A stretch of 39,323 nucleotides of DNA from a virus: positions 1 through 39,323 of the IMG/VR virus record IMGVR_UViG_3300021185_003651; one strand, 5' to 3'. The notes under the pieces were generated by a model that worked only from the letters and a program-made list of their open reading frames with translations, was not told where the DNA came from and searched no databases. Shown here piece by piece: positions 1 through 39,323 of the stretch. The number at the start of each line of letters is the position of its first letter. Position 1 is the first letter of the stretch. The translations under genes and the position numbers were made by a program.

Positions 1-597
1 CTTGTTAAATCTCCAAGCGCCGAGGCTTTGGGCAGCTTTGATAATAGCACATCTGGCTTTGTGGACGCTACTGGTGCCGCCGCTGCCGCCCCAGTACAAG
101 GGGTGGAAATAAACGGAACCACAATTACACCGGATAGCAATGGAATTGCGAATGTTGGCGCGATCACGGGTCTTACTCTTAATGGCACCGCATTAACGCC
201 GAGCAGTGGTGACGTATCGGTTACTGCGCTTACAGGCTTAAGCTTTAATGGCACAGCCGTAACAGCAACGACTGCGGGAGGTGTTAGTGTATCTGCCTTA
301 ACCGGCGTGACGTTTGGAAACGGCGGCACGGCGAGTGTATCAAGCGCAGGCGATATAACGCTTGGCAATATGGCGGGCATCGATGGGATTACAACTACTA
401 ATGCCAGTACGTTTTTAGCCAACACTATTATTACAAATGATATGCTGGCGGGCAGCATTACCGCTGGCAAGCTACAAGCAACAACTCTCAGTGGTATTTT
501 TGTTGACGCTGGCACCCTTACGGCAGGCGTTTTGCAATCGTCAGATGGTGATTTTGTAGTCGACTTAAATAATAAAACCATAACGATAACGGTATAA
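1..597 (+). CDS. Tail fibre/collar protein, C-terminal part (gene cut by the window start)
   Basis: The frame is open from base 1 to the TAA at 595-597, with no convincing start inside; the TTG at 28 has no ribosome-binding site. The 198 residues are Gly/Thr/Ala/Val-rich with repeated short beta-strand units of the pattern (L/I)-x-x-N-G-T-x-(L/V)-T, as in phage fibre shafts. The C-terminal end carries an N-D-M-L-A-G-S-I-T-A-G-K-L type segment common in marine phage fibres. It is in frame with the gene that runs off the right edge from 39066, giving one protein of 284 residues. The NlpC/P60 gene starts 2 bp downstream, so it belongs to the late tail operon. A role in adsorption is inferred from composition and context. 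Confidence 0.7.
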   Translation, partial: LVKSPSAEALGSFDNSTSGFVDATGAAAAAPVQGVEINGTTITPDSNGIANVGAITGLTLNGTALTPSSGDVSVTALTGLSFNGTAVTATTAGGVSVSALTGVTFGNGGTASVSSAGDITLGNMAGIDGITTTNASTFLANTIITNDMLAGSITAGKLQATTLSGIFVDAGTLTAGVLQSSDGDFVVDLNNKTITITV

Positions 598-598
598 A

Positions 599-1264
599 AT
601 GATAGAACAACGGATAAGCGATTTAAACCCATTTATGAAGCTGACGCAGTATTACCTTAGTGGCGAAATTGCGGCAGATGCAGATGTTTGGATCGAAAAT
701 ATACGTGGGCGGGGGCGCATAACAACCACCCAGCCAACCTCTATGTTGTGCCGCGTTATACGGGCCGACACGCTAGGCTTAGCCGAAGAACCGACTGTGC
801 CTACAGCAATGATAGAATGGCCCTCTGGGCGCACTAAAATGTACCTACCAGACGCATGGGTTGCCGAGCCACCATATGAGGGGCGGCAGTGGGTGCGGGG
901 TGAATACGATTGTTTTAGTTTGGTGGCTGATTACTACAAGCGCGAAACTGAACACGACATGACGGGTCTAGCGTCACTGGCGCTAAGAATATCCGACACT
1001 AACACCATGGATAGCGTTTTCCATGAACACCCAGAATACGAAAACTGGGAACCTATAACCAACCCAGATATAGGCGATGGCATTTTCTTTAATGTAAACG
1101 GGTTGGGTTTTGGCCAAGGTAGCAACCTTCCAAACCATTGCGGCGTTTACCTTGGGGACGGTAACTTTTTGCACCACTTTAGCGGGCGGCTTAGCTGTGT
1201 AGAGTCGCTAGATAGCGAATGGAAGAAATATATTTTGCACTATGTGAGGCTGCGCAATGGCTAA
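599..1264 (+). CDS. NlpC/P60-type tail-tip peptidoglycan hydrolase
   Basis: 221 residues. The C-terminal half has the NlpC/P60 pattern seen in phage tail assembly hydrolases: a G-E-Y-D-C-F-S-L-V segment with the candidate catalytic Cys near residue 105, and N-H-C-G-V-Y-L-G-D-G followed by H-H-F near residue 190 with the catalytic His. The N-terminal part resembles the small domain that links such enzymes to the tail tip. It would cleave peptidoglycan cross-links during DNA entry. The ATG follows the fibre stop by 1 nt and the end overlaps the next gene by 8 bp, so translation is probably coupled. Confidence 0.75.
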   Translation: MIEQRISDLNPFMKLTQYYLSGEIAADADVWIENIRGRGRITTTQPTSMLCRVIRADTLGLAEEPTVPTAMIEWPSGRTKMYLPDAWVAEPPYEGRQWVRGEYDCFSLVADYYKRETEHDMTGLASLALRISDTNTMDSVFHEHPEYENWEPITNPDIGDGIFFNVNGLGFGQGSNLPNHCGVYLGDGNFLHHFSGRLSCVESLDSEWKKYILHYVRLRNG

Positions 1265-2312
1265 AACACTTTTTGCGCGTGGTTCAGACGGTAAGGTAGC
1301 GATCTTTGAAGGTGGCGCACCAACTACAGTGACGTTTGGTGATATACGCACAAACCCATATGGCGCGAATGGTGTACAAGGCAGTGGCACGTTAACGAGT
1401 GGCACCCATAAGTTTGTTGCGTATGGCAACGACATTCAGCTTGGCGCGCCAGCCCCAACTGACGCTAATACGGCGCAGCGCATTCATGTACGTCTTACCA
1501 ATGCCCAAGGCAATGTTTACAACCGCTATCTTGCTTTGCCAGCGGCAGCACGGGCTTCGGATGTGTTTTTAAAAGCGATGCCACTGCAACAGGGCCAAAT
1601 TTTATATACCAACACACCCATGTTGCAGTACGCGACAGGTTACGACAAGTTTACAGACCCGGTTGCTAACCTTGGCGATATATATTTTCACAGTGACTTG
1701 GGTTATATTGGTAACAGTGCAGTGATTACAGCAAACGCAGCCCATCCGGTTCGCACAAGATCAACAAGCTCAAGCAAACGCTTTTTCAGCACCAGCACAT
1801 GGAACAACCCAGTTACCGGCGAACAAGATTACGCTATTGGCACCCATAGCTTTGGAACATCAAACGTGCCTTTCATATGTAAAATAGGCACAAACCAAGC
1901 GCCTGCCGGGACAATAATACAGCAAGTCGGCCAAAGTGTTCGCGTGGTTTTCCCTTATATAACAAGCACCCATGTGCGTGTGAAAGAACAGTTTATTACA
2001 TTTAATGATAGCCTGCCCGCCCACACACAAAGCTATACGTTTTATGTGTTTAATTCGCTATTTACAGCTAGCGGGTCAACCAGCATTAGCGCCAGTGGTT
2101 CGAGCTTCACGGCAGGCTTTGGTAAGCTAAACAGTTCTTTTCGCTACCACCGGAAAACATCATCCAGCCCAGACTTTTATGTAACCGCTGGGGCCACGGC
2201 AGACGTTAATACAGGCGCTATAAAAATAGTGATGCCCGATGGCACAACCACTACCGATACGGCCTATGCAGGATCATTTACCGGCACTACATCTACAGGC
2301 ATAAAAATATGA
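1257..2312 (+). CDS. Putative tail-tip or fibre structural protein
   Basis: 351 residues, not assigned to a family. Rich in Thr, Ser, Gly and Asn with few charged residues, like beta-rich tail proteins. It has no signal peptide or membrane segment. Its start overlaps the NlpC/P60 gene by 8 bp and its end overlaps the next gene by 4 bp (ATGA), so it is part of one tightly packed tail operon. Position after a tail-tip hydrolase suggests a tip or receptor-binding component (inference). Confidence 0.6.
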   Translation: MAKTLFARGSDGKVAIFEGGAPTTVTFGDIRTNPYGANGVQGSGTLTSGTHKFVAYGNDIQLGAPAPTDANTAQRIHVRLTNAQGNVYNRYLALPAAARASDVFLKAMPLQQGQILYTNTPMLQYATGYDKFTDPVANLGDIYFHSDLGYIGNSAVITANAAHPVRTRSTSSSKRFFSTSTWNNPVTGEQDYAIGTHSFGTSNVPFICKIGTNQAPAGTIIQQVGQSVRVVFPYITSTHVRVKEQFITFNDSLPAHTQSYTFYVFNSLFTASGSTSISASGSSFTAGFGKLNSSFRYHRKTSSSPDFYVTAGATADVNTGAIKIVMPDGTTTTDTAYAGSFTGTTSTGIKI

Positions 2313-3118
2313 GTTTTACCGCTAACTCCAACAGAATAAAAGTGACGGACGGGTCGGATGTTGTGTTCGATACAAACACGCCAATGCCGCATATTGTGCA
2401 AACCATAACGGGTAATGTCACTCACACATTTGACAATACAACTACATCGGCATCCGAAACCTATGGCTATGATTTCCAAAGCATACATTGTCCATATGAT
2501 CAGTACGAATTTTGCGCATATAGCTATTACGATGATTGCGCTTGGGCTTTTTATAGTTCCTGCCAATCCATGCAATACAACTTTACATACGGCTCGATGG
2601 AATGCGTAGCCGGGACAACGTGTTACGGTGGGTTTGTTTGTGAAGCGGGTTGGGTCACCTATTATAATGACATGATTTACAATACGTGTATCAAGACAAA
2701 TGATGCGAAAGATCAAACCGACACTTACACTATTGGCACCTTAAATAATAGCGTCGAAGCTGATTTTTTAATTGTGGTATGTAACGGGAACCGTACAACG
2801 GCAGGCAGCGATTTTACCTTTGGATCGTTTGTTACCGCTATTCCAATCAATCAAAACTTTGCCGCAAATGGCAGCACTATTTTAGAAAGTTCTTTTTTAG
2901 GTGGCGGCGCATCTTGGCTGCGTAGGATTATGCACGTTTTCCCAGATGGAAGCGACATTAAGGTAACTTTTAAGCATAGCAGCATCGCTGAAACAGCCAA
3001 TGTTGTTACGACAAATATTTGCGCACCATCTTTGCCCGGTTGTGGCGCGACAGACAGGCCAATAGCTAGTACCTTTGATTTAGACTTTACGGTTTACGCC
3101 GGTAAATTTACGCAGTGA
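2309..3118 (+). CDS. Cys- and Tyr-rich putative receptor-binding or tail-tip protein
   Basis: 269 residues, no family recognised. The segment from about residue 50 to 130 has eight Cys among many Tyr, Phe and Trp (for example H-C-P-Y-D-Q-Y-E-F-C), and three more Cys lie in the C-terminal third. No signal peptide is visible, so any disulfides would form after lysis or in the virion. The ATG overlaps the upstream stop. Place in the tail operon and unusual composition suggest an exposed adhesion module. Confidence 0.55.
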   Translation: MSFTANSNRIKVTDGSDVVFDTNTPMPHIVQTITGNVTHTFDNTTTSASETYGYDFQSIHCPYDQYEFCAYSYYDDCAWAFYSSCQSMQYNFTYGSMECVAGTTCYGGFVCEAGWVTYYNDMIYNTCIKTNDAKDQTDTYTIGTLNNSVEADFLIVVCNGNRTTAGSDFTFGSFVTAIPINQNFAANGSTILESSFLGGGASWLRRIMHVFPDGSDIKVTFKHSSIAETANVVTTNICAPSLPGCGATDRPIASTFDLDFTVYAGKFTQ

Positions 3119-3125
3119 GGAATCC

Positions 3126-3428
3126 ATGGATTATTTTGGGAACACAATACCAGATGACACAGTCATCAACATAACACCAAGAAAGACTTTTGTGTTCGAA
3201 GGCGATGCAAAAAAGATTTCTAAAATGACGCTGGTTGCAAAAGCTACAAGCGGTGAAAGTGTGGTTTATGTTGAAAAAGATTTGGAGCTTGCGGAAGCTG
3301 ATTACATTACTTGGGATGAATCTGCTACATCTCTGACAATTTTAGAAGAAGTATGTCGAAATGCTGTGGCCGATGGCTATGCAACAGAAATAGCAACAGC
3401 GCTAAATAACGCGATAGGGGGCGAGTAA
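3126..3428 (+). CDS. Small tail-operon protein, unknown function
   Basis: 100 residues, preceded by a good ribosome-binding site (GAGGAATCC then ATG). Predicted beta-rich N-terminal part with an F-V-F-E-G-D motif and a helical Ala-rich C-terminus. No family recognised. The stop overlaps the next ATG (TAATG), so the two are likely co-translated. Confidence 0.5.
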   Translation: MDYFGNTIPDDTVINITPRKTFVFEGDAKKISKMTLVAKATSGESVVYVEKDLELAEADYITWDESATSLTILEEVCRNAVADGYATEIATALNNAIGGE

Positions 3429-3643
3429 TGGCCACCTATGACCTATGCCGCATTGTAACCACCTCGCATGCCATAGTTGGCGATACGGCCACTGTGCGGG
3501 CTGAAATAAGTGAGCAGCTAAATACCTATATCCGTGTTGTTGATGCCATAACGGTGCAAGTCCCAAACTATAGCACTTTTGATGGGGATGCCGCCGTAGC
3601 CGAGTTTGCGCTTGGAATTTATAATGCGGCACAAAATGAGTAA
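3428..3643 (+). CDS. Small tail-operon protein, unknown function
   Basis: 71 residues, mixed alpha/beta, one Cys near the N-terminus, no motif recognised. Start and stop both overlap neighbouring genes by one base (TAATG junctions), a strong sign of a real gene in a translationally coupled string. Its size and place between tail genes and the nuclease gene give no clear function. Confidence 0.5.
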   Translation: MATYDLCRIVTTSHAIVGDTATVRAEISEQLNTYIRVVDAITVQVPNYSTFDGDAAVAEFALGIYNAAQNE

Positions 3644-4023
3644 TGAAGTTTAACGAAAGCCACTTAAAAGGAGGGTGGGCAGAAGCAGTCGCAACAGCGT
3701 ATTTCTTACAAAACGGATTTATGGTGTTCAATAACGTAATGGCGGCAGGGCCAATTGATATTATAGTAGTACACCCAAAAATGGGCGCGTTCATGCTTGA
3801 TATTAAATTGGAAAGCAAACGTCACATTACACACGCAAGCGGTAACAGGTCGAAAAATAGTTACCGGATAAATAGACCACTTAAACCATTACAAAAGTGG
3901 CTTCGCGTTCATACGGTATATGTAAGCGCAAAACAGGGAGTGAAAATATTGCCGCCCATAAAAGGGCTCGACGGTGACTGTGATAACCGGCCAAAGGCGT
4001 TGCGCCTAAAGCCTAAAAAATAG
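3643..4023 (+). CDS. PD-(D/E)XK-fold nuclease, Holliday-resolvase-like
   Basis: 126 residues. The order helix (W-A-E-A-V-A-T-A-Y-F-L-Q-N-G-F), then G-P-I-D-I-I-V, then F-M-L-D-I-K-L-E matches the PD-(D/E)XK core, with D near residue 39 and a D-x-K pair near residues 51-53 as metal and catalytic positions. A basic Lys/Arg-rich tail follows. Such small phage nucleases resolve or trim branched DNA before packaging; the exact substrate cannot be read from sequence. It sits between tail and lysis genes, so it is expressed late. Confidence 0.6.
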   Translation: MKFNESHLKGGWAEAVATAYFLQNGFMVFNNVMAAGPIDIIVVHPKMGAFMLDIKLESKRHITHASGNRSKNSYRINRPLKPLQKWLRVHTVYVSAKQGVKILPPIKGLDGDCDNRPKALRLKPKK

Positions 4024-4033
4024 GATCGTTAAT

Positions 4034-4516
4034 ATGGCATTTAAATTGTCTAGCCGTAGCTTAGCAAAGCTAGAAGGCGTTCACCCCGACATGGTAAAAG
4101 TTTGCATGGAAGCCATCAAACAAACCACTGTTGATTTTGGAATAACGTGCGGCATGAGAACCCTTGCAGAGCAAAAAGAATTGGTGCGCACGAAGCGCAG
4201 TCAAACTCTAAAAAGCAAACACCTAGAAGGCTTGGCCGTGGATGTGGTTGCATATTTTGGGTCGGAAGTTTCGTGGGATGGCGCGGTTTATGATGATATT
4301 GCTGACGCATTTGCACAAGCCAGCCACGACTTGTCTATACCAGTACGGTGGGGCGGCGCATGGCAAATCAATTCAATATCGCACTACAACGACAACATGG
4401 AAGCGGCGACCAACAGTTATGTTGATTTAAGGCGCAGCCAAGGAAAACGGCCATTTTTTGATGGGCCGCATTTCGAATTGTCAGCCGCTAATTCACTGGC
4501 AGAGGAATATCAATAA
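4034..4516 (+). CDS. Endolysin, M15 family D-Ala/L-Ala-D-Glu carboxypeptidase-like
   Basis: 160 residues. The M15/VanY zinc motif S-x-H-x-x-G-x-A-x-D is present (S61, H63, D70) and the third ligand is in G-P-H-F-E-L (H146). The G-M-R-T-L-A-E-Q motif near residue 40 is also typical. It would cut the peptide stems of peptidoglycan. There is no signal peptide, so release would depend on the holin genes that follow directly. The next gene starts at its stop codon (TAATG). Confidence 0.85.
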   Translation: MAFKLSSRSLAKLEGVHPDMVKVCMEAIKQTTVDFGITCGMRTLAEQKELVRTKRSQTLKSKHLEGLAVDVVAYFGSEVSWDGAVYDDIADAFAQASHDLSIPVRWGGAWQINSISHYNDNMEAATNSYVDLRRSQGKRPFFDGPHFELSAANSLAEEYQ

Positions 4517-4839
4517 TGCCAGCCGCTAAGAAATTCGAACCAGATTCCAGATTTGCAATCTACGACCTAAACCATGACGGTACGGTTACAGATGAAGAAA
4601 TGGCTCAAGCCAAAGAAATGCTGGAAATGGAATTGCGCGAAGAAAAAGCAGAAGCGCAAAAGCGAATGGCATGGGTAGCTGTGGCAAGCATGATTGCTTT
4701 CATGTTGTTGCCGTTATTGCCGTTTATACCAGACAACCGTTTACAAACCTTGGCCAGCTTAAGCGATATGCTTTTCCTTAGCCAAGCATCAATTGTCGGC
4801 TTTTATTTTGGCGCGCAGGCGTACATGAGCCGTAAATAG
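4516..4839 (+). CDS. EF-hand-containing membrane protein, lysis accessory or holin-like
   Basis: 107 residues. Residues 17-28 form a canonical EF-hand loop (D17, N19, D21, T23, T25, E28), followed by a charged coiled-coil helix and two hydrophobic segments (about 51-70 and 80-98) separated by a short P-D-N-R loop. Two TM segments beside an endolysin suggest a holin or antiholin. The single Ca2+ loop is unusual for a lysis gene. Function is inferred from context. Confidence 0.6.
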   Translation: MPAAKKFEPDSRFAIYDLNHDGTVTDEEMAQAKEMLEMELREEKAEAQKRMAWVAVASMIAFMLLPLLPFIPDNRLQTLASLSDMLFLSQASIVGFYFGAQAYMSRK

Positions 4840-4853
4840 AAAGGTATCACACT

Positions 4854-5240
4854 ATGATACAGGCATTTTTAGGGCCAATAGCCAGCTTAGCAGGCACATG
4901 GTTAAATGGAAAAGTAGAAACCAAAGCAGCGGAAACGCGCATGAAGGTATCTGAGGCAGACGCAAAAGCAAAAATTATGTTGTCAGCCGCTACAAGCGAA
5001 GCCGATTGGGAGCGCATAATGGCGCAAGGATCGCAAAACAGTCTCAAGGATGAATGGCTGGTTGGCTTATTCAGCATCCCTTTAATATTATCGTTTTGTG
5101 GTGAGTGGGGGCGTAAGACTGTGGCTGATGGCTTTGCAGCGCTCTCCACCATGCCAGAGTGGTATCAATATACGCTAGGCGTAATTGTCGCGAGTAGCTT
5201 CGCTGTGCGCGGTGCAACTAAGTTTTTTAGCAAACGCTAG
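4854..5240 (+). CDS. Putative holin, 3-TM gene-transfer-release type
   Basis: 128 residues: an N-terminal hydrophobic stretch (about 1-17), a charged Ala/Lys/Glu helix (18-60), then two strong TM segments (about 66-83 and 105-121) and a basic tail. This order, with W and P residues at the membrane edge, resembles the holin_3TM family first described with gene transfer agents (recognised by eye). It is the last gene of the late lysis block and is followed by the small-RNA locus. Confidence 0.6.
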   Translation: MIQAFLGPIASLAGTWLNGKVETKAAETRMKVSEADAKAKIMLSAATSEADWERIMAQGSQNSLKDEWLVGLFSIPLILSFCGEWGRKTVADGFAALSTMPEWYQYTLGVIVASSFAVRGATKFFSKR

Positions 5241-5247
5241 ATATAGC

Positions 5248-5276
5248 TTGTAAAGTAGCGCCAATGGCGATATATA
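5248..5276 (+). promoter_or_regulatory. Operator-containing promoter P1 of the putative small RNA
   Basis: -35 TTGTAA (5248-5253), 17-bp spacer holding GCCAATGGC (5260-5268), -10 TATATA (5271-5276). It is aligned exactly like the other promoters of the family but points to the plus strand, where no gene follows. The predicted start is near 5283. Confidence 0.6.
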
Positions 5277-5282
5277 GAGGCA

Positions 5283-5361
5283 TGAGGTCGATTGCCAATT
5301 GTCAACCTCGTTGGGTTCAAATTGGTAGTGGGGGGTGCGCATTGCGCGCCCCTCACTTTTA
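5283..5361 (+). ncRNA. Putative small regulatory RNA complementary to early mRNA leaders
   Basis: Predicted transcript of about 80 nt between promoter P1 and an intrinsic terminator. The 5' part can fold with GAGGT (5284-5288) pairing ACCTC (5305-5309). The linker 5310-5327 is not paired in this simple fold and begins GTTGGGTTC, the exact complement of the GAACCCAAC leader near start codons of many early genes. No convincing ORF is present. The targets carry GAACCCAAC in the sense orientation relative to their promoter, whereas this locus carries the complement, which favours an antisense role. It could instead be the 3' UTR of the late lysis operon, or an RNA processed from it. Confidence 0.5.
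5328..5361 (+). terminator. Intrinsic terminator of the small RNA and/or late operon
   Basis: 13-bp stem (5328-5340 with 5344-5356, two G-T wobbles), ATT loop, followed by TTTT at 5357-5360. There is no T-run on the other strand, so it acts mainly on plus-strand transcripts. It overlaps the 3' end of the convergent SleB gene. Confidence 0.75.
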
Positions 5362-5766
5362 ACCAAGCGGCACATTAGCCGCATACGTTTTTTCTTCCAG
5401 TTCCATGTAGAATATGTGTTTGCCCACACGGCCTATAGGCTCAAACAAATCAGCCCAATAAGGTCGCACATATGTAGCATGGTAAAAAGTAGCCCCATGC
5501 CCCAAAACCTTCCCATCAAGCGCATCTTGCGCAATATTTACAGCCGTGGCAAACGCGGTTTTATCGCGGGGCTTATCGCTCTTGCCATCCCAATAAAACG
5601 AGAATTGATCTTTTTGCATAACAACCGCGCAAACATTGTTTGGAAAGCCGTTGTCCTGTACGCGATTTATCACGACTTCTGCAACGGCTAGCTGGCCATC
5701 AAGGTTTTCGCCGCGTGCTTCGTGGTACACAGCAAGCGCTAAGCACATAAGGGGAGTGGTAAACAT
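5359..5766 (-). CDS. SleB-type cell wall hydrolase (Hydrolase_2)
   Basis: 135 residues, about the size of the bare SleB catalytic domain. Visible family motifs are H-E-A-R-G-E near residue 15 (catalytic Glu), A-V-A-E-V-V-I-N-R-V, V-C-A-V-V-M-Q-K-D-Q-F-S-F and F-Y-H-A-T-Y-V-R-P. It is expected to cut the glycan strand. The short hydrophobic N-terminus (residues 1-13) runs straight into the catalytic motif and is not a clear signal peptide. The ATG overlaps the upstream stop (TAATG). It is third in a minus-strand operon driven by an operator-containing promoter, separate from the late lysis genes. Confidence 0.8.
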   Translation of the reverse strand: MFTTPLMCLALAVYHEARGENLDGQLAVAEVVINRVQDNGFPNNVCAVVMQKDQFSFYWDGKSDKPRDKTAFATAVNIAQDALDGKVLGHGATFYHATYVRPYWADLFEPIGRVGKHIFYMELEEKTYAANVPLG

Positions 5767-5957
5767 TACTGCACCCCCTCTTCCATTTCGCTAAGCGCAC
5801 GCTTTAACGCACGCTTTATGCGCTTCGATCTGTCTGGCAATATAAGCGCATCAAGACCCTCAATAAGCCACTCCAATTCTTGCTCTGTGGCCGTAACTTG
5901 CTTTGCGGGTAATATGTAAACACCACCATCGATGTTTGTTTGCTGTAAAAACCTCAT
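5766..5957 (-). CDS. Small protein in the SleB operon, unknown function
   Basis: 63 residues, no family recognised. An N-terminal beta segment with Y-I-L-P-A-K-Q-V is followed by a basic amphipathic helix (R-S-K-R-I-K-R-A-L-K-R-A-L). It overlaps its upstream neighbour by 4 bp and SleB by one base, so all three are co-translated. Confidence 0.5.
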   Translation of the reverse strand: MRFLQQTNIDGGVYILPAKQVTATEQELEWLIEGLDALILPDRSKRIKRALKRALSEMEEGVQ

Positions 5958-6397
5958 GCCAACGCTCCTACCAATTTCTGCGTTTCAAGCGTTTGGCTGT
6001 ATGCTTTAGCTTCGCTATCGTGTGCTGGGCGCACATAGGTGGTGCCGCCTACGTTTTGGAAAAGCATGTTAAGAGTGACAGGGCGGTCAAATGTAACAGT
6101 CTGGCTCTCGACCCAAATGTCTGGCACCCGTGCGCTTAGCTGGCCAATCATAAAATGATTGTATTCGAGTATGTCGTTAAACCGCATACCTTGGTTGAGC
6201 GCACGCGCAGCAACACCCAGCTTGAAAATGTCGTTATTGGCGGCAACAAGATATTTATAAACTTGCCCGCCACGCATAGTTTTTTGGTTAGCGTTAAGCG
6301 CCTTCTTCGAAAGCGCGTTGGGACATATAAAACTGCACCACAAAAACCCGTGGGTTTCATAGTCAGCGTTAAATTCTACTGTATAAGGCTTAAACAT
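5954..6397 (-). CDS. First gene of the SleB operon, unknown function
   Basis: 147 residues from the ATG at 6397, chosen over an in-frame TTG two codons upstream because AAAGGA lies 6 nt before the ATG. Mixed alpha/beta, several Asn and aromatic residues, no TM segment; not recognised. The 5' UTR has the leader GAACCCAAC at 6416-6424 and an operator-containing promoter, so it should respond with the other early units. Confidence 0.5.
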   Translation of the reverse strand: MFKPYTVEFNADYETHGFLWCSFICPNALSKKALNANQKTMRGGQVYKYLVAANNDIFKLGVAARALNQGMRFNDILEYNHFMIGQLSARVPDIWVESQTVTFDRPVTLNMLFQNVGGTTYVRPAHDSEAKAYSQTLETQKLVGALA

Positions 6398-6415
6398 GGC
6401 CAATCCTTTAGTTTA

Positions 6416-6459
6416 GTTGGGTTCGTCATGTTTGTAGCGCCGTTGGCACTATATGTAAA
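6416..6459 (-). promoter_or_regulatory. Operator-containing promoter P2 plus GAACCCAAC leader
   Basis: -35 TTTACA (6454-6459), 17-bp spacer TATAGTGCCAACGGCGC, -10 TACAAA (6431-6436). The palindrome core has one change (GCCAACGGC on the minus strand, 6439-6447). The start would be near 6424, so the leader GAACCCAAC (6416-6424) lies at the very 5' end, 19 nt before the ATG. Confidence 0.55.
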
Positions 6460-6487
6460 GTCCCTTCAATAAGTATAAATGCCACTT

Positions 6488-6503
6488 AGCGCAAATTTGC
6501 GCT
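6488..6503. repeat. Palindrome flanking attP, left copy
   Basis: Perfect 16-bp palindrome AGCGCAAATTTGCGCT followed by TTT on the plus strand. A near-identical copy lies at 6733-6748, so the pair brackets the attP core. It could be a bidirectional terminator or a protein-binding site of the integration complex. Confidence 0.5.
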
Positions 6504-6588
6504 TTTAACTTTGATCGGAAGGCCAAAGCAGCAAAAAGTTATAAAAGGCTAACAGCCCCTTAAAACATTGATTTTGTTGAAAGTATGG

Positions 6589-6651
6589 TGGCGGAGACGA
6601 AGGGATTCGAACCCTCGAGACCCTTCCGGGCCTACTCCCTTAGCAGGGGAA
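6589..6651 (-). other. attP core: 3' part of a tRNA-Ser(GCU) gene
   Basis: Read on the minus strand this is the anticodon arm to CCA of a tRNA-Ser: anticodon loop CTGCTAA with anticodon GCT at 6642-6644, anticodon stem 6635-6639/6647-6651 (last pair only G-U), long variable arm with paired GGCCC and GGGTC, T-loop TTCGAAT within 6600-6616, acceptor strand CGTCTCC at 6593-6599, then G and CCA (6589-6591). The D-arm and the 5' acceptor strand (GGAGACG) are absent, so it is not a complete tRNA gene. This is the usual form of an attP that restores the host tRNA 3' end on integration. The integrase gene ends about 950 bp away. Confidence 0.85.
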
Positions 6652-6749
6652 TAATTTATAGCGCGGCACCCTGCAAACTATAGAATACTCGACTCTAGAA
6701 TTGCGAGGTTATGAACCTCAATGCGGGGTTTCAGCGCAACTTTGCGCTA
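6652..6749. other. Non-coding attP arm region with hairpins
   Basis: No gene seen. It holds a 6-bp hairpin GAGGTT-ATG-AACCTC (6705-6719) and the palindrome at 6733-6748 directly after the stop of the 6750-7487 gene. Together with 6460-6588, which is also gene-free apart from the palindrome at 6488, this is the place where integrase arm-type and IHF sites would be expected; none can be assigned by eye. Confidence 0.4.
6733..6748. repeat. Palindrome flanking attP, right copy
   Basis: AGCGCAACTTTGCGCT, one base different from the copy at 6488-6503. It sits 1 bp beyond the stop of the minus-strand gene 6750-7487. A terminator role is possible, but no strong T-run follows on the minus strand. Confidence 0.45.
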
Positions 6750-7487
6750 TTACTTCGCATCATCTAAAATTTGGTCGCGGTACTTTTTGTAAACCGCAAG
6801 CATTTTACTATTGTCGGTTGGCCTGCCCGCCGCTGCCACACCCATAACTGTGTCGGACAATTTTTTTTCTATGGGTGTCTCTATGCCAACTGAAAATTTA
6901 AACTTCCTAGACGAAAGTGGAAGTAGATGCGCCAAAGGCGTACCGGCCTTCAACAGAACAGGTTCATCGCTATTAACCACGCCTTGTATATTTAATTGGC
7001 AATCATTAGCCGGGTTCTGAATACCGGGTAAAACAAAAAAGTCAGTATTGTCTGGGTAAGGAACTGGCCCCCAATATAACTGTACGCCCTCTGGAACAAC
7101 ACAATTCCAGCCTAAAGGTATTTTTATAACAAATGGCATATTGTTAATGTACCTAGGCGCAGGGTGGTTTAATTGCTCAGATGCCGGTGGAAACGCTGGG
7201 TTTGAAAGACATTTTAAACGGCCATTTATGTTTTCCAACTGAATGTCACGATTTAAAACGATATAATAACCACGCGAAGAAATATCTATAATGGCAGGGC
7301 AGCGCCCAGCTAAAGGAACATAACTTAGTTTAGACGCTTTCCTACTTTCTTTAACTTGGTTGGCAAATTGGTTGTGCCATTTAAACTTGTGCGTTTTGGC
7401 TTGAATAATAGGATAAGCTTCTGCGTTCAAAACATCTGACGTAAAAAACCTAATCGTGTTATTTTTCTTTTTGAAAATATTTCGCAT
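6750..7487 (-). CDS. Conserved phage protein of unknown function
   Basis: 245 residues. A central G-R-C-P-A-I-I-D segment and a late P-V-L-L-K-A-G-T-P-L-A-H-L-L-P-L segment recall a protein family I know from marine T4-like phages, in which G-C-M-P-F-L-D and a similar I-P-x-G-T-P-I motif occur; the fold is probably cupin-like beta. No catalytic residues can be named. The start overlaps the upstream gene by 29 bp. It is the last gene of the integrase operon and ends just before attP, a common place for lysogenic-conversion genes (inference). Confidence 0.5.
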   Translation of the reverse strand: MRNIFKKKNNTIRFFTSDVLNAEAYPIIQAKTHKFKWHNQFANQVKESRKASKLSYVPLAGRCPAIIDISSRGYYIVLNRDIQLENINGRLKCLSNPAFPPASEQLNHPAPRYINNMPFVIKIPLGWNCVVPEGVQLYWGPVPYPDNTDFFVLPGIQNPANDCQLNIQGVVNSDEPVLLKAGTPLAHLLPLSSRKFKFSVGIETPIEKKLSDTVMGVAAAGRPTDNSKMLAVYKKYRDQILDDAK

Positions 7488-7653
7488 TTAAAAACTTTGC
7501 TAGTTTGGGCAGCATATTAGACGCTTGCCGAGTTGACACACTGAAAACAAATGGCGGTTCGCCGGTTTTATCTTCGCTTACAATTACCAATTCTAAATCA
7601 CCGTTGGTTGTTCCGCTGTCGCGCAGATACAAAAGCTTTGGCTCCCCGCCCAT
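7459..7653 (-). CDS. Small protein downstream of integrase, unknown function
   Basis: 64 residues if started at the ATG at 7653; the same frame is open up to 7782 inside the integrase gene, but that part is probably integrase shadow. The C-terminal 45 residues look like a real folded segment (E-L-V-I-V-S-E-D-K-T-G, F-V-F-S-V-S-T-R). No Shine-Dalgarno is visible, so translation may be coupled to integrase termination (56-bp overlap). It also overlaps the next gene by 29 bp. Confidence 0.4.
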   Translation of the reverse strand: MGGEPKLLYLRDSGTTNGDLELVIVSEDKTGEPPFVFSVSTRQASNMLPKLAKFLNAKYFQKEK

Positions 7654-8701
7654 TATTTCGTGGAAACTGCGTGGCTTTTGCGGCGGCAAGGCCGCGATTT
7701 TGCGTCCAATGCCCGTATGTTTCCATGATAGTTTTTTCGCTTGTTTGCGTATAGTCTGCGACATCTGAAATAGGTACGCCATCTTCTAACATCCATGTTA
7801 TTGCTGTGTGTTTAAGCATGTGTGGAGTCACGCGCTGGATGCCTGCCCGCTTGCTGGCCAGTTCCAAGGCATAGGAAGCTTTTTTAATCGGCTTACCCAT
7901 ATACTCTACAACATATTCTGTATCGGCGGCCTCTTGGGCCAACCCCAAATAATAAGCCAATTCGCTATCGGGCAACAAAGGTACAATGCCCCGGCGCTTG
8001 TTTGTTTTGGCAACATCTAAATTGCGCATGTCTATGCGGCCTTGTTGGTTGCCGGTGGGCAATACAATCATATCCCACTTAAGCCCCAGTAACGCCCCAT
8101 TGCGTGCCCCAGTGCCTAAAGCAAGCAGCACATATAAATACGTGTGAGCGTGGCACTCCTGTAAAAGTGCGGCGGCCTCATGACGCTCCAAGCGCTTTTC
8201 ACGCGGGCCACTTTCGGGCGGCAGCCATACGCTTGCTGGGTGGTTTAGCAAGCCTTCTTTATGACACAGATTTATAACTGCGCGCAGGGCCACCAATTCG
8301 CGCCGTATGGTTGATGTTTTTATGGGCTTACCAGATTGCCAAGTAACGCCGGTAAACGTCTGTGACTGCCGCTGTGCAAGGTACTCGCGGCAAATGGCGG
8401 GGTTAATGCTCTTGGCAGGCAACCCGCCTAATAGCCGCACAAACTGTCGGCAATAATAGTCTTTCTCTAAATCAATACCCTTGGCTTTGGCATAATATTC
8501 AGTCGCAGCCTTAACGGTTAAAACGGCAGCCAAACTTGTGGCCGCCGTTTCCTGTTCTAAGAATGTTGATAGTGCATGAAGGGCAGACGCATAGTCTTCC
8601 GTTCTGGTGCTGATCCGCTGGCTTCTACCACCCCAGTGTCCGACAATGTAGTATTTGCCATTTCGACTTTCGAGCCGGGGTAACTGCTTTGCTTTTGGCA
8701 T
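7598..8701 (-). CDS. int: Tyrosine recombinase (phage integrase)
   Basis: 367 residues. The N-terminal arm-binding part has Y-Y-I-V-G-H-W, a SAM-like core-binding domain follows, then the catalytic domain: G-T-G-A-R-N-G-A-L-L-G-L with the first Arg, T-P-H-M-L-K-H-T-A-I-T-W for the H-x-x-(R/K)-H box, and T-Y-G-H-W with the nucleophile Tyr. The Arg of H-x-x-R is Lys here, which I believe also occurs in related integrases. The ATG at 8701 has GAGG 7 nt upstream. It would join attP (6589-6651) to a host tRNA-Ser(GCU) gene. It is transcribed together with the putative excisionase. Confidence 0.93.
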   Translation of the reverse strand: MPKAKQLPRLESRNGKYYIVGHWGGRSQRISTRTEDYASALHALSTFLEQETAATSLAAVLTVKAATEYYAKAKGIDLEKDYYCRQFVRLLGGLPAKSINPAICREYLAQRQSQTFTGVTWQSGKPIKTSTIRRELVALRAVINLCHKEGLLNHPASVWLPPESGPREKRLERHEAAALLQECHAHTYLYVLLALGTGARNGALLGLKWDMIVLPTGNQQGRIDMRNLDVAKTNKRRGIVPLLPDSELAYYLGLAQEAADTEYVVEYMGKPIKKASYALELASKRAGIQRVTPHMLKHTAITWMLEDGVPISDVADYTQTSEKTIMETYGHWTQNRGLAAAKATQFPRNNGRGAKAFVSARQRNNQR

Positions 8702-8865
8702 GTGCTATCCTCAATAAAAGCTTGCAACTGATCTTCGCCAATGCGGCGGGATCGTCCAAATGTGCGGTACAATAGCGAACCACGTTGCATTAGGTCATAC
8801 ACTGTGCGCTCACTTACACCGAGTTTTTCCGCAACTTCACGAACTTTAAAATGGGATTTCATCAT
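8557..8865 (-). CDS. Excisionase-like MerR/HTH_17 DNA-binding protein
   Basis: 102 residues from the ATG at 8865 (AGGGAG upstream); a second ATG follows directly. Residues 1-50 form a winged-helix excisionase domain: F-K-V-R-E-V-A-E-K-L-G-V-S-E-R-T-V-Y-D-L-M-Q-R-G then G-R-S-R-R-I-G-E-D-Q-L-Q-A-F-I-E. The remaining 50 residues overlap the start of integrase by 145 bp in another frame and may be only partly meaningful. It overlaps the ssb stop by 20 bp. It probably controls recombination direction. Confidence 0.75.
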   Translation of the reverse strand: MMKSHFKVREVAEKLGVSERTVYDLMQRGSLLYRTFGRSRRIGEDQLQAFIEDSTCQKQSSYPGSKVEMANTTLSDTGVVEASGSAPERKTMRLPFMHYQHS

Positions 8866-9226
8866 CCAAGTCTCCCTCTGATTTGTTATCAGTTTGGCCA
8901 CCTTGTTGCGCGCCATCCCCGCCCTTTGATTTTCCGAAGGCCAGTTCATTAACGCGCAAGCTTAGCGCGCTGCCTTGCGTGCCATCTGGCTTACTCCATG
9001 TGCGCATGCTTAGATCGCCATTAACAAAGACTTGGTTGCCTTTAACCAAGCTAGGCGCAAGCTTTTCACCGCGTGCCCCCCATATCGTGCAATCTATCCA
9101 CATGGTGCTTTGATTGTCACCAAAGCCAGTGTTGCTACCACCACGGAAGCTGGCAAACGATGTGCCATTGTGCTGGCGTACTTCGGCATCTGCAACGATG
9201 CGCATATCACAACTAAAACTATTCAT
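8846..9226 (-). CDS. ssb: Single-stranded DNA-binding protein
   Basis: 126 residues. OB-fold SSB features are visible: F-R-G-G-S-N-T-G-F near residue 28, W-I-D-C-T-I-W-G near 44, G-N-Q-V-F-V-N-G-D-L-S-M-R-T-W near 64, then a Gly/Gln/Asp-rich linker and the classic acidic tip D-D-E-I-P-F, which binds partner proteins. GGAG lies 8 nt before the ATG. The place between the annealing protein and excisionase fits a recombination/replication operon. Confidence 0.9.
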   Translation of the reverse strand: MNSFSCDMRIVADAEVRQHNGTSFASFRGGSNTGFGDNQSTMWIDCTIWGARGEKLAPSLVKGNQVFVNGDLSMRTWSKPDGTQGSALSLRVNELAFGKSKGGDGAQQGGQTDNKSEGDLDDEIPF

Positions 9227-9239
9227 TTATTTTCTCCAA

Positions 9240-10055
9240 TTATCCTAATGCAACTTCTTTAAGTTGGGTTTTTTCTAATGGTTGAGTGTCGCACTGCATT
9301 GTGCTGCAAGCGGGGATGTAGCAATTGTCGTAAACTTTACGGGTTAGGGCATCGACACCATTTGTTCCCGCGAACTGTACACGCACGTTTCTAATTTCAT
9401 TTAAAACTTGCTCTGCATGCTGCGCCTTGCTGGCGCTTTCAAGCGCACCCTTACAGGCGGTTGCCCACGCGGATAAGCTTTCTTTGTTTGGCTTGACCGA
9501 TACAACTTTAGCACCGGGAAAGTTTTCCAAGACAGATTGTACAATCTCACTGTTAGCTGTCTTGTCCCCCACTTCTTTCTCAAGGTTTGGCACAGGTATT
9601 GCCGCATCAAGCTTAGGGCTGCCACCGGCAGGCGCACTTGGCTTGGCTACCTTGGCGTCTTTTTCCGCTTTGATAGCATGCCAATCAGCTTCATCCTCAG
9701 AGTAAGCATCGCCATGTAAGCCAACCAGTTTAAGTATAACTCTATCTTTGGCGCGCTTTTCAGCCATTGCCATGGGGTAAGAGTTTTTATTGTTAAACGG
9801 TGCGGCTTCACCAATAGACCATTCGGTTTTATCGCCAAGGTGGCCAGTAACACAAAGCACGGCTTCCTTTTTAGAAACATCGCATGCAATTACTTGCGGC
9901 GGCTCAAATACAATTTTTTTCTTAGCCGCTACTTTTTCAAGCGCTTTATGCAATAAGACAAAAGTGCCGTGGCAATCCCATCCCGCTTGATCTCGACTAA
10001 GGCCAATTTCCTTAATCACTGTTGCCACGTTTTCGGGCACATTATGCTTAGCCAT
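9240..10055 (-). CDS. Putative single-strand annealing protein (ERF/Rad52-like)
   Basis: 271 residues. The stretch P-M-A-M-A-E-K-R-A-K-D-R-V-I-L-K-L-V-G followed by Y-S-E-D-E-A-D (about residues 93-122) is typical of phage single-strand annealing proteins of the ERF/Sak type. The N-terminal 90 residues look alpha/beta; the C-terminal half is a lower-complexity linker and a helical region. It pairs with the YqaJ exonuclease gene directly upstream (8-bp overlap) and SSB downstream, the usual exonuclease/annealase/SSB set. The exact family is not certain. Confidence 0.65.
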   Translation of the reverse strand: MAKHNVPENVATVIKEIGLSRDQAGWDCHGTFVLLHKALEKVAAKKKIVFEPPQVIACDVSKKEAVLCVTGHLGDKTEWSIGEAAPFNNKNSYPMAMAEKRAKDRVILKLVGLHGDAYSEDEADWHAIKAEKDAKVAKPSAPAGGSPKLDAAIPVPNLEKEVGDKTANSEIVQSVLENFPGAKVVSVKPNKESLSAWATACKGALESASKAQHAEQVLNEIRNVRVQFAGTNGVDALTRKVYDNCYIPACSTMQCDTQPLEKTQLKEVALG

Positions 10056-11040
10056 TGACTAGCTCCTTTATTGTTAATGTTCGTTGGGTTCTTGGTTTGA
10101 CCATGTAAGCTTCAACATCACGCGATGGATATTTAAGCACAAAGCCTTCACAACGTGCCTGCGCAGCATCGCCAACCTTGGCCATAATTTTACTGCGCAA
10201 ACCACGTATCTTTTCGCCAATTTCTTTTTCTTCGGCCTTGGCTATCTTGTATGATGCGCAAATTAACGGAAGCTCATTGTCAGCCGTTAAATCTACTTCA
10301 TCAACAACCGCACGCGGGTGCATGCGCTTAATAGTGCTTTCGGTAGCGGTACTGCTATCCACGGGTGGTGTTTTACCGGCAGCAATATTTTCCCAGAACG
10401 CCACGCATGATCTTTCGATGGCTAGCTGCGTATCAACATGCGCACGGTAGAAATATACATATGGTTGATTGCCACCCACTAGCGCGCCAAGCACGCCCCA
10501 CTCATAGCCCATAACGGCCATATAATGTTGTAGCTGTATAATGTACTGCAACGGCGGTTCATCATCCGTCCACTTTTGGTTATGTATAAGCCCGTCAACA
10601 TTTTTGATTTCAAAAACACCCGGCCCTTCAACATGCCCAAGCGCCTCAAGCACTTTATCGCTGGCATGGGTGAACACCGCATCGGGCGTACTGCCCATCT
10701 TGGCATCACCCTCTTTATACAAATATGTGGATTCAGCATATAGACATGACGAGTCGTCATATCCTAAATCTTCCGCAATACCATCGCGGATAGAGTACTC
10801 TAAGCGGCGGCCCCACTGCATACGGGTGCTGTCGGTAAAGTCAGATGGCGCGCCACCTGTTTTTTCCATGTGTAGGCTGAACTGGCTGCCCCACTGGCTC
10901 TTATTTAAAAGGATAGCGGCCTCGCTGCCGCCGATAAAGCTGCGCCTAATACCAAGCCATTCTTCACGCCCATCGAAGTCGATGGAAGCGGGCAGATAGC
11001 CATCCTTATTTGCAGGAAATTGTTTTACATGATTTGCCAT
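10048..11040 (-). CDS. YqaJ/lambda-exonuclease family recombinase
   Basis: 330 residues. YqaJ motifs are clear: R-E-E-W-L-G-I-R-R near residue 26, F-I-G-G-S-E-A-A-I-L-L-N near 36, M-G-S-T-P-D-A-V with the metal Asp near 118, F-E-I-K-N-V with the E-x-K pair near 143, and Q-L-Q-H-Y-M-A-V-M-G near 170. It would digest one strand of dsDNA ends and hand ssDNA to the annealing protein encoded next. The ATG at 11040 has GAGG 5 nt upstream, and the GAACCCAAC leader is at 11054-11062. Its last codons also contain GAACCCAAC (10083-10091), just before the next gene. Confidence 0.9.
   Translation of the reverse strand: MANHVKQFPANKDGYLPASIDFDGREEWLGIRRSFIGGSEAAILLNKSQWGSQFSLHMEKTGGAPSDFTDSTRMQWGRRLEYSIRDGIAEDLGYDDSSCLYAESTYLYKEGDAKMGSTPDAVFTHASDKVLEALGHVEGPGVFEIKNVDGLIHNQKWTDDEPPLQYIIQLQHYMAVMGYEWGVLGALVGGNQPYVYFYRAHVDTQLAIERSCVAFWENIAAGKTPPVDSSTATESTIKRMHPRAVVDEVDLTADNELPLICASYKIAKAEEKEIGEKIRGLRSKIMAKVGDAAQARCEGFVLKYPSRDVEAYMVKPRTQRTLTIKELVNG
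10083..10091 (-). promoter_or_regulatory. GAACCCAAC element before the annealing-protein gene
   Basis: Inside the end of the YqaJ gene, 28 nt upstream of the ATG at 10055. Together with the next bases it matches the putative small RNA over 11 nt. Confidence 0.4.
10746..10760. promoter_or_regulatory. ATGAC-N5-GTCAT palindrome inside YqaJ
   Basis: ATGACGAGTCGTCAT, same arms and 5-bp spacing as sites at 12995-13009 and 20261-20275. It lies in coding sequence, so it may be chance, or an intragenic operator. Confidence 0.3.
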
Positions 11041-11053
11041 GTTTGCCTCATAT

Positions 11054-11121
11054 GTTGGGTTCTAGTCCACAACATATAAGGCAATATGATTATCTTTGCA
11101 ACTCTTAATGTAGCCATTGGC
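11054..11121 (-). promoter_or_regulatory. Promoter/leader region of the recombination operon
   Basis: Minus-strand -35 TTGCAA (11096-11101), 16-bp spacer and -10 TTATAT (11074-11079) give a start near 11067, just before the GAACCCAAC leader at 11054-11062. An exact GCCAATGGC palindrome lies at 11113-11121, upstream of the -35 and not in the spacer, unlike the other promoters. A decayed family promoter around the palindrome is also possible. Confidence 0.45.
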
Positions 11122-11144
11122 CCGCGAGTTATTGCAATCGTGTG

Positions 11145-11759
11145 CTATACAACCTGTTCAGTTACTTTTAAATCAGTATTGCGTTGCACCCATGCAATAG
11201 GCCGCGCAAAGCGTATTCTGACATTAGGAACAGGCTCATTGAAATAGCCCACAAGCGTCCAAAGGGTTGGGTCAGTAGTTGCCACCACCCGCCGCAAGTA
11301 GTGCTTGCCATCTTGGGTTTCAACATAGCATTCCACCCCAGCGGTAGCTAAATCGTGCAGGCTTTCTGCATTTCTTTTTACATAAATAATATCGCCACTA
11401 CGGTATTCTGGATAACAAGAATTATCCAAGACCATCACCGCTTCTAACAATTCTTCTGGGTCTGCAAACGGTGGAAGTTCAACTGTTTGCAAGTTGTCAG
11501 CCATTGGCGGCTTAAGTTCAGCATTTTGTAGCAGAGCAATTACTCCTACCCTAATTTTCTTAGCGCTACCAAATGCAAGCCAATATTCATCAACTTTCAA
11601 TATGCCCGACAGAACTTTTAGCTGGTGCAAGTTCGGTTCGTTCTTGGCCCTCTCCCAATGGGCAACGGCACTTTGGCTAACCGATATACGGCTTGCTAAA
11701 TCTGCTTGCGAAAAACGACACGCCATTCGTGCCTCTTTCAAGCGATCCCCTAGTCTCAT
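11145..11759 (-). CDS. CI-like phage repressor (XRE HTH plus S24 peptidase domain)
   Basis: 204 residues from the ATG at 11759, chosen over an upstream TTG because GGAGG lies 9 nt before it. Residues 1-60 are an XRE helix-turn-helix (F-S-Q-A-D-L-A-S-R-I-S-V-S-Q-S-A-V-A-H-W-E). Residues 105-195 are an S24/LexA-type domain with S114 in N-S-C-Y-P-E-Y-R-S-G-D and K152 in G-K-H-Y-L-R-R, spaced as in LexA. A clear Ala-Gly or Cys-Gly cleavage site is not seen in the linker, so SOS self-cleavage is not certain. It is divergent from a Cro-like gene, the classical lysis-lysogeny switch. Confidence 0.85.
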   Translation of the reverse strand: MRLGDRLKEARMACRFSQADLASRISVSQSAVAHWERAKNEPNLHQLKVLSGILKVDEYWLAFGSAKKIRVGVIALLQNAELKPPMADNLQTVELPPFADPEELLEAVMVLDNSCYPEYRSGDIIYVKRNAESLHDLATAGVECYVETQDGKHYLRRVVATTDPTLWTLVGYFNEPVPNVRIRFARPIAWVQRNTDLKVTEQVV

Positions 11760-11787
11760 ATTTATATTCCTCCAAGTCAAGTAAGTA

Positions 11788-11802
11788 ATGACAAAAAGTA
11801 AT
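11788..11802. promoter_or_regulatory. Candidate CI/Cro operator
   Basis: ATGACAAAAAGTAAT, 28 bp before the cI start; two bases off the ATGAC-N5-GTCAT palindrome found at 10746, 12995 and 20261. It lies where cI transcription should start. The promoter elements of cI and cro themselves are not clear to me. Confidence 0.35.
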
Positions 11803-11894
11803 TAGTTTGATAGTGGTTTAGTATTAGCTGGAAAAGTTAGGCCGGGGATGGGCCAGCGCGACAAGGCGTACACCATGATGAAACAGGAACACCA

Positions 11895-11954
11895 ATGCAG
11901 CAGTTTATTATGACGGAAACAAACCATTTGCCGAAAGAAAATAACACATTATGA
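11895..11954 (+). CDS. Possible 19-residue leader peptide upstream of cro
   Basis: Starts ATG CAG CAG with AGGAACACCA upstream and ends in TGA that overlaps the cro ATG (ATGA). Translational coupling to cro is plausible. The rest of the cI-cro gap (11803-11894) shows no other feature I can support. Too short for coding statistics. Confidence 0.25.
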   Translation: MQQFIMTETNHLPKENNTL

Positions 11955-12166
11955 ATTTTAGAAAACTCATCGAGACATTTAAAAGCCAGAAGCAACTGGC
12001 GGATATTCTGGGAATTAATTATTCCACCGTCAGTCAATGGAAAAGAAGAGGCAGGATTCCCGCCTACAGAATATCGCAAATTCTGGACATTGCCGCTACT
12101 GAGAAGCTGCAACTCACCGCTGATGATTTTTTTACATCCGAAAACCATAACCACATTCAATCATAA
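11951..12166 (+). CDS. Cro-like (YdaS-type) HTH regulator
   Basis: 71 residues with one helix-turn-helix: Q-K-Q-L-A-D-I-L-G-I-N-Y-S-T-V-S-Q-W-K at about residues 13-31, followed by R-I-P-A-Y-R. Divergent from the CI gene and first in the rightward early operon, so it should be the antirepressing Cro equivalent. No dimerisation motif can be named. Confidence 0.75.
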   Translation: MNFRKLIETFKSQKQLADILGINYSTVSQWKRRGRIPAYRISQILDIAATEKLQLTADDFFTSENHNHIQS

Positions 12167-12200
12167 TTAATTACAATTTGTCAAGTTATACGAGCTAGGT

Positions 12201-12644
12201 GTGGAAGAAAAGAGCAAAAATATAGCATATGTAGTACCAAGCACGCCCGTAGCTAAAGCCCGGCCCCGCACTGTGGGCCTACGCAATGGCAGGGTTAGAA
12301 CATACACGCCAGCTAAAACTGCAAATTACGAAACCCACGCAAAAAAATGCGCAATGATAGCGATGCGCGGTCAGCAAGCACTTGAAGGCCCGGTGCGCTT
12401 TACGTGTGAAATTTATTTACCAATACCAAAATCATGGCCTAAGAAAAAACAAGCTGCCGCTGCGGCAGGCGAAGTTCGGCCAATATCTCGCCCCGACATC
12501 GATAATTACATTAAGGCGCTTCTTGATTCTGCAAACGAAATTGTAGTGCAAGATGACAGCCAAGTTGTGGAGTTGGTTTCGCGTAAATCATACAGCCACA
12601 ATCCCAGAGCAACACTTACATTTGAGGAAATAAAAAATGCGTAA
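12201..12644 (+). CDS. rusA: RusA-family Holliday junction resolvase
   Basis: 147 residues, GTG start. RusA motifs: K-A-R-P-R near the N-terminus, I-S-R-P-D-I-D-N-Y-I-K-A-L-L-D with the catalytic Asp cluster at about residues 94-103, and V-V-Q-D-D-S-Q-V-V-E-L near 114. It would resolve branched DNA during replication or recombination. It overlaps the next gene by 8 bp. Upstream (12167-12200) no clear promoter is visible, so it may be read through from cro. Confidence 0.9.
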   Translation: MEEKSKNIAYVVPSTPVAKARPRTVGLRNGRVRTYTPAKTANYETHAKKCAMIAMRGQQALEGPVRFTCEIYLPIPKSWPKKKQAAAAAGEVRPISRPDIDNYIKALLDSANEIVVQDDSQVVELVSRKSYSHNPRATLTFEEIKNA

Positions 12645-13014
12645 AAAACTACCAGCCCGCCGCCGTGCCGAAAGCTTTAGGATCGACACACCAACACAAC
12701 GGTTTTTATGCACCGCTGGCTTTGACGAAAAATCTGGCGATTTGCAGGAATTGTTTTTTACAGACCGGGCGCGTGTTGGCAGCGGCCTTGATGATGTGTT
12801 GTACGATTTGGGTGTTCTCGCAAGTTTAGCGCTGCAATACGGGGTTGATCGAAGCGATTTGATTAACAGTTTGTGTAAAGATGAAACGGGAAAGGCCGCA
12901 TCTCCTATAGGGCAAGCGCTTGAAAAGGTTGAAGTAATCGAGAAAGAACATAAATCTACTTTACAGATGTTGGCTTCCTTGTATGGTCGGGACGATGACA
13001 AAACGTCATTATAG
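12637..13014 (+). CDS. TSCPD-domain protein
   Basis: 125 residues. The pattern E-S-F-R-I-D, F-D-E-K-S-G-D-L-Q-E-L-F-F, G-S-G-L-D-D-V-L-Y-D-L-G-V-L-A-S-L-A-L-Q-Y-G-V and L-C-K-D-E-T-G-K-A-A-S-P-I-G matches the TSCPD domain found at the C-terminus of B12-dependent ribonucleotide reductases and as stand-alone phage or bacterial proteins. No reductase gene is in the window. The function of the stand-alone form is not known to me; a nucleotide metabolism link is inferred. Confidence 0.6.
   Translation: MRKKLPARRRAESFRIDTPTQRFLCTAGFDEKSGDLQELFFTDRARVGSGLDDVLYDLGVLASLALQYGVDRSDLINSLCKDETGKAASPIGQALEKVEVIEKEHKSTLQMLASLYGRDDDKTSL
12995..13009. promoter_or_regulatory. ATGAC-N5-GTCAT palindrome before the DUF1376 gene
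   Basis: ATGACAAAACGTCAT at the very end of the TSCPD gene, 4 bp before a GAACCCAAC leader. Same arms and spacing as the sites at 10746 and 20261. Confidence 0.35.
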
Positions 13015-13022
13015 AACCCAAC
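13014..13022 (+). promoter_or_regulatory. GAACCCAAC leader of the DUF1376 gene
   Basis: Plus-strand copy of the leader, overlapping the TSCPD stop and followed by GGAG and the ATG at 13033. It shows that the element follows the sense strand of the gene and is not tied to one genome strand. Confidence 0.5.
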
Positions 13023-13032
13023 GGAGCAGCCA

Positions 13033-13698
13033 ATGGCAAGAAACTCAACGGCATATATGCCGCTGTGGGTCGGTGATTATTTAGCCGATACGCAGCACCT
13101 AACTACAGTGGAGCATGGCACGTATTTACTGCTTATAATGCACTACTGGCGCAATGGCCCATTTAGCACAGACAAGCGCAAGATTTGTCGTATAAGTGGC
13201 CAAACGCGATACACTAATTGCTTACCCATCTTAGAAGAGTTCTTTACAGAACAGGGCGGCAAATGGCACCACAAGCGCGTGGATGCCGAACTAGAAAAAG
13301 CTAAAGAATATCAAGACCGTAGATCAATCGCGGGCAAGGCTGGTGCTAAGGCCAGATGGGATAGCAATCGCATAGCAATCGCATACGATAGCCAATCCGA
13401 TGGCAATGGCACTCATAATCATACCAATAAAGATAATAACTATCTCTACATCGGTAGGGTTTTTAGGCTTACCCAAAAATCAATGGATGGATTTAAGAAG
13501 TTTGGCAGCCCAAACCAAATACTCGAACAGGTTAAAAAGGCAGATGCGTATTATGATGCGCGTATAGCCGATGGCCATGAAAAGGATAATTTTAGATTTA
13601 GCAGTACGGCATTCTTTAAGCTAAGTAGTTGGTTAGAAAAATCACATAACCAGCCCCAGCAAGGAAGTGGAAAGCCTCGCGTTAAGTCAGCAATTTAG
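13033..13698 (+). CDS. DUF1376 (YdaU-like) replication-associated protein
   Basis: 221 residues. The N-terminal part is typical of DUF1376: Y-M-P-L-W-V-G-D-Y-L-A-D-T, L-T-x-x-E-H-G-T-Y-L-L-L and Y-W-R-N-G-P. A basic linker (A-G-A-K-A-R-W) and a helical C-terminus of about 70 residues follow. Proteins of this type often sit before phage helicase genes and act like lambda O or helicase loaders (established context). Here it directly precedes the primase-helicase. Confidence 0.75.
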   Translation: MARNSTAYMPLWVGDYLADTQHLTTVEHGTYLLLIMHYWRNGPFSTDKRKICRISGQTRYTNCLPILEEFFTEQGGKWHHKRVDAELEKAKEYQDRRSIAGKAGAKARWDSNRIAIAYDSQSDGNGTHNHTNKDNNYLYIGRVFRLTQKSMDGFKKFGSPNQILEQVKKADAYYDARIADGHEKDNFRFSSTAFFKLSSWLEKSHNQPQQGSGKPRVKSAI

Positions 13699-13709
13699 GA
13701 ATAACCAAA

Positions 13710-15542
13710 ATGGAACCCAACTTTTGGAATGATTTACAGAGTGCGGATGGCATAAAGCTGCCGCAAGATAGCCCCGGCAGTTACAAGATTGTCTGCCCAG
13801 AGTGCGGTGGCAAAGGCAGCAAAGGCTTCGAAGGAAAAACGCTTAGCGTTACAGTCGATGAAAAAGGCGTTGTCTGGTACTGCAACCGGCAAAACAATTG
13901 CGGCCACACGGGCAGCCGTTTATTCACCAAGCCAGAGGAAGCGTGGCGGCAAGTTAAGCAGAAAAAAGTTTACCGCAAGCCACAAGAACCGGCCAAACCT
14001 CAAGGCGGGTTAGATGAACGTATATACGGCTGGTTTGAGCAGCGTGGCATAAGCAGCGAAACCGTAAACGCGCATAATATTTTCCATCAAGACCGTGGCT
14101 TTGGTGAACATCAAAAGCGGTGGGTGGCATTCCCATACCACAATCTGGAAAGCCAGCTTACCAACGTGAAGTATCGCACGCTTAAGGAAAAACGGTTTAC
14201 CCAAGAAAAAGATGCAGAACAAACTTTCTACGGTCTTTCCATGGTGCCAGATGATGCAGGCAAAACGCTTTACATTGTAGAGGGCGAAATGGACAAGCTG
14301 GCCATGTACGAGGCAGGCTATAAGCATTGTGTCAGCGTGCCAGCGGGCGGTATAAGCGAAAAGTCTATTGGTAAGCTATCAGACGATAGCGATAAATTCC
14401 TGTTTATACAGCATGCAGGCGCTTGGCTTGATAGGTTTGAGCATTTTGTACTGGCGTGCGACTTCGATGAAGTTGGCAAGGCGCTAATGGAAGAGGTTAG
14501 CAGGCGCTTAGGCCGCGAAAAATGCTGGCGTGTGCATTGGCCAAAAGGCGAAGATGGCGCGTACATGAAGGATGCCAATGATGTTCTTATGGTGCAAGGC
14601 ACTGAGGGATTAATTGCGGCAGTAGAGGCGGCAGAGCCGTGGCCAATACACGATATTCACAGCGTAACGGATTACGCTAGCGAGGTGTGGAAATTGTATC
14701 GTGGCGAGTATGACAAGCCACTTTCCACCGGGTTCCGTAATCTAGACCAGCATATGCGTATTAGGCCGGGCGAAATTTCCGTGGTTACTGGCATACCAAA
14801 CAGCGGCAAGTCGGAAATGATGGACGCGATAATGCTCAACATGATTTCGCTTCACGGCTGGAAGTTTGGGATTTGTAGCTTTGAAAATGCGCCACGCTTC
14901 CACATTGCAAAGCTAGCGGAAAAGATTATTGGCGCGCCGTTCTTTGGCAGCGAAACGCCAGTGCCACGGGCCAGCGAAACCGATGTGCAGAATGCTATGG
15001 TTTACCTAAACGATAATGTGCAGTTTATACGCGCTGACGACCCCGACAAACGCCCGCCAAGCATTGATTGGATAATTGGTAGGGCAAAGGCCATGGTGCG
15101 CCAGTTCGGGCTGCGTGGGCTTGTTATTGACCCATACAACGAGATTGAAAGTACACGCGGCAACAACATGAGCGAGACGGAGTTTATTTCGTACCTGTTA
15201 AGTAAGATAAAACGCTTTGCCCAAACGTATGATGTTCATGTTTGGATTGTGGCCCACCCACGCAAGATGAACGCTATTGATGGCGTAACGCCCATCCCCG
15301 GCCTTTACGACATTGGTGGCAGCGCACATTGGGCCAATAAGGCTGATTTAGGGTGGTGCGTAAGTCGGGATCGGGCAGACACAAGTAAGCCAACGGAGCT
15401 ACACATTTTGAAGGTTAGGTTCAAGGAGTGCGGCAGCGCTGGCGGCATTGCTAATTTTAGTTGGGATAAATGGTCTGGCCGTTATTCGCCGTTTATGGAA
15501 GAAACTCCAGAGGTTTACAGAACATCCTATGCGGATGGTTGA
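13710..15542 (+). CDS. Bifunctional primase-helicase (T7 gp4/Twinkle-like)
   Basis: 610 residues. An N-terminal zinc motif has C29, C32, C58 and C64; a TOPRIM domain has I-V-E-G-E-M-D near 190 and L-A-C-D-F-D-E-V-G near 246; the DnaB/RecA-like helicase has Walker A G-I-P-N-S-G-K-S at 361-368, Walker B L-V-I-D-P-Y-N with D474, and the H-P-R-K motif near 515. It would prime and unwind at the phage fork. There is no phage DNA polymerase in the window, so host polymerase is presumably recruited. Codons 2-4 are GAA CCC AAC, placing the leader motif on the start region itself. Confidence 0.9.
   Translation: MEPNFWNDLQSADGIKLPQDSPGSYKIVCPECGGKGSKGFEGKTLSVTVDEKGVVWYCNRQNNCGHTGSRLFTKPEEAWRQVKQKKVYRKPQEPAKPQGGLDERIYGWFEQRGISSETVNAHNIFHQDRGFGEHQKRWVAFPYHNLESQLTNVKYRTLKEKRFTQEKDAEQTFYGLSMVPDDAGKTLYIVEGEMDKLAMYEAGYKHCVSVPAGGISEKSIGKLSDDSDKFLFIQHAGAWLDRFEHFVLACDFDEVGKALMEEVSRRLGREKCWRVHWPKGEDGAYMKDANDVLMVQGTEGLIAAVEAAEPWPIHDIHSVTDYASEVWKLYRGEYDKPLSTGFRNLDQHMRIRPGEISVVTGIPNSGKSEMMDAIMLNMISLHGWKFGICSFENAPRFHIAKLAEKIIGAPFFGSETPVPRASETDVQNAMVYLNDNVQFIRADDPDKRPPSIDWIIGRAKAMVRQFGLRGLVIDPYNEIESTRGNNMSETEFISYLLSKIKRFAQTYDVHVWIVAHPRKMNAIDGVTPIPGLYDIGGSAHWANKADLGWCVSRDRADTSKPTELHILKVRFKECGSAGGIANFSWDKWSGRYSPFMEETPEVYRTSYADG
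13713..13721 (+). promoter_or_regulatory. GAACCCAAC motif at the primase-helicase start
   Basis: Lies directly after the ATG at 13710 as codons 2-4. Pairing of an antisense RNA here would cover the ribosome start site. Confidence 0.4.
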
Positions 15543-15790
15543 TTGGCCTCTTGCCTAATTTCACCTATGGCGCGCTCTATGTTTACATCAAGCGGTAAGC
15601 CCATACGGTGGCGCTCCCACAACATTGCAAGCAGTAATGGCACCTCTGGTGGCAACTTGCGCGCACCGCTTACCCAGCGGCGCACAGTTGTATCGTCACG
15701 GCCAAGCAATCGCGCAAACTTTCGCTGCGCGCCAAACCCCAAAATGGTTTCAATACTGGCTTTAAATTCTTGTGGTGTCATTTGTTCCAT
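15527..15790 (-). CDS. Small HTH DNA-binding protein, candidate regulator of the operator promoters
   Basis: 87 residues from the ATG at 15790 (AGAAGAAAG upstream); more upstream ATGs exist but lie beyond the predicted promoter. The HTH is G-A-Q-R-K-F-A-R-L-L-G-R-D-D-T-T-V-R-R-W-V-S-G at about residues 18-40, followed by a helical segment with L-L-L-A-M-L-W-E-R. Its own promoter contains the GCCAATGGC palindrome in the spacer, suggesting autoregulation. The tail overlaps the convergent primase-helicase gene by 16 bp. That it binds the palindromes is inference. Confidence 0.65.
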   Translation of the reverse strand: MEQMTPQEFKASIETILGFGAQRKFARLLGRDDTTVRRWVSGARKLPPEVPLLLAMLWERHRMGLPLDVNIERAIGEIRQEANQPSA

Positions 15791-15795
15791 ACTTT

Positions 15796-15824
15796 CTTCT
15801 AGAGCCATTGGCCCTAGCTGGCAA
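15796..15824 (-). promoter_or_regulatory. Operator-containing promoter P3 of the HTH gene
   Basis: -35 TTGCCA (15819-15824), 17-bp spacer with GCCAATGGC, extended inverted repeat CTAG...CTAG, -10 TAGAAG (15796-15801). The predicted start falls at about 15789, on the ATG, so the main transcript may be leaderless. No GAACCCAAC leader is present. Confidence 0.5.
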
Positions 15825-15830
15825 GTGCTT

Positions 15831-16079
15831 TTAAACATCGCCATCCTGTACAAGCCCCGCATCGATTTGTCGGATGCGCTCGTCACAGATGTGTTTTATT
15901 TTTTCGTAGTCGAGGCGGCGCTGGCCGGGCTTCGTGCGTAGCACCCTTTTAATTATATCAGCATCCCAAGGGTTAAGGCGGTATTCCAGCCATATATCCC
16001 ATGGCTGGATTGTATGCTCCGCATAATTAGATTCCCCAACATTATGTTCACGGGCTTTAGGTGTTGGGGTTTTTCCCAT
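15831..16079 (-). CDS. DUF3310-like protein
   Basis: 82 residues from the ATG at 16079, which follows the upstream stop by 1 nt; an in-frame ATG at 16109 would add 10 residues. The pattern Y-A-E-H-T-I-Q-P-W-D-I-W-L-E-Y-R-L-N-P-W-D-A-D-I-I-K-R-V-L-R then L-D-Y-E-K-I-K-H-I-C-D-E-R resembles DUF3310 (SaV-like) phage proteins. Biochemical role is not established. The end overlaps the promoter region of the next HTH gene. Confidence 0.6.
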   Translation of the reverse strand: MGKTPTPKAREHNVGESNYAEHTIQPWDIWLEYRLNPWDADIIKRVLRTKPGQRRLDYEKIKHICDERIRQIDAGLVQDGDV

Positions 16080-16080
16080 C

Positions 16081-16365
16081 TTAAGCAGCGCTTTCAAAAT
16101 AGTAGACATCAGAGAGTGTTGTATCTGGGTCAACTTCGATTTTTTCCACACGATAAAAGCATGTTTGCTCTGATTTGTGTTGCGCACATACTTGCGCATG
16201 GGTGCGTTTAAGCATTTCAGCAGTTTCCATTGCTTCGCCATAATGCCCAAGTGGATAAGCTTCACAAAACTTCCAACCATCTGGGTCAACGCCATTCAAC
16301 CGCATTTCTGCGGCTGCGGCTGGGTTATAGTCTTCGCGTTTTTGCACAAGGTAAAAAGTTTTCAT
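16081..16365 (-). CDS. Small early protein, unknown function
   Basis: 94 residues, no family recognised. Two Cys, several Tyr, an A-A-A-A-E-M-R-L-N-G-V-D-P-D-G-W segment, and an acidic C-terminal strand. The ATG overlaps the upstream stop (TAATG), so it is the second gene of the unit driven by promoter P4. Confidence 0.5.
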   Translation of the reverse strand: MKTFYLVQKREDYNPAAAAEMRLNGVDPDGWKFCEAYPLGHYGEAMETAEMLKRTHAQVCAQHKSEQTCFYRVEKIEVDPDTTLSDVYYFESAA

Positions 16366-16511
16366 TACGCTGTTTCCTTAATTTTGTTTTCAATTTTGGC
16401 GATGGCAAATTCAACTTGTTCAGTAAGCAAGTCATTGCACTTCATAAAATCTAAAGAAACATAAAGGGCAGTAAGTGCTTCGCGGTCATATTGGCTAAGT
16501 GGGTTTGTCAT
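16365..16511 (-). CDS. 48-residue early protein, unknown function
   Basis: Short ORF starting ATG ACA AAC with AAGGA upstream in the leader AAGGAACCCAGC, ending in TAATG shared with the next gene. Mostly helical (Y-D-R-E-A-L-T-A-L-Y-V-S-L-D-F-M-K). Support comes from the promoter, the leader and coupling to the next gene. Confidence 0.55.
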   Translation of the reverse strand: MTNPLSQYDREALTALYVSLDFMKCNDLLTEQVEFAIAKIENKIKETA

Positions 16512-16513
16512 TT

Positions 16514-16576
16514 GCTGGGTTCCTTTGTTTACGTTGTTAATGAATTATGTATAGGGCCATTGGCACTACTTAGCAA
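16514..16576 (-). promoter_or_regulatory. Operator-containing promoter P4 plus leader
   Basis: -35 TTGCTA (16571-16576), 17-bp spacer AGTAGTGCCAATGGCCC, -10 TATACA (16548-16553). The leader GAACCCAGC is at 16514-16522; its single change from the consensus still pairs with the small RNA through a G-U wobble. Confidence 0.6.
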
Positions 16577-16596
16577 CCCCTAAAACACAAAAAAGA

Positions 16597-16633
16597 ACAA
16601 AAAAAGCGCCAACGGCACTACACCGCTGACGCT
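16597..16633 (-). terminator. Intrinsic terminator after the 16657-16968 gene
   Basis: 11-bp stem (16605-16615 with 16623-16633, two wobbles), 7-nt loop, followed on the minus strand by a long T-run. It closes the unit that starts at promoter P5. Confidence 0.8.
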
Positions 16634-16656
16634 ACACTAGGGAACGAGGAATCAAC

Positions 16657-16968
16657 CTAGTGAATTTTTAAGTCTAATATTTGCTTTTCTAATTCCTCAA
16701 CACGATGCTGCAAGACTGCCATTTGTGTTTTTAATTTCGCAACTTCTAAGATTGTAGTTTGCACAGCTTTAGGCGGTTGAAACTCATCTATCCAAGTGTC
16801 GTTTTCTTCGACTTCTACCATTATCATGGCAAGCTCATGCTCCATAAATGCAAGTCTTTCCGTAATACCAAAGTAGCCCCACACGGAAATTCCGGTAAAG
16901 GCAACAAGCGCAACAAGGTTTTTAAGCGGTATGGTAAACTCGCTTCCTTCATTTAATTTTGATGCCAT
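16657..16968 (-). CDS. Small membrane-anchored coiled-coil protein
   Basis: 103 residues with AAAGGAG before the ATG. One TM segment at about residues 17-35 (L-V-A-L-V-A-F-T-G-I-S-V-W-G-Y-F), then a charged region and a C-terminal coiled coil (L-K-T-Q-M-A-V-L-Q-H-R-V-E-E-L-E-K-Q-I-L). Resembles small single-TM helper proteins of phages. Function unknown; expressed early with the DUF932 gene. Confidence 0.55.
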   Translation of the reverse strand: MASKLNEGSEFTIPLKNLVALVAFTGISVWGYFGITERLAFMEHELAMIMVEVEENDTWIDEFQPPKAVQTTILEVAKLKTQMAVLQHRVEELEKQILDLKIH

Positions 16969-17015
16969 GGGGTCTCCTTTGTTGGTTTATGGGGGCGCAA
17001 GCACCCCCACTTAGT

Positions 17016-18077
17016 TTATGCAGCGGTTGCTAGTTCCCGCCATTCACCTTGGCGCAAGTCCAAGATTTGGCCGCCAATGTTTTCCAGTTCAGTAGCGCGC
17101 TCATAGCTGTCAACGTCTTGGCTAAACCGTGTCACCGCGTTCAACATGCCGTAAGCGCTTAAGTCTCCACCTTCGATAAGGTGGCTTAGAATGCCGCGTT
17201 GCTCTGCTTCTGGCATAGTAAACTTGCGGCCTAGTTCCTCAACGGCACCTACTGGGTCGCTGATGCGGCTGCTTTCCGCTGCATCGCGCATCTTGTTAAC
17301 GATATCGTTAAATTTAAGGTCGTTGGCAGCGCCGCGTACAAGGTCGCGTATCTTAAGCATAAGCGCAGCATCATCCGCTTGCATTGCTTCATCACTGTAA
17401 AGCTCATAAACATCCTCGCTTGTAGCTACATGGCGGCCAATGTGGTTTGTGCGGCTACCAGCGCCCGGCACAGACATGCCGTTTTTGCAAACGAGGCGGT
17501 AGATAAACATGCTAACCGATACAGCGCCGTGGCCAACTTCTGAATTGCTGATGCTAATCCCAGCTTGCACGACATCGCCAACTCTAACTTCCGCTTGGAC
17601 TTGCGGCAGCACGGCTTTTATGTGCATCCGTTTTTCGGTTAGTGCTGTGCTTTCTATGCGTACCTCTGGAAGTTCGCTAAGCACCGGCAAAGCAGCTTGC
17701 GCAATAGCGTAGTTGTCAATGCGGCGGTATCTGTCGCTGAGCCAAGCCCGCGCAGTGTTGCTGCCGTTACACACGGTGCGAACCATGCGCTTAGAAGGTT
17801 CATTAGCCAGCCAGTGGTTGACGTTGTTTTCCAGCAAGTTTGGCGCGTCTGCGCGCATGCGGTCATAATACTTTTTCGGCACACCTAAGTTTGCACAGAT
17901 TTGGCTGTGGGCAATGTCGTTAATTTCAAAAGCTTCGTCATTAAACATTAACGCCGCACCTTGGTCGCCCATATGTTCAAAACGCATTTTGCGGGTATCA
18001 AGCACGAAGTCGCGCTTTTCGTTTTCAAGTGTATCAAGTTTAGATGCCAATTCGGCTATTGTGTATTGCTGTTTCAT
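17016..18077 (-). CDS. DUF932-family protein
   Basis: 353 residues. DUF932 features: L-S-D-R-Y-R-R-I-D-N-Y near residue 113, an I-S-I-S-N-S-E-V-G-H-G-A-V-S-V segment near 174, and R-L-V-C-K-N-G-M near 195. Homologues occur on plasmids and phages and are often annotated LGT/DUF945-like; the activity is not known. The start codon directly follows the element AAGGAACCCAAC, so the Shine-Dalgarno and the leader overlap. Confidence 0.7.
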   Translation of the reverse strand: MKQQYTIAELASKLDTLENEKRDFVLDTRKMRFEHMGDQGAALMFNDEAFEINDIAHSQICANLGVPKKYYDRMRADAPNLLENNVNHWLANEPSKRMVRTVCNGSNTARAWLSDRYRRIDNYAIAQAALPVLSELPEVRIESTALTEKRMHIKAVLPQVQAEVRVGDVVQAGISISNSEVGHGAVSVSMFIYRLVCKNGMSVPGAGSRTNHIGRHVATSEDVYELYSDEAMQADDAALMLKIRDLVRGAANDLKFNDIVNKMRDAAESSRISDPVGAVEELGRKFTMPEAEQRGILSHLIEGGDLSAYGMLNAVTRFSQDVDSYERATELENIGGQILDLRQGEWRELATAA

Positions 18078-18086
18078 GTTGGGTTC
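18078..18086 (-). promoter_or_regulatory. GAACCCAAC leader of the DUF932 gene
   Basis: Immediately before the ATG and fused to the AAGGA ribosome-binding site. No promoter is seen in the 57-bp gap, so it lies inside a polycistronic mRNA. Confidence 0.5.
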
Positions 18087-18134
18087 CTTGTTAAAACAGG
18101 TGGGTGGGTGCCCCGCTTGCGCGAGGCGATTAAA

Positions 18135-18635
18135 TTACTGCAAAGAAAGTTGTGGCTGGCGGTTGCTGGCGCACTCTTGCTTTGGTGAATAAAATTGCGA
18201 GTATTGGCGCGCCGCATCGTCATAACCATTTTGGTCAACGATCTCTTTAATGCGCCAGCGTTTATTCTGTGCGCGTGGCGCATCTGGGCTATCAACCAGC
18301 CCCATTGCGCTTAACCGGCTTAAAGCGCTTGATACGCAATTGCGGTCACACGCAAAGCCATCTTTATTCATGGCATCGGTTAAATCCTGGGATGTTGGGT
18401 TTATCCGTTTGATATTACCAAGCGCATCGTATGCGGCTTTTGTAATGTTGCGCCGCTTTTGGCGGGTGCGCACGGCAACCTCTACAGGTGCAGCTTCTAC
18501 AGCTACAGGCGCATCTTCTACGGCTTGAGCAAGCATGCTTATATCGCTGATGGTGCAGCCCATCTTTTGGGCGTGCATGATAGTTTCGCCCATTGCTGTT
18601 TCTGGGCCGGTGATTACCAAATTAAATTTAGTCAT
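18135..18635 (-). CDS. Putative winged-helix protein
   Basis: 166 residues from the ATG at 18635, which follows GAGGAACCCAACAT. The C-terminal part from about residue 70 (Q-K-R-R-N-I-T-K-A-A-Y-D-A-L, then V-S-S-A-L-S-R-L-S-A-M-G-L-V) looks like a winged-helix DNA-binding domain; the N-terminal 60 residues are acidic. It could be an early regulator. Evidence is pattern-based. Confidence 0.5.
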   Translation of the reverse strand: MTKFNLVITGPETAMGETIMHAQKMGCTISDISMLAQAVEDAPVAVEAAPVEVAVRTRQKRRNITKAAYDALGNIKRINPTSQDLTDAMNKDGFACDRNCVSSALSRLSAMGLVDSPDAPRAQNKRWRIKEIVDQNGYDDAARQYSQFYSPKQECASNRQPQLSLQ

Positions 18636-18637
18636 AT

Positions 18638-18646
18638 GTTGGGTTC
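18638..18646 (-). promoter_or_regulatory. GAACCCAAC leader of the winged-helix gene
   Basis: Two bases before the ATG at 18635, following GAG of the ribosome-binding site. Internal to the P5 transcript. Confidence 0.5.
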
Positions 18647-18652
18647 CTCGCA

Positions 18653-18874
18653 TTATAAAAAAGTTACGTTTAAGGTTTTTTCGGCTTTCTGTGTGCCGTG
18701 TGCTTTGCGAAACTGGTCGCAAATTACATCGCGGGGCTCTGTTTCCGCTAAGCTTACAATGGTGGCTAGCGCGCTATAGTCATTGCTGTCGTATGCCGCT
18801 TGCGCTTGTGTAAACACTTCATTGTCCATGCCGCCGGGGGTCATGTATTGGGTAAAGTTTGCTGCGTTTGCCAT
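18653..18874 (-). CDS. Small early protein, unknown function
   Basis: 73 residues, helical, Ala- and Thr-rich, no motif recognised. GAGGAACCAA precedes the ATG. First gene of the unit P5 - 18653 - winged-helix - DUF932 - membrane protein - terminator. Confidence 0.5.
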   Translation of the reverse strand: MANAANFTQYMTPGGMDNEVFTQAQAAYDSNDYSALATIVSLAETEPRDVICDQFRKAHGTQKAEKTLNVTFL

Positions 18875-18884
18875 TTGGTTCCTC

Positions 18885-18940
18885 GCTGGGTTCTAATTAA
18901 CTTATGCACTATACATAGTGCCAATGGCCACGTAGTGCAA
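18885..18940 (-). promoter_or_regulatory. Operator-containing promoter P5 plus leader
   Basis: -35 TTGCAC (18935-18940), 17-bp spacer TACGTGGCCATTGGCAC, -10 TATGTA (18912-18917). The leader variant GAACCCAGC is at 18885-18893. The -35 flank GACTTGCA is shared with promoter P8, suggesting duplicated cassettes. Confidence 0.6.
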
Positions 18941-18970
18941 GTCTTAAATTACATTAAATGCACAACCTCG

Positions 18971-19012
18971 CAAAAAAAATAAAACCCCGCCGTTTCGGAT
19001 TACTCCGGGTTT
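18971..19012 (-). terminator. Intrinsic terminator after the 19000-19293 gene
   Basis: AAACCC (18982-18987) pairs with GGGTTT (19007-19012), with an inner CCG/CGG pair, followed on the minus strand by a long, nearly unbroken T-run. It overlaps the stop codon. Confidence 0.65.
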
Positions 19013-19293
19013 CGATCTGCATGGTATGTAATCACATCGTGGATGCGGCGCTTTAGGTTTGGTAAGCGTGACGTTAATTTCATAGCGTAATAGATTTCGT
19101 CTTTTGTTCTTCCCGCGTTGTGTAACTTCAATATTTTTTGGCTTGCCGGTGATAGCCTTCCAAGGAACGATGGGCTTAAGGGGTTATTAACTTTTAACTG
19201 TGCGGAAATTCCATCGCGGGCGCGGATGCGCTTTTTTGCGCTTTCATCATTTGCCATTTCCAGCATTGCTTTGCCTAATTCTTGTTCTGTCAT
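19000..19293 (-). CDS. Small HTH-like early protein
   Basis: 97 residues from the ATG at 19293 (GAAAGAA upstream); the longer frame to 19347 runs into the upstream terminator. The segment S-P-A-S-Q-K-I-L-K-L-H-N-A-G-R-T-K-D-E-I-Y-Y-A-M looks like a helix-turn-helix. No promoter is visible between it and the terminator at 19326-19352, so it probably depends on read-through. Confidence 0.5.
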   Translation of the reverse strand: MTEQELGKAMLEMANDESAKKRIRARDGISAQLKVNNPLSPSFLGRLSPASQKILKLHNAGRTKDEIYYAMKLTSRLPNLKRRIHDVITYHADRNPE

Positions 19294-19325
19294 TTTATTC
19301 TTTCGGTTGGTTAGATTTAGGGAAA

Positions 19326-19352
19326 TAAAAAACCCCCGCGTTTCCACGGGGG
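19326..19352 (-). terminator. Intrinsic terminator with GNRA tetraloop
   Basis: 8-bp GC-rich stem (19333-19340 with 19345-19352), GAAA loop on the RNA strand, then T6. It ends the single-gene unit 19366-19818. Confidence 0.8.
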
Positions 19353-19365
19353 GCCAAGGTTGTTG

Positions 19366-19818
19366 TTATGCTATATGCCAGTAGCCATACACGCAGCGCG
19401 TGCCATCGCGGGCGCAGTCGTGGGTGTCATGCACCACCCCATCGATCACGGCCACGCAATGGCGCGACACGTTACACACCAGCCTACCGTCTGGCAGTTC
19501 ATCAGCTTTAAGGTGTACTTTGCACCCGCTGCCAATTGTCATGGTGGGCACCCACGTAAAGCCAAGCTCAAGCATGTAGTCTTTAAACCACTTGCGGGTT
19601 GTGCTGATGCCGTTATTGGCAGACTTGGCCCGCTTGCCTTTGTCATGCTTTGACTTGCGCTGTTTCGCGTTTCCATCCGCGAGGCGCGTATACACCTCTT
19701 GGTATGGCAGATCAGCGGCTATCGCTATCGCACGGCAAACGCAGTCGCTAGCGTTGCCTTTAAAGCCAGCGGCCTCGCGGCCACCATCGTTGTAAGTAAA
19801 GTTTGTGTTGTCGAGCAT
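19366..19818 (-). CDS. Putative papain-like cysteine peptidase-fold phage protein
   Basis: 150 residues. N-A-S-D-C-V-C-R-A-I-A-I-A near residue 25 would give the nucleophile Cys, S-R-H-C-V-A-V-I-D-G near 118 the His, and V-H-D-T-H-D near 129 an Asp. This D-C-x-x-R-A plus H-x-x-A pattern recurs in uncharacterised phage proteins that I take to have a papain-like fold. AAAGGAG lies before the ATG. It has its own promoter, leader and terminator. Peptidase activity is inferred only. Confidence 0.5.
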   Translation of the reverse strand: MLDNTNFTYNDGGREAAGFKGNASDCVCRAIAIAADLPYQEVYTRLADGNAKQRKSKHDKGKRAKSANNGISTTRKWFKDYMLELGFTWVPTMTIGSGCKVHLKADELPDGRLVCNVSRHCVAVIDGVVHDTHDCARDGTRCVYGYWHIA

Positions 19819-19832
19819 GTTGCTCTCCTTTT

Positions 19833-19902
19833 GTTGGGTTCAAACACGTAACAGCCTCAACCGCTACAAACCCAGTATAGTGCCAATGGCCCTATATGTC
19901 AA
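19833..19902 (-). promoter_or_regulatory. Operator-containing promoter P6 plus leader (best match to consensus)
   Basis: -35 TTGACA (19897-19902), 17-bp spacer TATAGGGCCATTGGCAC, -10 TATACT (19874-19879): a near-perfect sigma70 promoter with the palindrome filling the spacer. The start would be near 19867. Leader GAACCCAAC is at 19833-19841; with flanking bases it complements the small RNA over 12 nt. Confidence 0.7.
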
Positions 19903-19925
19903 TAGGCAATATCTCTGGCCTAGAC

Positions 19926-19952
19926 GAAAAACCCCTGCCGAAGCAAGGGTTT
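19926..19952 (-). terminator. Intrinsic terminator with UUCG tetraloop
   Basis: 9-bp stem (19930-19938 with 19943-19951, one wobble), TTCG loop on the minus strand, then a T-run. It ends the unit 19983-20192, directly before promoter P6. Confidence 0.8.
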
Positions 19953-19982
19953 AACGTGGAAAACCAGCGTTGGGAGAAAGGT

Positions 19983-20192
19983 TTACTCAAGGAGAAGAAA
20001 CTGCGCTGGCGTTACACAACTGTTGTATTGGTTCCATTGCGTTTTATCCCAAGTCTCGCAGCCTAAAAATACATTAAGCACCAGAAATAAAGCGAATATA
20101 CCAAATACAAATGCCATGGTGATTGCCAATAAAGTGTTGCCAGCCTTTGCAAGCCAGCCTGTCGTGTTGGGTTCTTGTTGGTGTGCATACAT
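19983..20192 (-). CDS. Small single-pass membrane protein
   Basis: 69 residues from the ATG at 20192, which has AAAGGAACCCAACAT upstream. TM segment at about 20-42 (L-L-A-I-T-M-A-F-V-F-G-I-F-A-L-F-L-V-L), then two Cys in the C-terminal part. Codons 7-9 are again GAA CCC AAC (20166-20174). An envelope-directed early function is inferred (for example exclusion); no family is recognised. Confidence 0.5.
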   Translation of the reverse strand: MYAHQQEPNTTGWLAKAGNTLLAITMAFVFGIFALFLVLNVFLGCETWDKTQWNQYNSCVTPAQFLLLE

Positions 20193-20194
20193 AT

Positions 20195-20253
20195 GTTGGG
20201 TTCCTTTTCGTCTGCATGTTAGCGCAGTATAGCGCATGGCCATGCAATTGCAA
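20195..20253 (-). promoter_or_regulatory. Operator-containing promoter P7 plus leader (16-bp spacer variant)
   Basis: -35 TTGCAA (20248-20253), 16-bp spacer with the palindrome GCATGGCCATGC, -10 TATACT (20226-20231). The core differs from the other eight and the spacer is 1 bp shorter. Leader GAACCCAAC at 20195-20203. Confidence 0.55.
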
Positions 20254-20260
20254 CATGATT

Positions 20261-20303
20261 ATGACGTATCGTCATTGCCCAAATTGTAAAACCATGCTAT
20301 CAA
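20261..20303 (+). promoter_or_regulatory. Candidate plus-strand promoter with ATGAC-N5-GTCAT palindrome
   Basis: The palindrome ATGACGTATCGTCAT (20261-20275) overlaps a -35 TTGCCC (20275-20280); a 17-bp spacer leads to -10 TATCAA (20298-20303), 25 bp before the gene at 20328. Both boxes are only moderate matches. Confidence 0.4.
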
Positions 20304-20327
20304 CAGGAAAATATTGAGGCAGGCGGT

Positions 20328-20552
20328 ATGGCAGTTAAGAAAAAAGTGCCGCGTAAATACGTGGCAGGCTTAAGCAGCAAAACGGCGGCAGCGCGCAAAG
20401 CAGCTATCCGCGCAAGGGCGGGTAAACCACCTACCTATGCGCCTTTGCCCGGCGACAAAACAGCTAGCGGCAAGCAGCGGGCAACTAAGCCAAGCAAACA
20501 CACTACAGCATACAAAAAGAAATTTGGGGGCAAAAATGGCGCTAAAAAATAA
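20328..20552 (+). CDS. Small Lys/Arg-rich protein
   Basis: 74 residues with 21 Lys and many Ala, Gly and Arg; starts A-V-K-K-K-V-P-R-K-Y-V-A-G-L-S-S. Resembles small basic proteins of the DUF5872 kind known from phages and large viruses. GAGGCAGGCGGT precedes the ATG. Nucleic-acid binding is likely from charge alone. Confidence 0.55.
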   Translation: MAVKKKVPRKYVAGLSSKTAAARKAAIRARAGKPPTYAPLPGDKTASGKQRATKPSKHTTAYKKKFGGKNGAKK

Positions 20553-20784
20553 ATCAGCGGATACGGCTCTCTCTAACAAAGCGAAAAAAAGCGGGATTAA
20601 TAAAAGGATTTTAGAAAGTGTTTACCGGCGCGGTGCGGCGGCATGGACAACGGGTCACAGGCCGGGGGCTACCCAACAACAGTGGGCACTGGCCCGCGTT
20701 AACTCGTTTATTACCAAAGGCACCACATGGCGTACAACGGACAGCGACTTGGCCAAAAAGGTCAGAGCGGCGAAGAAGAAATAG
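20536..20784 (+). CDS. Small basic protein, DUF5872/DUF5824-like
   Basis: 82 residues from the ATG at 20536 (GGGGGCAAAA upstream), overlapping the previous gene by 17 bp. A W-T-T-G-H-R-P-G-A-T-Q-Q-Q-W-A-L-A-R-V-N-S-F segment is typical of small viral basic proteins. Ends in a Lys-rich tail. Function unknown. Confidence 0.5.
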   Translation: MALKNKSADTALSNKAKKSGINKRILESVYRRGAAAWTTGHRPGATQQQWALARVNSFITKGTTWRTTDSDLAKKVRAAKKK

Positions 20785-21320
20785 ATTTAGAAGCGGATTT
20801 GCGCCACTGGACGCGCACGATGCTTGCCAAACCATACGTTAGCTTGAACGGGCATGCTCTGTGCCCATTTGCAGCCGATGCGTGGGCTAAGGAAAAGGTT
20901 TTAGTGCTGGACGTTACCGGCGACATGCAAGGCGCAATGTTCATGGCCAAAAATGGCTTCTGGTTCATTCACCAGCTTATGGAAAAAGATGTGCTGATTT
21001 TGTGTGATTTCGAAGCGTCTACATACGCGCCCGACGAAATGTTTGGCTACGCCGACCAGCTACTAGAGGAAAACAACAACGGGGTTTGGCTTATACCGTT
21101 TCACCCAGAGGCCGAAGGATTAAGCCCCGTTAATGATTACGATGTAAGCGAATATGAACCGCTTTTAGAACGCGATTACGCAATGTGTTTTGTCCAAGCA
21201 ACATCCCACTTGAACAAAGCATCCCACTCCCTTGAGGCGCGTGGGTATTACGAAAATTGGGATGAATTAGACTTGGCAGATTTGGCACATAGAAGGAGAT
21301 ACGGCAGTGGCGATGGGTAA
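20727..21320 (+). CDS. Conserved phage protein, unknown function
   Basis: 197 residues, ATG at 20727 with AAAGG upstream, overlapping the previous gene by 58 bp. Acidic, alpha/beta, with segments V-L-V-L-D-V-T-G-D and V-L-I-L-C-D-F-E-A-S. No catalytic motif can be assigned. It overlaps the microORF at 21307. Confidence 0.5.
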   Translation: MAYNGQRLGQKGQSGEEEIDLEADLRHWTRTMLAKPYVSLNGHALCPFAADAWAKEKVLVLDVTGDMQGAMFMAKNGFWFIHQLMEKDVLILCDFEASTYAPDEMFGYADQLLEENNNGVWLIPFHPEAEGLSPVNDYDVSEYEPLLERDYAMCFVQATSHLNKASHSLEARGYYENWDELDLADLAHRRRYGSGDG

Positions 21321-21354
21321 GAAAAAAGGCCGCAAAGGCGGCAGGAAAAAATAA
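21307..21354 (+). CDS. 15-residue Lys/Gly microprotein (possible)
   Basis: GTG start with AAGGAG 8 nt upstream, then M-G-K-K-K-G-R-K-G-G-R-K-K and a TAA that overlaps the next ATG (TAATG). The strong ribosome-binding site suggests translation, at least for coupling to the nuclease-like gene. Confidence 0.35.
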   Translation: MAMGKKKGRKGGRKK

Positions 21355-21824
21355 TGGGTGAAGCCGCAATGGATACACGCGCATTTGTGCAGCGGGAAAC
21401 CCCCGCGTCTATTGCGGCTGAACTATTGTTTGCGCGCAGGCTAGAAAAAGCTTTGCGTTGCGATTTGAAAAAGCTTGGCGGCAGCTACAGTCCAGACTTC
21501 TTAGCGCTTAGACACAGTAAGGGCGTGGCGTGGATTGAGCTTAAGTGCAGGCTTAAGGATAACTGGGATAAATATCCGACTTATATGATTGCGGTTAAGA
21601 AATGGGAAAAGTGCTTAACATTAGCACAAGCTCCAAACATTTCCTTGCCGTGGTGTTTGGCGGTGGCAGCGGCAGATGGTGATTACTTATTGAACGTGGC
21701 GAAAATCCCAAGCGATACACAATTGGAAATATCCATGGGTGGGCGCAGCGATAGGAATTGGTCAGAAGATATCGAGCCATGCGTCTACATTCCCAAGCAT
21801 TTATTTAAGAAAGTACCAGCATGA
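21354..21824 (+). CDS. Putative PD-(D/E)XK nuclease-like protein
   Basis: 156 residues. S-P-D-F-L-A-L followed 10 residues later by V-A-W-I-E-L-K-C-R fits D-x(n)-E-x-K of the PD-(D/E)XK fold (about residues 47 and 62-64). It overlaps the ParB-methyltransferase gene by 4 bp, so a restriction-like or nicking partner role is possible but not shown. Confidence 0.5.
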   Translation: MGEAAMDTRAFVQRETPASIAAELLFARRLEKALRCDLKKLGGSYSPDFLALRHSKGVAWIELKCRLKDNWDKYPTYMIAVKKWEKCLTLAQAPNISLPWCLAVAAADGDYLLNVAKIPSDTQLEISMGGRSDRNWSEDIEPCVYIPKHLFKKVPA

Positions 21825-23026
21825 AGTTTGACGTTGAAATGTGGTTAGTTGATAGGCCCAAGCCATACGAGAACAACCCACGTATGATTTCGCCCGAAGC
21901 AATCGCAAAAGTAGCAAAGTCAATTAAGGAATACGGGTTTCAACAGCCTATCGTGGTGGATGAAGATGATATAATCTTGGTTGGCCATACACGCCTTATG
22001 GCGGCGCAGTCTTTAGGCGTAAGCGAGGTTCCAGTGCATGTGGCAAGTGGCTTAACCGCAAGCCAAAAGCGCGGCTACCGAGTGGCCGACAACCGCACAG
22101 GTACAGAATCCCAATGGGATTATCCTTTGCTTAAGCTTGAGTTAGATACTTTAAACGAAACAGATTTCGATTTGGGCTTAACTGGCTTTGACCCCGGCGA
22201 GTTGGATAAATTGCTAAATTTCACGCTTGATGCCGACAAAGAGGGTGATGAAGATGCCGTGCCAGATGTGCCAGATGCGCCAGTAACGGTGGAAGGCGAT
22301 TTGTGGGTGTTGGGCAGGCACAGGCTGTTGTGCGGAGATAGCACAAGCGTGGACGCAGTTGATAAGCTAATGAATGGCACCAGCGTTGATTTGGTATTTA
22401 CAGACCCGCCATACAACGTGGCGTTCAATGGGCGCAGCGGGAAGCATGACGTAATCAAAAACGATAACTTGCCAGAAGCAGAATTTGACGCATTTATTGC
22501 AGAAGTTTGTGGCGTTATAACATCTGTTAAACCGAAGGCATATTATGTTTGGTGTAATTGGAGCTTTTACGGAACGCTCCAAAAGCTTTTGCCGTTTAAA
22601 ACGTGTATCGTTTGGGCCAAAAATGTCTTTGGAATGGGCGCAGGCTACAGGCATCAGCATGAGTTTTGCTTATTTAATGGTAAGATTGACCAAGTCGTAA
22701 AGAATGAAAGCGATTTATGGTCTGTCGCTAAAGATCACGCATACATGCACCCTACGCAAAAGCCGGTGGAGCTATCGGTGCGTGCGTTTGGAAACCACGT
22801 AAAGCTTTTAAATGTGTTGGATTTGTTTGGTGGGTCTGGGTCGACAATGATTGGCGCGGAACAAACAGGCAGAAATTGCTACATGATGGAATTAGACCCC
22901 AAATATTGTGATGTCATTGTAAAGCGGTGGCAGGAATTTACGGGCGAAAAAGCATATCACGAAACCTTAAAATCGCAGTTCGATAAAATAAGCGATGAAC
23001 GGGCAGTGCAAACTGAGGCAGCATAG
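21821..23026 (+). CDS. ParB-N domain fused to a DNA (adenine-N6/cytosine-N4) methyltransferase
   Basis: 401 residues. Residues 1-95 form a ParB/Srx-like domain (N-N-P-R, G-F-Q-Q-P-I-V-V-D, V-G-H-T-R-L-M-A-A). Residues 160-385 form a beta-class methyltransferase: motif IV D-P-P-Y-N near 188 comes before motif I L-D-L-F-G-G-S-G-S near 330, and T-Q-K-P-V-E lies before motif I. It would modify phage DNA, perhaps against host restriction or to control transcription. The recognition sequence cannot be read from the protein. Confidence 0.88.
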   Translation: MKFDVEMWLVDRPKPYENNPRMISPEAIAKVAKSIKEYGFQQPIVVDEDDIILVGHTRLMAAQSLGVSEVPVHVASGLTASQKRGYRVADNRTGTESQWDYPLLKLELDTLNETDFDLGLTGFDPGELDKLLNFTLDADKEGDEDAVPDVPDAPVTVEGDLWVLGRHRLLCGDSTSVDAVDKLMNGTSVDLVFTDPPYNVAFNGRSGKHDVIKNDNLPEAEFDAFIAEVCGVITSVKPKAYYVWCNWSFYGTLQKLLPFKTCIVWAKNVFGMGAGYRHQHEFCLFNGKIDQVVKNESDLWSVAKDHAYMHPTQKPVELSVRAFGNHVKLLNVLDLFGGSGSTMIGAEQTGRNCYMMELDPKYCDVIVKRWQEFTGEKAYHETLKSQFDKISDERAVQTEAA

Positions 23027-23034
23027 GGGCAAGC

Positions 23035-23388
23035 ATGGCAAAAAAGTTAACAGCCGAAGAAAAATGGAAGCGGTACAATAGCCGCACCAGTAAAAACATG
23101 GCAGCGCATAACCGTTCCGGTGGCAGTGTGCGTTCACCAGTGCGCAGCTTAAGCGGTGCCAGTACAAAAGATAAATATGACCGAGCTAAGTTTATAAGCC
23201 GTAAGGCTACACAAGTGCTTAGCAGCCGCCAGCCGCTTAAAGATAAAGATGGCGACCCTACCCCGGCGGCAATGCAGTTTAGAAGGTGGGCAGCGCCTAC
23301 ACCAAAAACATACGATGATGTGCGGAAACTCAAAGCCCGCGCAACAAAACAGAAAGACAGCTTAGCCAAACGGCTAGGTAAAAAGTAG
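23035..23388 (+). CDS. Small basic phage protein, unknown function
   Basis: 117 residues, rich in Lys, Arg, Ser. Contains W-K-R-Y-N-S-R-T-S-K-N-M-A-A-H-N-R-S-G-G and D-K-D-G-D-P-T-P-A-A-M-Q-F-R-R-W. Similar small basic proteins occur in marine phages (recognised by eye, family name uncertain). Its stop codon is the first base pair of a structured RNA element. Confidence 0.45.
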   Translation: MAKKLTAEEKWKRYNSRTSKNMAAHNRSGGSVRSPVRSLSGASTKDKYDRAKFISRKATQVLSSRQPLKDKDGDPTPAAMQFRRWAAPTPKTYDDVRKLKARATKQKDSLAKRLGKK

Positions 23389-23453
23389 AAGCCGGTGGCT
23401 TCATTAGGCGTGAATACTTAAACGCCTAGACCGATCAGCCGGTGGCTGTGGTC
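23388..23453 (+). other. Compact three-hairpin element with a repeated AGCCGGTGGCT
   Basis: Three adjacent hairpins: GAAGCC-GGT-GGCTTC (23388-23402), TAGGCGT/ACGCCTA (23405-23428), and a nested stem GACC/GGTC around CAGCC-GGT-GGCTG (23429-23453). The first and third share the 11-mer AGCCGGTGGCT, 47 bp apart. It lies in the intergenic gap before the gene at 23488. No known riboswitch fits. There is a T-rich stretch 12 bp later, so a terminator or attenuator role is possible. Confidence 0.5.
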
Positions 23454-23487
23454 GCACTAATTATATTTTTAATTACGGGGTCGTGCT

Positions 23488-23955
23488 ATGATCGAAGTTT
23501 TAGCATTGGCCGGGGCTGTTACTAAAATAGCTGGCGGCATAAGCAGTGCAGTACAGGCAGGCAAGGATATGAATTCTATTCTGCCACATTTTGGGAAGTT
23601 GGCAAAATTAGAAGCCGATATAGCTGTCGCGGAGTCGGGTAAGCATAAAGGCCCGCTTGGCAGGCTTACATCTAGCGAGGAAGAAGGCTTTGCCATTGCG
23701 CAGGCTAAGATGGCGCACAAGGAAGCCATGGAAACGCTTCGCAGCCATTGCCGCTTATATGGGCCACCGGGCATGTGGGACTTGGTGGTGCGTGAGCAGG
23801 CCGAGGCACGTAAGCGCCAGAAAGAAGCGCTAGAGGCCCAAGCTAAAGCGAGAGATCGTATGTTTTACGGGTTAACAATTACAATTGCCGTGGTGATTTT
23901 TGTCGCTGGTACAGGTGCAATGATTTGGGGTGCAAATGAAATTGCAAATGGCTGA
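23488..23955 (+). CDS. Membrane protein of a marine-podophage type, unknown function
   Basis: 155 residues. The N-terminal part is helical with A-G-A-V-T-K-I-A-G-G-I-S-S-A-V-Q-A-G-K-D; the centre has L-Y-G-P-P-G-M-W; a charged coiled coil (residues 105-127) leads into a C-terminal TM segment (about 130-150). I know proteins of this layout with the L-Y-G-P-P-G-x-W signature from marine podoviruses. Function unknown. Confidence 0.55.
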   Translation: MIEVLALAGAVTKIAGGISSAVQAGKDMNSILPHFGKLAKLEADIAVAESGKHKGPLGRLTSSEEEGFAIAQAKMAHKEAMETLRSHCRLYGPPGMWDLVVREQAEARKRQKEALEAQAKARDRMFYGLTITIAVVIFVAGTGAMIWGANEIANG

Positions 23956-24104
23956 TGATAATCAAACAGGTACGGCGATACCAATATGTGGTTTACGATG
24001 CCAATGGCATGATTGTTGTTGTTACGAGATGTAAGGGGATAGCGCTGGCTTATGTGCAGCAGCTAAGAAAAGAAAAAACCCCTGCTATTGTAGTTGATGC
24101 CTAG
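23955..24104 (+). CDS. 49-residue protein, unknown function
   Basis: The ATG overlaps the upstream stop by one base (TGATG). The product has a two-strand pattern (Q-Y-V-V-Y-D-A-N-G-M-I-V-V-V-T) and a short helix. It contains the string GCCAATGGC at 24000-24008 as codons for A-N-G. A 7-bp inverted repeat (CCCCTGC...GCAGGGG) spans its stop codon. Confidence 0.4.
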   Translation: MIIKQVRRYQYVVYDANGMIVVVTRCKGIALAYVQQLRKEKTPAIVVDA

Positions 24105-24117
24105 CCAAGCAGGGGAA

Positions 24118-24178
24118 GTTCAACAGGGAGGATAATATGCGCCGAGCGTTGAACAACAACGGTGCAATCGAAGAGTGA
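24118..24178 (+). other. Hairpin with an enclosed ribosome-binding site and a 13-codon ORF
   Basis: GTTCAAC (24118-24124) can pair with GTTGAAC (24148-24154), enclosing GGGAGG and the ATG at 24137 of a 13-codon ORF ending at 24178. This looks like a translation control element or leader peptide. The rest of 24105-24257 shows no gene. Confidence 0.3.
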
Positions 24179-24234
24179 CACAGTAAAGTCGCCAAAGTCA
24201 ATTAGGTTTTAGGGTTAAATTGTGTAAAAATGTT

Positions 24235-24243
24235 GCCAATGGC
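24235..24243. promoter_or_regulatory. GCCAATGGC palindrome before the zinc-ribbon gene
   Basis: Exact palindrome core, 15 bp before the ATG at 24258. No -10 or -35 fits around it in the family spacing, so it may be an operator without promoter, or a decayed site. Confidence 0.4.
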
Positions 24244-24257
24244 ACGGATCGGGTGAT

Positions 24258-24455
24258 ATGAGTGAAGAAAGTAAAGTATTAAAGTTTCCAGAATTGGAAT
24301 ATTTATTGGAATGTAACTGTGGCCGCACAGACTTTCGGTTGGTTCTGGAAAAACAAAATCCGCTGCAATTAAAGCAAATTGAATGTGGATGTGGTGAATG
24401 GGCTTCGTCATTAGACGAGGTTCTGGCGGCAGTACAGGAGAAGCATGCTACCTAA
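24258..24455 (+). CDS. Small zinc-ribbon protein
   Basis: 65 residues with two C-x-C-G knuckles (C-N-C-G near residue 19, C-G-C-G near 45), as expected for a zinc ribbon. It precedes the terminase genes. Such proteins may bind nucleic acid or protein; no function is known to me. Confidence 0.55.
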   Translation: MSEESKVLKFPELEYLLECNCGRTDFRLVLEKQNPLQLKQIECGCGEWASSLDEVLAAVQEKHAT

Positions 24456-24477
24456 TAAGTATACGCTATAAAAAAGT

Positions 24478-24873
24478 ATGGCACAAAAAGCAGAAAAAGC
24501 GCAGGCAACCGGCAAGCAAAAACAAAAAAAAGAACGACAAGCACGCGGGCGGCCAAGCTATAAACCCAGTGACAAAGACCGTAACCAAGTCGAGACTATG
24601 GTTGGTCTAGGTTTGACCGCCGATGATGTTTGCAACGTCATGGGGTTCAGCCGTGCAACCTTATTCAAGTATTTCCGTGATGAATTGGCCGTGGGCTACA
24701 GCGTGGCGAAAACCAACGTAACGCAAAAAGCTTTTGAAATGGCAACCAACGGTAAGACCCCGGCTATGACCATGTTTTGGCTTAAGTGCCGTGCCGGGTG
24801 GCGTGAGACACACATAAATACACACGAAGAATTGCCACCAGTGATTGTAAATACGGGTGATAGTAATGCTTAA
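24478..24873 (+). CDS. Terminase small subunit
   Basis: 131 residues. A basic N-terminus is followed by an HTH (G-L-T-A-D-D-V-C-N-V-M-G-F-S-R-A-T-L-F-K-Y-F) and then A-F-E-M-A-T-N-G-K-T-P-A-M-T-M-F-W-L-K-C-R-A-G-W, the usual TerS end pattern. It recognises the packaging start. It overlaps TerL by 8 bp. TATAAA is present 9 bp before the ATG, but no -35 is clear. Confidence 0.8.
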   Translation: MAQKAEKAQATGKQKQKKERQARGRPSYKPSDKDRNQVETMVGLGLTADDVCNVMGFSRATLFKYFRDELAVGYSVAKTNVTQKAFEMATNGKTPAMTMFWLKCRAGWRETHINTHEELPPVIVNTGDSNA

Positions 24874-26167
24874 CGCCTATGACGAAATGCTAATGGAAGA
24901 GCGAGGTATTGCCCCGGCCAGTGCTGACCGCCCTATCGTTATTAACTTAACGCCACCACAATCCCGTGTGTACAACAGCAAGGCCCGGTTCATTGTGAAC
25001 GTAGCAGGGCGGCGTAGTGGCAAGACATATTTAGCCCGCACTAAGCTAATGGAAAAGGCAAGCGCAAAGCGTGGCGCACGGGTTTGGTACGTGGCACCAA
25101 CATACCGCATGGCCAAGCAGATTATGTGGCAAGACATCAAGGAGCTTGTCATAGACAGCCAGCGCATGCGTGGCACGCCTAACGAGACTGATTTAAGCAT
25201 ACACCTACTGAATGGCAGCACCATTGCCCTACGGGGCGCAGACAACCCCGATAGCTTGCGTGGTGTCGGTATTGATTACTTGGTGTTGGACGAAGCCCAA
25301 GACATGAGCCAGCAAACGTGGGAAGCGGTATTAGCGCCTGCATTAGCCGATAGGCAAGGCGAGGCAATGTTTAGCGGCACGCCCAAGGGTTACAATTGGT
25401 TTTATGATTTATGGCAGCAAGGGCACACAGACCCAAGCTGGGAATGTTTTCGCAGTACAACACTAGAGTCGGGCATTGTGCCTACTGAGGAAGTAGAAAA
25501 ACAGCGGCGCAGTATGGATGTGCGTTTATTTAGGCAAGAGTTCGAGGCCAGCTTTGAAACCTTAGCGGGCCGTGTATACCAGCCATTCATACGTGAAGAT
25601 CACGCAACACCGGAAGTGGTAGACCATGGCGGTGAAGTATTGGTTGGCATGGACTTTAACGTAAATCCAATGTGTGCGTGCATTGCCTACCGGGTTGCCG
25701 ACCAGTTGCATATTGCTGATGAAATTGTTCTGCCCGATGCCAACACTGAAACTATGGCGCGTGCATTAGACCAAAAGTTAGCCGGGCGGCATGTTATTAT
25801 TTACCCAGACCCAGCGGGCCGACAGCGGCGCACTAGCGCAGCACTGGGGCATACAGACTTAAGCATCCTTGAAAGCTATGGGTTTACCGTCATTGCGCCT
25901 AAGCGCGCACCTTTGGTGGTAGATCGTATCAACGAAGTAAATGCCATGTGGGAGAACAGTGCTGGTGAAGCGCGCATGTTTGTACACCCACGTTGCAAGC
26001 AGCTTATTAAAAGCATGGAAGGCTTGACCTACAAAGAGGGCACCAATCAGCCCGATAAGTCGGCAGGCTTAGACCATATGGCCGATGCACTTGGATACCT
26101 TGTGCATGGGACGTTTCCAATCAACTCAGAAGTCGTGGGCGCGGTGCGCGTAAGCGGTTATTACTAA
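24866..26167 (+). CDS. terL: Terminase large subunit
   Basis: 433 residues from the ATG at 24866; an upstream GTG (24857) is possible. ATPase: Walker A A-G-R-R-S-G-K-T near residue 47, Walker B Y-L-V-L-D-E-A-Q-D near 136, coupling motif S-G-T-P-K-G near 170. The RNaseH-like nuclease has G-M-D-F-N near 264 and D-H-M-A-D-A-L near 408. It pumps DNA into the prohead and cuts concatemers. Confidence 0.93.
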   Translation: MLNAYDEMLMEERGIAPASADRPIVINLTPPQSRVYNSKARFIVNVAGRRSGKTYLARTKLMEKASAKRGARVWYVAPTYRMAKQIMWQDIKELVIDSQRMRGTPNETDLSIHLLNGSTIALRGADNPDSLRGVGIDYLVLDEAQDMSQQTWEAVLAPALADRQGEAMFSGTPKGYNWFYDLWQQGHTDPSWECFRSTTLESGIVPTEEVEKQRRSMDVRLFRQEFEASFETLAGRVYQPFIREDHATPEVVDHGGEVLVGMDFNVNPMCACIAYRVADQLHIADEIVLPDANTETMARALDQKLAGRHVIIYPDPAGRQRRTSAALGHTDLSILESYGFTVIAPKRAPLVVDRINEVNAMWENSAGEARMFVHPRCKQLIKSMEGLTYKEGTNQPDKSAGLDHMADALGYLVHGTFPINSEVVGAVRVSGYY

Positions 26168-26178
26168 AGGGGGCCGTA

Positions 26179-27591
26179 ATGCCTATTTCAGACAAACATA
26201 ACGAATATGATATTTATGGCCCACAGTGGCGGCGCATCCGTGACTGCATTGCAGGCGAGGACGCAGTAAAGGGCAGCACAACGCGGCATTTGCCTAGACC
26301 CGAAAACATGATGCCCGACCAATATGATGCTTACATCACTCGCGCTATGTTTTACGGCGCAACAGGGCGCACGCTAGCCGGGTTGAGTGGCGCAGTATTT
26401 CGCAAGCGGCCTATCGTACAAATACCAGACCGTTTACGTGACGCGCTTGCTAACATTACCTTGACCGGCGTGCCGTTTGATACGTTTGCGCAGCGTGCAG
26501 TTGAGGAAACCTTAGCACTGGGCCGCTATGGTGTGCTGGTAGACCGGCCACCAGAGGAAGATGGGCGTGCATACATGCGTGGCTACCCCGCCGAAAGCAT
26601 TTGCAATTGGCGCACGGTTACAACCAACGGCAGCGAAAAGCTTGAGCAAATTATACTTAGCGAAAAAGGCACCCGCGTAACTGATGATGGGTTTGGCAGT
26701 GATACTTATGACCGTTACCGTGTGTTGGAATTGGATAGCGAGGGGTATTACCATGTTCGCGTATTTGTTGAAGGCCGTGATGTTGATACGTTTATACTTG
26801 ATGAAGAATACACGCCTACAAAGCGCGGTGAACGGCTGGACTATATACCATTCCAATTCTTTGGGCCTACTGACCTATCTCCAAACGTAGAAAAGTCGCC
26901 ATTAATTGACTTAGCTAATGTAAACATAAGCCACTACCGCACCAGCGCCGACTTAGAGCAAGGCAATTACCTAACTAGCCAGCCAACGCCGTACATTACT
27001 GGCATGCGCGCAGACCATGCGGGTGACTTCCCTATTGGCAGCGGTGCTATGTGGCTGTTGCCAGAGGGCGCACAGGCAGGGATGCTTGAGTACAAAGGCG
27101 CGGGGCTTACGTTCTTAGAGAACAGCTTAAGCCGTAAGCAAGGTATGATGGCGCAATTAGGTGCCCGGTTGCTAGAAGACCAAAAGCGGGCAGTTGAGGC
27201 GGCAGATACGGTGCGGTTGCGCAGTAGCGGCGAAAGCAGTGTGCTAGCCAACCTAGCCAACAGTTGCAGCATGGGCTTATGCCAGTGCTTGGAGTGGGTA
27301 ACAGATTGGGAAGGTGCCAACCCCGAATTGGTTGAGGTGCAGCTTAACACAGACTTTATGGATACCCGTATGGAACCGCCAGAAATGCGTGAGCTTGTAG
27401 CCGCGTGGCAAAGCGGTGCAATCCCAACAGATGATTTAATTTATAACTTACAGCGTGGCGAAATTTTACGACCAGACTTCACTATTGAGGAGGTAAAAGA
27501 CATGCTTGCAGGCAATGAAACGCCCGTAATTGGTAAGGCATTGGATTTAGGCGATGCCGCCGATCCAGCAACCCCCATCGCAGCCGAATGA
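26179..27591 (+). CDS. Portal protein, DUF4055 family
   Basis: 470 residues. The N-terminal signature is clear: R-R-I-R-D-C-I-A-G-E-D-A-V-K, Y-L/H-L-P-R-P, Y-D-A-Y-I-T-R-A-M-F-Y, T-L-A-G-L-S-G-A-V-F-R-K. DUF4055 proteins are portals that form the dodecameric DNA gate. Position between TerL and the MuF head protein agrees. AAGGGGG precedes the ATG. Confidence 0.88.
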   Translation: MPISDKHNEYDIYGPQWRRIRDCIAGEDAVKGSTTRHLPRPENMMPDQYDAYITRAMFYGATGRTLAGLSGAVFRKRPIVQIPDRLRDALANITLTGVPFDTFAQRAVEETLALGRYGVLVDRPPEEDGRAYMRGYPAESICNWRTVTTNGSEKLEQIILSEKGTRVTDDGFGSDTYDRYRVLELDSEGYYHVRVFVEGRDVDTFILDEEYTPTKRGERLDYIPFQFFGPTDLSPNVEKSPLIDLANVNISHYRTSADLEQGNYLTSQPTPYITGMRADHAGDFPIGSGAMWLLPEGAQAGMLEYKGAGLTFLENSLSRKQGMMAQLGARLLEDQKRAVEAADTVRLRSSGESSVLANLANSCSMGLCQCLEWVTDWEGANPELVEVQLNTDFMDTRMEPPEMRELVAAWQSGAIPTDDLIYNLQRGEILRPDFTIEEVKDMLAGNETPVIGKALDLGDAADPATPIAAE

Positions 27592-27667
27592 TCGGTGGTT
27601 TGCGCAACAACCAGATGACCCCCATGACGATTGCAGTCATTGGCTGGGTAAGATGTAGGGTGTGATT

Positions 27668-27862
27668 ATGTGGGTTGGTGTGCTTCTTATCTGTGCTTCC
27701 TTTGCGGTTACAGATTGCGCGCCATTAGTAAGCCCACATGCGTTTTCTTCACAAGGTAAATGCGCAAATGAATTAGCTCAGTTGCAAAACCAAGCCCGAC
27801 AACAAGGCTTGGTGACAATGGGCGTGTGTAGAAAAGTAAAAGCGCCGGGGCAACCCACGTAA
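27668..27862 (+). CDS. Small putative secreted protein
   Basis: 64 residues from the ATG at 27668 (a GTG lies two codons upstream). Hydrophobic N-terminus (G-V-L-L-I-C-A-S-F-A-V) followed by four further Cys-containing positions, like a short signal peptide or lipobox-like region (D-C-A-P). Not recognised. Between portal and MuF genes, so late. Confidence 0.4.
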   Translation: MWVGVLLICASFAVTDCAPLVSPHAFSSQGKCANELAQLQNQARQQGLVTMGVCRKVKAPGQPT

Positions 27863-27874
27863 AAGGTAAGTAGA

Positions 27875-30800
27875 ATGGCAGTTGGCAAACCAAATCCCGT
27901 TGGCAAAATGACAGGCGCAAATGATGGTGTGGCCGATGGTATCATAACCCATGCCGTAAACCTTGAGCGTTTAAAAAGCAGTGAAGTGCAGGCCGTGTGG
28001 GCAATGTTACGCAAGGTGCAGGGTGACATTATTGAACAGCTTAACGCGCTTGACCCTACAGCCGTGGGCGGCAAAACCCGCATTAAGCGCCTAGAACGCT
28101 TATTGAACAACACCAAGGCGACAATACGGGCTAACTATTCACTAATACAAAAGCATCACGGCGGTACGCTTACAACGATTGCCGACTTAGAGGGCAAGGC
28201 CATACAGCAAGCCGTGGGCGCAGGCGTGGGCGGCGAACCTAAGATTGGGGTGGCTTTACTCAATAGCTTGCCCCCTACCCCTGTATTGCGCGCTTTGGTT
28301 GATGACACGCTGATTATGGGCGCGCCGCACAAAGAGCATTGGGGCAGGCAGGCGGGCGACTTGCAACAGCGCTTTCAAGACCAAATGCGCGAGGGAATAC
28401 TGGCCGGTGAAGGTGTCGATAACCTAGTGCGCCGTGTGCGTGGTACGCAGGCGGGTGGCTTTAAAGATGGCATCATGGAAGTAAAGCGCAATCAAGCGGC
28501 AGCACTCGTGCGGACTAGCGTGCAAGCGGTAAGCAACGCAGCCCGCCAGACGGTCATAGAGGCCAACGCAGATATATTCAATGGCGTACAGTGGTTAAGT
28601 ACACTCGACAGCCGCACTAGCGACATATGCAAGGCACGCAGTGGTTTAAGGTGGGATAATGACTTCAACCCAATGGGCCACAGCAAGCAATGGTCGGCAC
28701 CACCAGCGCATTGGAATTGCCGTAGCGTTGTTACGCCTATCACCAAAAGCTGGGAAGAATTGTCTGGTAAAAAAGTTGCCATGAAAAGTGGTGAGCTTAC
28801 CGAAAACTTTAAGAACGAGTTGGGCAAGCTTGGGTTCACGGCAGTGCAGATCAAGGGCATTCGGCGCAATATGCAAAGCAGCATGGATGGCGCAATGCCC
28901 GCTGAGTTTACTTATGAAGATTGGATACGGCGCAAACCCGAAGATTTCCAAAAGCAAGTGCTAGGCGATGCCCGGTGGCGGCTATGGAACAGCGGTAAGA
29001 TTGGCTTTGTTGACCTAGTAGATCAGCGCAGCAACCCGCTAAGCTTAGACCAGTTGCAAGAGCTTATTGATAAAGGGCGCACCAGCATAGCGCGTGCAGC
29101 AAAGCAGGCATCAAAGCAAAGCGCCGAGCAAGCGGCACAAGAAGCGGCTGCATTAGCAAAAAAGGAATTAGAGGCTGAAACCTTGCTGGCGTTATACGCC
29201 GAGGGGGGCAAGGGGTTTGTTAACTACCAAAAAGCTTTGACCAAATTACAAAAAAAAGGCGATTTGAATGGGAAGAGCTTCCAAGAAAAAGTGGCTATGG
29301 TACAGGCCGCTAAAGATGCGGCGCACAGCCAAGCGATCATTGCAAAAATCAAGAAGAAATTTGGCGATGGGGCAAAGCTATCACCCTCAGAGCTTGCATT
29401 GTACAAAACACTGGACGCAGACGTTAAGGGCGAAATACGAATACTGGCTCAAGCCAAGGGATTGCAAAAAGAAGTAGATGATGAGCTTGCTGCGTACAAC
29501 AAAGCAGTAAATGAAAAGCCATTGTTGGTAACAAGCTATGGCCTTGATACACCCAATAAGCTTACAAACCTAACAGGCAGCCCACAGCAAAAACTGGCCC
29601 AAATACAGGTGGCAAAGCAAAAGCTAAGTGATGCACTAGATGCTGAGTTGGAAACATTTAAGGATATTAAACCTTTTATCCTTGATAGCGAATTTGGCGG
29701 CAAAGAAGGTTCGGTAAAAGCTATTGCTGTCAAAAAACTGGTTGGCGAGTTCAACGGCACAAAAGACTTTTTAGAAAAAGTGCCGGGGGCTACCAATAAA
29801 GAAAAGCTTGCAGCACTTACAAAAGCGCAAGACGAAGCCATTGCCGATGAAGTGGCCAAACAAACCGCTGCGCAAGATATACTGTTTAAATATGAAAATG
29901 CGCAACAAGGCGGTGGCCTTTTAGCCTACAAGAAAGTGCTTAATCAGTTAGAAAAAAGCGGCGAACTGGAAAACCTTAACCCAGTGCAAATGGTTGCCAA
30001 GGTAGACGAGCAGACCAAAGCCGTATTGGCCAAGGCACAGTTTGATAAACATAAGTCGAATGTCAGCGCCGCACTGGCCAAAGGCAAAACGCTGACCCCT
30101 GCTAACCAAAAGTGGTACGATAGCCTAGACGCAAGCGATAAAGAAACAGTTGACGCTATAGTGGCCAAAAAACAGGCCAAGGCAGGGTTGGGGCCAAGTG
30201 TACCGAAAGCCCCACCAGCAACGCCCGACAACCAGCCTACGCTAGTGTTTAGCGACTTTGAACAGGTAGGCGGCCAAGGCGGCAGCAATTTAGGTGGCGA
30301 GTTTATCAATAACCGCACGGGAACACGGTATTACGTTAAAGCGCCCGAAAGCGAACTGGCGGCAAGGGTCGAGGTGCTTAGCGCCAAGCTATACAAAATG
30401 GCAGGCGTGCGTGCGGCAGACATAGACTTGATGCCTATTACTGGCGACATTGGCGGCGTAAGTGCCGTGGGGCGACTTGGTATAGCTAGCCGCATGGAAA
30501 CAGTCGTGGATTTAGATGCCGGCAAAATGGGCAAAGTGTCTGGCGCTAAAGATGGCTTTGTTGCAGATGCGTGGTTGGCTAACTGGGATGTTATTGGCAA
30601 CGGCAGCCCAAAGCAGCTTAACCTTAAGCAGTTGGCCGATGGCACGGCATTGCGCATTGATACCGGCGGCACGCTGTTTTTTAGGGCGCAGGGTGGCCGT
30701 AAGGCGTTTGATGCCAACGATGTACCAGAATTGGATAGTTTGCGCGACAGTGGGCTTGCTGCCAACGCCTCACGGGTGTTTGGCGATATAAGCGAAGACC

Positions 30801-32647
30801 AGATCGTTGCAGGCGTGGCGCGTATTGTGGCCATTGCAGACGATGACATACGGCGCATTGTACGCGAAACCATGGCAGAGGATGCGGATGATTTAGCCGA
30901 GGTGCTAATTGGGCGCAAAAACTTCTTAGCTGCAAAGTACGAAAAACAGCTTGCAGCAATTACCAAGCCCGCAAAGCCACCAGCTAGCAAGGTTATTACC
31001 AAAACCGAAGAGCGTAATATCAAAGATAGCGGCATGAATGGCTACAGTATAGCTACCGATAAAGACCAAATTGAAGACCAGCTTGTACACCTATACGAAT
31101 ACACAGATGTTGATAACGCGGTGCGCAGCGGCGTTTACCTTAAGGTGCGTGGCGAAGCGGCTGACAAGCTTAAGGCGGCGGCAGGCAAAGCAGATAAGGC
31201 AGCTAATGATGTAAGCGTAAGCGATCTAGATGATAGCTACATAACGGCTATCAAAGGCATTGCCATGCGGGCCAGTAAGAGTGAGGTATTAGAAGCCAAA
31301 GACTTTGACCGTATTAAAAAGGCCGAGGAAAATTATCGCAGTAAGCTTGATGAAATAATTGGCTTAGAAGCCGATGGCAAAGTTGCTAAGGGCACTGTTG
31401 ATAAGTTCGAGGTAAACTATGCAAAGTGGCGTAGCGCTTTAAATAAAATCAAAAGAACCCAATCCGTAGGCGACCAAGCGCAGTGGGGTGTATCGGGCAA
31501 GTTTGCCGGTATTGGCGATATTAAGATTGTAGAAGCTAAAAAGAAAACAACCGGCATAAAGTGGTCGCAAAAAAGAAATGCGACTTGGAGCGCACGTAGG
31601 TTTGAGGATGGCAAGGGTTTTGACCAAAACGGCGCAGATGGTTACACGCACCGGGGCACTGTTTATACGACAGAGGTTGATGGCGTTGAGGTGCGGTTCT
31701 GGGATGACAACGCAGATGCGGCGCTTCGTAATAGGTTAGAACTTAGCACCAAAGGTGGCGGCGCAGTAGCGGCAGAAACGCAGTTAAGCGTGCTGAAAAA
31801 GCTAGGGGTTGATACGACAAGGGCAACAGCGGCAGATCGTGAACAGCTATACCTTGCCAAAACGCTGTATGCGCAGGCCGCCCAGCAAGGCAGGCGCACA
31901 TCGTGGTACACAACCCGAATGAAAAAGGCATCTGGCATTGGCAGCCAAGAAAAGCGCCTTGAGTATTTGCGTAAAGAGGCCAGCACGGCCATGGGTGTTG
32001 ATGATATTACCGCGCTCCCAAGCTACCGGCCATTGGGCGATTGGCAGCAATACGGGCACGGCAGGATTATACACACTAGGCCAGACTTAAACGGGCCAGC
32101 ATGGCAGCAATTCCAAAAAGATTATGTGCTTTATCACAATCTTTACGGCGGCGTTAACGTGGAAGCGATCAAAAATATTGTGGAAGGTGGCGGGCACATG
32201 GCCCCGACCATGGATAAATTGCGCCGGGGCATTATACCCAGAGGCATGTCACCGGGCGCAGACATCGAAAGTGGCGGCGCGCAGTATTTCTTTACCCGGT
32301 TGCGCAAAAGCAGGCGCAGTAAATCCAACGCTGGTCTTGTGTGGCGCGGGCAGCAAGCAGGCCGCCTTGATGCGATTAGCTATGACGGTGACAAGTTTGG
32401 CAAAACTAACTCTGAACAGTACGTGCTTAGCAACCGCAAAACCACAATCGAAGGTATGGAAAGTGCAGCGGAATACGGCTCAAACGAAACTATATTTAAG
32501 GACAGTCTTTCCATTTTTGATGACCTTTTGTACATTGTGGCAGCAGGCGAAAAGTCGAGGTTAGAAATTATTGCTTACCTAAAAACCAAAATGAAAAAAT
32601 GGCCCGATGGCCGCAAACTTGAAGACGTAGTGGTGGAATCTGACTGA
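27875..32647 (+). CDS. Giant MuF head protein with kinase-like and possible ART-like domains
   Basis: 1590 residues, several times longer than normal MuF proteins. Residues about 190-290 are the MuF domain (L-D-S-R-T-S-D-I-C at 244-252, A-P-P-A-H-W-N-C-R at 275-283). Two related helical repeats follow (about 440-531 and 670-775), each with an L-x-P-x-x-x-x-x-Y/W-x-x-L-D-A motif. Residues about 788-1028 look like a kinase-fold domain: K822 in Y-V-K, A-N-W-D-V-I-G-N at 902-909 and R-I-D-T-G-G ending at 932 as catalytic and metal loops. The C-terminus (about 1420-1590) has G-G-A-Q-Y-F-F-T-R at 1467-1475, possibly an ADP-ribosyltransferase-like module. MuF proteins act in the head and can be ejected with DNA; effector roles are inference. 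Confidence 0.8.
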   Translation: MAVGKPNPVGKMTGANDGVADGIITHAVNLERLKSSEVQAVWAMLRKVQGDIIEQLNALDPTAVGGKTRIKRLERLLNNTKATIRANYSLIQKHHGGTLTTIADLEGKAIQQAVGAGVGGEPKIGVALLNSLPPTPVLRALVDDTLIMGAPHKEHWGRQAGDLQQRFQDQMREGILAGEGVDNLVRRVRGTQAGGFKDGIMEVKRNQAAALVRTSVQAVSNAARQTVIEANADIFNGVQWLSTLDSRTSDICKARSGLRWDNDFNPMGHSKQWSAPPAHWNCRSVVTPITKSWEELSGKKVAMKSGELTENFKNELGKLGFTAVQIKGIRRNMQSSMDGAMPAEFTYEDWIRRKPEDFQKQVLGDARWRLWNSGKIGFVDLVDQRSNPLSLDQLQELIDKGRTSIARAAKQASKQSAEQAAQEAAALAKKELEAETLLALYAEGGKGFVNYQKALTKLQKKGDLNGKSFQEKVAMVQAAKDAAHSQAIIAKIKKKFGDGAKLSPSELALYKTLDADVKGEIRILAQAKGLQKEVDDELAAYNKAVNEKPLLVTSYGLDTPNKLTNLTGSPQQKLAQIQVAKQKLSDALDAELETFKDIKPFILDSEFGGKEGSVKAIAVKKLVGEFNGTKDFLEKVPGATNKEKLAALTKAQDEAIADEVAKQTAAQDILFKYENAQQGGGLLAYKKVLNQLEKSGELENLNPVQMVAKVDEQTKAVLAKAQFDKHKSNVSAALAKGKTLTPANQKWYDSLDASDKETVDAIVAKKQAKAGLGPSVPKAPPATPDNQPTLVFSDFEQVGGQGGSNLGGEFINNRTGTRYYVKAPESELAARVEVLSAKLYKMAGVRAADIDLMPITGDIGGVSAVGRLGIASRMETVVDLDAGKMGKVSGAKDGFVADAWLANWDVIGNGSPKQLNLKQLADGTALRIDTGGTLFFRAQGGRKAFDANDVPELDSLRDSGLAANASRVFGDISEDQIVAGVARIVAIADDDIRRIVRETMAEDADDLAEVLIGRKNFLAAKYEKQLAAITKPAKPPASKVITKTEERNIKDSGMNGYSIATDKDQIEDQLVHLYEYTDVDNAVRSGVYLKVRGEAADKLKAAAGKADKAANDVSVSDLDDSYITAIKGIAMRASKSEVLEAKDFDRIKKAEENYRSKLDEIIGLEADGKVAKGTVDKFEVNYAKWRSALNKIKRTQSVGDQAQWGVSGKFAGIGDIKIVEAKKKTTGIKWSQKRNATWSARRFEDGKGFDQNGADGYTHRGTVYTTEVDGVEVRFWDDNADAALRNRLELSTKGGGAVAAETQLSVLKKLGVDTTRATAADREQLYLAKTLYAQAAQQGRRTSWYTTRMKKASGIGSQEKRLEYLRKEASTAMGVDDITALPSYRPLGDWQQYGHGRIIHTRPDLNGPAWQQFQKDYVLYHNLYGGVNVEAIKNIVEGGGHMAPTMDKLRRGIIPRGMSPGADIESGGAQYFFTRLRKSRRSKSNAGLVWRGQQAGRLDAISYDGDKFGKTNSEQYVLSNRKTTIEGMESAAEYGSNETIFKDSLSIFDDLLYIVAAGEKSRLEIIAYLKTKMKKWPDGRKLEDVVVESD

Positions 32648-32979
32648 TGGATTTATCTGAAAGCATAATGCAGCGGCGAGCTATCAAGGCCATCACCGAA
32701 GCGGGTGAACGGCTAGTCAGCCATATGCACGTTGATGCAAAAGGTAAGTACGTTATATGGGGCGAAAAGGATTGGATTACATCCAGCACCCACGGTGTGC
32801 ATTTGCTAGATGGTTCACCTACAGGTGGCGGCCCATGGCGTGTGGCGGGAGTGCAGTTTGTTGAGTTGGATGAAAGCGATGATTTGCTTTTAGATTATGC
32901 AGCAATGATAGGCGATGAAAAAGAAAACGGCCACGATTATGACGCAGCCGTTAAGGTACTCGCTAAGGCGTTTGATTAG
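32647..32979 (+). CDS. Small protein coupled to the MuF fusion, unknown function
   Basis: 110 residues; the ATG overlaps the end of the MuF gene (TGATG). Alpha/beta with an acidic C-terminal helix (E-K-E-N-G-H-D-Y-D-A-A-V-K-V-L-A-K). Not recognised. Direct coupling to a gene ending in a possible toxin-like domain suggests an immunity or chaperone role, but nothing in the sequence proves it. Confidence 0.5.
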   Translation: MDLSESIMQRRAIKAITEAGERLVSHMHVDAKGKYVIWGEKDWITSSTHGVHLLDGSPTGGGPWRVAGVQFVELDESDDLLLDYAAMIGDEKENGHDYDAAVKVLAKAFD

Positions 32980-33365
32980 TCTACGTGTTCATCCATAAAC
33001 CGCATGCTTACGTTGTTTGGCGCGAAACAGCCGGGGTCACCTTGTGCATTCATAACTGTCCACATCTGGTGGTAAGCTTGGGCGCGGCGCTTATCGCCAC
33101 CGGCTTTGGCAAACTTATCAGCCTCGTTTTTAAAATTAGAATAATCGATGTTTTGGGTTTCATTAAGCATAACGCGCTCAAAATGCTTGCGATCCATGAA
33201 AAACCTAAACGGGTAATCGTGTGTTGGCGTGTGCATTGCCGGGCAATCAGCACCAAACACCTTTTCAATATCACCCCTAAAGCGTGCGCGCACTAGCACC
33301 TCGCTATCTGGTTTGTTAGTATTTTGCACAACGCTAAAGAAAGCGTCTTTAAGACATATCCACAT
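32976..33365 (-). CDS. Moron-like conserved hypothetical protein
   Basis: 129 residues from the ATG at 33365 (AAGGAG 6 nt upstream); the longer frame to 33428 overlaps the promoter and is not used. It begins M-W-I-C-L-K-D-A-F-F-S-V-V and has V-R-A-R-F-R-G-D-I-E-K-V-F and I-D-Y-S-N-F-K, a pattern I know from conserved hypothetical proteins of phages and proteobacteria. It is antisense to the late operon, with its own operator promoter and leader, so it is an early or lysogenic gene inside the head block. Confidence 0.6.
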   Translation of the reverse strand: MWICLKDAFFSVVQNTNKPDSEVLVRARFRGDIEKVFGADCPAMHTPTHDYPFRFFMDRKHFERVMLNETQNIDYSNFKNEADKFAKAGGDKRRAQAYHQMWTVMNAQGDPGCFAPNNVSMRFMDEHVD

Positions 33366-33375
33366 AAATGGCTCC

Positions 33376-33444
33376 TTGGGTTCAAATTTTGGCGGGTGGC
33401 CCACCGGGGAAGCACCGTATAGCGCCATTGGCTACGTTATGCAA
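33376..33444 (-). promoter_or_regulatory. Operator-containing promoter P8 plus leader
   Basis: -35 TTGCAT (33439-33444), 17-bp spacer AACGTAGCCAATGGCGC, -10 TATACG (33416-33421). Leader GAACCCAA lies at 33376-33383; including flanks it complements the small RNA over 13 nt (33376-33388), the longest match. Confidence 0.6.
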
Positions 33445-33460
33445 GTCTTTTAATTAAAAC

Positions 33461-33489
33461 TTGTCATATAGTGCCATTGGCTGTATATA
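33461..33489 (+). promoter_or_regulatory. Operator-containing promoter P9 for scaffold/capsid genes
   Basis: -35 TTGTCA (33461-33466), 17-bp spacer TATAGTGCCATTGGCTG, -10 TATATA (33484-33489). It is divergent from P8, with palindrome centres 49 bp apart, and lies 65 bp before the scaffold gene. No GAACCCAAC leader follows. Confidence 0.6.
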
Positions 33490-33554
33490 TACAAATATCA
33501 ATCGGGGATTGATTAGTTTGCGGGGCAAGCTAGGACGAGCCAAGGAATAAAACA

Positions 33555-34301
33555 TTGAAAGCAAAGTATAAAAACCAAGACGATATCCCATCCGGTCTGG
33601 AGCAGTTTTACCATGAAGATGGTGGTGAGTACCATTTGCAAGTAGATGGCCTAGTGCCAAAGTCTACAGTTGACGAGTTCCGTAATAATAATATAAAACT
33701 AAATAAAGAATTGCAAAAAGTGCAAGATACGCTCAGCAACGTAGATTTGGATGAATACAAAACGCTGAAAACAGAGCGTCAGCAAATTGCAGACCAAGAA
33801 TTAATTAGTGCCGGTAAGCTTGATGAATTATTAGCGCAGCGCACAGAACGGTTACGCACAGATTACGAAAGCCGTTTTGAAAAGATGCAGGCCGATAGCC
33901 AAGCAGATAAAACCAAGGCACAGGAATACGAAACACAATTCAACACAATGATTGTTGAAAACCAGTTAAAAGATGCGGCGCTAAAAGCAGGCGTCCGTCC
34001 AGAGGCCATCGAAGATGTTCTATATAGGGGAAAGCGCGTTTGGCGGCGTACAGACTCCAATGGCATAGAAGCTTACGAAGGCGAAACGCCCGCTTATGGT
34101 AAACAGGGTCAACCGTTAACCAAAGACGAGTGGTTTGAGGGGCTAGCAGACCAAGCGCCTCATCTATTTAAGTCCTCACATGGCAGCGGCGCTGCCGGTG
34201 GGGCAGGTTCACAAGGCAGGCGCATCAGTCGCTTTGACCAAGATGCCTTGAACAGCAACCTTGAAGCAATCGCGGAAGGTCGCGTTGTTCTTGGCGATTA
34301 A
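33555..34301 (+). CDS. Capsid scaffold protein
   Basis: 248 residues, TTG start with AAGGAA 7 nt upstream. Long charged coiled coil at about 40-140 (for example L-N-K-E-L-Q-K-V-Q-D-T-L), then a short folded region and a Gly/Ala/Ser-rich linker with a basic end. This is the usual scaffold layout, directly before the coat gene. Confidence 0.75.
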   Translation: MKAKYKNQDDIPSGLEQFYHEDGGEYHLQVDGLVPKSTVDEFRNNNIKLNKELQKVQDTLSNVDLDEYKTLKTERQQIADQELISAGKLDELLAQRTERLRTDYESRFEKMQADSQADKTKAQEYETQFNTMIVENQLKDAALKAGVRPEAIEDVLYRGKRVWRRTDSNGIEAYEGETPAYGKQGQPLTKDEWFEGLADQAPHLFKSSHGSGAAGGAGSQGRRISRFDQDALNSNLEAIAEGRVVLGD

Positions 34302-34375
34302 GTTACGCGGCGCGTAGCGACCCAAGCCCGGTGGGATTGGTTTCAAAACCAAATTCTTAAAATGGAGTAAGAGAA

Positions 34376-35515
34376 ATGGCTAATGCTATTAATAATGTTC
34401 TGCCTAAAATTCTTGCCCGTGGGCTTTTAGCGCTACGTGAGCAAGCAGTGATGCCACGCATCATCAATATGGACTATTCAACAGAAGCAGCAAACAAGGG
34501 CGACACAATCGATGTGCCAATCCCATCAGCTTTGACTGTTTCAAACGTGACACCATCTAACGTGCTTGAAGCACCGGCAGATAGTTCACCAGCTAAAGTG
34601 CAAATCGCGCTAAATAACTGGCGCAAAGTTAACTTTCACCTTGATGACAAACAGGTTGTCGAGATTGATCGCAACGCGCACTTTATGCCAATGCAAATGT
34701 CAGAAGCCGTGCGCGCACTGGCCAACGACATTAACGGCACCATCCTTGATAAATACAAGGGTGTTTACGGCATGGCTGGTACACCCGGCGCAACACCTTT
34801 TGCTAGCAACGTAGAGGCAGCAACAGGCGCACGCCAAGTGTTGAACGAGCAACTTTGCCCACGCGATAACCGCCGCATGGTTCTTGACTTTGCAGCGGAA
34901 GCAAAAGCACTGGCATTGCCAGACTTCCAGCGTGTTAACGAAAGCGGTGACGCAGGCGTTAAGCGTGAGGGTGAAATTGGCCGTAAGTTTGGCTTCGACA
35001 TCTTTACGGATGATGGGGTTAGAACACACTCAGCCGGTGGTTCTGGTACACCACTTGTAAACGGTGCTTTGTCAGCGGGTGATACATCAGTTGCTATTGA
35101 TGGCATGACCGGCACAGGTGGCCTTGTAGTGGGTGACGTTATTACCTTCGCAGGCAACTCACAAACCTATGCGGTGAAAGCAGCGGGCGCAACATCGTCT
35201 GGCGCGCAAACCGTAACGGTTGCACCAGCTATTACAGCGACAATCGCAGACAATGCGGCGATCACTGTAAAAGGCGACCACATTGTTAACCTAGCATTCC
35301 ACCGTGATGCGTTTGCCTTGGCAATGCGCCCACTGGCAGCGTCAACATCTGGCGATGGCTATGGTTCACAAATCGTAAGCATGACAGACCCGGTAACAGG
35401 CTTGTCAATGCGCTTAGAAGTGTACCGTCAGTATAAGCAAGTTGTTTATGAACTGGATGCACTTTGGGGCGTTGAGCTTATTCGCCCAGAGCTTGCAACA
35501 CGTATTGCGGGCTAA
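34376..35515 (+). CDS. Major capsid protein, P22-coat-like
   Basis: 379 residues. N-terminal P-K-I-L-A-R-G-L-L-A-L-R-E and a D-T-I-D-V-P-I-P segment are typical of the P22 gp5 coat group (HK97 fold). Residues about 225-300 are an inserted Gly/Thr/Ala-rich domain (G-A-L-S-A-G-D-T-S-V-A-I-D-G). The gene has a strong ribosome-binding site (GGAGTAAGAGAA). Just upstream there is an inverted repeat TTGGTTT/AAACCAA. Confidence 0.85.
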   Translation: MANAINNVLPKILARGLLALREQAVMPRIINMDYSTEAANKGDTIDVPIPSALTVSNVTPSNVLEAPADSSPAKVQIALNNWRKVNFHLDDKQVVEIDRNAHFMPMQMSEAVRALANDINGTILDKYKGVYGMAGTPGATPFASNVEAATGARQVLNEQLCPRDNRRMVLDFAAEAKALALPDFQRVNESGDAGVKREGEIGRKFGFDIFTDDGVRTHSAGGSGTPLVNGALSAGDTSVAIDGMTGTGGLVVGDVITFAGNSQTYAVKAAGATSSGAQTVTVAPAITATIADNAAITVKGDHIVNLAFHRDAFALAMRPLAASTSGDGYGSQIVSMTDPVTGLSMRLEVYRQYKQVVYELDALWGVELIRPELATRIAG

Positions 35516-35564
35516 CCAGCTAGGCGGGGCGGCAGTAGCCGCCTCGTTACCTTTGGGGAATACC

Positions 35565-35801
35565 ATGGATGAATTGCTAAAAGTTTGGAAAGATGGCGAC
35601 TTTGCCATCATCGAACAAGAACAAAAGCAGGCGTTTTTGGATAGTGGCTGGTCTTTAAAAGAAACAGCAAAGCCTAAGCGGGCACGCAAAAGCGATGGAA
35701 CGCTACAGGCCGACAATCCAGAAACTCCTAACGTAAATGAGGCTTGGGAAGGCGGCATCGCGCCTAAGCCATTAAAGCGGGGTCGAACCCGTAAAAGTTA
35801 A
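35565..35801 (+). CDS. Small head/neck-region protein
   Basis: 78 residues from the ATG at 35565 (GGGGAATACC upstream). Acidic helical N-terminus, Lys/Arg-rich middle (K-P-K-R-A-R-K-S) and basic C-terminus. Not recognised; it could decorate the head or act with the connector. Confidence 0.5.
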   Translation: MDELLKVWKDGDFAIIEQEQKQAFLDSGWSLKETAKPKRARKSDGTLQADNPETPNVNEAWEGGIAPKPLKRGRTRKS

Positions 35802-35812
35802 GGAGCGCGGCT

Positions 35813-36361
35813 ATGCCCGTTACGTTGGTTGTAGAGGATGGGACAGGTGTACTTAATGCAAATGGTTACTGTACAGTAGACTTTGCAAACACGTACAACG
35901 ACGAACACCCACATGGCGATACGTGGATAACGTATGGCACTGCCGATAAACAGCGTGGCATCATCATGGCAACGCGGTTGATGGACGAGCAGATTAAGTG
36001 GTACGGCAGCCCAACATATAACTTGGCAAGCAGCGTGGGCAGTAGCAACGCAACAGCCAAGGTACAGTATTTGCGCTTCCCGCGCAGTGGTATTGCAGAC
36101 CAAGATGGTTACTCGCTCGACCACCACACAATCCCAACATTCCTAAAAAATGCCACTGCCGAACTGGCGCGCTACTTGGCGGCTAAAGACCGCACGGCAG
36201 AGCCAGATACGCAAGGCTTTGGCACTGTAAAGCTGGGCAGCCTCACAGTGGGCATAGACAAGTACGACAACCCCCCAATTCTTCCTCGTAGTGTAAGGGC
36301 CATTATTCAGCCTTACGGCACTGTACGGGGCGGAAATGTGGCCGTAGTGCGGAGAACGTAA
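35813..36361 (+). CDS. Head-tail adaptor/connector-like protein
   Basis: 182 residues. Y-C-T-V-D-F-A-N-T-Y-N-D-E-H and R-G-I-I-M-A-T-R-L-M-D-E-Q-I-K-W-Y-G match the gp6-like adaptors often annotated as putative DnaT-like proteins. They close the portal after packaging. The stop overlaps the next ATG (TAATG). Confidence 0.65.
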   Translation: MPVTLVVEDGTGVLNANGYCTVDFANTYNDEHPHGDTWITYGTADKQRGIIMATRLMDEQIKWYGSPTYNLASSVGSSNATAKVQYLRFPRSGIADQDGYSLDHHTIPTFLKNATAELARYLAAKDRTAEPDTQGFGTVKLGSLTVGIDKYDNPPILPRSVRAIIQPYGTVRGGNVAVVRRT

Positions 36362-36744
36362 TGGCATTTGCAGAGCATGACTTTGAAATAGACCAAGGCG
36401 CTACGTTTCAGCAGTCAGTTACTTACACGGCCAAAGACACGAATGGCGCTAATGTGCCGGTGAACCTTGGCACGTACAAAGCGCGCATGGATGTACGCTA
36501 CGCGACCACCAAAGAAGCAGATAGCGTAATTAGCTTAGGATATAGCAATACGCGGGCAACTATTCGCGGCGTTGGCACCGATGGCATCATTGATTTGTAT
36601 ATAGCTGCCTCTGACACGGCGGATTTGGTGCCGGGCACATATTACTATGACCTTGAGGTGTACACTGGCGCGGGCAATGCGGGCTTTGTTGACAGGCTTA
36701 TACAGGGCAAATTCATAGTCAGCGCGGAGGTCACAAATGTCTGA
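36361..36744 (+). CDS. Small beta-sandwich structural protein
   Basis: 127 residues, beta-rich: D-F-E-I-D-Q-G-A-T-F near residue 7 and V-P-G-T-Y-Y-Y-D-L-E-V near 90, a pattern of phage baseplate/fibre adaptor proteins. It overlaps the next gene by 8 bp. Likely part of the neck or fibre anchor. Confidence 0.55.
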   Translation: MAFAEHDFEIDQGATFQQSVTYTAKDTNGANVPVNLGTYKARMDVRYATTKEADSVISLGYSNTRATIRGVGTDGIIDLYIAASDTADLVPGTYYYDLEVYTGAGNAGFVDRLIQGKFIVSAEVTNV

Positions 36745-36952
36745 TAAAACCGTTGTTGTAACCAGCGAAACCGTAAAAGTGGCAACCATAGGCATCCAAG
36801 GCCCAGAAGGCCCAAACGCTATTTTAGGTAAGAATATTGGCAGCGGCACAGTAACCGCCAACGGCACACTTTTAAATTACGACAGCACGGCAGACTTATG
36901 GGTAGCTACCTTAGAGCCAACGGGCTTAACCATTGGCGGGGGCAACTTTTGA
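36737..36952 (+). CDS. Small fibre protein with a collagen-like segment
   Basis: 71 residues, GGAGG before the ATG. Contains G-I-Q-G-P-E-G-P-N then beta-repeat residues (G-T-V-T-A-N-G-T-L-L-N-Y), as in small phage fibre proteins. It overlaps the next gene start by 4 bp. Confidence 0.55.
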   Translation: MSDKTVVVTSETVKVATIGIQGPEGPNAILGKNIGSGTVTANGTLLNYDSTADLWVATLEPTGLTIGGGNF

Positions 36953-37221
36953 GTAACGCACAGCAATACGAACCGGCGCTTGTAGTAAGCGGCGACATGG
37001 AACGAAAAGTAATTCTTAACCAGCTTATGAAGGATTACCAATTTAACAAACGCGCAGAAGATACAGCGCAAAAGGAATACGTTTATGAGGTGGTTTACCT
37101 TGTGAACGTGGTGACACCAAGAGTGGGTGAGGTGTTAACTCAAGAGCAAGTCGTTGATTTGCAAACAACCCAGAAATTGAACTTTGAAATAAAGAGCAGC
37201 AAGGCCACGATTGTGAGGTAG
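36949..37221 (+). CDS. Small structural-operon protein, unknown
   Basis: 90 residues if started at the TTG at 36949 (GGGGG upstream), which overlaps the previous stop; no other start fits. Charged helical N-terminus then a beta strand with Y-V-Y-E-V-V-Y-L-V-N. Not recognised. Confidence 0.45.
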   Translation: MSNAQQYEPALVVSGDMERKVILNQLMKDYQFNKRAEDTAQKEYVYEVVYLVNVVTPRVGEVLTQEQVVDLQTTQKLNFEIKSSKATIVR

Positions 37222-37225
37222 CGAC

Positions 37226-38518
37226 ATGGCAAATACCATTCAGATTAAGCGCTCGACCAGCACGGCTACACCAACAAGCCTTGCGGCGGGCGAATTGGCG
37301 TACAGTGAAAACAGTTTAAAACTGTTTGTGGGCGAGACCGGCAGCACAGTACGTGTTGTTGGCGGTGAAGGGGCGTTCTTACGCAGCGACACCAACGATA
37401 CACTAAACGGCAACCTTATTGTAACGGGCAACCTTACAGTGCAGGGCGCAACGACTACTGTTGAAAGCAACACCGTTTCGGTGGGCGACAACATTATTGA
37501 GCTAAACAACGATGCAAGCGGAAGCCCAACGGCAGATGCAGGCATAGAAGTTAACCGTGGCTCAAGCGATAACGCACAGTGGCTTTGGGATGAAACCAAC
37601 GATTACTGGCGGCCAAAAGTAGGTTCATCAGATGCCAATGTTAAAGGCATTAACGATTTAGGCGTAAATAGTAACGCTAGCATCGTAGGCGATCTTTCGG
37701 TGGATGGGTTAAGTAACCTTGATAACGTAGATATTGATGGCACCTTGGTTGTGGATGGCACCAACATTTCGTTGGATAGTACAAGCACCCTAAACATCGA
37801 CAACAGCAATACCACAAACGGCATTGTTATTGGTGGGGCCACAAGTGGCGTGCCGGTAAACATTGGCCACAGCACATCGGAAGTCACCGTTGGTGATAAC
37901 CTTGTTGTTACTGGCGATGTAACGGTTGGCGATAACTTGTTGCCAGACGCAAACGATGGGGCAACTATCGGGGCTTCTGGTTCGCGCTGGCATACAGTTT
38001 ACGGCAGCACAGGCAACTTTACCAACCTAAGCATTGGCACAGGCGCTACATTTGCAAGCGCAGCGGTGAGCGACTTAACAAGCGGGCGCATTGTGCTTGC
38101 TGGTGCAAGTGGCGAACTGCAAGATGATGCTGACCTAACTTACAACGCTGGCACCGATACGCTAGCAGTAAGCAAAATCGACATTGGCTCACAGGCTGAC
38201 TTGGCAAGTGCGGCAATTGAAGATTTAACCGCTGGGCGCGTTGTGCTGGCCGGTACGGGTGGTGAAATTGAAGATAGCGGCAACCTAACCTTTGATGGGT
38301 CAACCCTTGCTGTAACGGGCGCTGCGACAGTCTCAACTAACCTTACGGTTAGCGGGGCATTCACTTCGCTTGGTATCGATGACAATGCAACGGCAGAACG
38401 CCTGCAAATTGACGATACTAACGTCAAAATAATGGCATCTGGCGTAACCTTGGGCGGCTTTAGCGCTGGGGCAAAATCAGTAATCAATAACTTCGTTATG
38501 GATGGGGGCACGTTCTAA
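37226..38518 (+). CDS. Tail fibre protein with repeated beta modules
   Basis: 430 residues. The N-terminus I-Q-I-K-R-S-T-S-T-A-T-P and the module N-L-T-V-Q-G-A-T-T-T-V followed by G-D-N-I-I-E-L-N-N-D-A and D-A-G-I-E-V-N-R-G (about 70-115) are a well-known fibre/neck signature in marine phages. The rest consists of repeats rich in Asp, Asn, Thr, Gly, with two near-identical L-T-(S/A)-G-R-(I/V)-V-L-A-G units. It probably forms a trimeric fibre shaft. Confidence 0.75.
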   Translation: MANTIQIKRSTSTATPTSLAAGELAYSENSLKLFVGETGSTVRVVGGEGAFLRSDTNDTLNGNLIVTGNLTVQGATTTVESNTVSVGDNIIELNNDASGSPTADAGIEVNRGSSDNAQWLWDETNDYWRPKVGSSDANVKGINDLGVNSNASIVGDLSVDGLSNLDNVDIDGTLVVDGTNISLDSTSTLNIDNSNTTNGIVIGGATSGVPVNIGHSTSEVTVGDNLVVTGDVTVGDNLLPDANDGATIGASGSRWHTVYGSTGNFTNLSIGTGATFASAAVSDLTSGRIVLAGASGELQDDADLTYNAGTDTLAVSKIDIGSQADLASAAIEDLTAGRVVLAGTGGEIEDSGNLTFDGSTLAVTGAATVSTNLTVSGAFTSLGIDDNATAERLQIDDTNVKIMASGVTLGGFSAGAKSVINNFVMDGGTF

Positions 38519-38712
38519 TGGCCAACACCATTCAGCTTAAGCGCAGTAGTTCGGCGGGGGCAGTACCGGCGGCCAATGATTTGGCCGAGGGTGAGTTGGC
38601 GTTGAACACTGCCGATGGCGAGGTGTTTTTAAAAAAATCCGATGGTACGGTTAAAAGCGTAATTGCAGACGCCGAAGCCAGTGCCATCGTGATGGCAATA
38701 GCATTGGGGTAA
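38518..38712 (+). CDS. Short fibre-head protein
   Basis: 64 residues, starting I-Q-L-K-R-S-S-S-A-G-A-V-P with L-A-E-G-E-L-A-L-N-T-A-D-G, the same N-terminal module as the upstream fibre gene, so a probable duplicate cut to its anchor. It overlaps the previous stop (TAATG). Confidence 0.55.
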   Translation: MANTIQLKRSSSAGAVPAANDLAEGELALNTADGEVFLKKSDGTVKSVIADAEASAIVMAIALG

Positions 38713-38715
38713 GTA

Positions 38716-39048
38716 ATGGCGAACACCTTTAAAAATAAAATATCAACGGGCGTGGGTGCAAGCACAGCAACAGTGTACACATGCCCATCATCAACTACGG
38801 CGGTGGTTATTGGGGTCACACTTTGTAACCTTAAAACCAACGGCGTGGAAACAACACTTCAACTTACAGATAGCAGCGCAAGCGCAACATCGCACTTGCT
38901 TAAGTCGGCACCCGTGCCAAGCGGTTCATCTATTGTTGTGGTTGGCGGCGAACAGAAAATTGTTCTTGAGGCAGGCGATAGCATTAAGTGCTTGGCCAGT
39001 GAAGCAAGCGCAATCGATGTAACAATGTCGGTATTAGAAATAACCTAA
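38716..39048 (+). CDS. Beta-sandwich fibre-associated protein
   Basis: 110 residues, Ser/Thr-rich with alternating hydrophobics (V-V-I-G-V-T-L-C-N-L, S-I-V-V-V-G-G). It resembles small proteins next to fibre genes in marine phages. Function unknown. Confidence 0.5.
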   Translation: MANTFKNKISTGVGASTATVYTCPSSTTAVVIGVTLCNLKTNGVETTLQLTDSSASATSHLLKSAPVPSGSSIVVVGGEQKIVLEAGDSIKCLASEASAIDVTMSVLEIT

Positions 39049-39065
39049 GTTAAGGGCGTGCAAAA

Positions 39066-39323
39066 ATGGCATACATTGGCAATTCACCGGCTGAGCTTGT
39101 TACGGAGCTTGATAACGCTGTAGTTACGGCTGAAAAACTCGCAAACGATGCGGTTACGGCGGCCAAGATTGTTGATGGCACCATTATTGCGGATGATCTT
39201 AGCACTGGGATTATTGTAAATTCGAAGGTGGCAGCTAATGCCGCTATTGCGGCCTCAAAGCTAGCCATCAGTGGTGGCAGCAATATAACCTTACAGAGCG
39301 ATGGCACCTTCGATCTTGATGCT
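39066..39323 (+). CDS. Tail fibre/collar protein, N-terminal part (gene cut by the window end)
   Basis: 86 codons, open to the last base. Contains A-V-V-T-A-E-K-L-A-N-D-A-V-T-A-A-K-I-V-D, a heptad-like pattern common in phage fibres. Base 39323 completes a codon, and base 1 continues in the same frame to 597, giving 284 residues. This is evidence that the sequence is circular. Confidence 0.75.
   Translation, partial: MAYIGNSPAELVTELDNAVVTAEKLANDAVTAAKIVDGTIIADDLSTGIIVNSKVAANAAIAASKLAISGGSNITLQSDGTFDLDA

Follow-up and report, generated by a model that had tools for sequence, protein, structure and literature searches.

The interval from 5248 to 5361 of the window, meaning the whole 39,323-base stretch of DNA analyzed, is likely the gene for a phage trans-acting antisense RNA of about 80 nt that represses translation of the early regulon. 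The unit, the tag at early-gene starts, the complementarity of the two, their shared operator, and their conservation are shown from the sequence; production of the RNA, repression by pairing, and timing are inferred, with no expression data available. A first-pass annotation had claimed that one trans-acting RNA tunes translation of an early set, which the comparative evidence supports, with the transcript and the lowered translation still unproven. Readings of the unit as a decayed leader, a small-peptide gene, or a cis-antisense RNA fit worse than a trans-acting antisense RNA.

The virus record, drawn from an environmental collection, is a temperate phage genome, whole or for the most part, with genes for an integrase, CI-like repressor, RecE-like exonuclease, primase/helicase, terminase, portal, and head proteins. 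Two genes end beside the unit, one on the plus strand (4854-5240) and one for a cell-wall hydrolase on the minus strand (5359-5766). Viral contigs contain hundreds of relatives of the 128-aa protein of the former gene, which matches no Pfam family, and Roseobacter and Puniceispirillum phages carry similar DNA.

Short-RNA unit and its predicted fold

The following features were located in the unit.

5248..5276, plus strand: short-RNA promoter, TTGTAA (5248-5253), 17-bp spacer and TATATA (5271-5276), read from the sequence
5260..5268, no strand assigned: operator GCCAATGGC in the promoter spacer, a palindrome also present at early-gene promoters and in the copy of the unit in the relative G002
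5283..5361, plus strand: predicted short RNA of about 79 nt, its 5' end placed by inference from the -10 box
5284..5309, plus strand: 5' hairpin GAGGU...ACCUC, which competes with a longer, linker-containing hairpin
5310..5318, plus strand: linker seed GUUGGGUUC, the exact complement of leaders
5328..5360, plus strand: terminator hairpin, 13 bp followed by UUUU, -27.2 kcal/mol, z -6.7

The 17-bp spacing of the short-RNA promoter is that of the other operator promoters. Its hexamers match the consensus at only 8 of 12 positions, which is a weak point and the reason for its absence from the strict promoter scan. The terminator stem (5328-5356) comprises 13 bp and is followed by a U-run of only four, under the cutoff of the scan; a second, weaker terminator-like hairpin lies downstream at 5367-5382. 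As for an Hfq-binding module, the terminal U-run is U4 in the window and U6 in G002. No Rfam family scored above the gathering threshold anywhere in the window. The sRNA membership criterion of an own promoter and intrinsic terminator without a conserved coding frame was met. Among the earlier claims, a promoter of the operator family at 5248-5276 on the plus strand held, with weak hexamers, as did a 13-bp terminator hairpin with a T-run, the run being just four; the absence of an ORF between promoter and terminator failed, and a 26-codon ATG frame (5282-5362) crosses the unit.

That the unit encodes this 26-codon peptide can nearly be ruled out. The ATG lies at the predicted RNA start and the frame stays open to a TAA at 5360-5362. 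Against the peptide, a Shine-Dalgarno sequence is absent and the conserved part shows no synonymous changes. The frame is no evidence for a peptide gene, because the near relative G005 lacks its stop and no similar peptide was found in the far relative G002.

Almost as firmly dismissed is the idea that the unit serves the cell-wall hydrolase gene (5359-5766), as its cis-antisense RNA or merely as its terminator. In its favor, the RNA heads toward the hydrolase 3' end, and read-through to the hairpin at 5367-5382 would overlap that gene. Against it, the overlap is merely the last three bases at the predicted RNA end, and in G002, the unit is on the opposite strand and stops about 160 bases away from the closest gene end, with linker and operator kept. 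Membership in the cis-antisense class (OOP type) was considered and rejected; its criterion, being encoded opposite the target, is not met by an intergenic unit with a three-base overlap.

The claimed fold of 5' hairpin, open linker, and terminator held only in part. In the minimum-energy fold, the linker is half-buried in a competing hairpin that sets GGGUU against AACCU, and the open-linker fold lies 1.7 kcal/mol higher, giving two near-equal states. With the open-linker fold no more than about 2 kcal/mol above the minimum, little energy is needed to expose the linker: 2.1 kcal/mol for the 9 nt, compared with leader helices of -13 to -20 kcal/mol. A strongly paired linker, named earlier as an observation that would refute the proposal, is not borne out by the computed folds.

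Tag at early-gene starts and its complementarity to the RNA

The motif GAACCCARC matched the window 13 times, compared to a shuffle mean of 0.59, and no shuffle reached 13. Twelve of the 13 copies are sense, on the coding strand and within about 45 bases of an early-gene start codon, at or just 5' of it except for the copy at 20166, which falls inside the first codons. The thirteenth, at 5310, is the sole antisense copy and lies inside the promoter-to-terminator unit. Sense copies and one variant are listed below.

6416..6424, minus strand: leader GAACCCAAC, gene starting at 6397
10083..10091, minus strand: leader GAACCCAAC, within the RecE-like gene at its 3' end, 5' of the gene starting at 10055
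11054..11062, minus strand: leader GAACCCAAC, RecE-like exonuclease gene starting at 11040
13014..13022, plus strand: leader GAACCCAAC, intergenic, 5' of the primosomal gene starting at 13033
13713..13721, plus strand: GAACCCAAC as codons 2-4, primase/helicase
16514..16522, minus strand: leader GAACCCAGC, small gene starting at 16511
18078..18086, minus strand: leader GAACCCAAC, DUF932 gene starting at 18077
18638..18646, minus strand: leader GAACCCAAC, gene starting at 18635
18885..18893, minus strand: leader GAACCCAGC, gene starting at 18874, 13-bp pairing with the RNA
19833..19841, minus strand: leader GAACCCAAC, gene starting at 19818, 13-bp pairing with the RNA
20166..20174, minus strand: GAACCCAAC inside the first codons, gene starting at 20192
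20195..20203, minus strand: leader GAACCCAAC, gene starting at 20192
33375..33383, minus strand: leader GAACCCAAG, before the start at 33365 and behind operator promoters 33432 and 33481

All complementary leader sites that the first-pass annotation had listed were present. The copy at 20166 was added, and a site placed at 33376 was corrected to GAACCCAAG at 33375-33383. The tag frequently overlaps or adjoins the Shine-Dalgarno sequence (AAGGAACCCAACATATG). The copies at 10083, 13014, and 13713 lie between or inside operon genes, at places that require no promoter, and the tag is therefore most readily interpreted as an RNA element. Leaders are fairly open, with a mean unpaired value of 0.61 versus 0.45 for the background. 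The tag-bearing DUF932 protein (17016-18077, minus strand) has distant relatives that are common in mycobacterial phages.

An outlying minus-strand gene (33365-33481) in the late region carries two operator promoters and the tag, and the late region of G002 holds a different gene (22294-22521) with operator and tag. Accessory genes seem to join the regulon, as these late-region genes differ and carry both elements nonetheless.

Contiguous pairing between RNA and leader reached 11-13 pairs at five leaders, in agreement with the earlier claim of an extension to 11-13 nt at some sites. Specificity was assessed by pairing the first 48 nt of the RNA with 53 start regions from a hand-picked gene list, 14 of which formed a helix of ≤ -12.9 kcal/mol with the RNA, 12 through the linker. 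Other genomic 48-mers reached a mean of 2.7 at the same strict cutoff, and those attaining 13-14 were mostly antisense strands of leaders. Full-length duplex scoring against all starts was nondiscriminating, with every start below the cutoff, and a contiguous-helix cutoff of -9 kcal/mol was too lax; only the stricter cutoff separated the starts. The sRNA membership criterion of being encoded away from the targets, with accessible complementarity to ribosome-binding sites, was met.

An RNA that pairs with the leaders and activates or stabilizes early mRNAs is very improbable, even if it cannot be excluded. Some tags lie upstream of a separate Shine-Dalgarno sequence (19841, 6424, and 10091), so pairing need not cover it, and the RNA and its targets are under the same operator. 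Against activation, many tags overlap the Shine-Dalgarno sequence or abut the AUG (18078, 18638, and 20195), the tag at 13713 forms codons 2-4, where a duplex would block initiation, and the open leaders (0.61 versus 0.45 unpaired) leave little structure to relieve.

Conservation of unit and tag in related phages

The close relative L001 (G005), with about 92% DNA identity, keeps the promoter and linker. No substitutions were found at the 46 positions of the RNA body (5282-5327), against a divergence of about 8% overall and 15-18% at third positions in the flanking genes. The six orthologous tags carried 0/54 changes versus 18/351 just upstream and 6/238 downstream, which is compatible with a possible constraint on the tag and does not prove it, being just weakly under the flanking rate.

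The genomes G001, G002, and G003 are more distant (primase 71-77% identical), and all retain operators and tags. G001 and G003 are fragments ending before the locus and neither support nor refute the unit. In G002, whose early proteins are 32-81% identical (RecE 68%, the gene at 5954 only 32%), the unit occurs at the same locus on the opposite (minus) strand, after the homologue of 4854-5240. Its promoter (TTGCAG-17-TACAAT) has the operator GCCATTGGC in the spacer and is followed by a 10-bp 5' hairpin, GUUGGGUUA, and a terminator with U6. Assuming that transcription begins with the expected spacing from the -10 box, the G002 linker is open (0.8 kcal/mol). What is conserved is the arrangement of the unit, despite the switched strand and different hairpins. 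Relatives keeping the leaders and lacking the linker would, according to the first-pass annotation, have refuted the idea; this was not the case, as L001/G005 and G002, both covering the locus, have the unit, including a complementary linker and the shared operator. Across the three genomes covering the locus, an operator promoter followed by GTTGGGT occurs in this unit only, and the chance of finding one somewhere is about 2-5% per genome, taken alone.

At the edge of the seed, the window has C and G002 has A. Four G002 leaders (RecE, the distal tag of DUF932, the gene starting at 17716, and the gene starting at 22521) read TAACCCAA, fitting the G002 linker, compared to 0 of 31 leaders elsewhere (Fisher P of about 0.001 with nine leaders and 0.0002 with the six that have an intact AACCCA). 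The leader sets for this test were chosen by us, and the leaders share ancestry. Two of the other G002 leaders keep G, and three changed otherwise in the first two positions. The core, ACCCAAC, is mostly retained; it pairs with GUUGGGU in the window and in G002 alike. The matching change, one position in four leaders, is suggestive and not decisive for conserved pairing because of the leaders that keep G or differ otherwise and of the shared ancestry. The RNA is known in just two independent versions, which differ at one seed position.

Further copies of the RNA were sought by exact-linker search, which returned L001 only. A leader-pattern search gave 120 contigs, mostly unrelated, and an operator-pattern search gave late-region fragments and unrelated contigs. 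Alignment of the neighbor gene returned other phages without the unit, and primase and RecE alignments returned the same clade plus one fragment. Bacterial genomes yielded distant primases only, and the annotated phage collection contained no close relative.

In a rival explanation that we consider unlikely, no regulatory RNA exists: the tag enhances translation or binds a protein on early mRNAs, and the copy at 5310 is what decay has left of a leader whose minus-strand gene was lost. On the minus strand, the copy reads GAACCCAACGAGG followed by TTG, which is leader-like, and A/C-rich elements near the Shine-Dalgarno sequence can enhance translation (PMC3879156), which counts for the enhancer. 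Against decay, promoter and terminator both run on the plus strand, the G002 complement GUUGGGUUA again lies between an operator promoter and a U6 terminator despite the other strand, and 46 of 46 bases are retained in the near relative, which is unexpected for decay.

Operator, proposed mechanism, and known systems

The claim that the RNA shares its operator with the early set held, the same palindrome being present at early promoters. The operator GCCANTGGC is absent between the CI-like gene and RusA (11740-12210) in the window, and likewise in G002; this interval contains a small cro-like helix-turn-helix (HTH) frame. Given this absence from the cI-cro interval, CI may not bind the operator, and a second regulator is conceivable, with no binding data. 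An 87-aa HTH-like protein is encoded at 15527-15790 on the minus strand, with a weak YdaS match below the curated cutoff. The gene, starting at 15790, has the operator GCCAATGGC in its own promoter and no tag, and its homologues in related phages, including G002, are alike. With the operator in its own promoter, no tag, and no operator in the cI-cro interval, its product could well be the regulator, again without binding data, and the lysogeny logic of the first-pass annotation therefore needs care.

In the mechanism proposed for the trans-acting antisense RNA, the RNA would be transcribed from the operator-bearing promoter, end at the intrinsic terminator, and fold into the 5' hairpin, the GUUGGGUUC linker, and the terminator hairpin. 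The linker would pair with the GAACCCAAC tag, which covers or adjoins the Shine-Dalgarno sequence and start codon inside the ribosome footprint, thereby blocking translation initiation across the whole tagged set. Derepression would switch on RNA and targets together through the common operator, and the RNA would go on to limit early protein synthesis or end it at a later stage, forming an incoherent feed-forward loop. In a lysogen, the RNA may filter leaky early mRNA.

A bolder reading, toward which we lean slightly, is that a dedicated antisense RNA and a common address tag on most ribosome-binding sites of the early regulon, under one operator, form a regulon-wide translational switch, in which the strand, hairpins, and seed edge of the RNA were replaced in evolution and the address code was kept. 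If true, this would illustrate clearly how a phage can coordinate its early program at the level of translation, with one RNA acting on many leaders. It would also provide a signature for such circuits in uncultured phages, namely, tags at starts with one antisense copy behind an operator promoter.

By analogy, with no sequence relation implied, the nearest functional counterpart is GcvB, which targets yifK by pairing adjacent to its Shine-Dalgarno sequence (PMC3879156). The likeness to GcvB and other multitarget bacterial sRNAs is that of one RNA with many mRNAs and pairing beside the Shine-Dalgarno sequence. GcvB is a host RNA, and its targets vary in sequence. In contrast to GcvB, the predicted RNA belongs to a phage, matches a near-exact single tag in the phage's own genes, and is under their own operator.

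According to a 2025 review, the phage sRNAs sar, OOP, and aQ act on one phage gene, and VpdS, PreS, and 24B_1 act largely on the host or Hfq (PMC12197685). The predicted RNA resembles sar of P22 and OOP of lambda as a short phage RNA pairing with phage mRNA and lowering expression; however, these have one described gene each (ant and cII), and OOP is listed as cis-encoded, whereas the RNA of the unit would be distant from its dozen or so targets (PMC12197685). It resembles VpdS of VP882, PreS of lambda, and 24B_1 as a phage-encoded trans-acting sRNA affecting phage development, yet VpdS and PreS are Hfq dependent, 24B_1 is processed, and all three have host and phage targets (PMC12197685). A repeated tag in own early genes is not described for these three in the relevant sections of the review (PMC12197685), as judged in a limited open-access search. 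The reviewed phage sRNAs hit single phage genes or largely the host (PMC12197685), in contrast to the design proposed here, in which one RNA would address many leaders.
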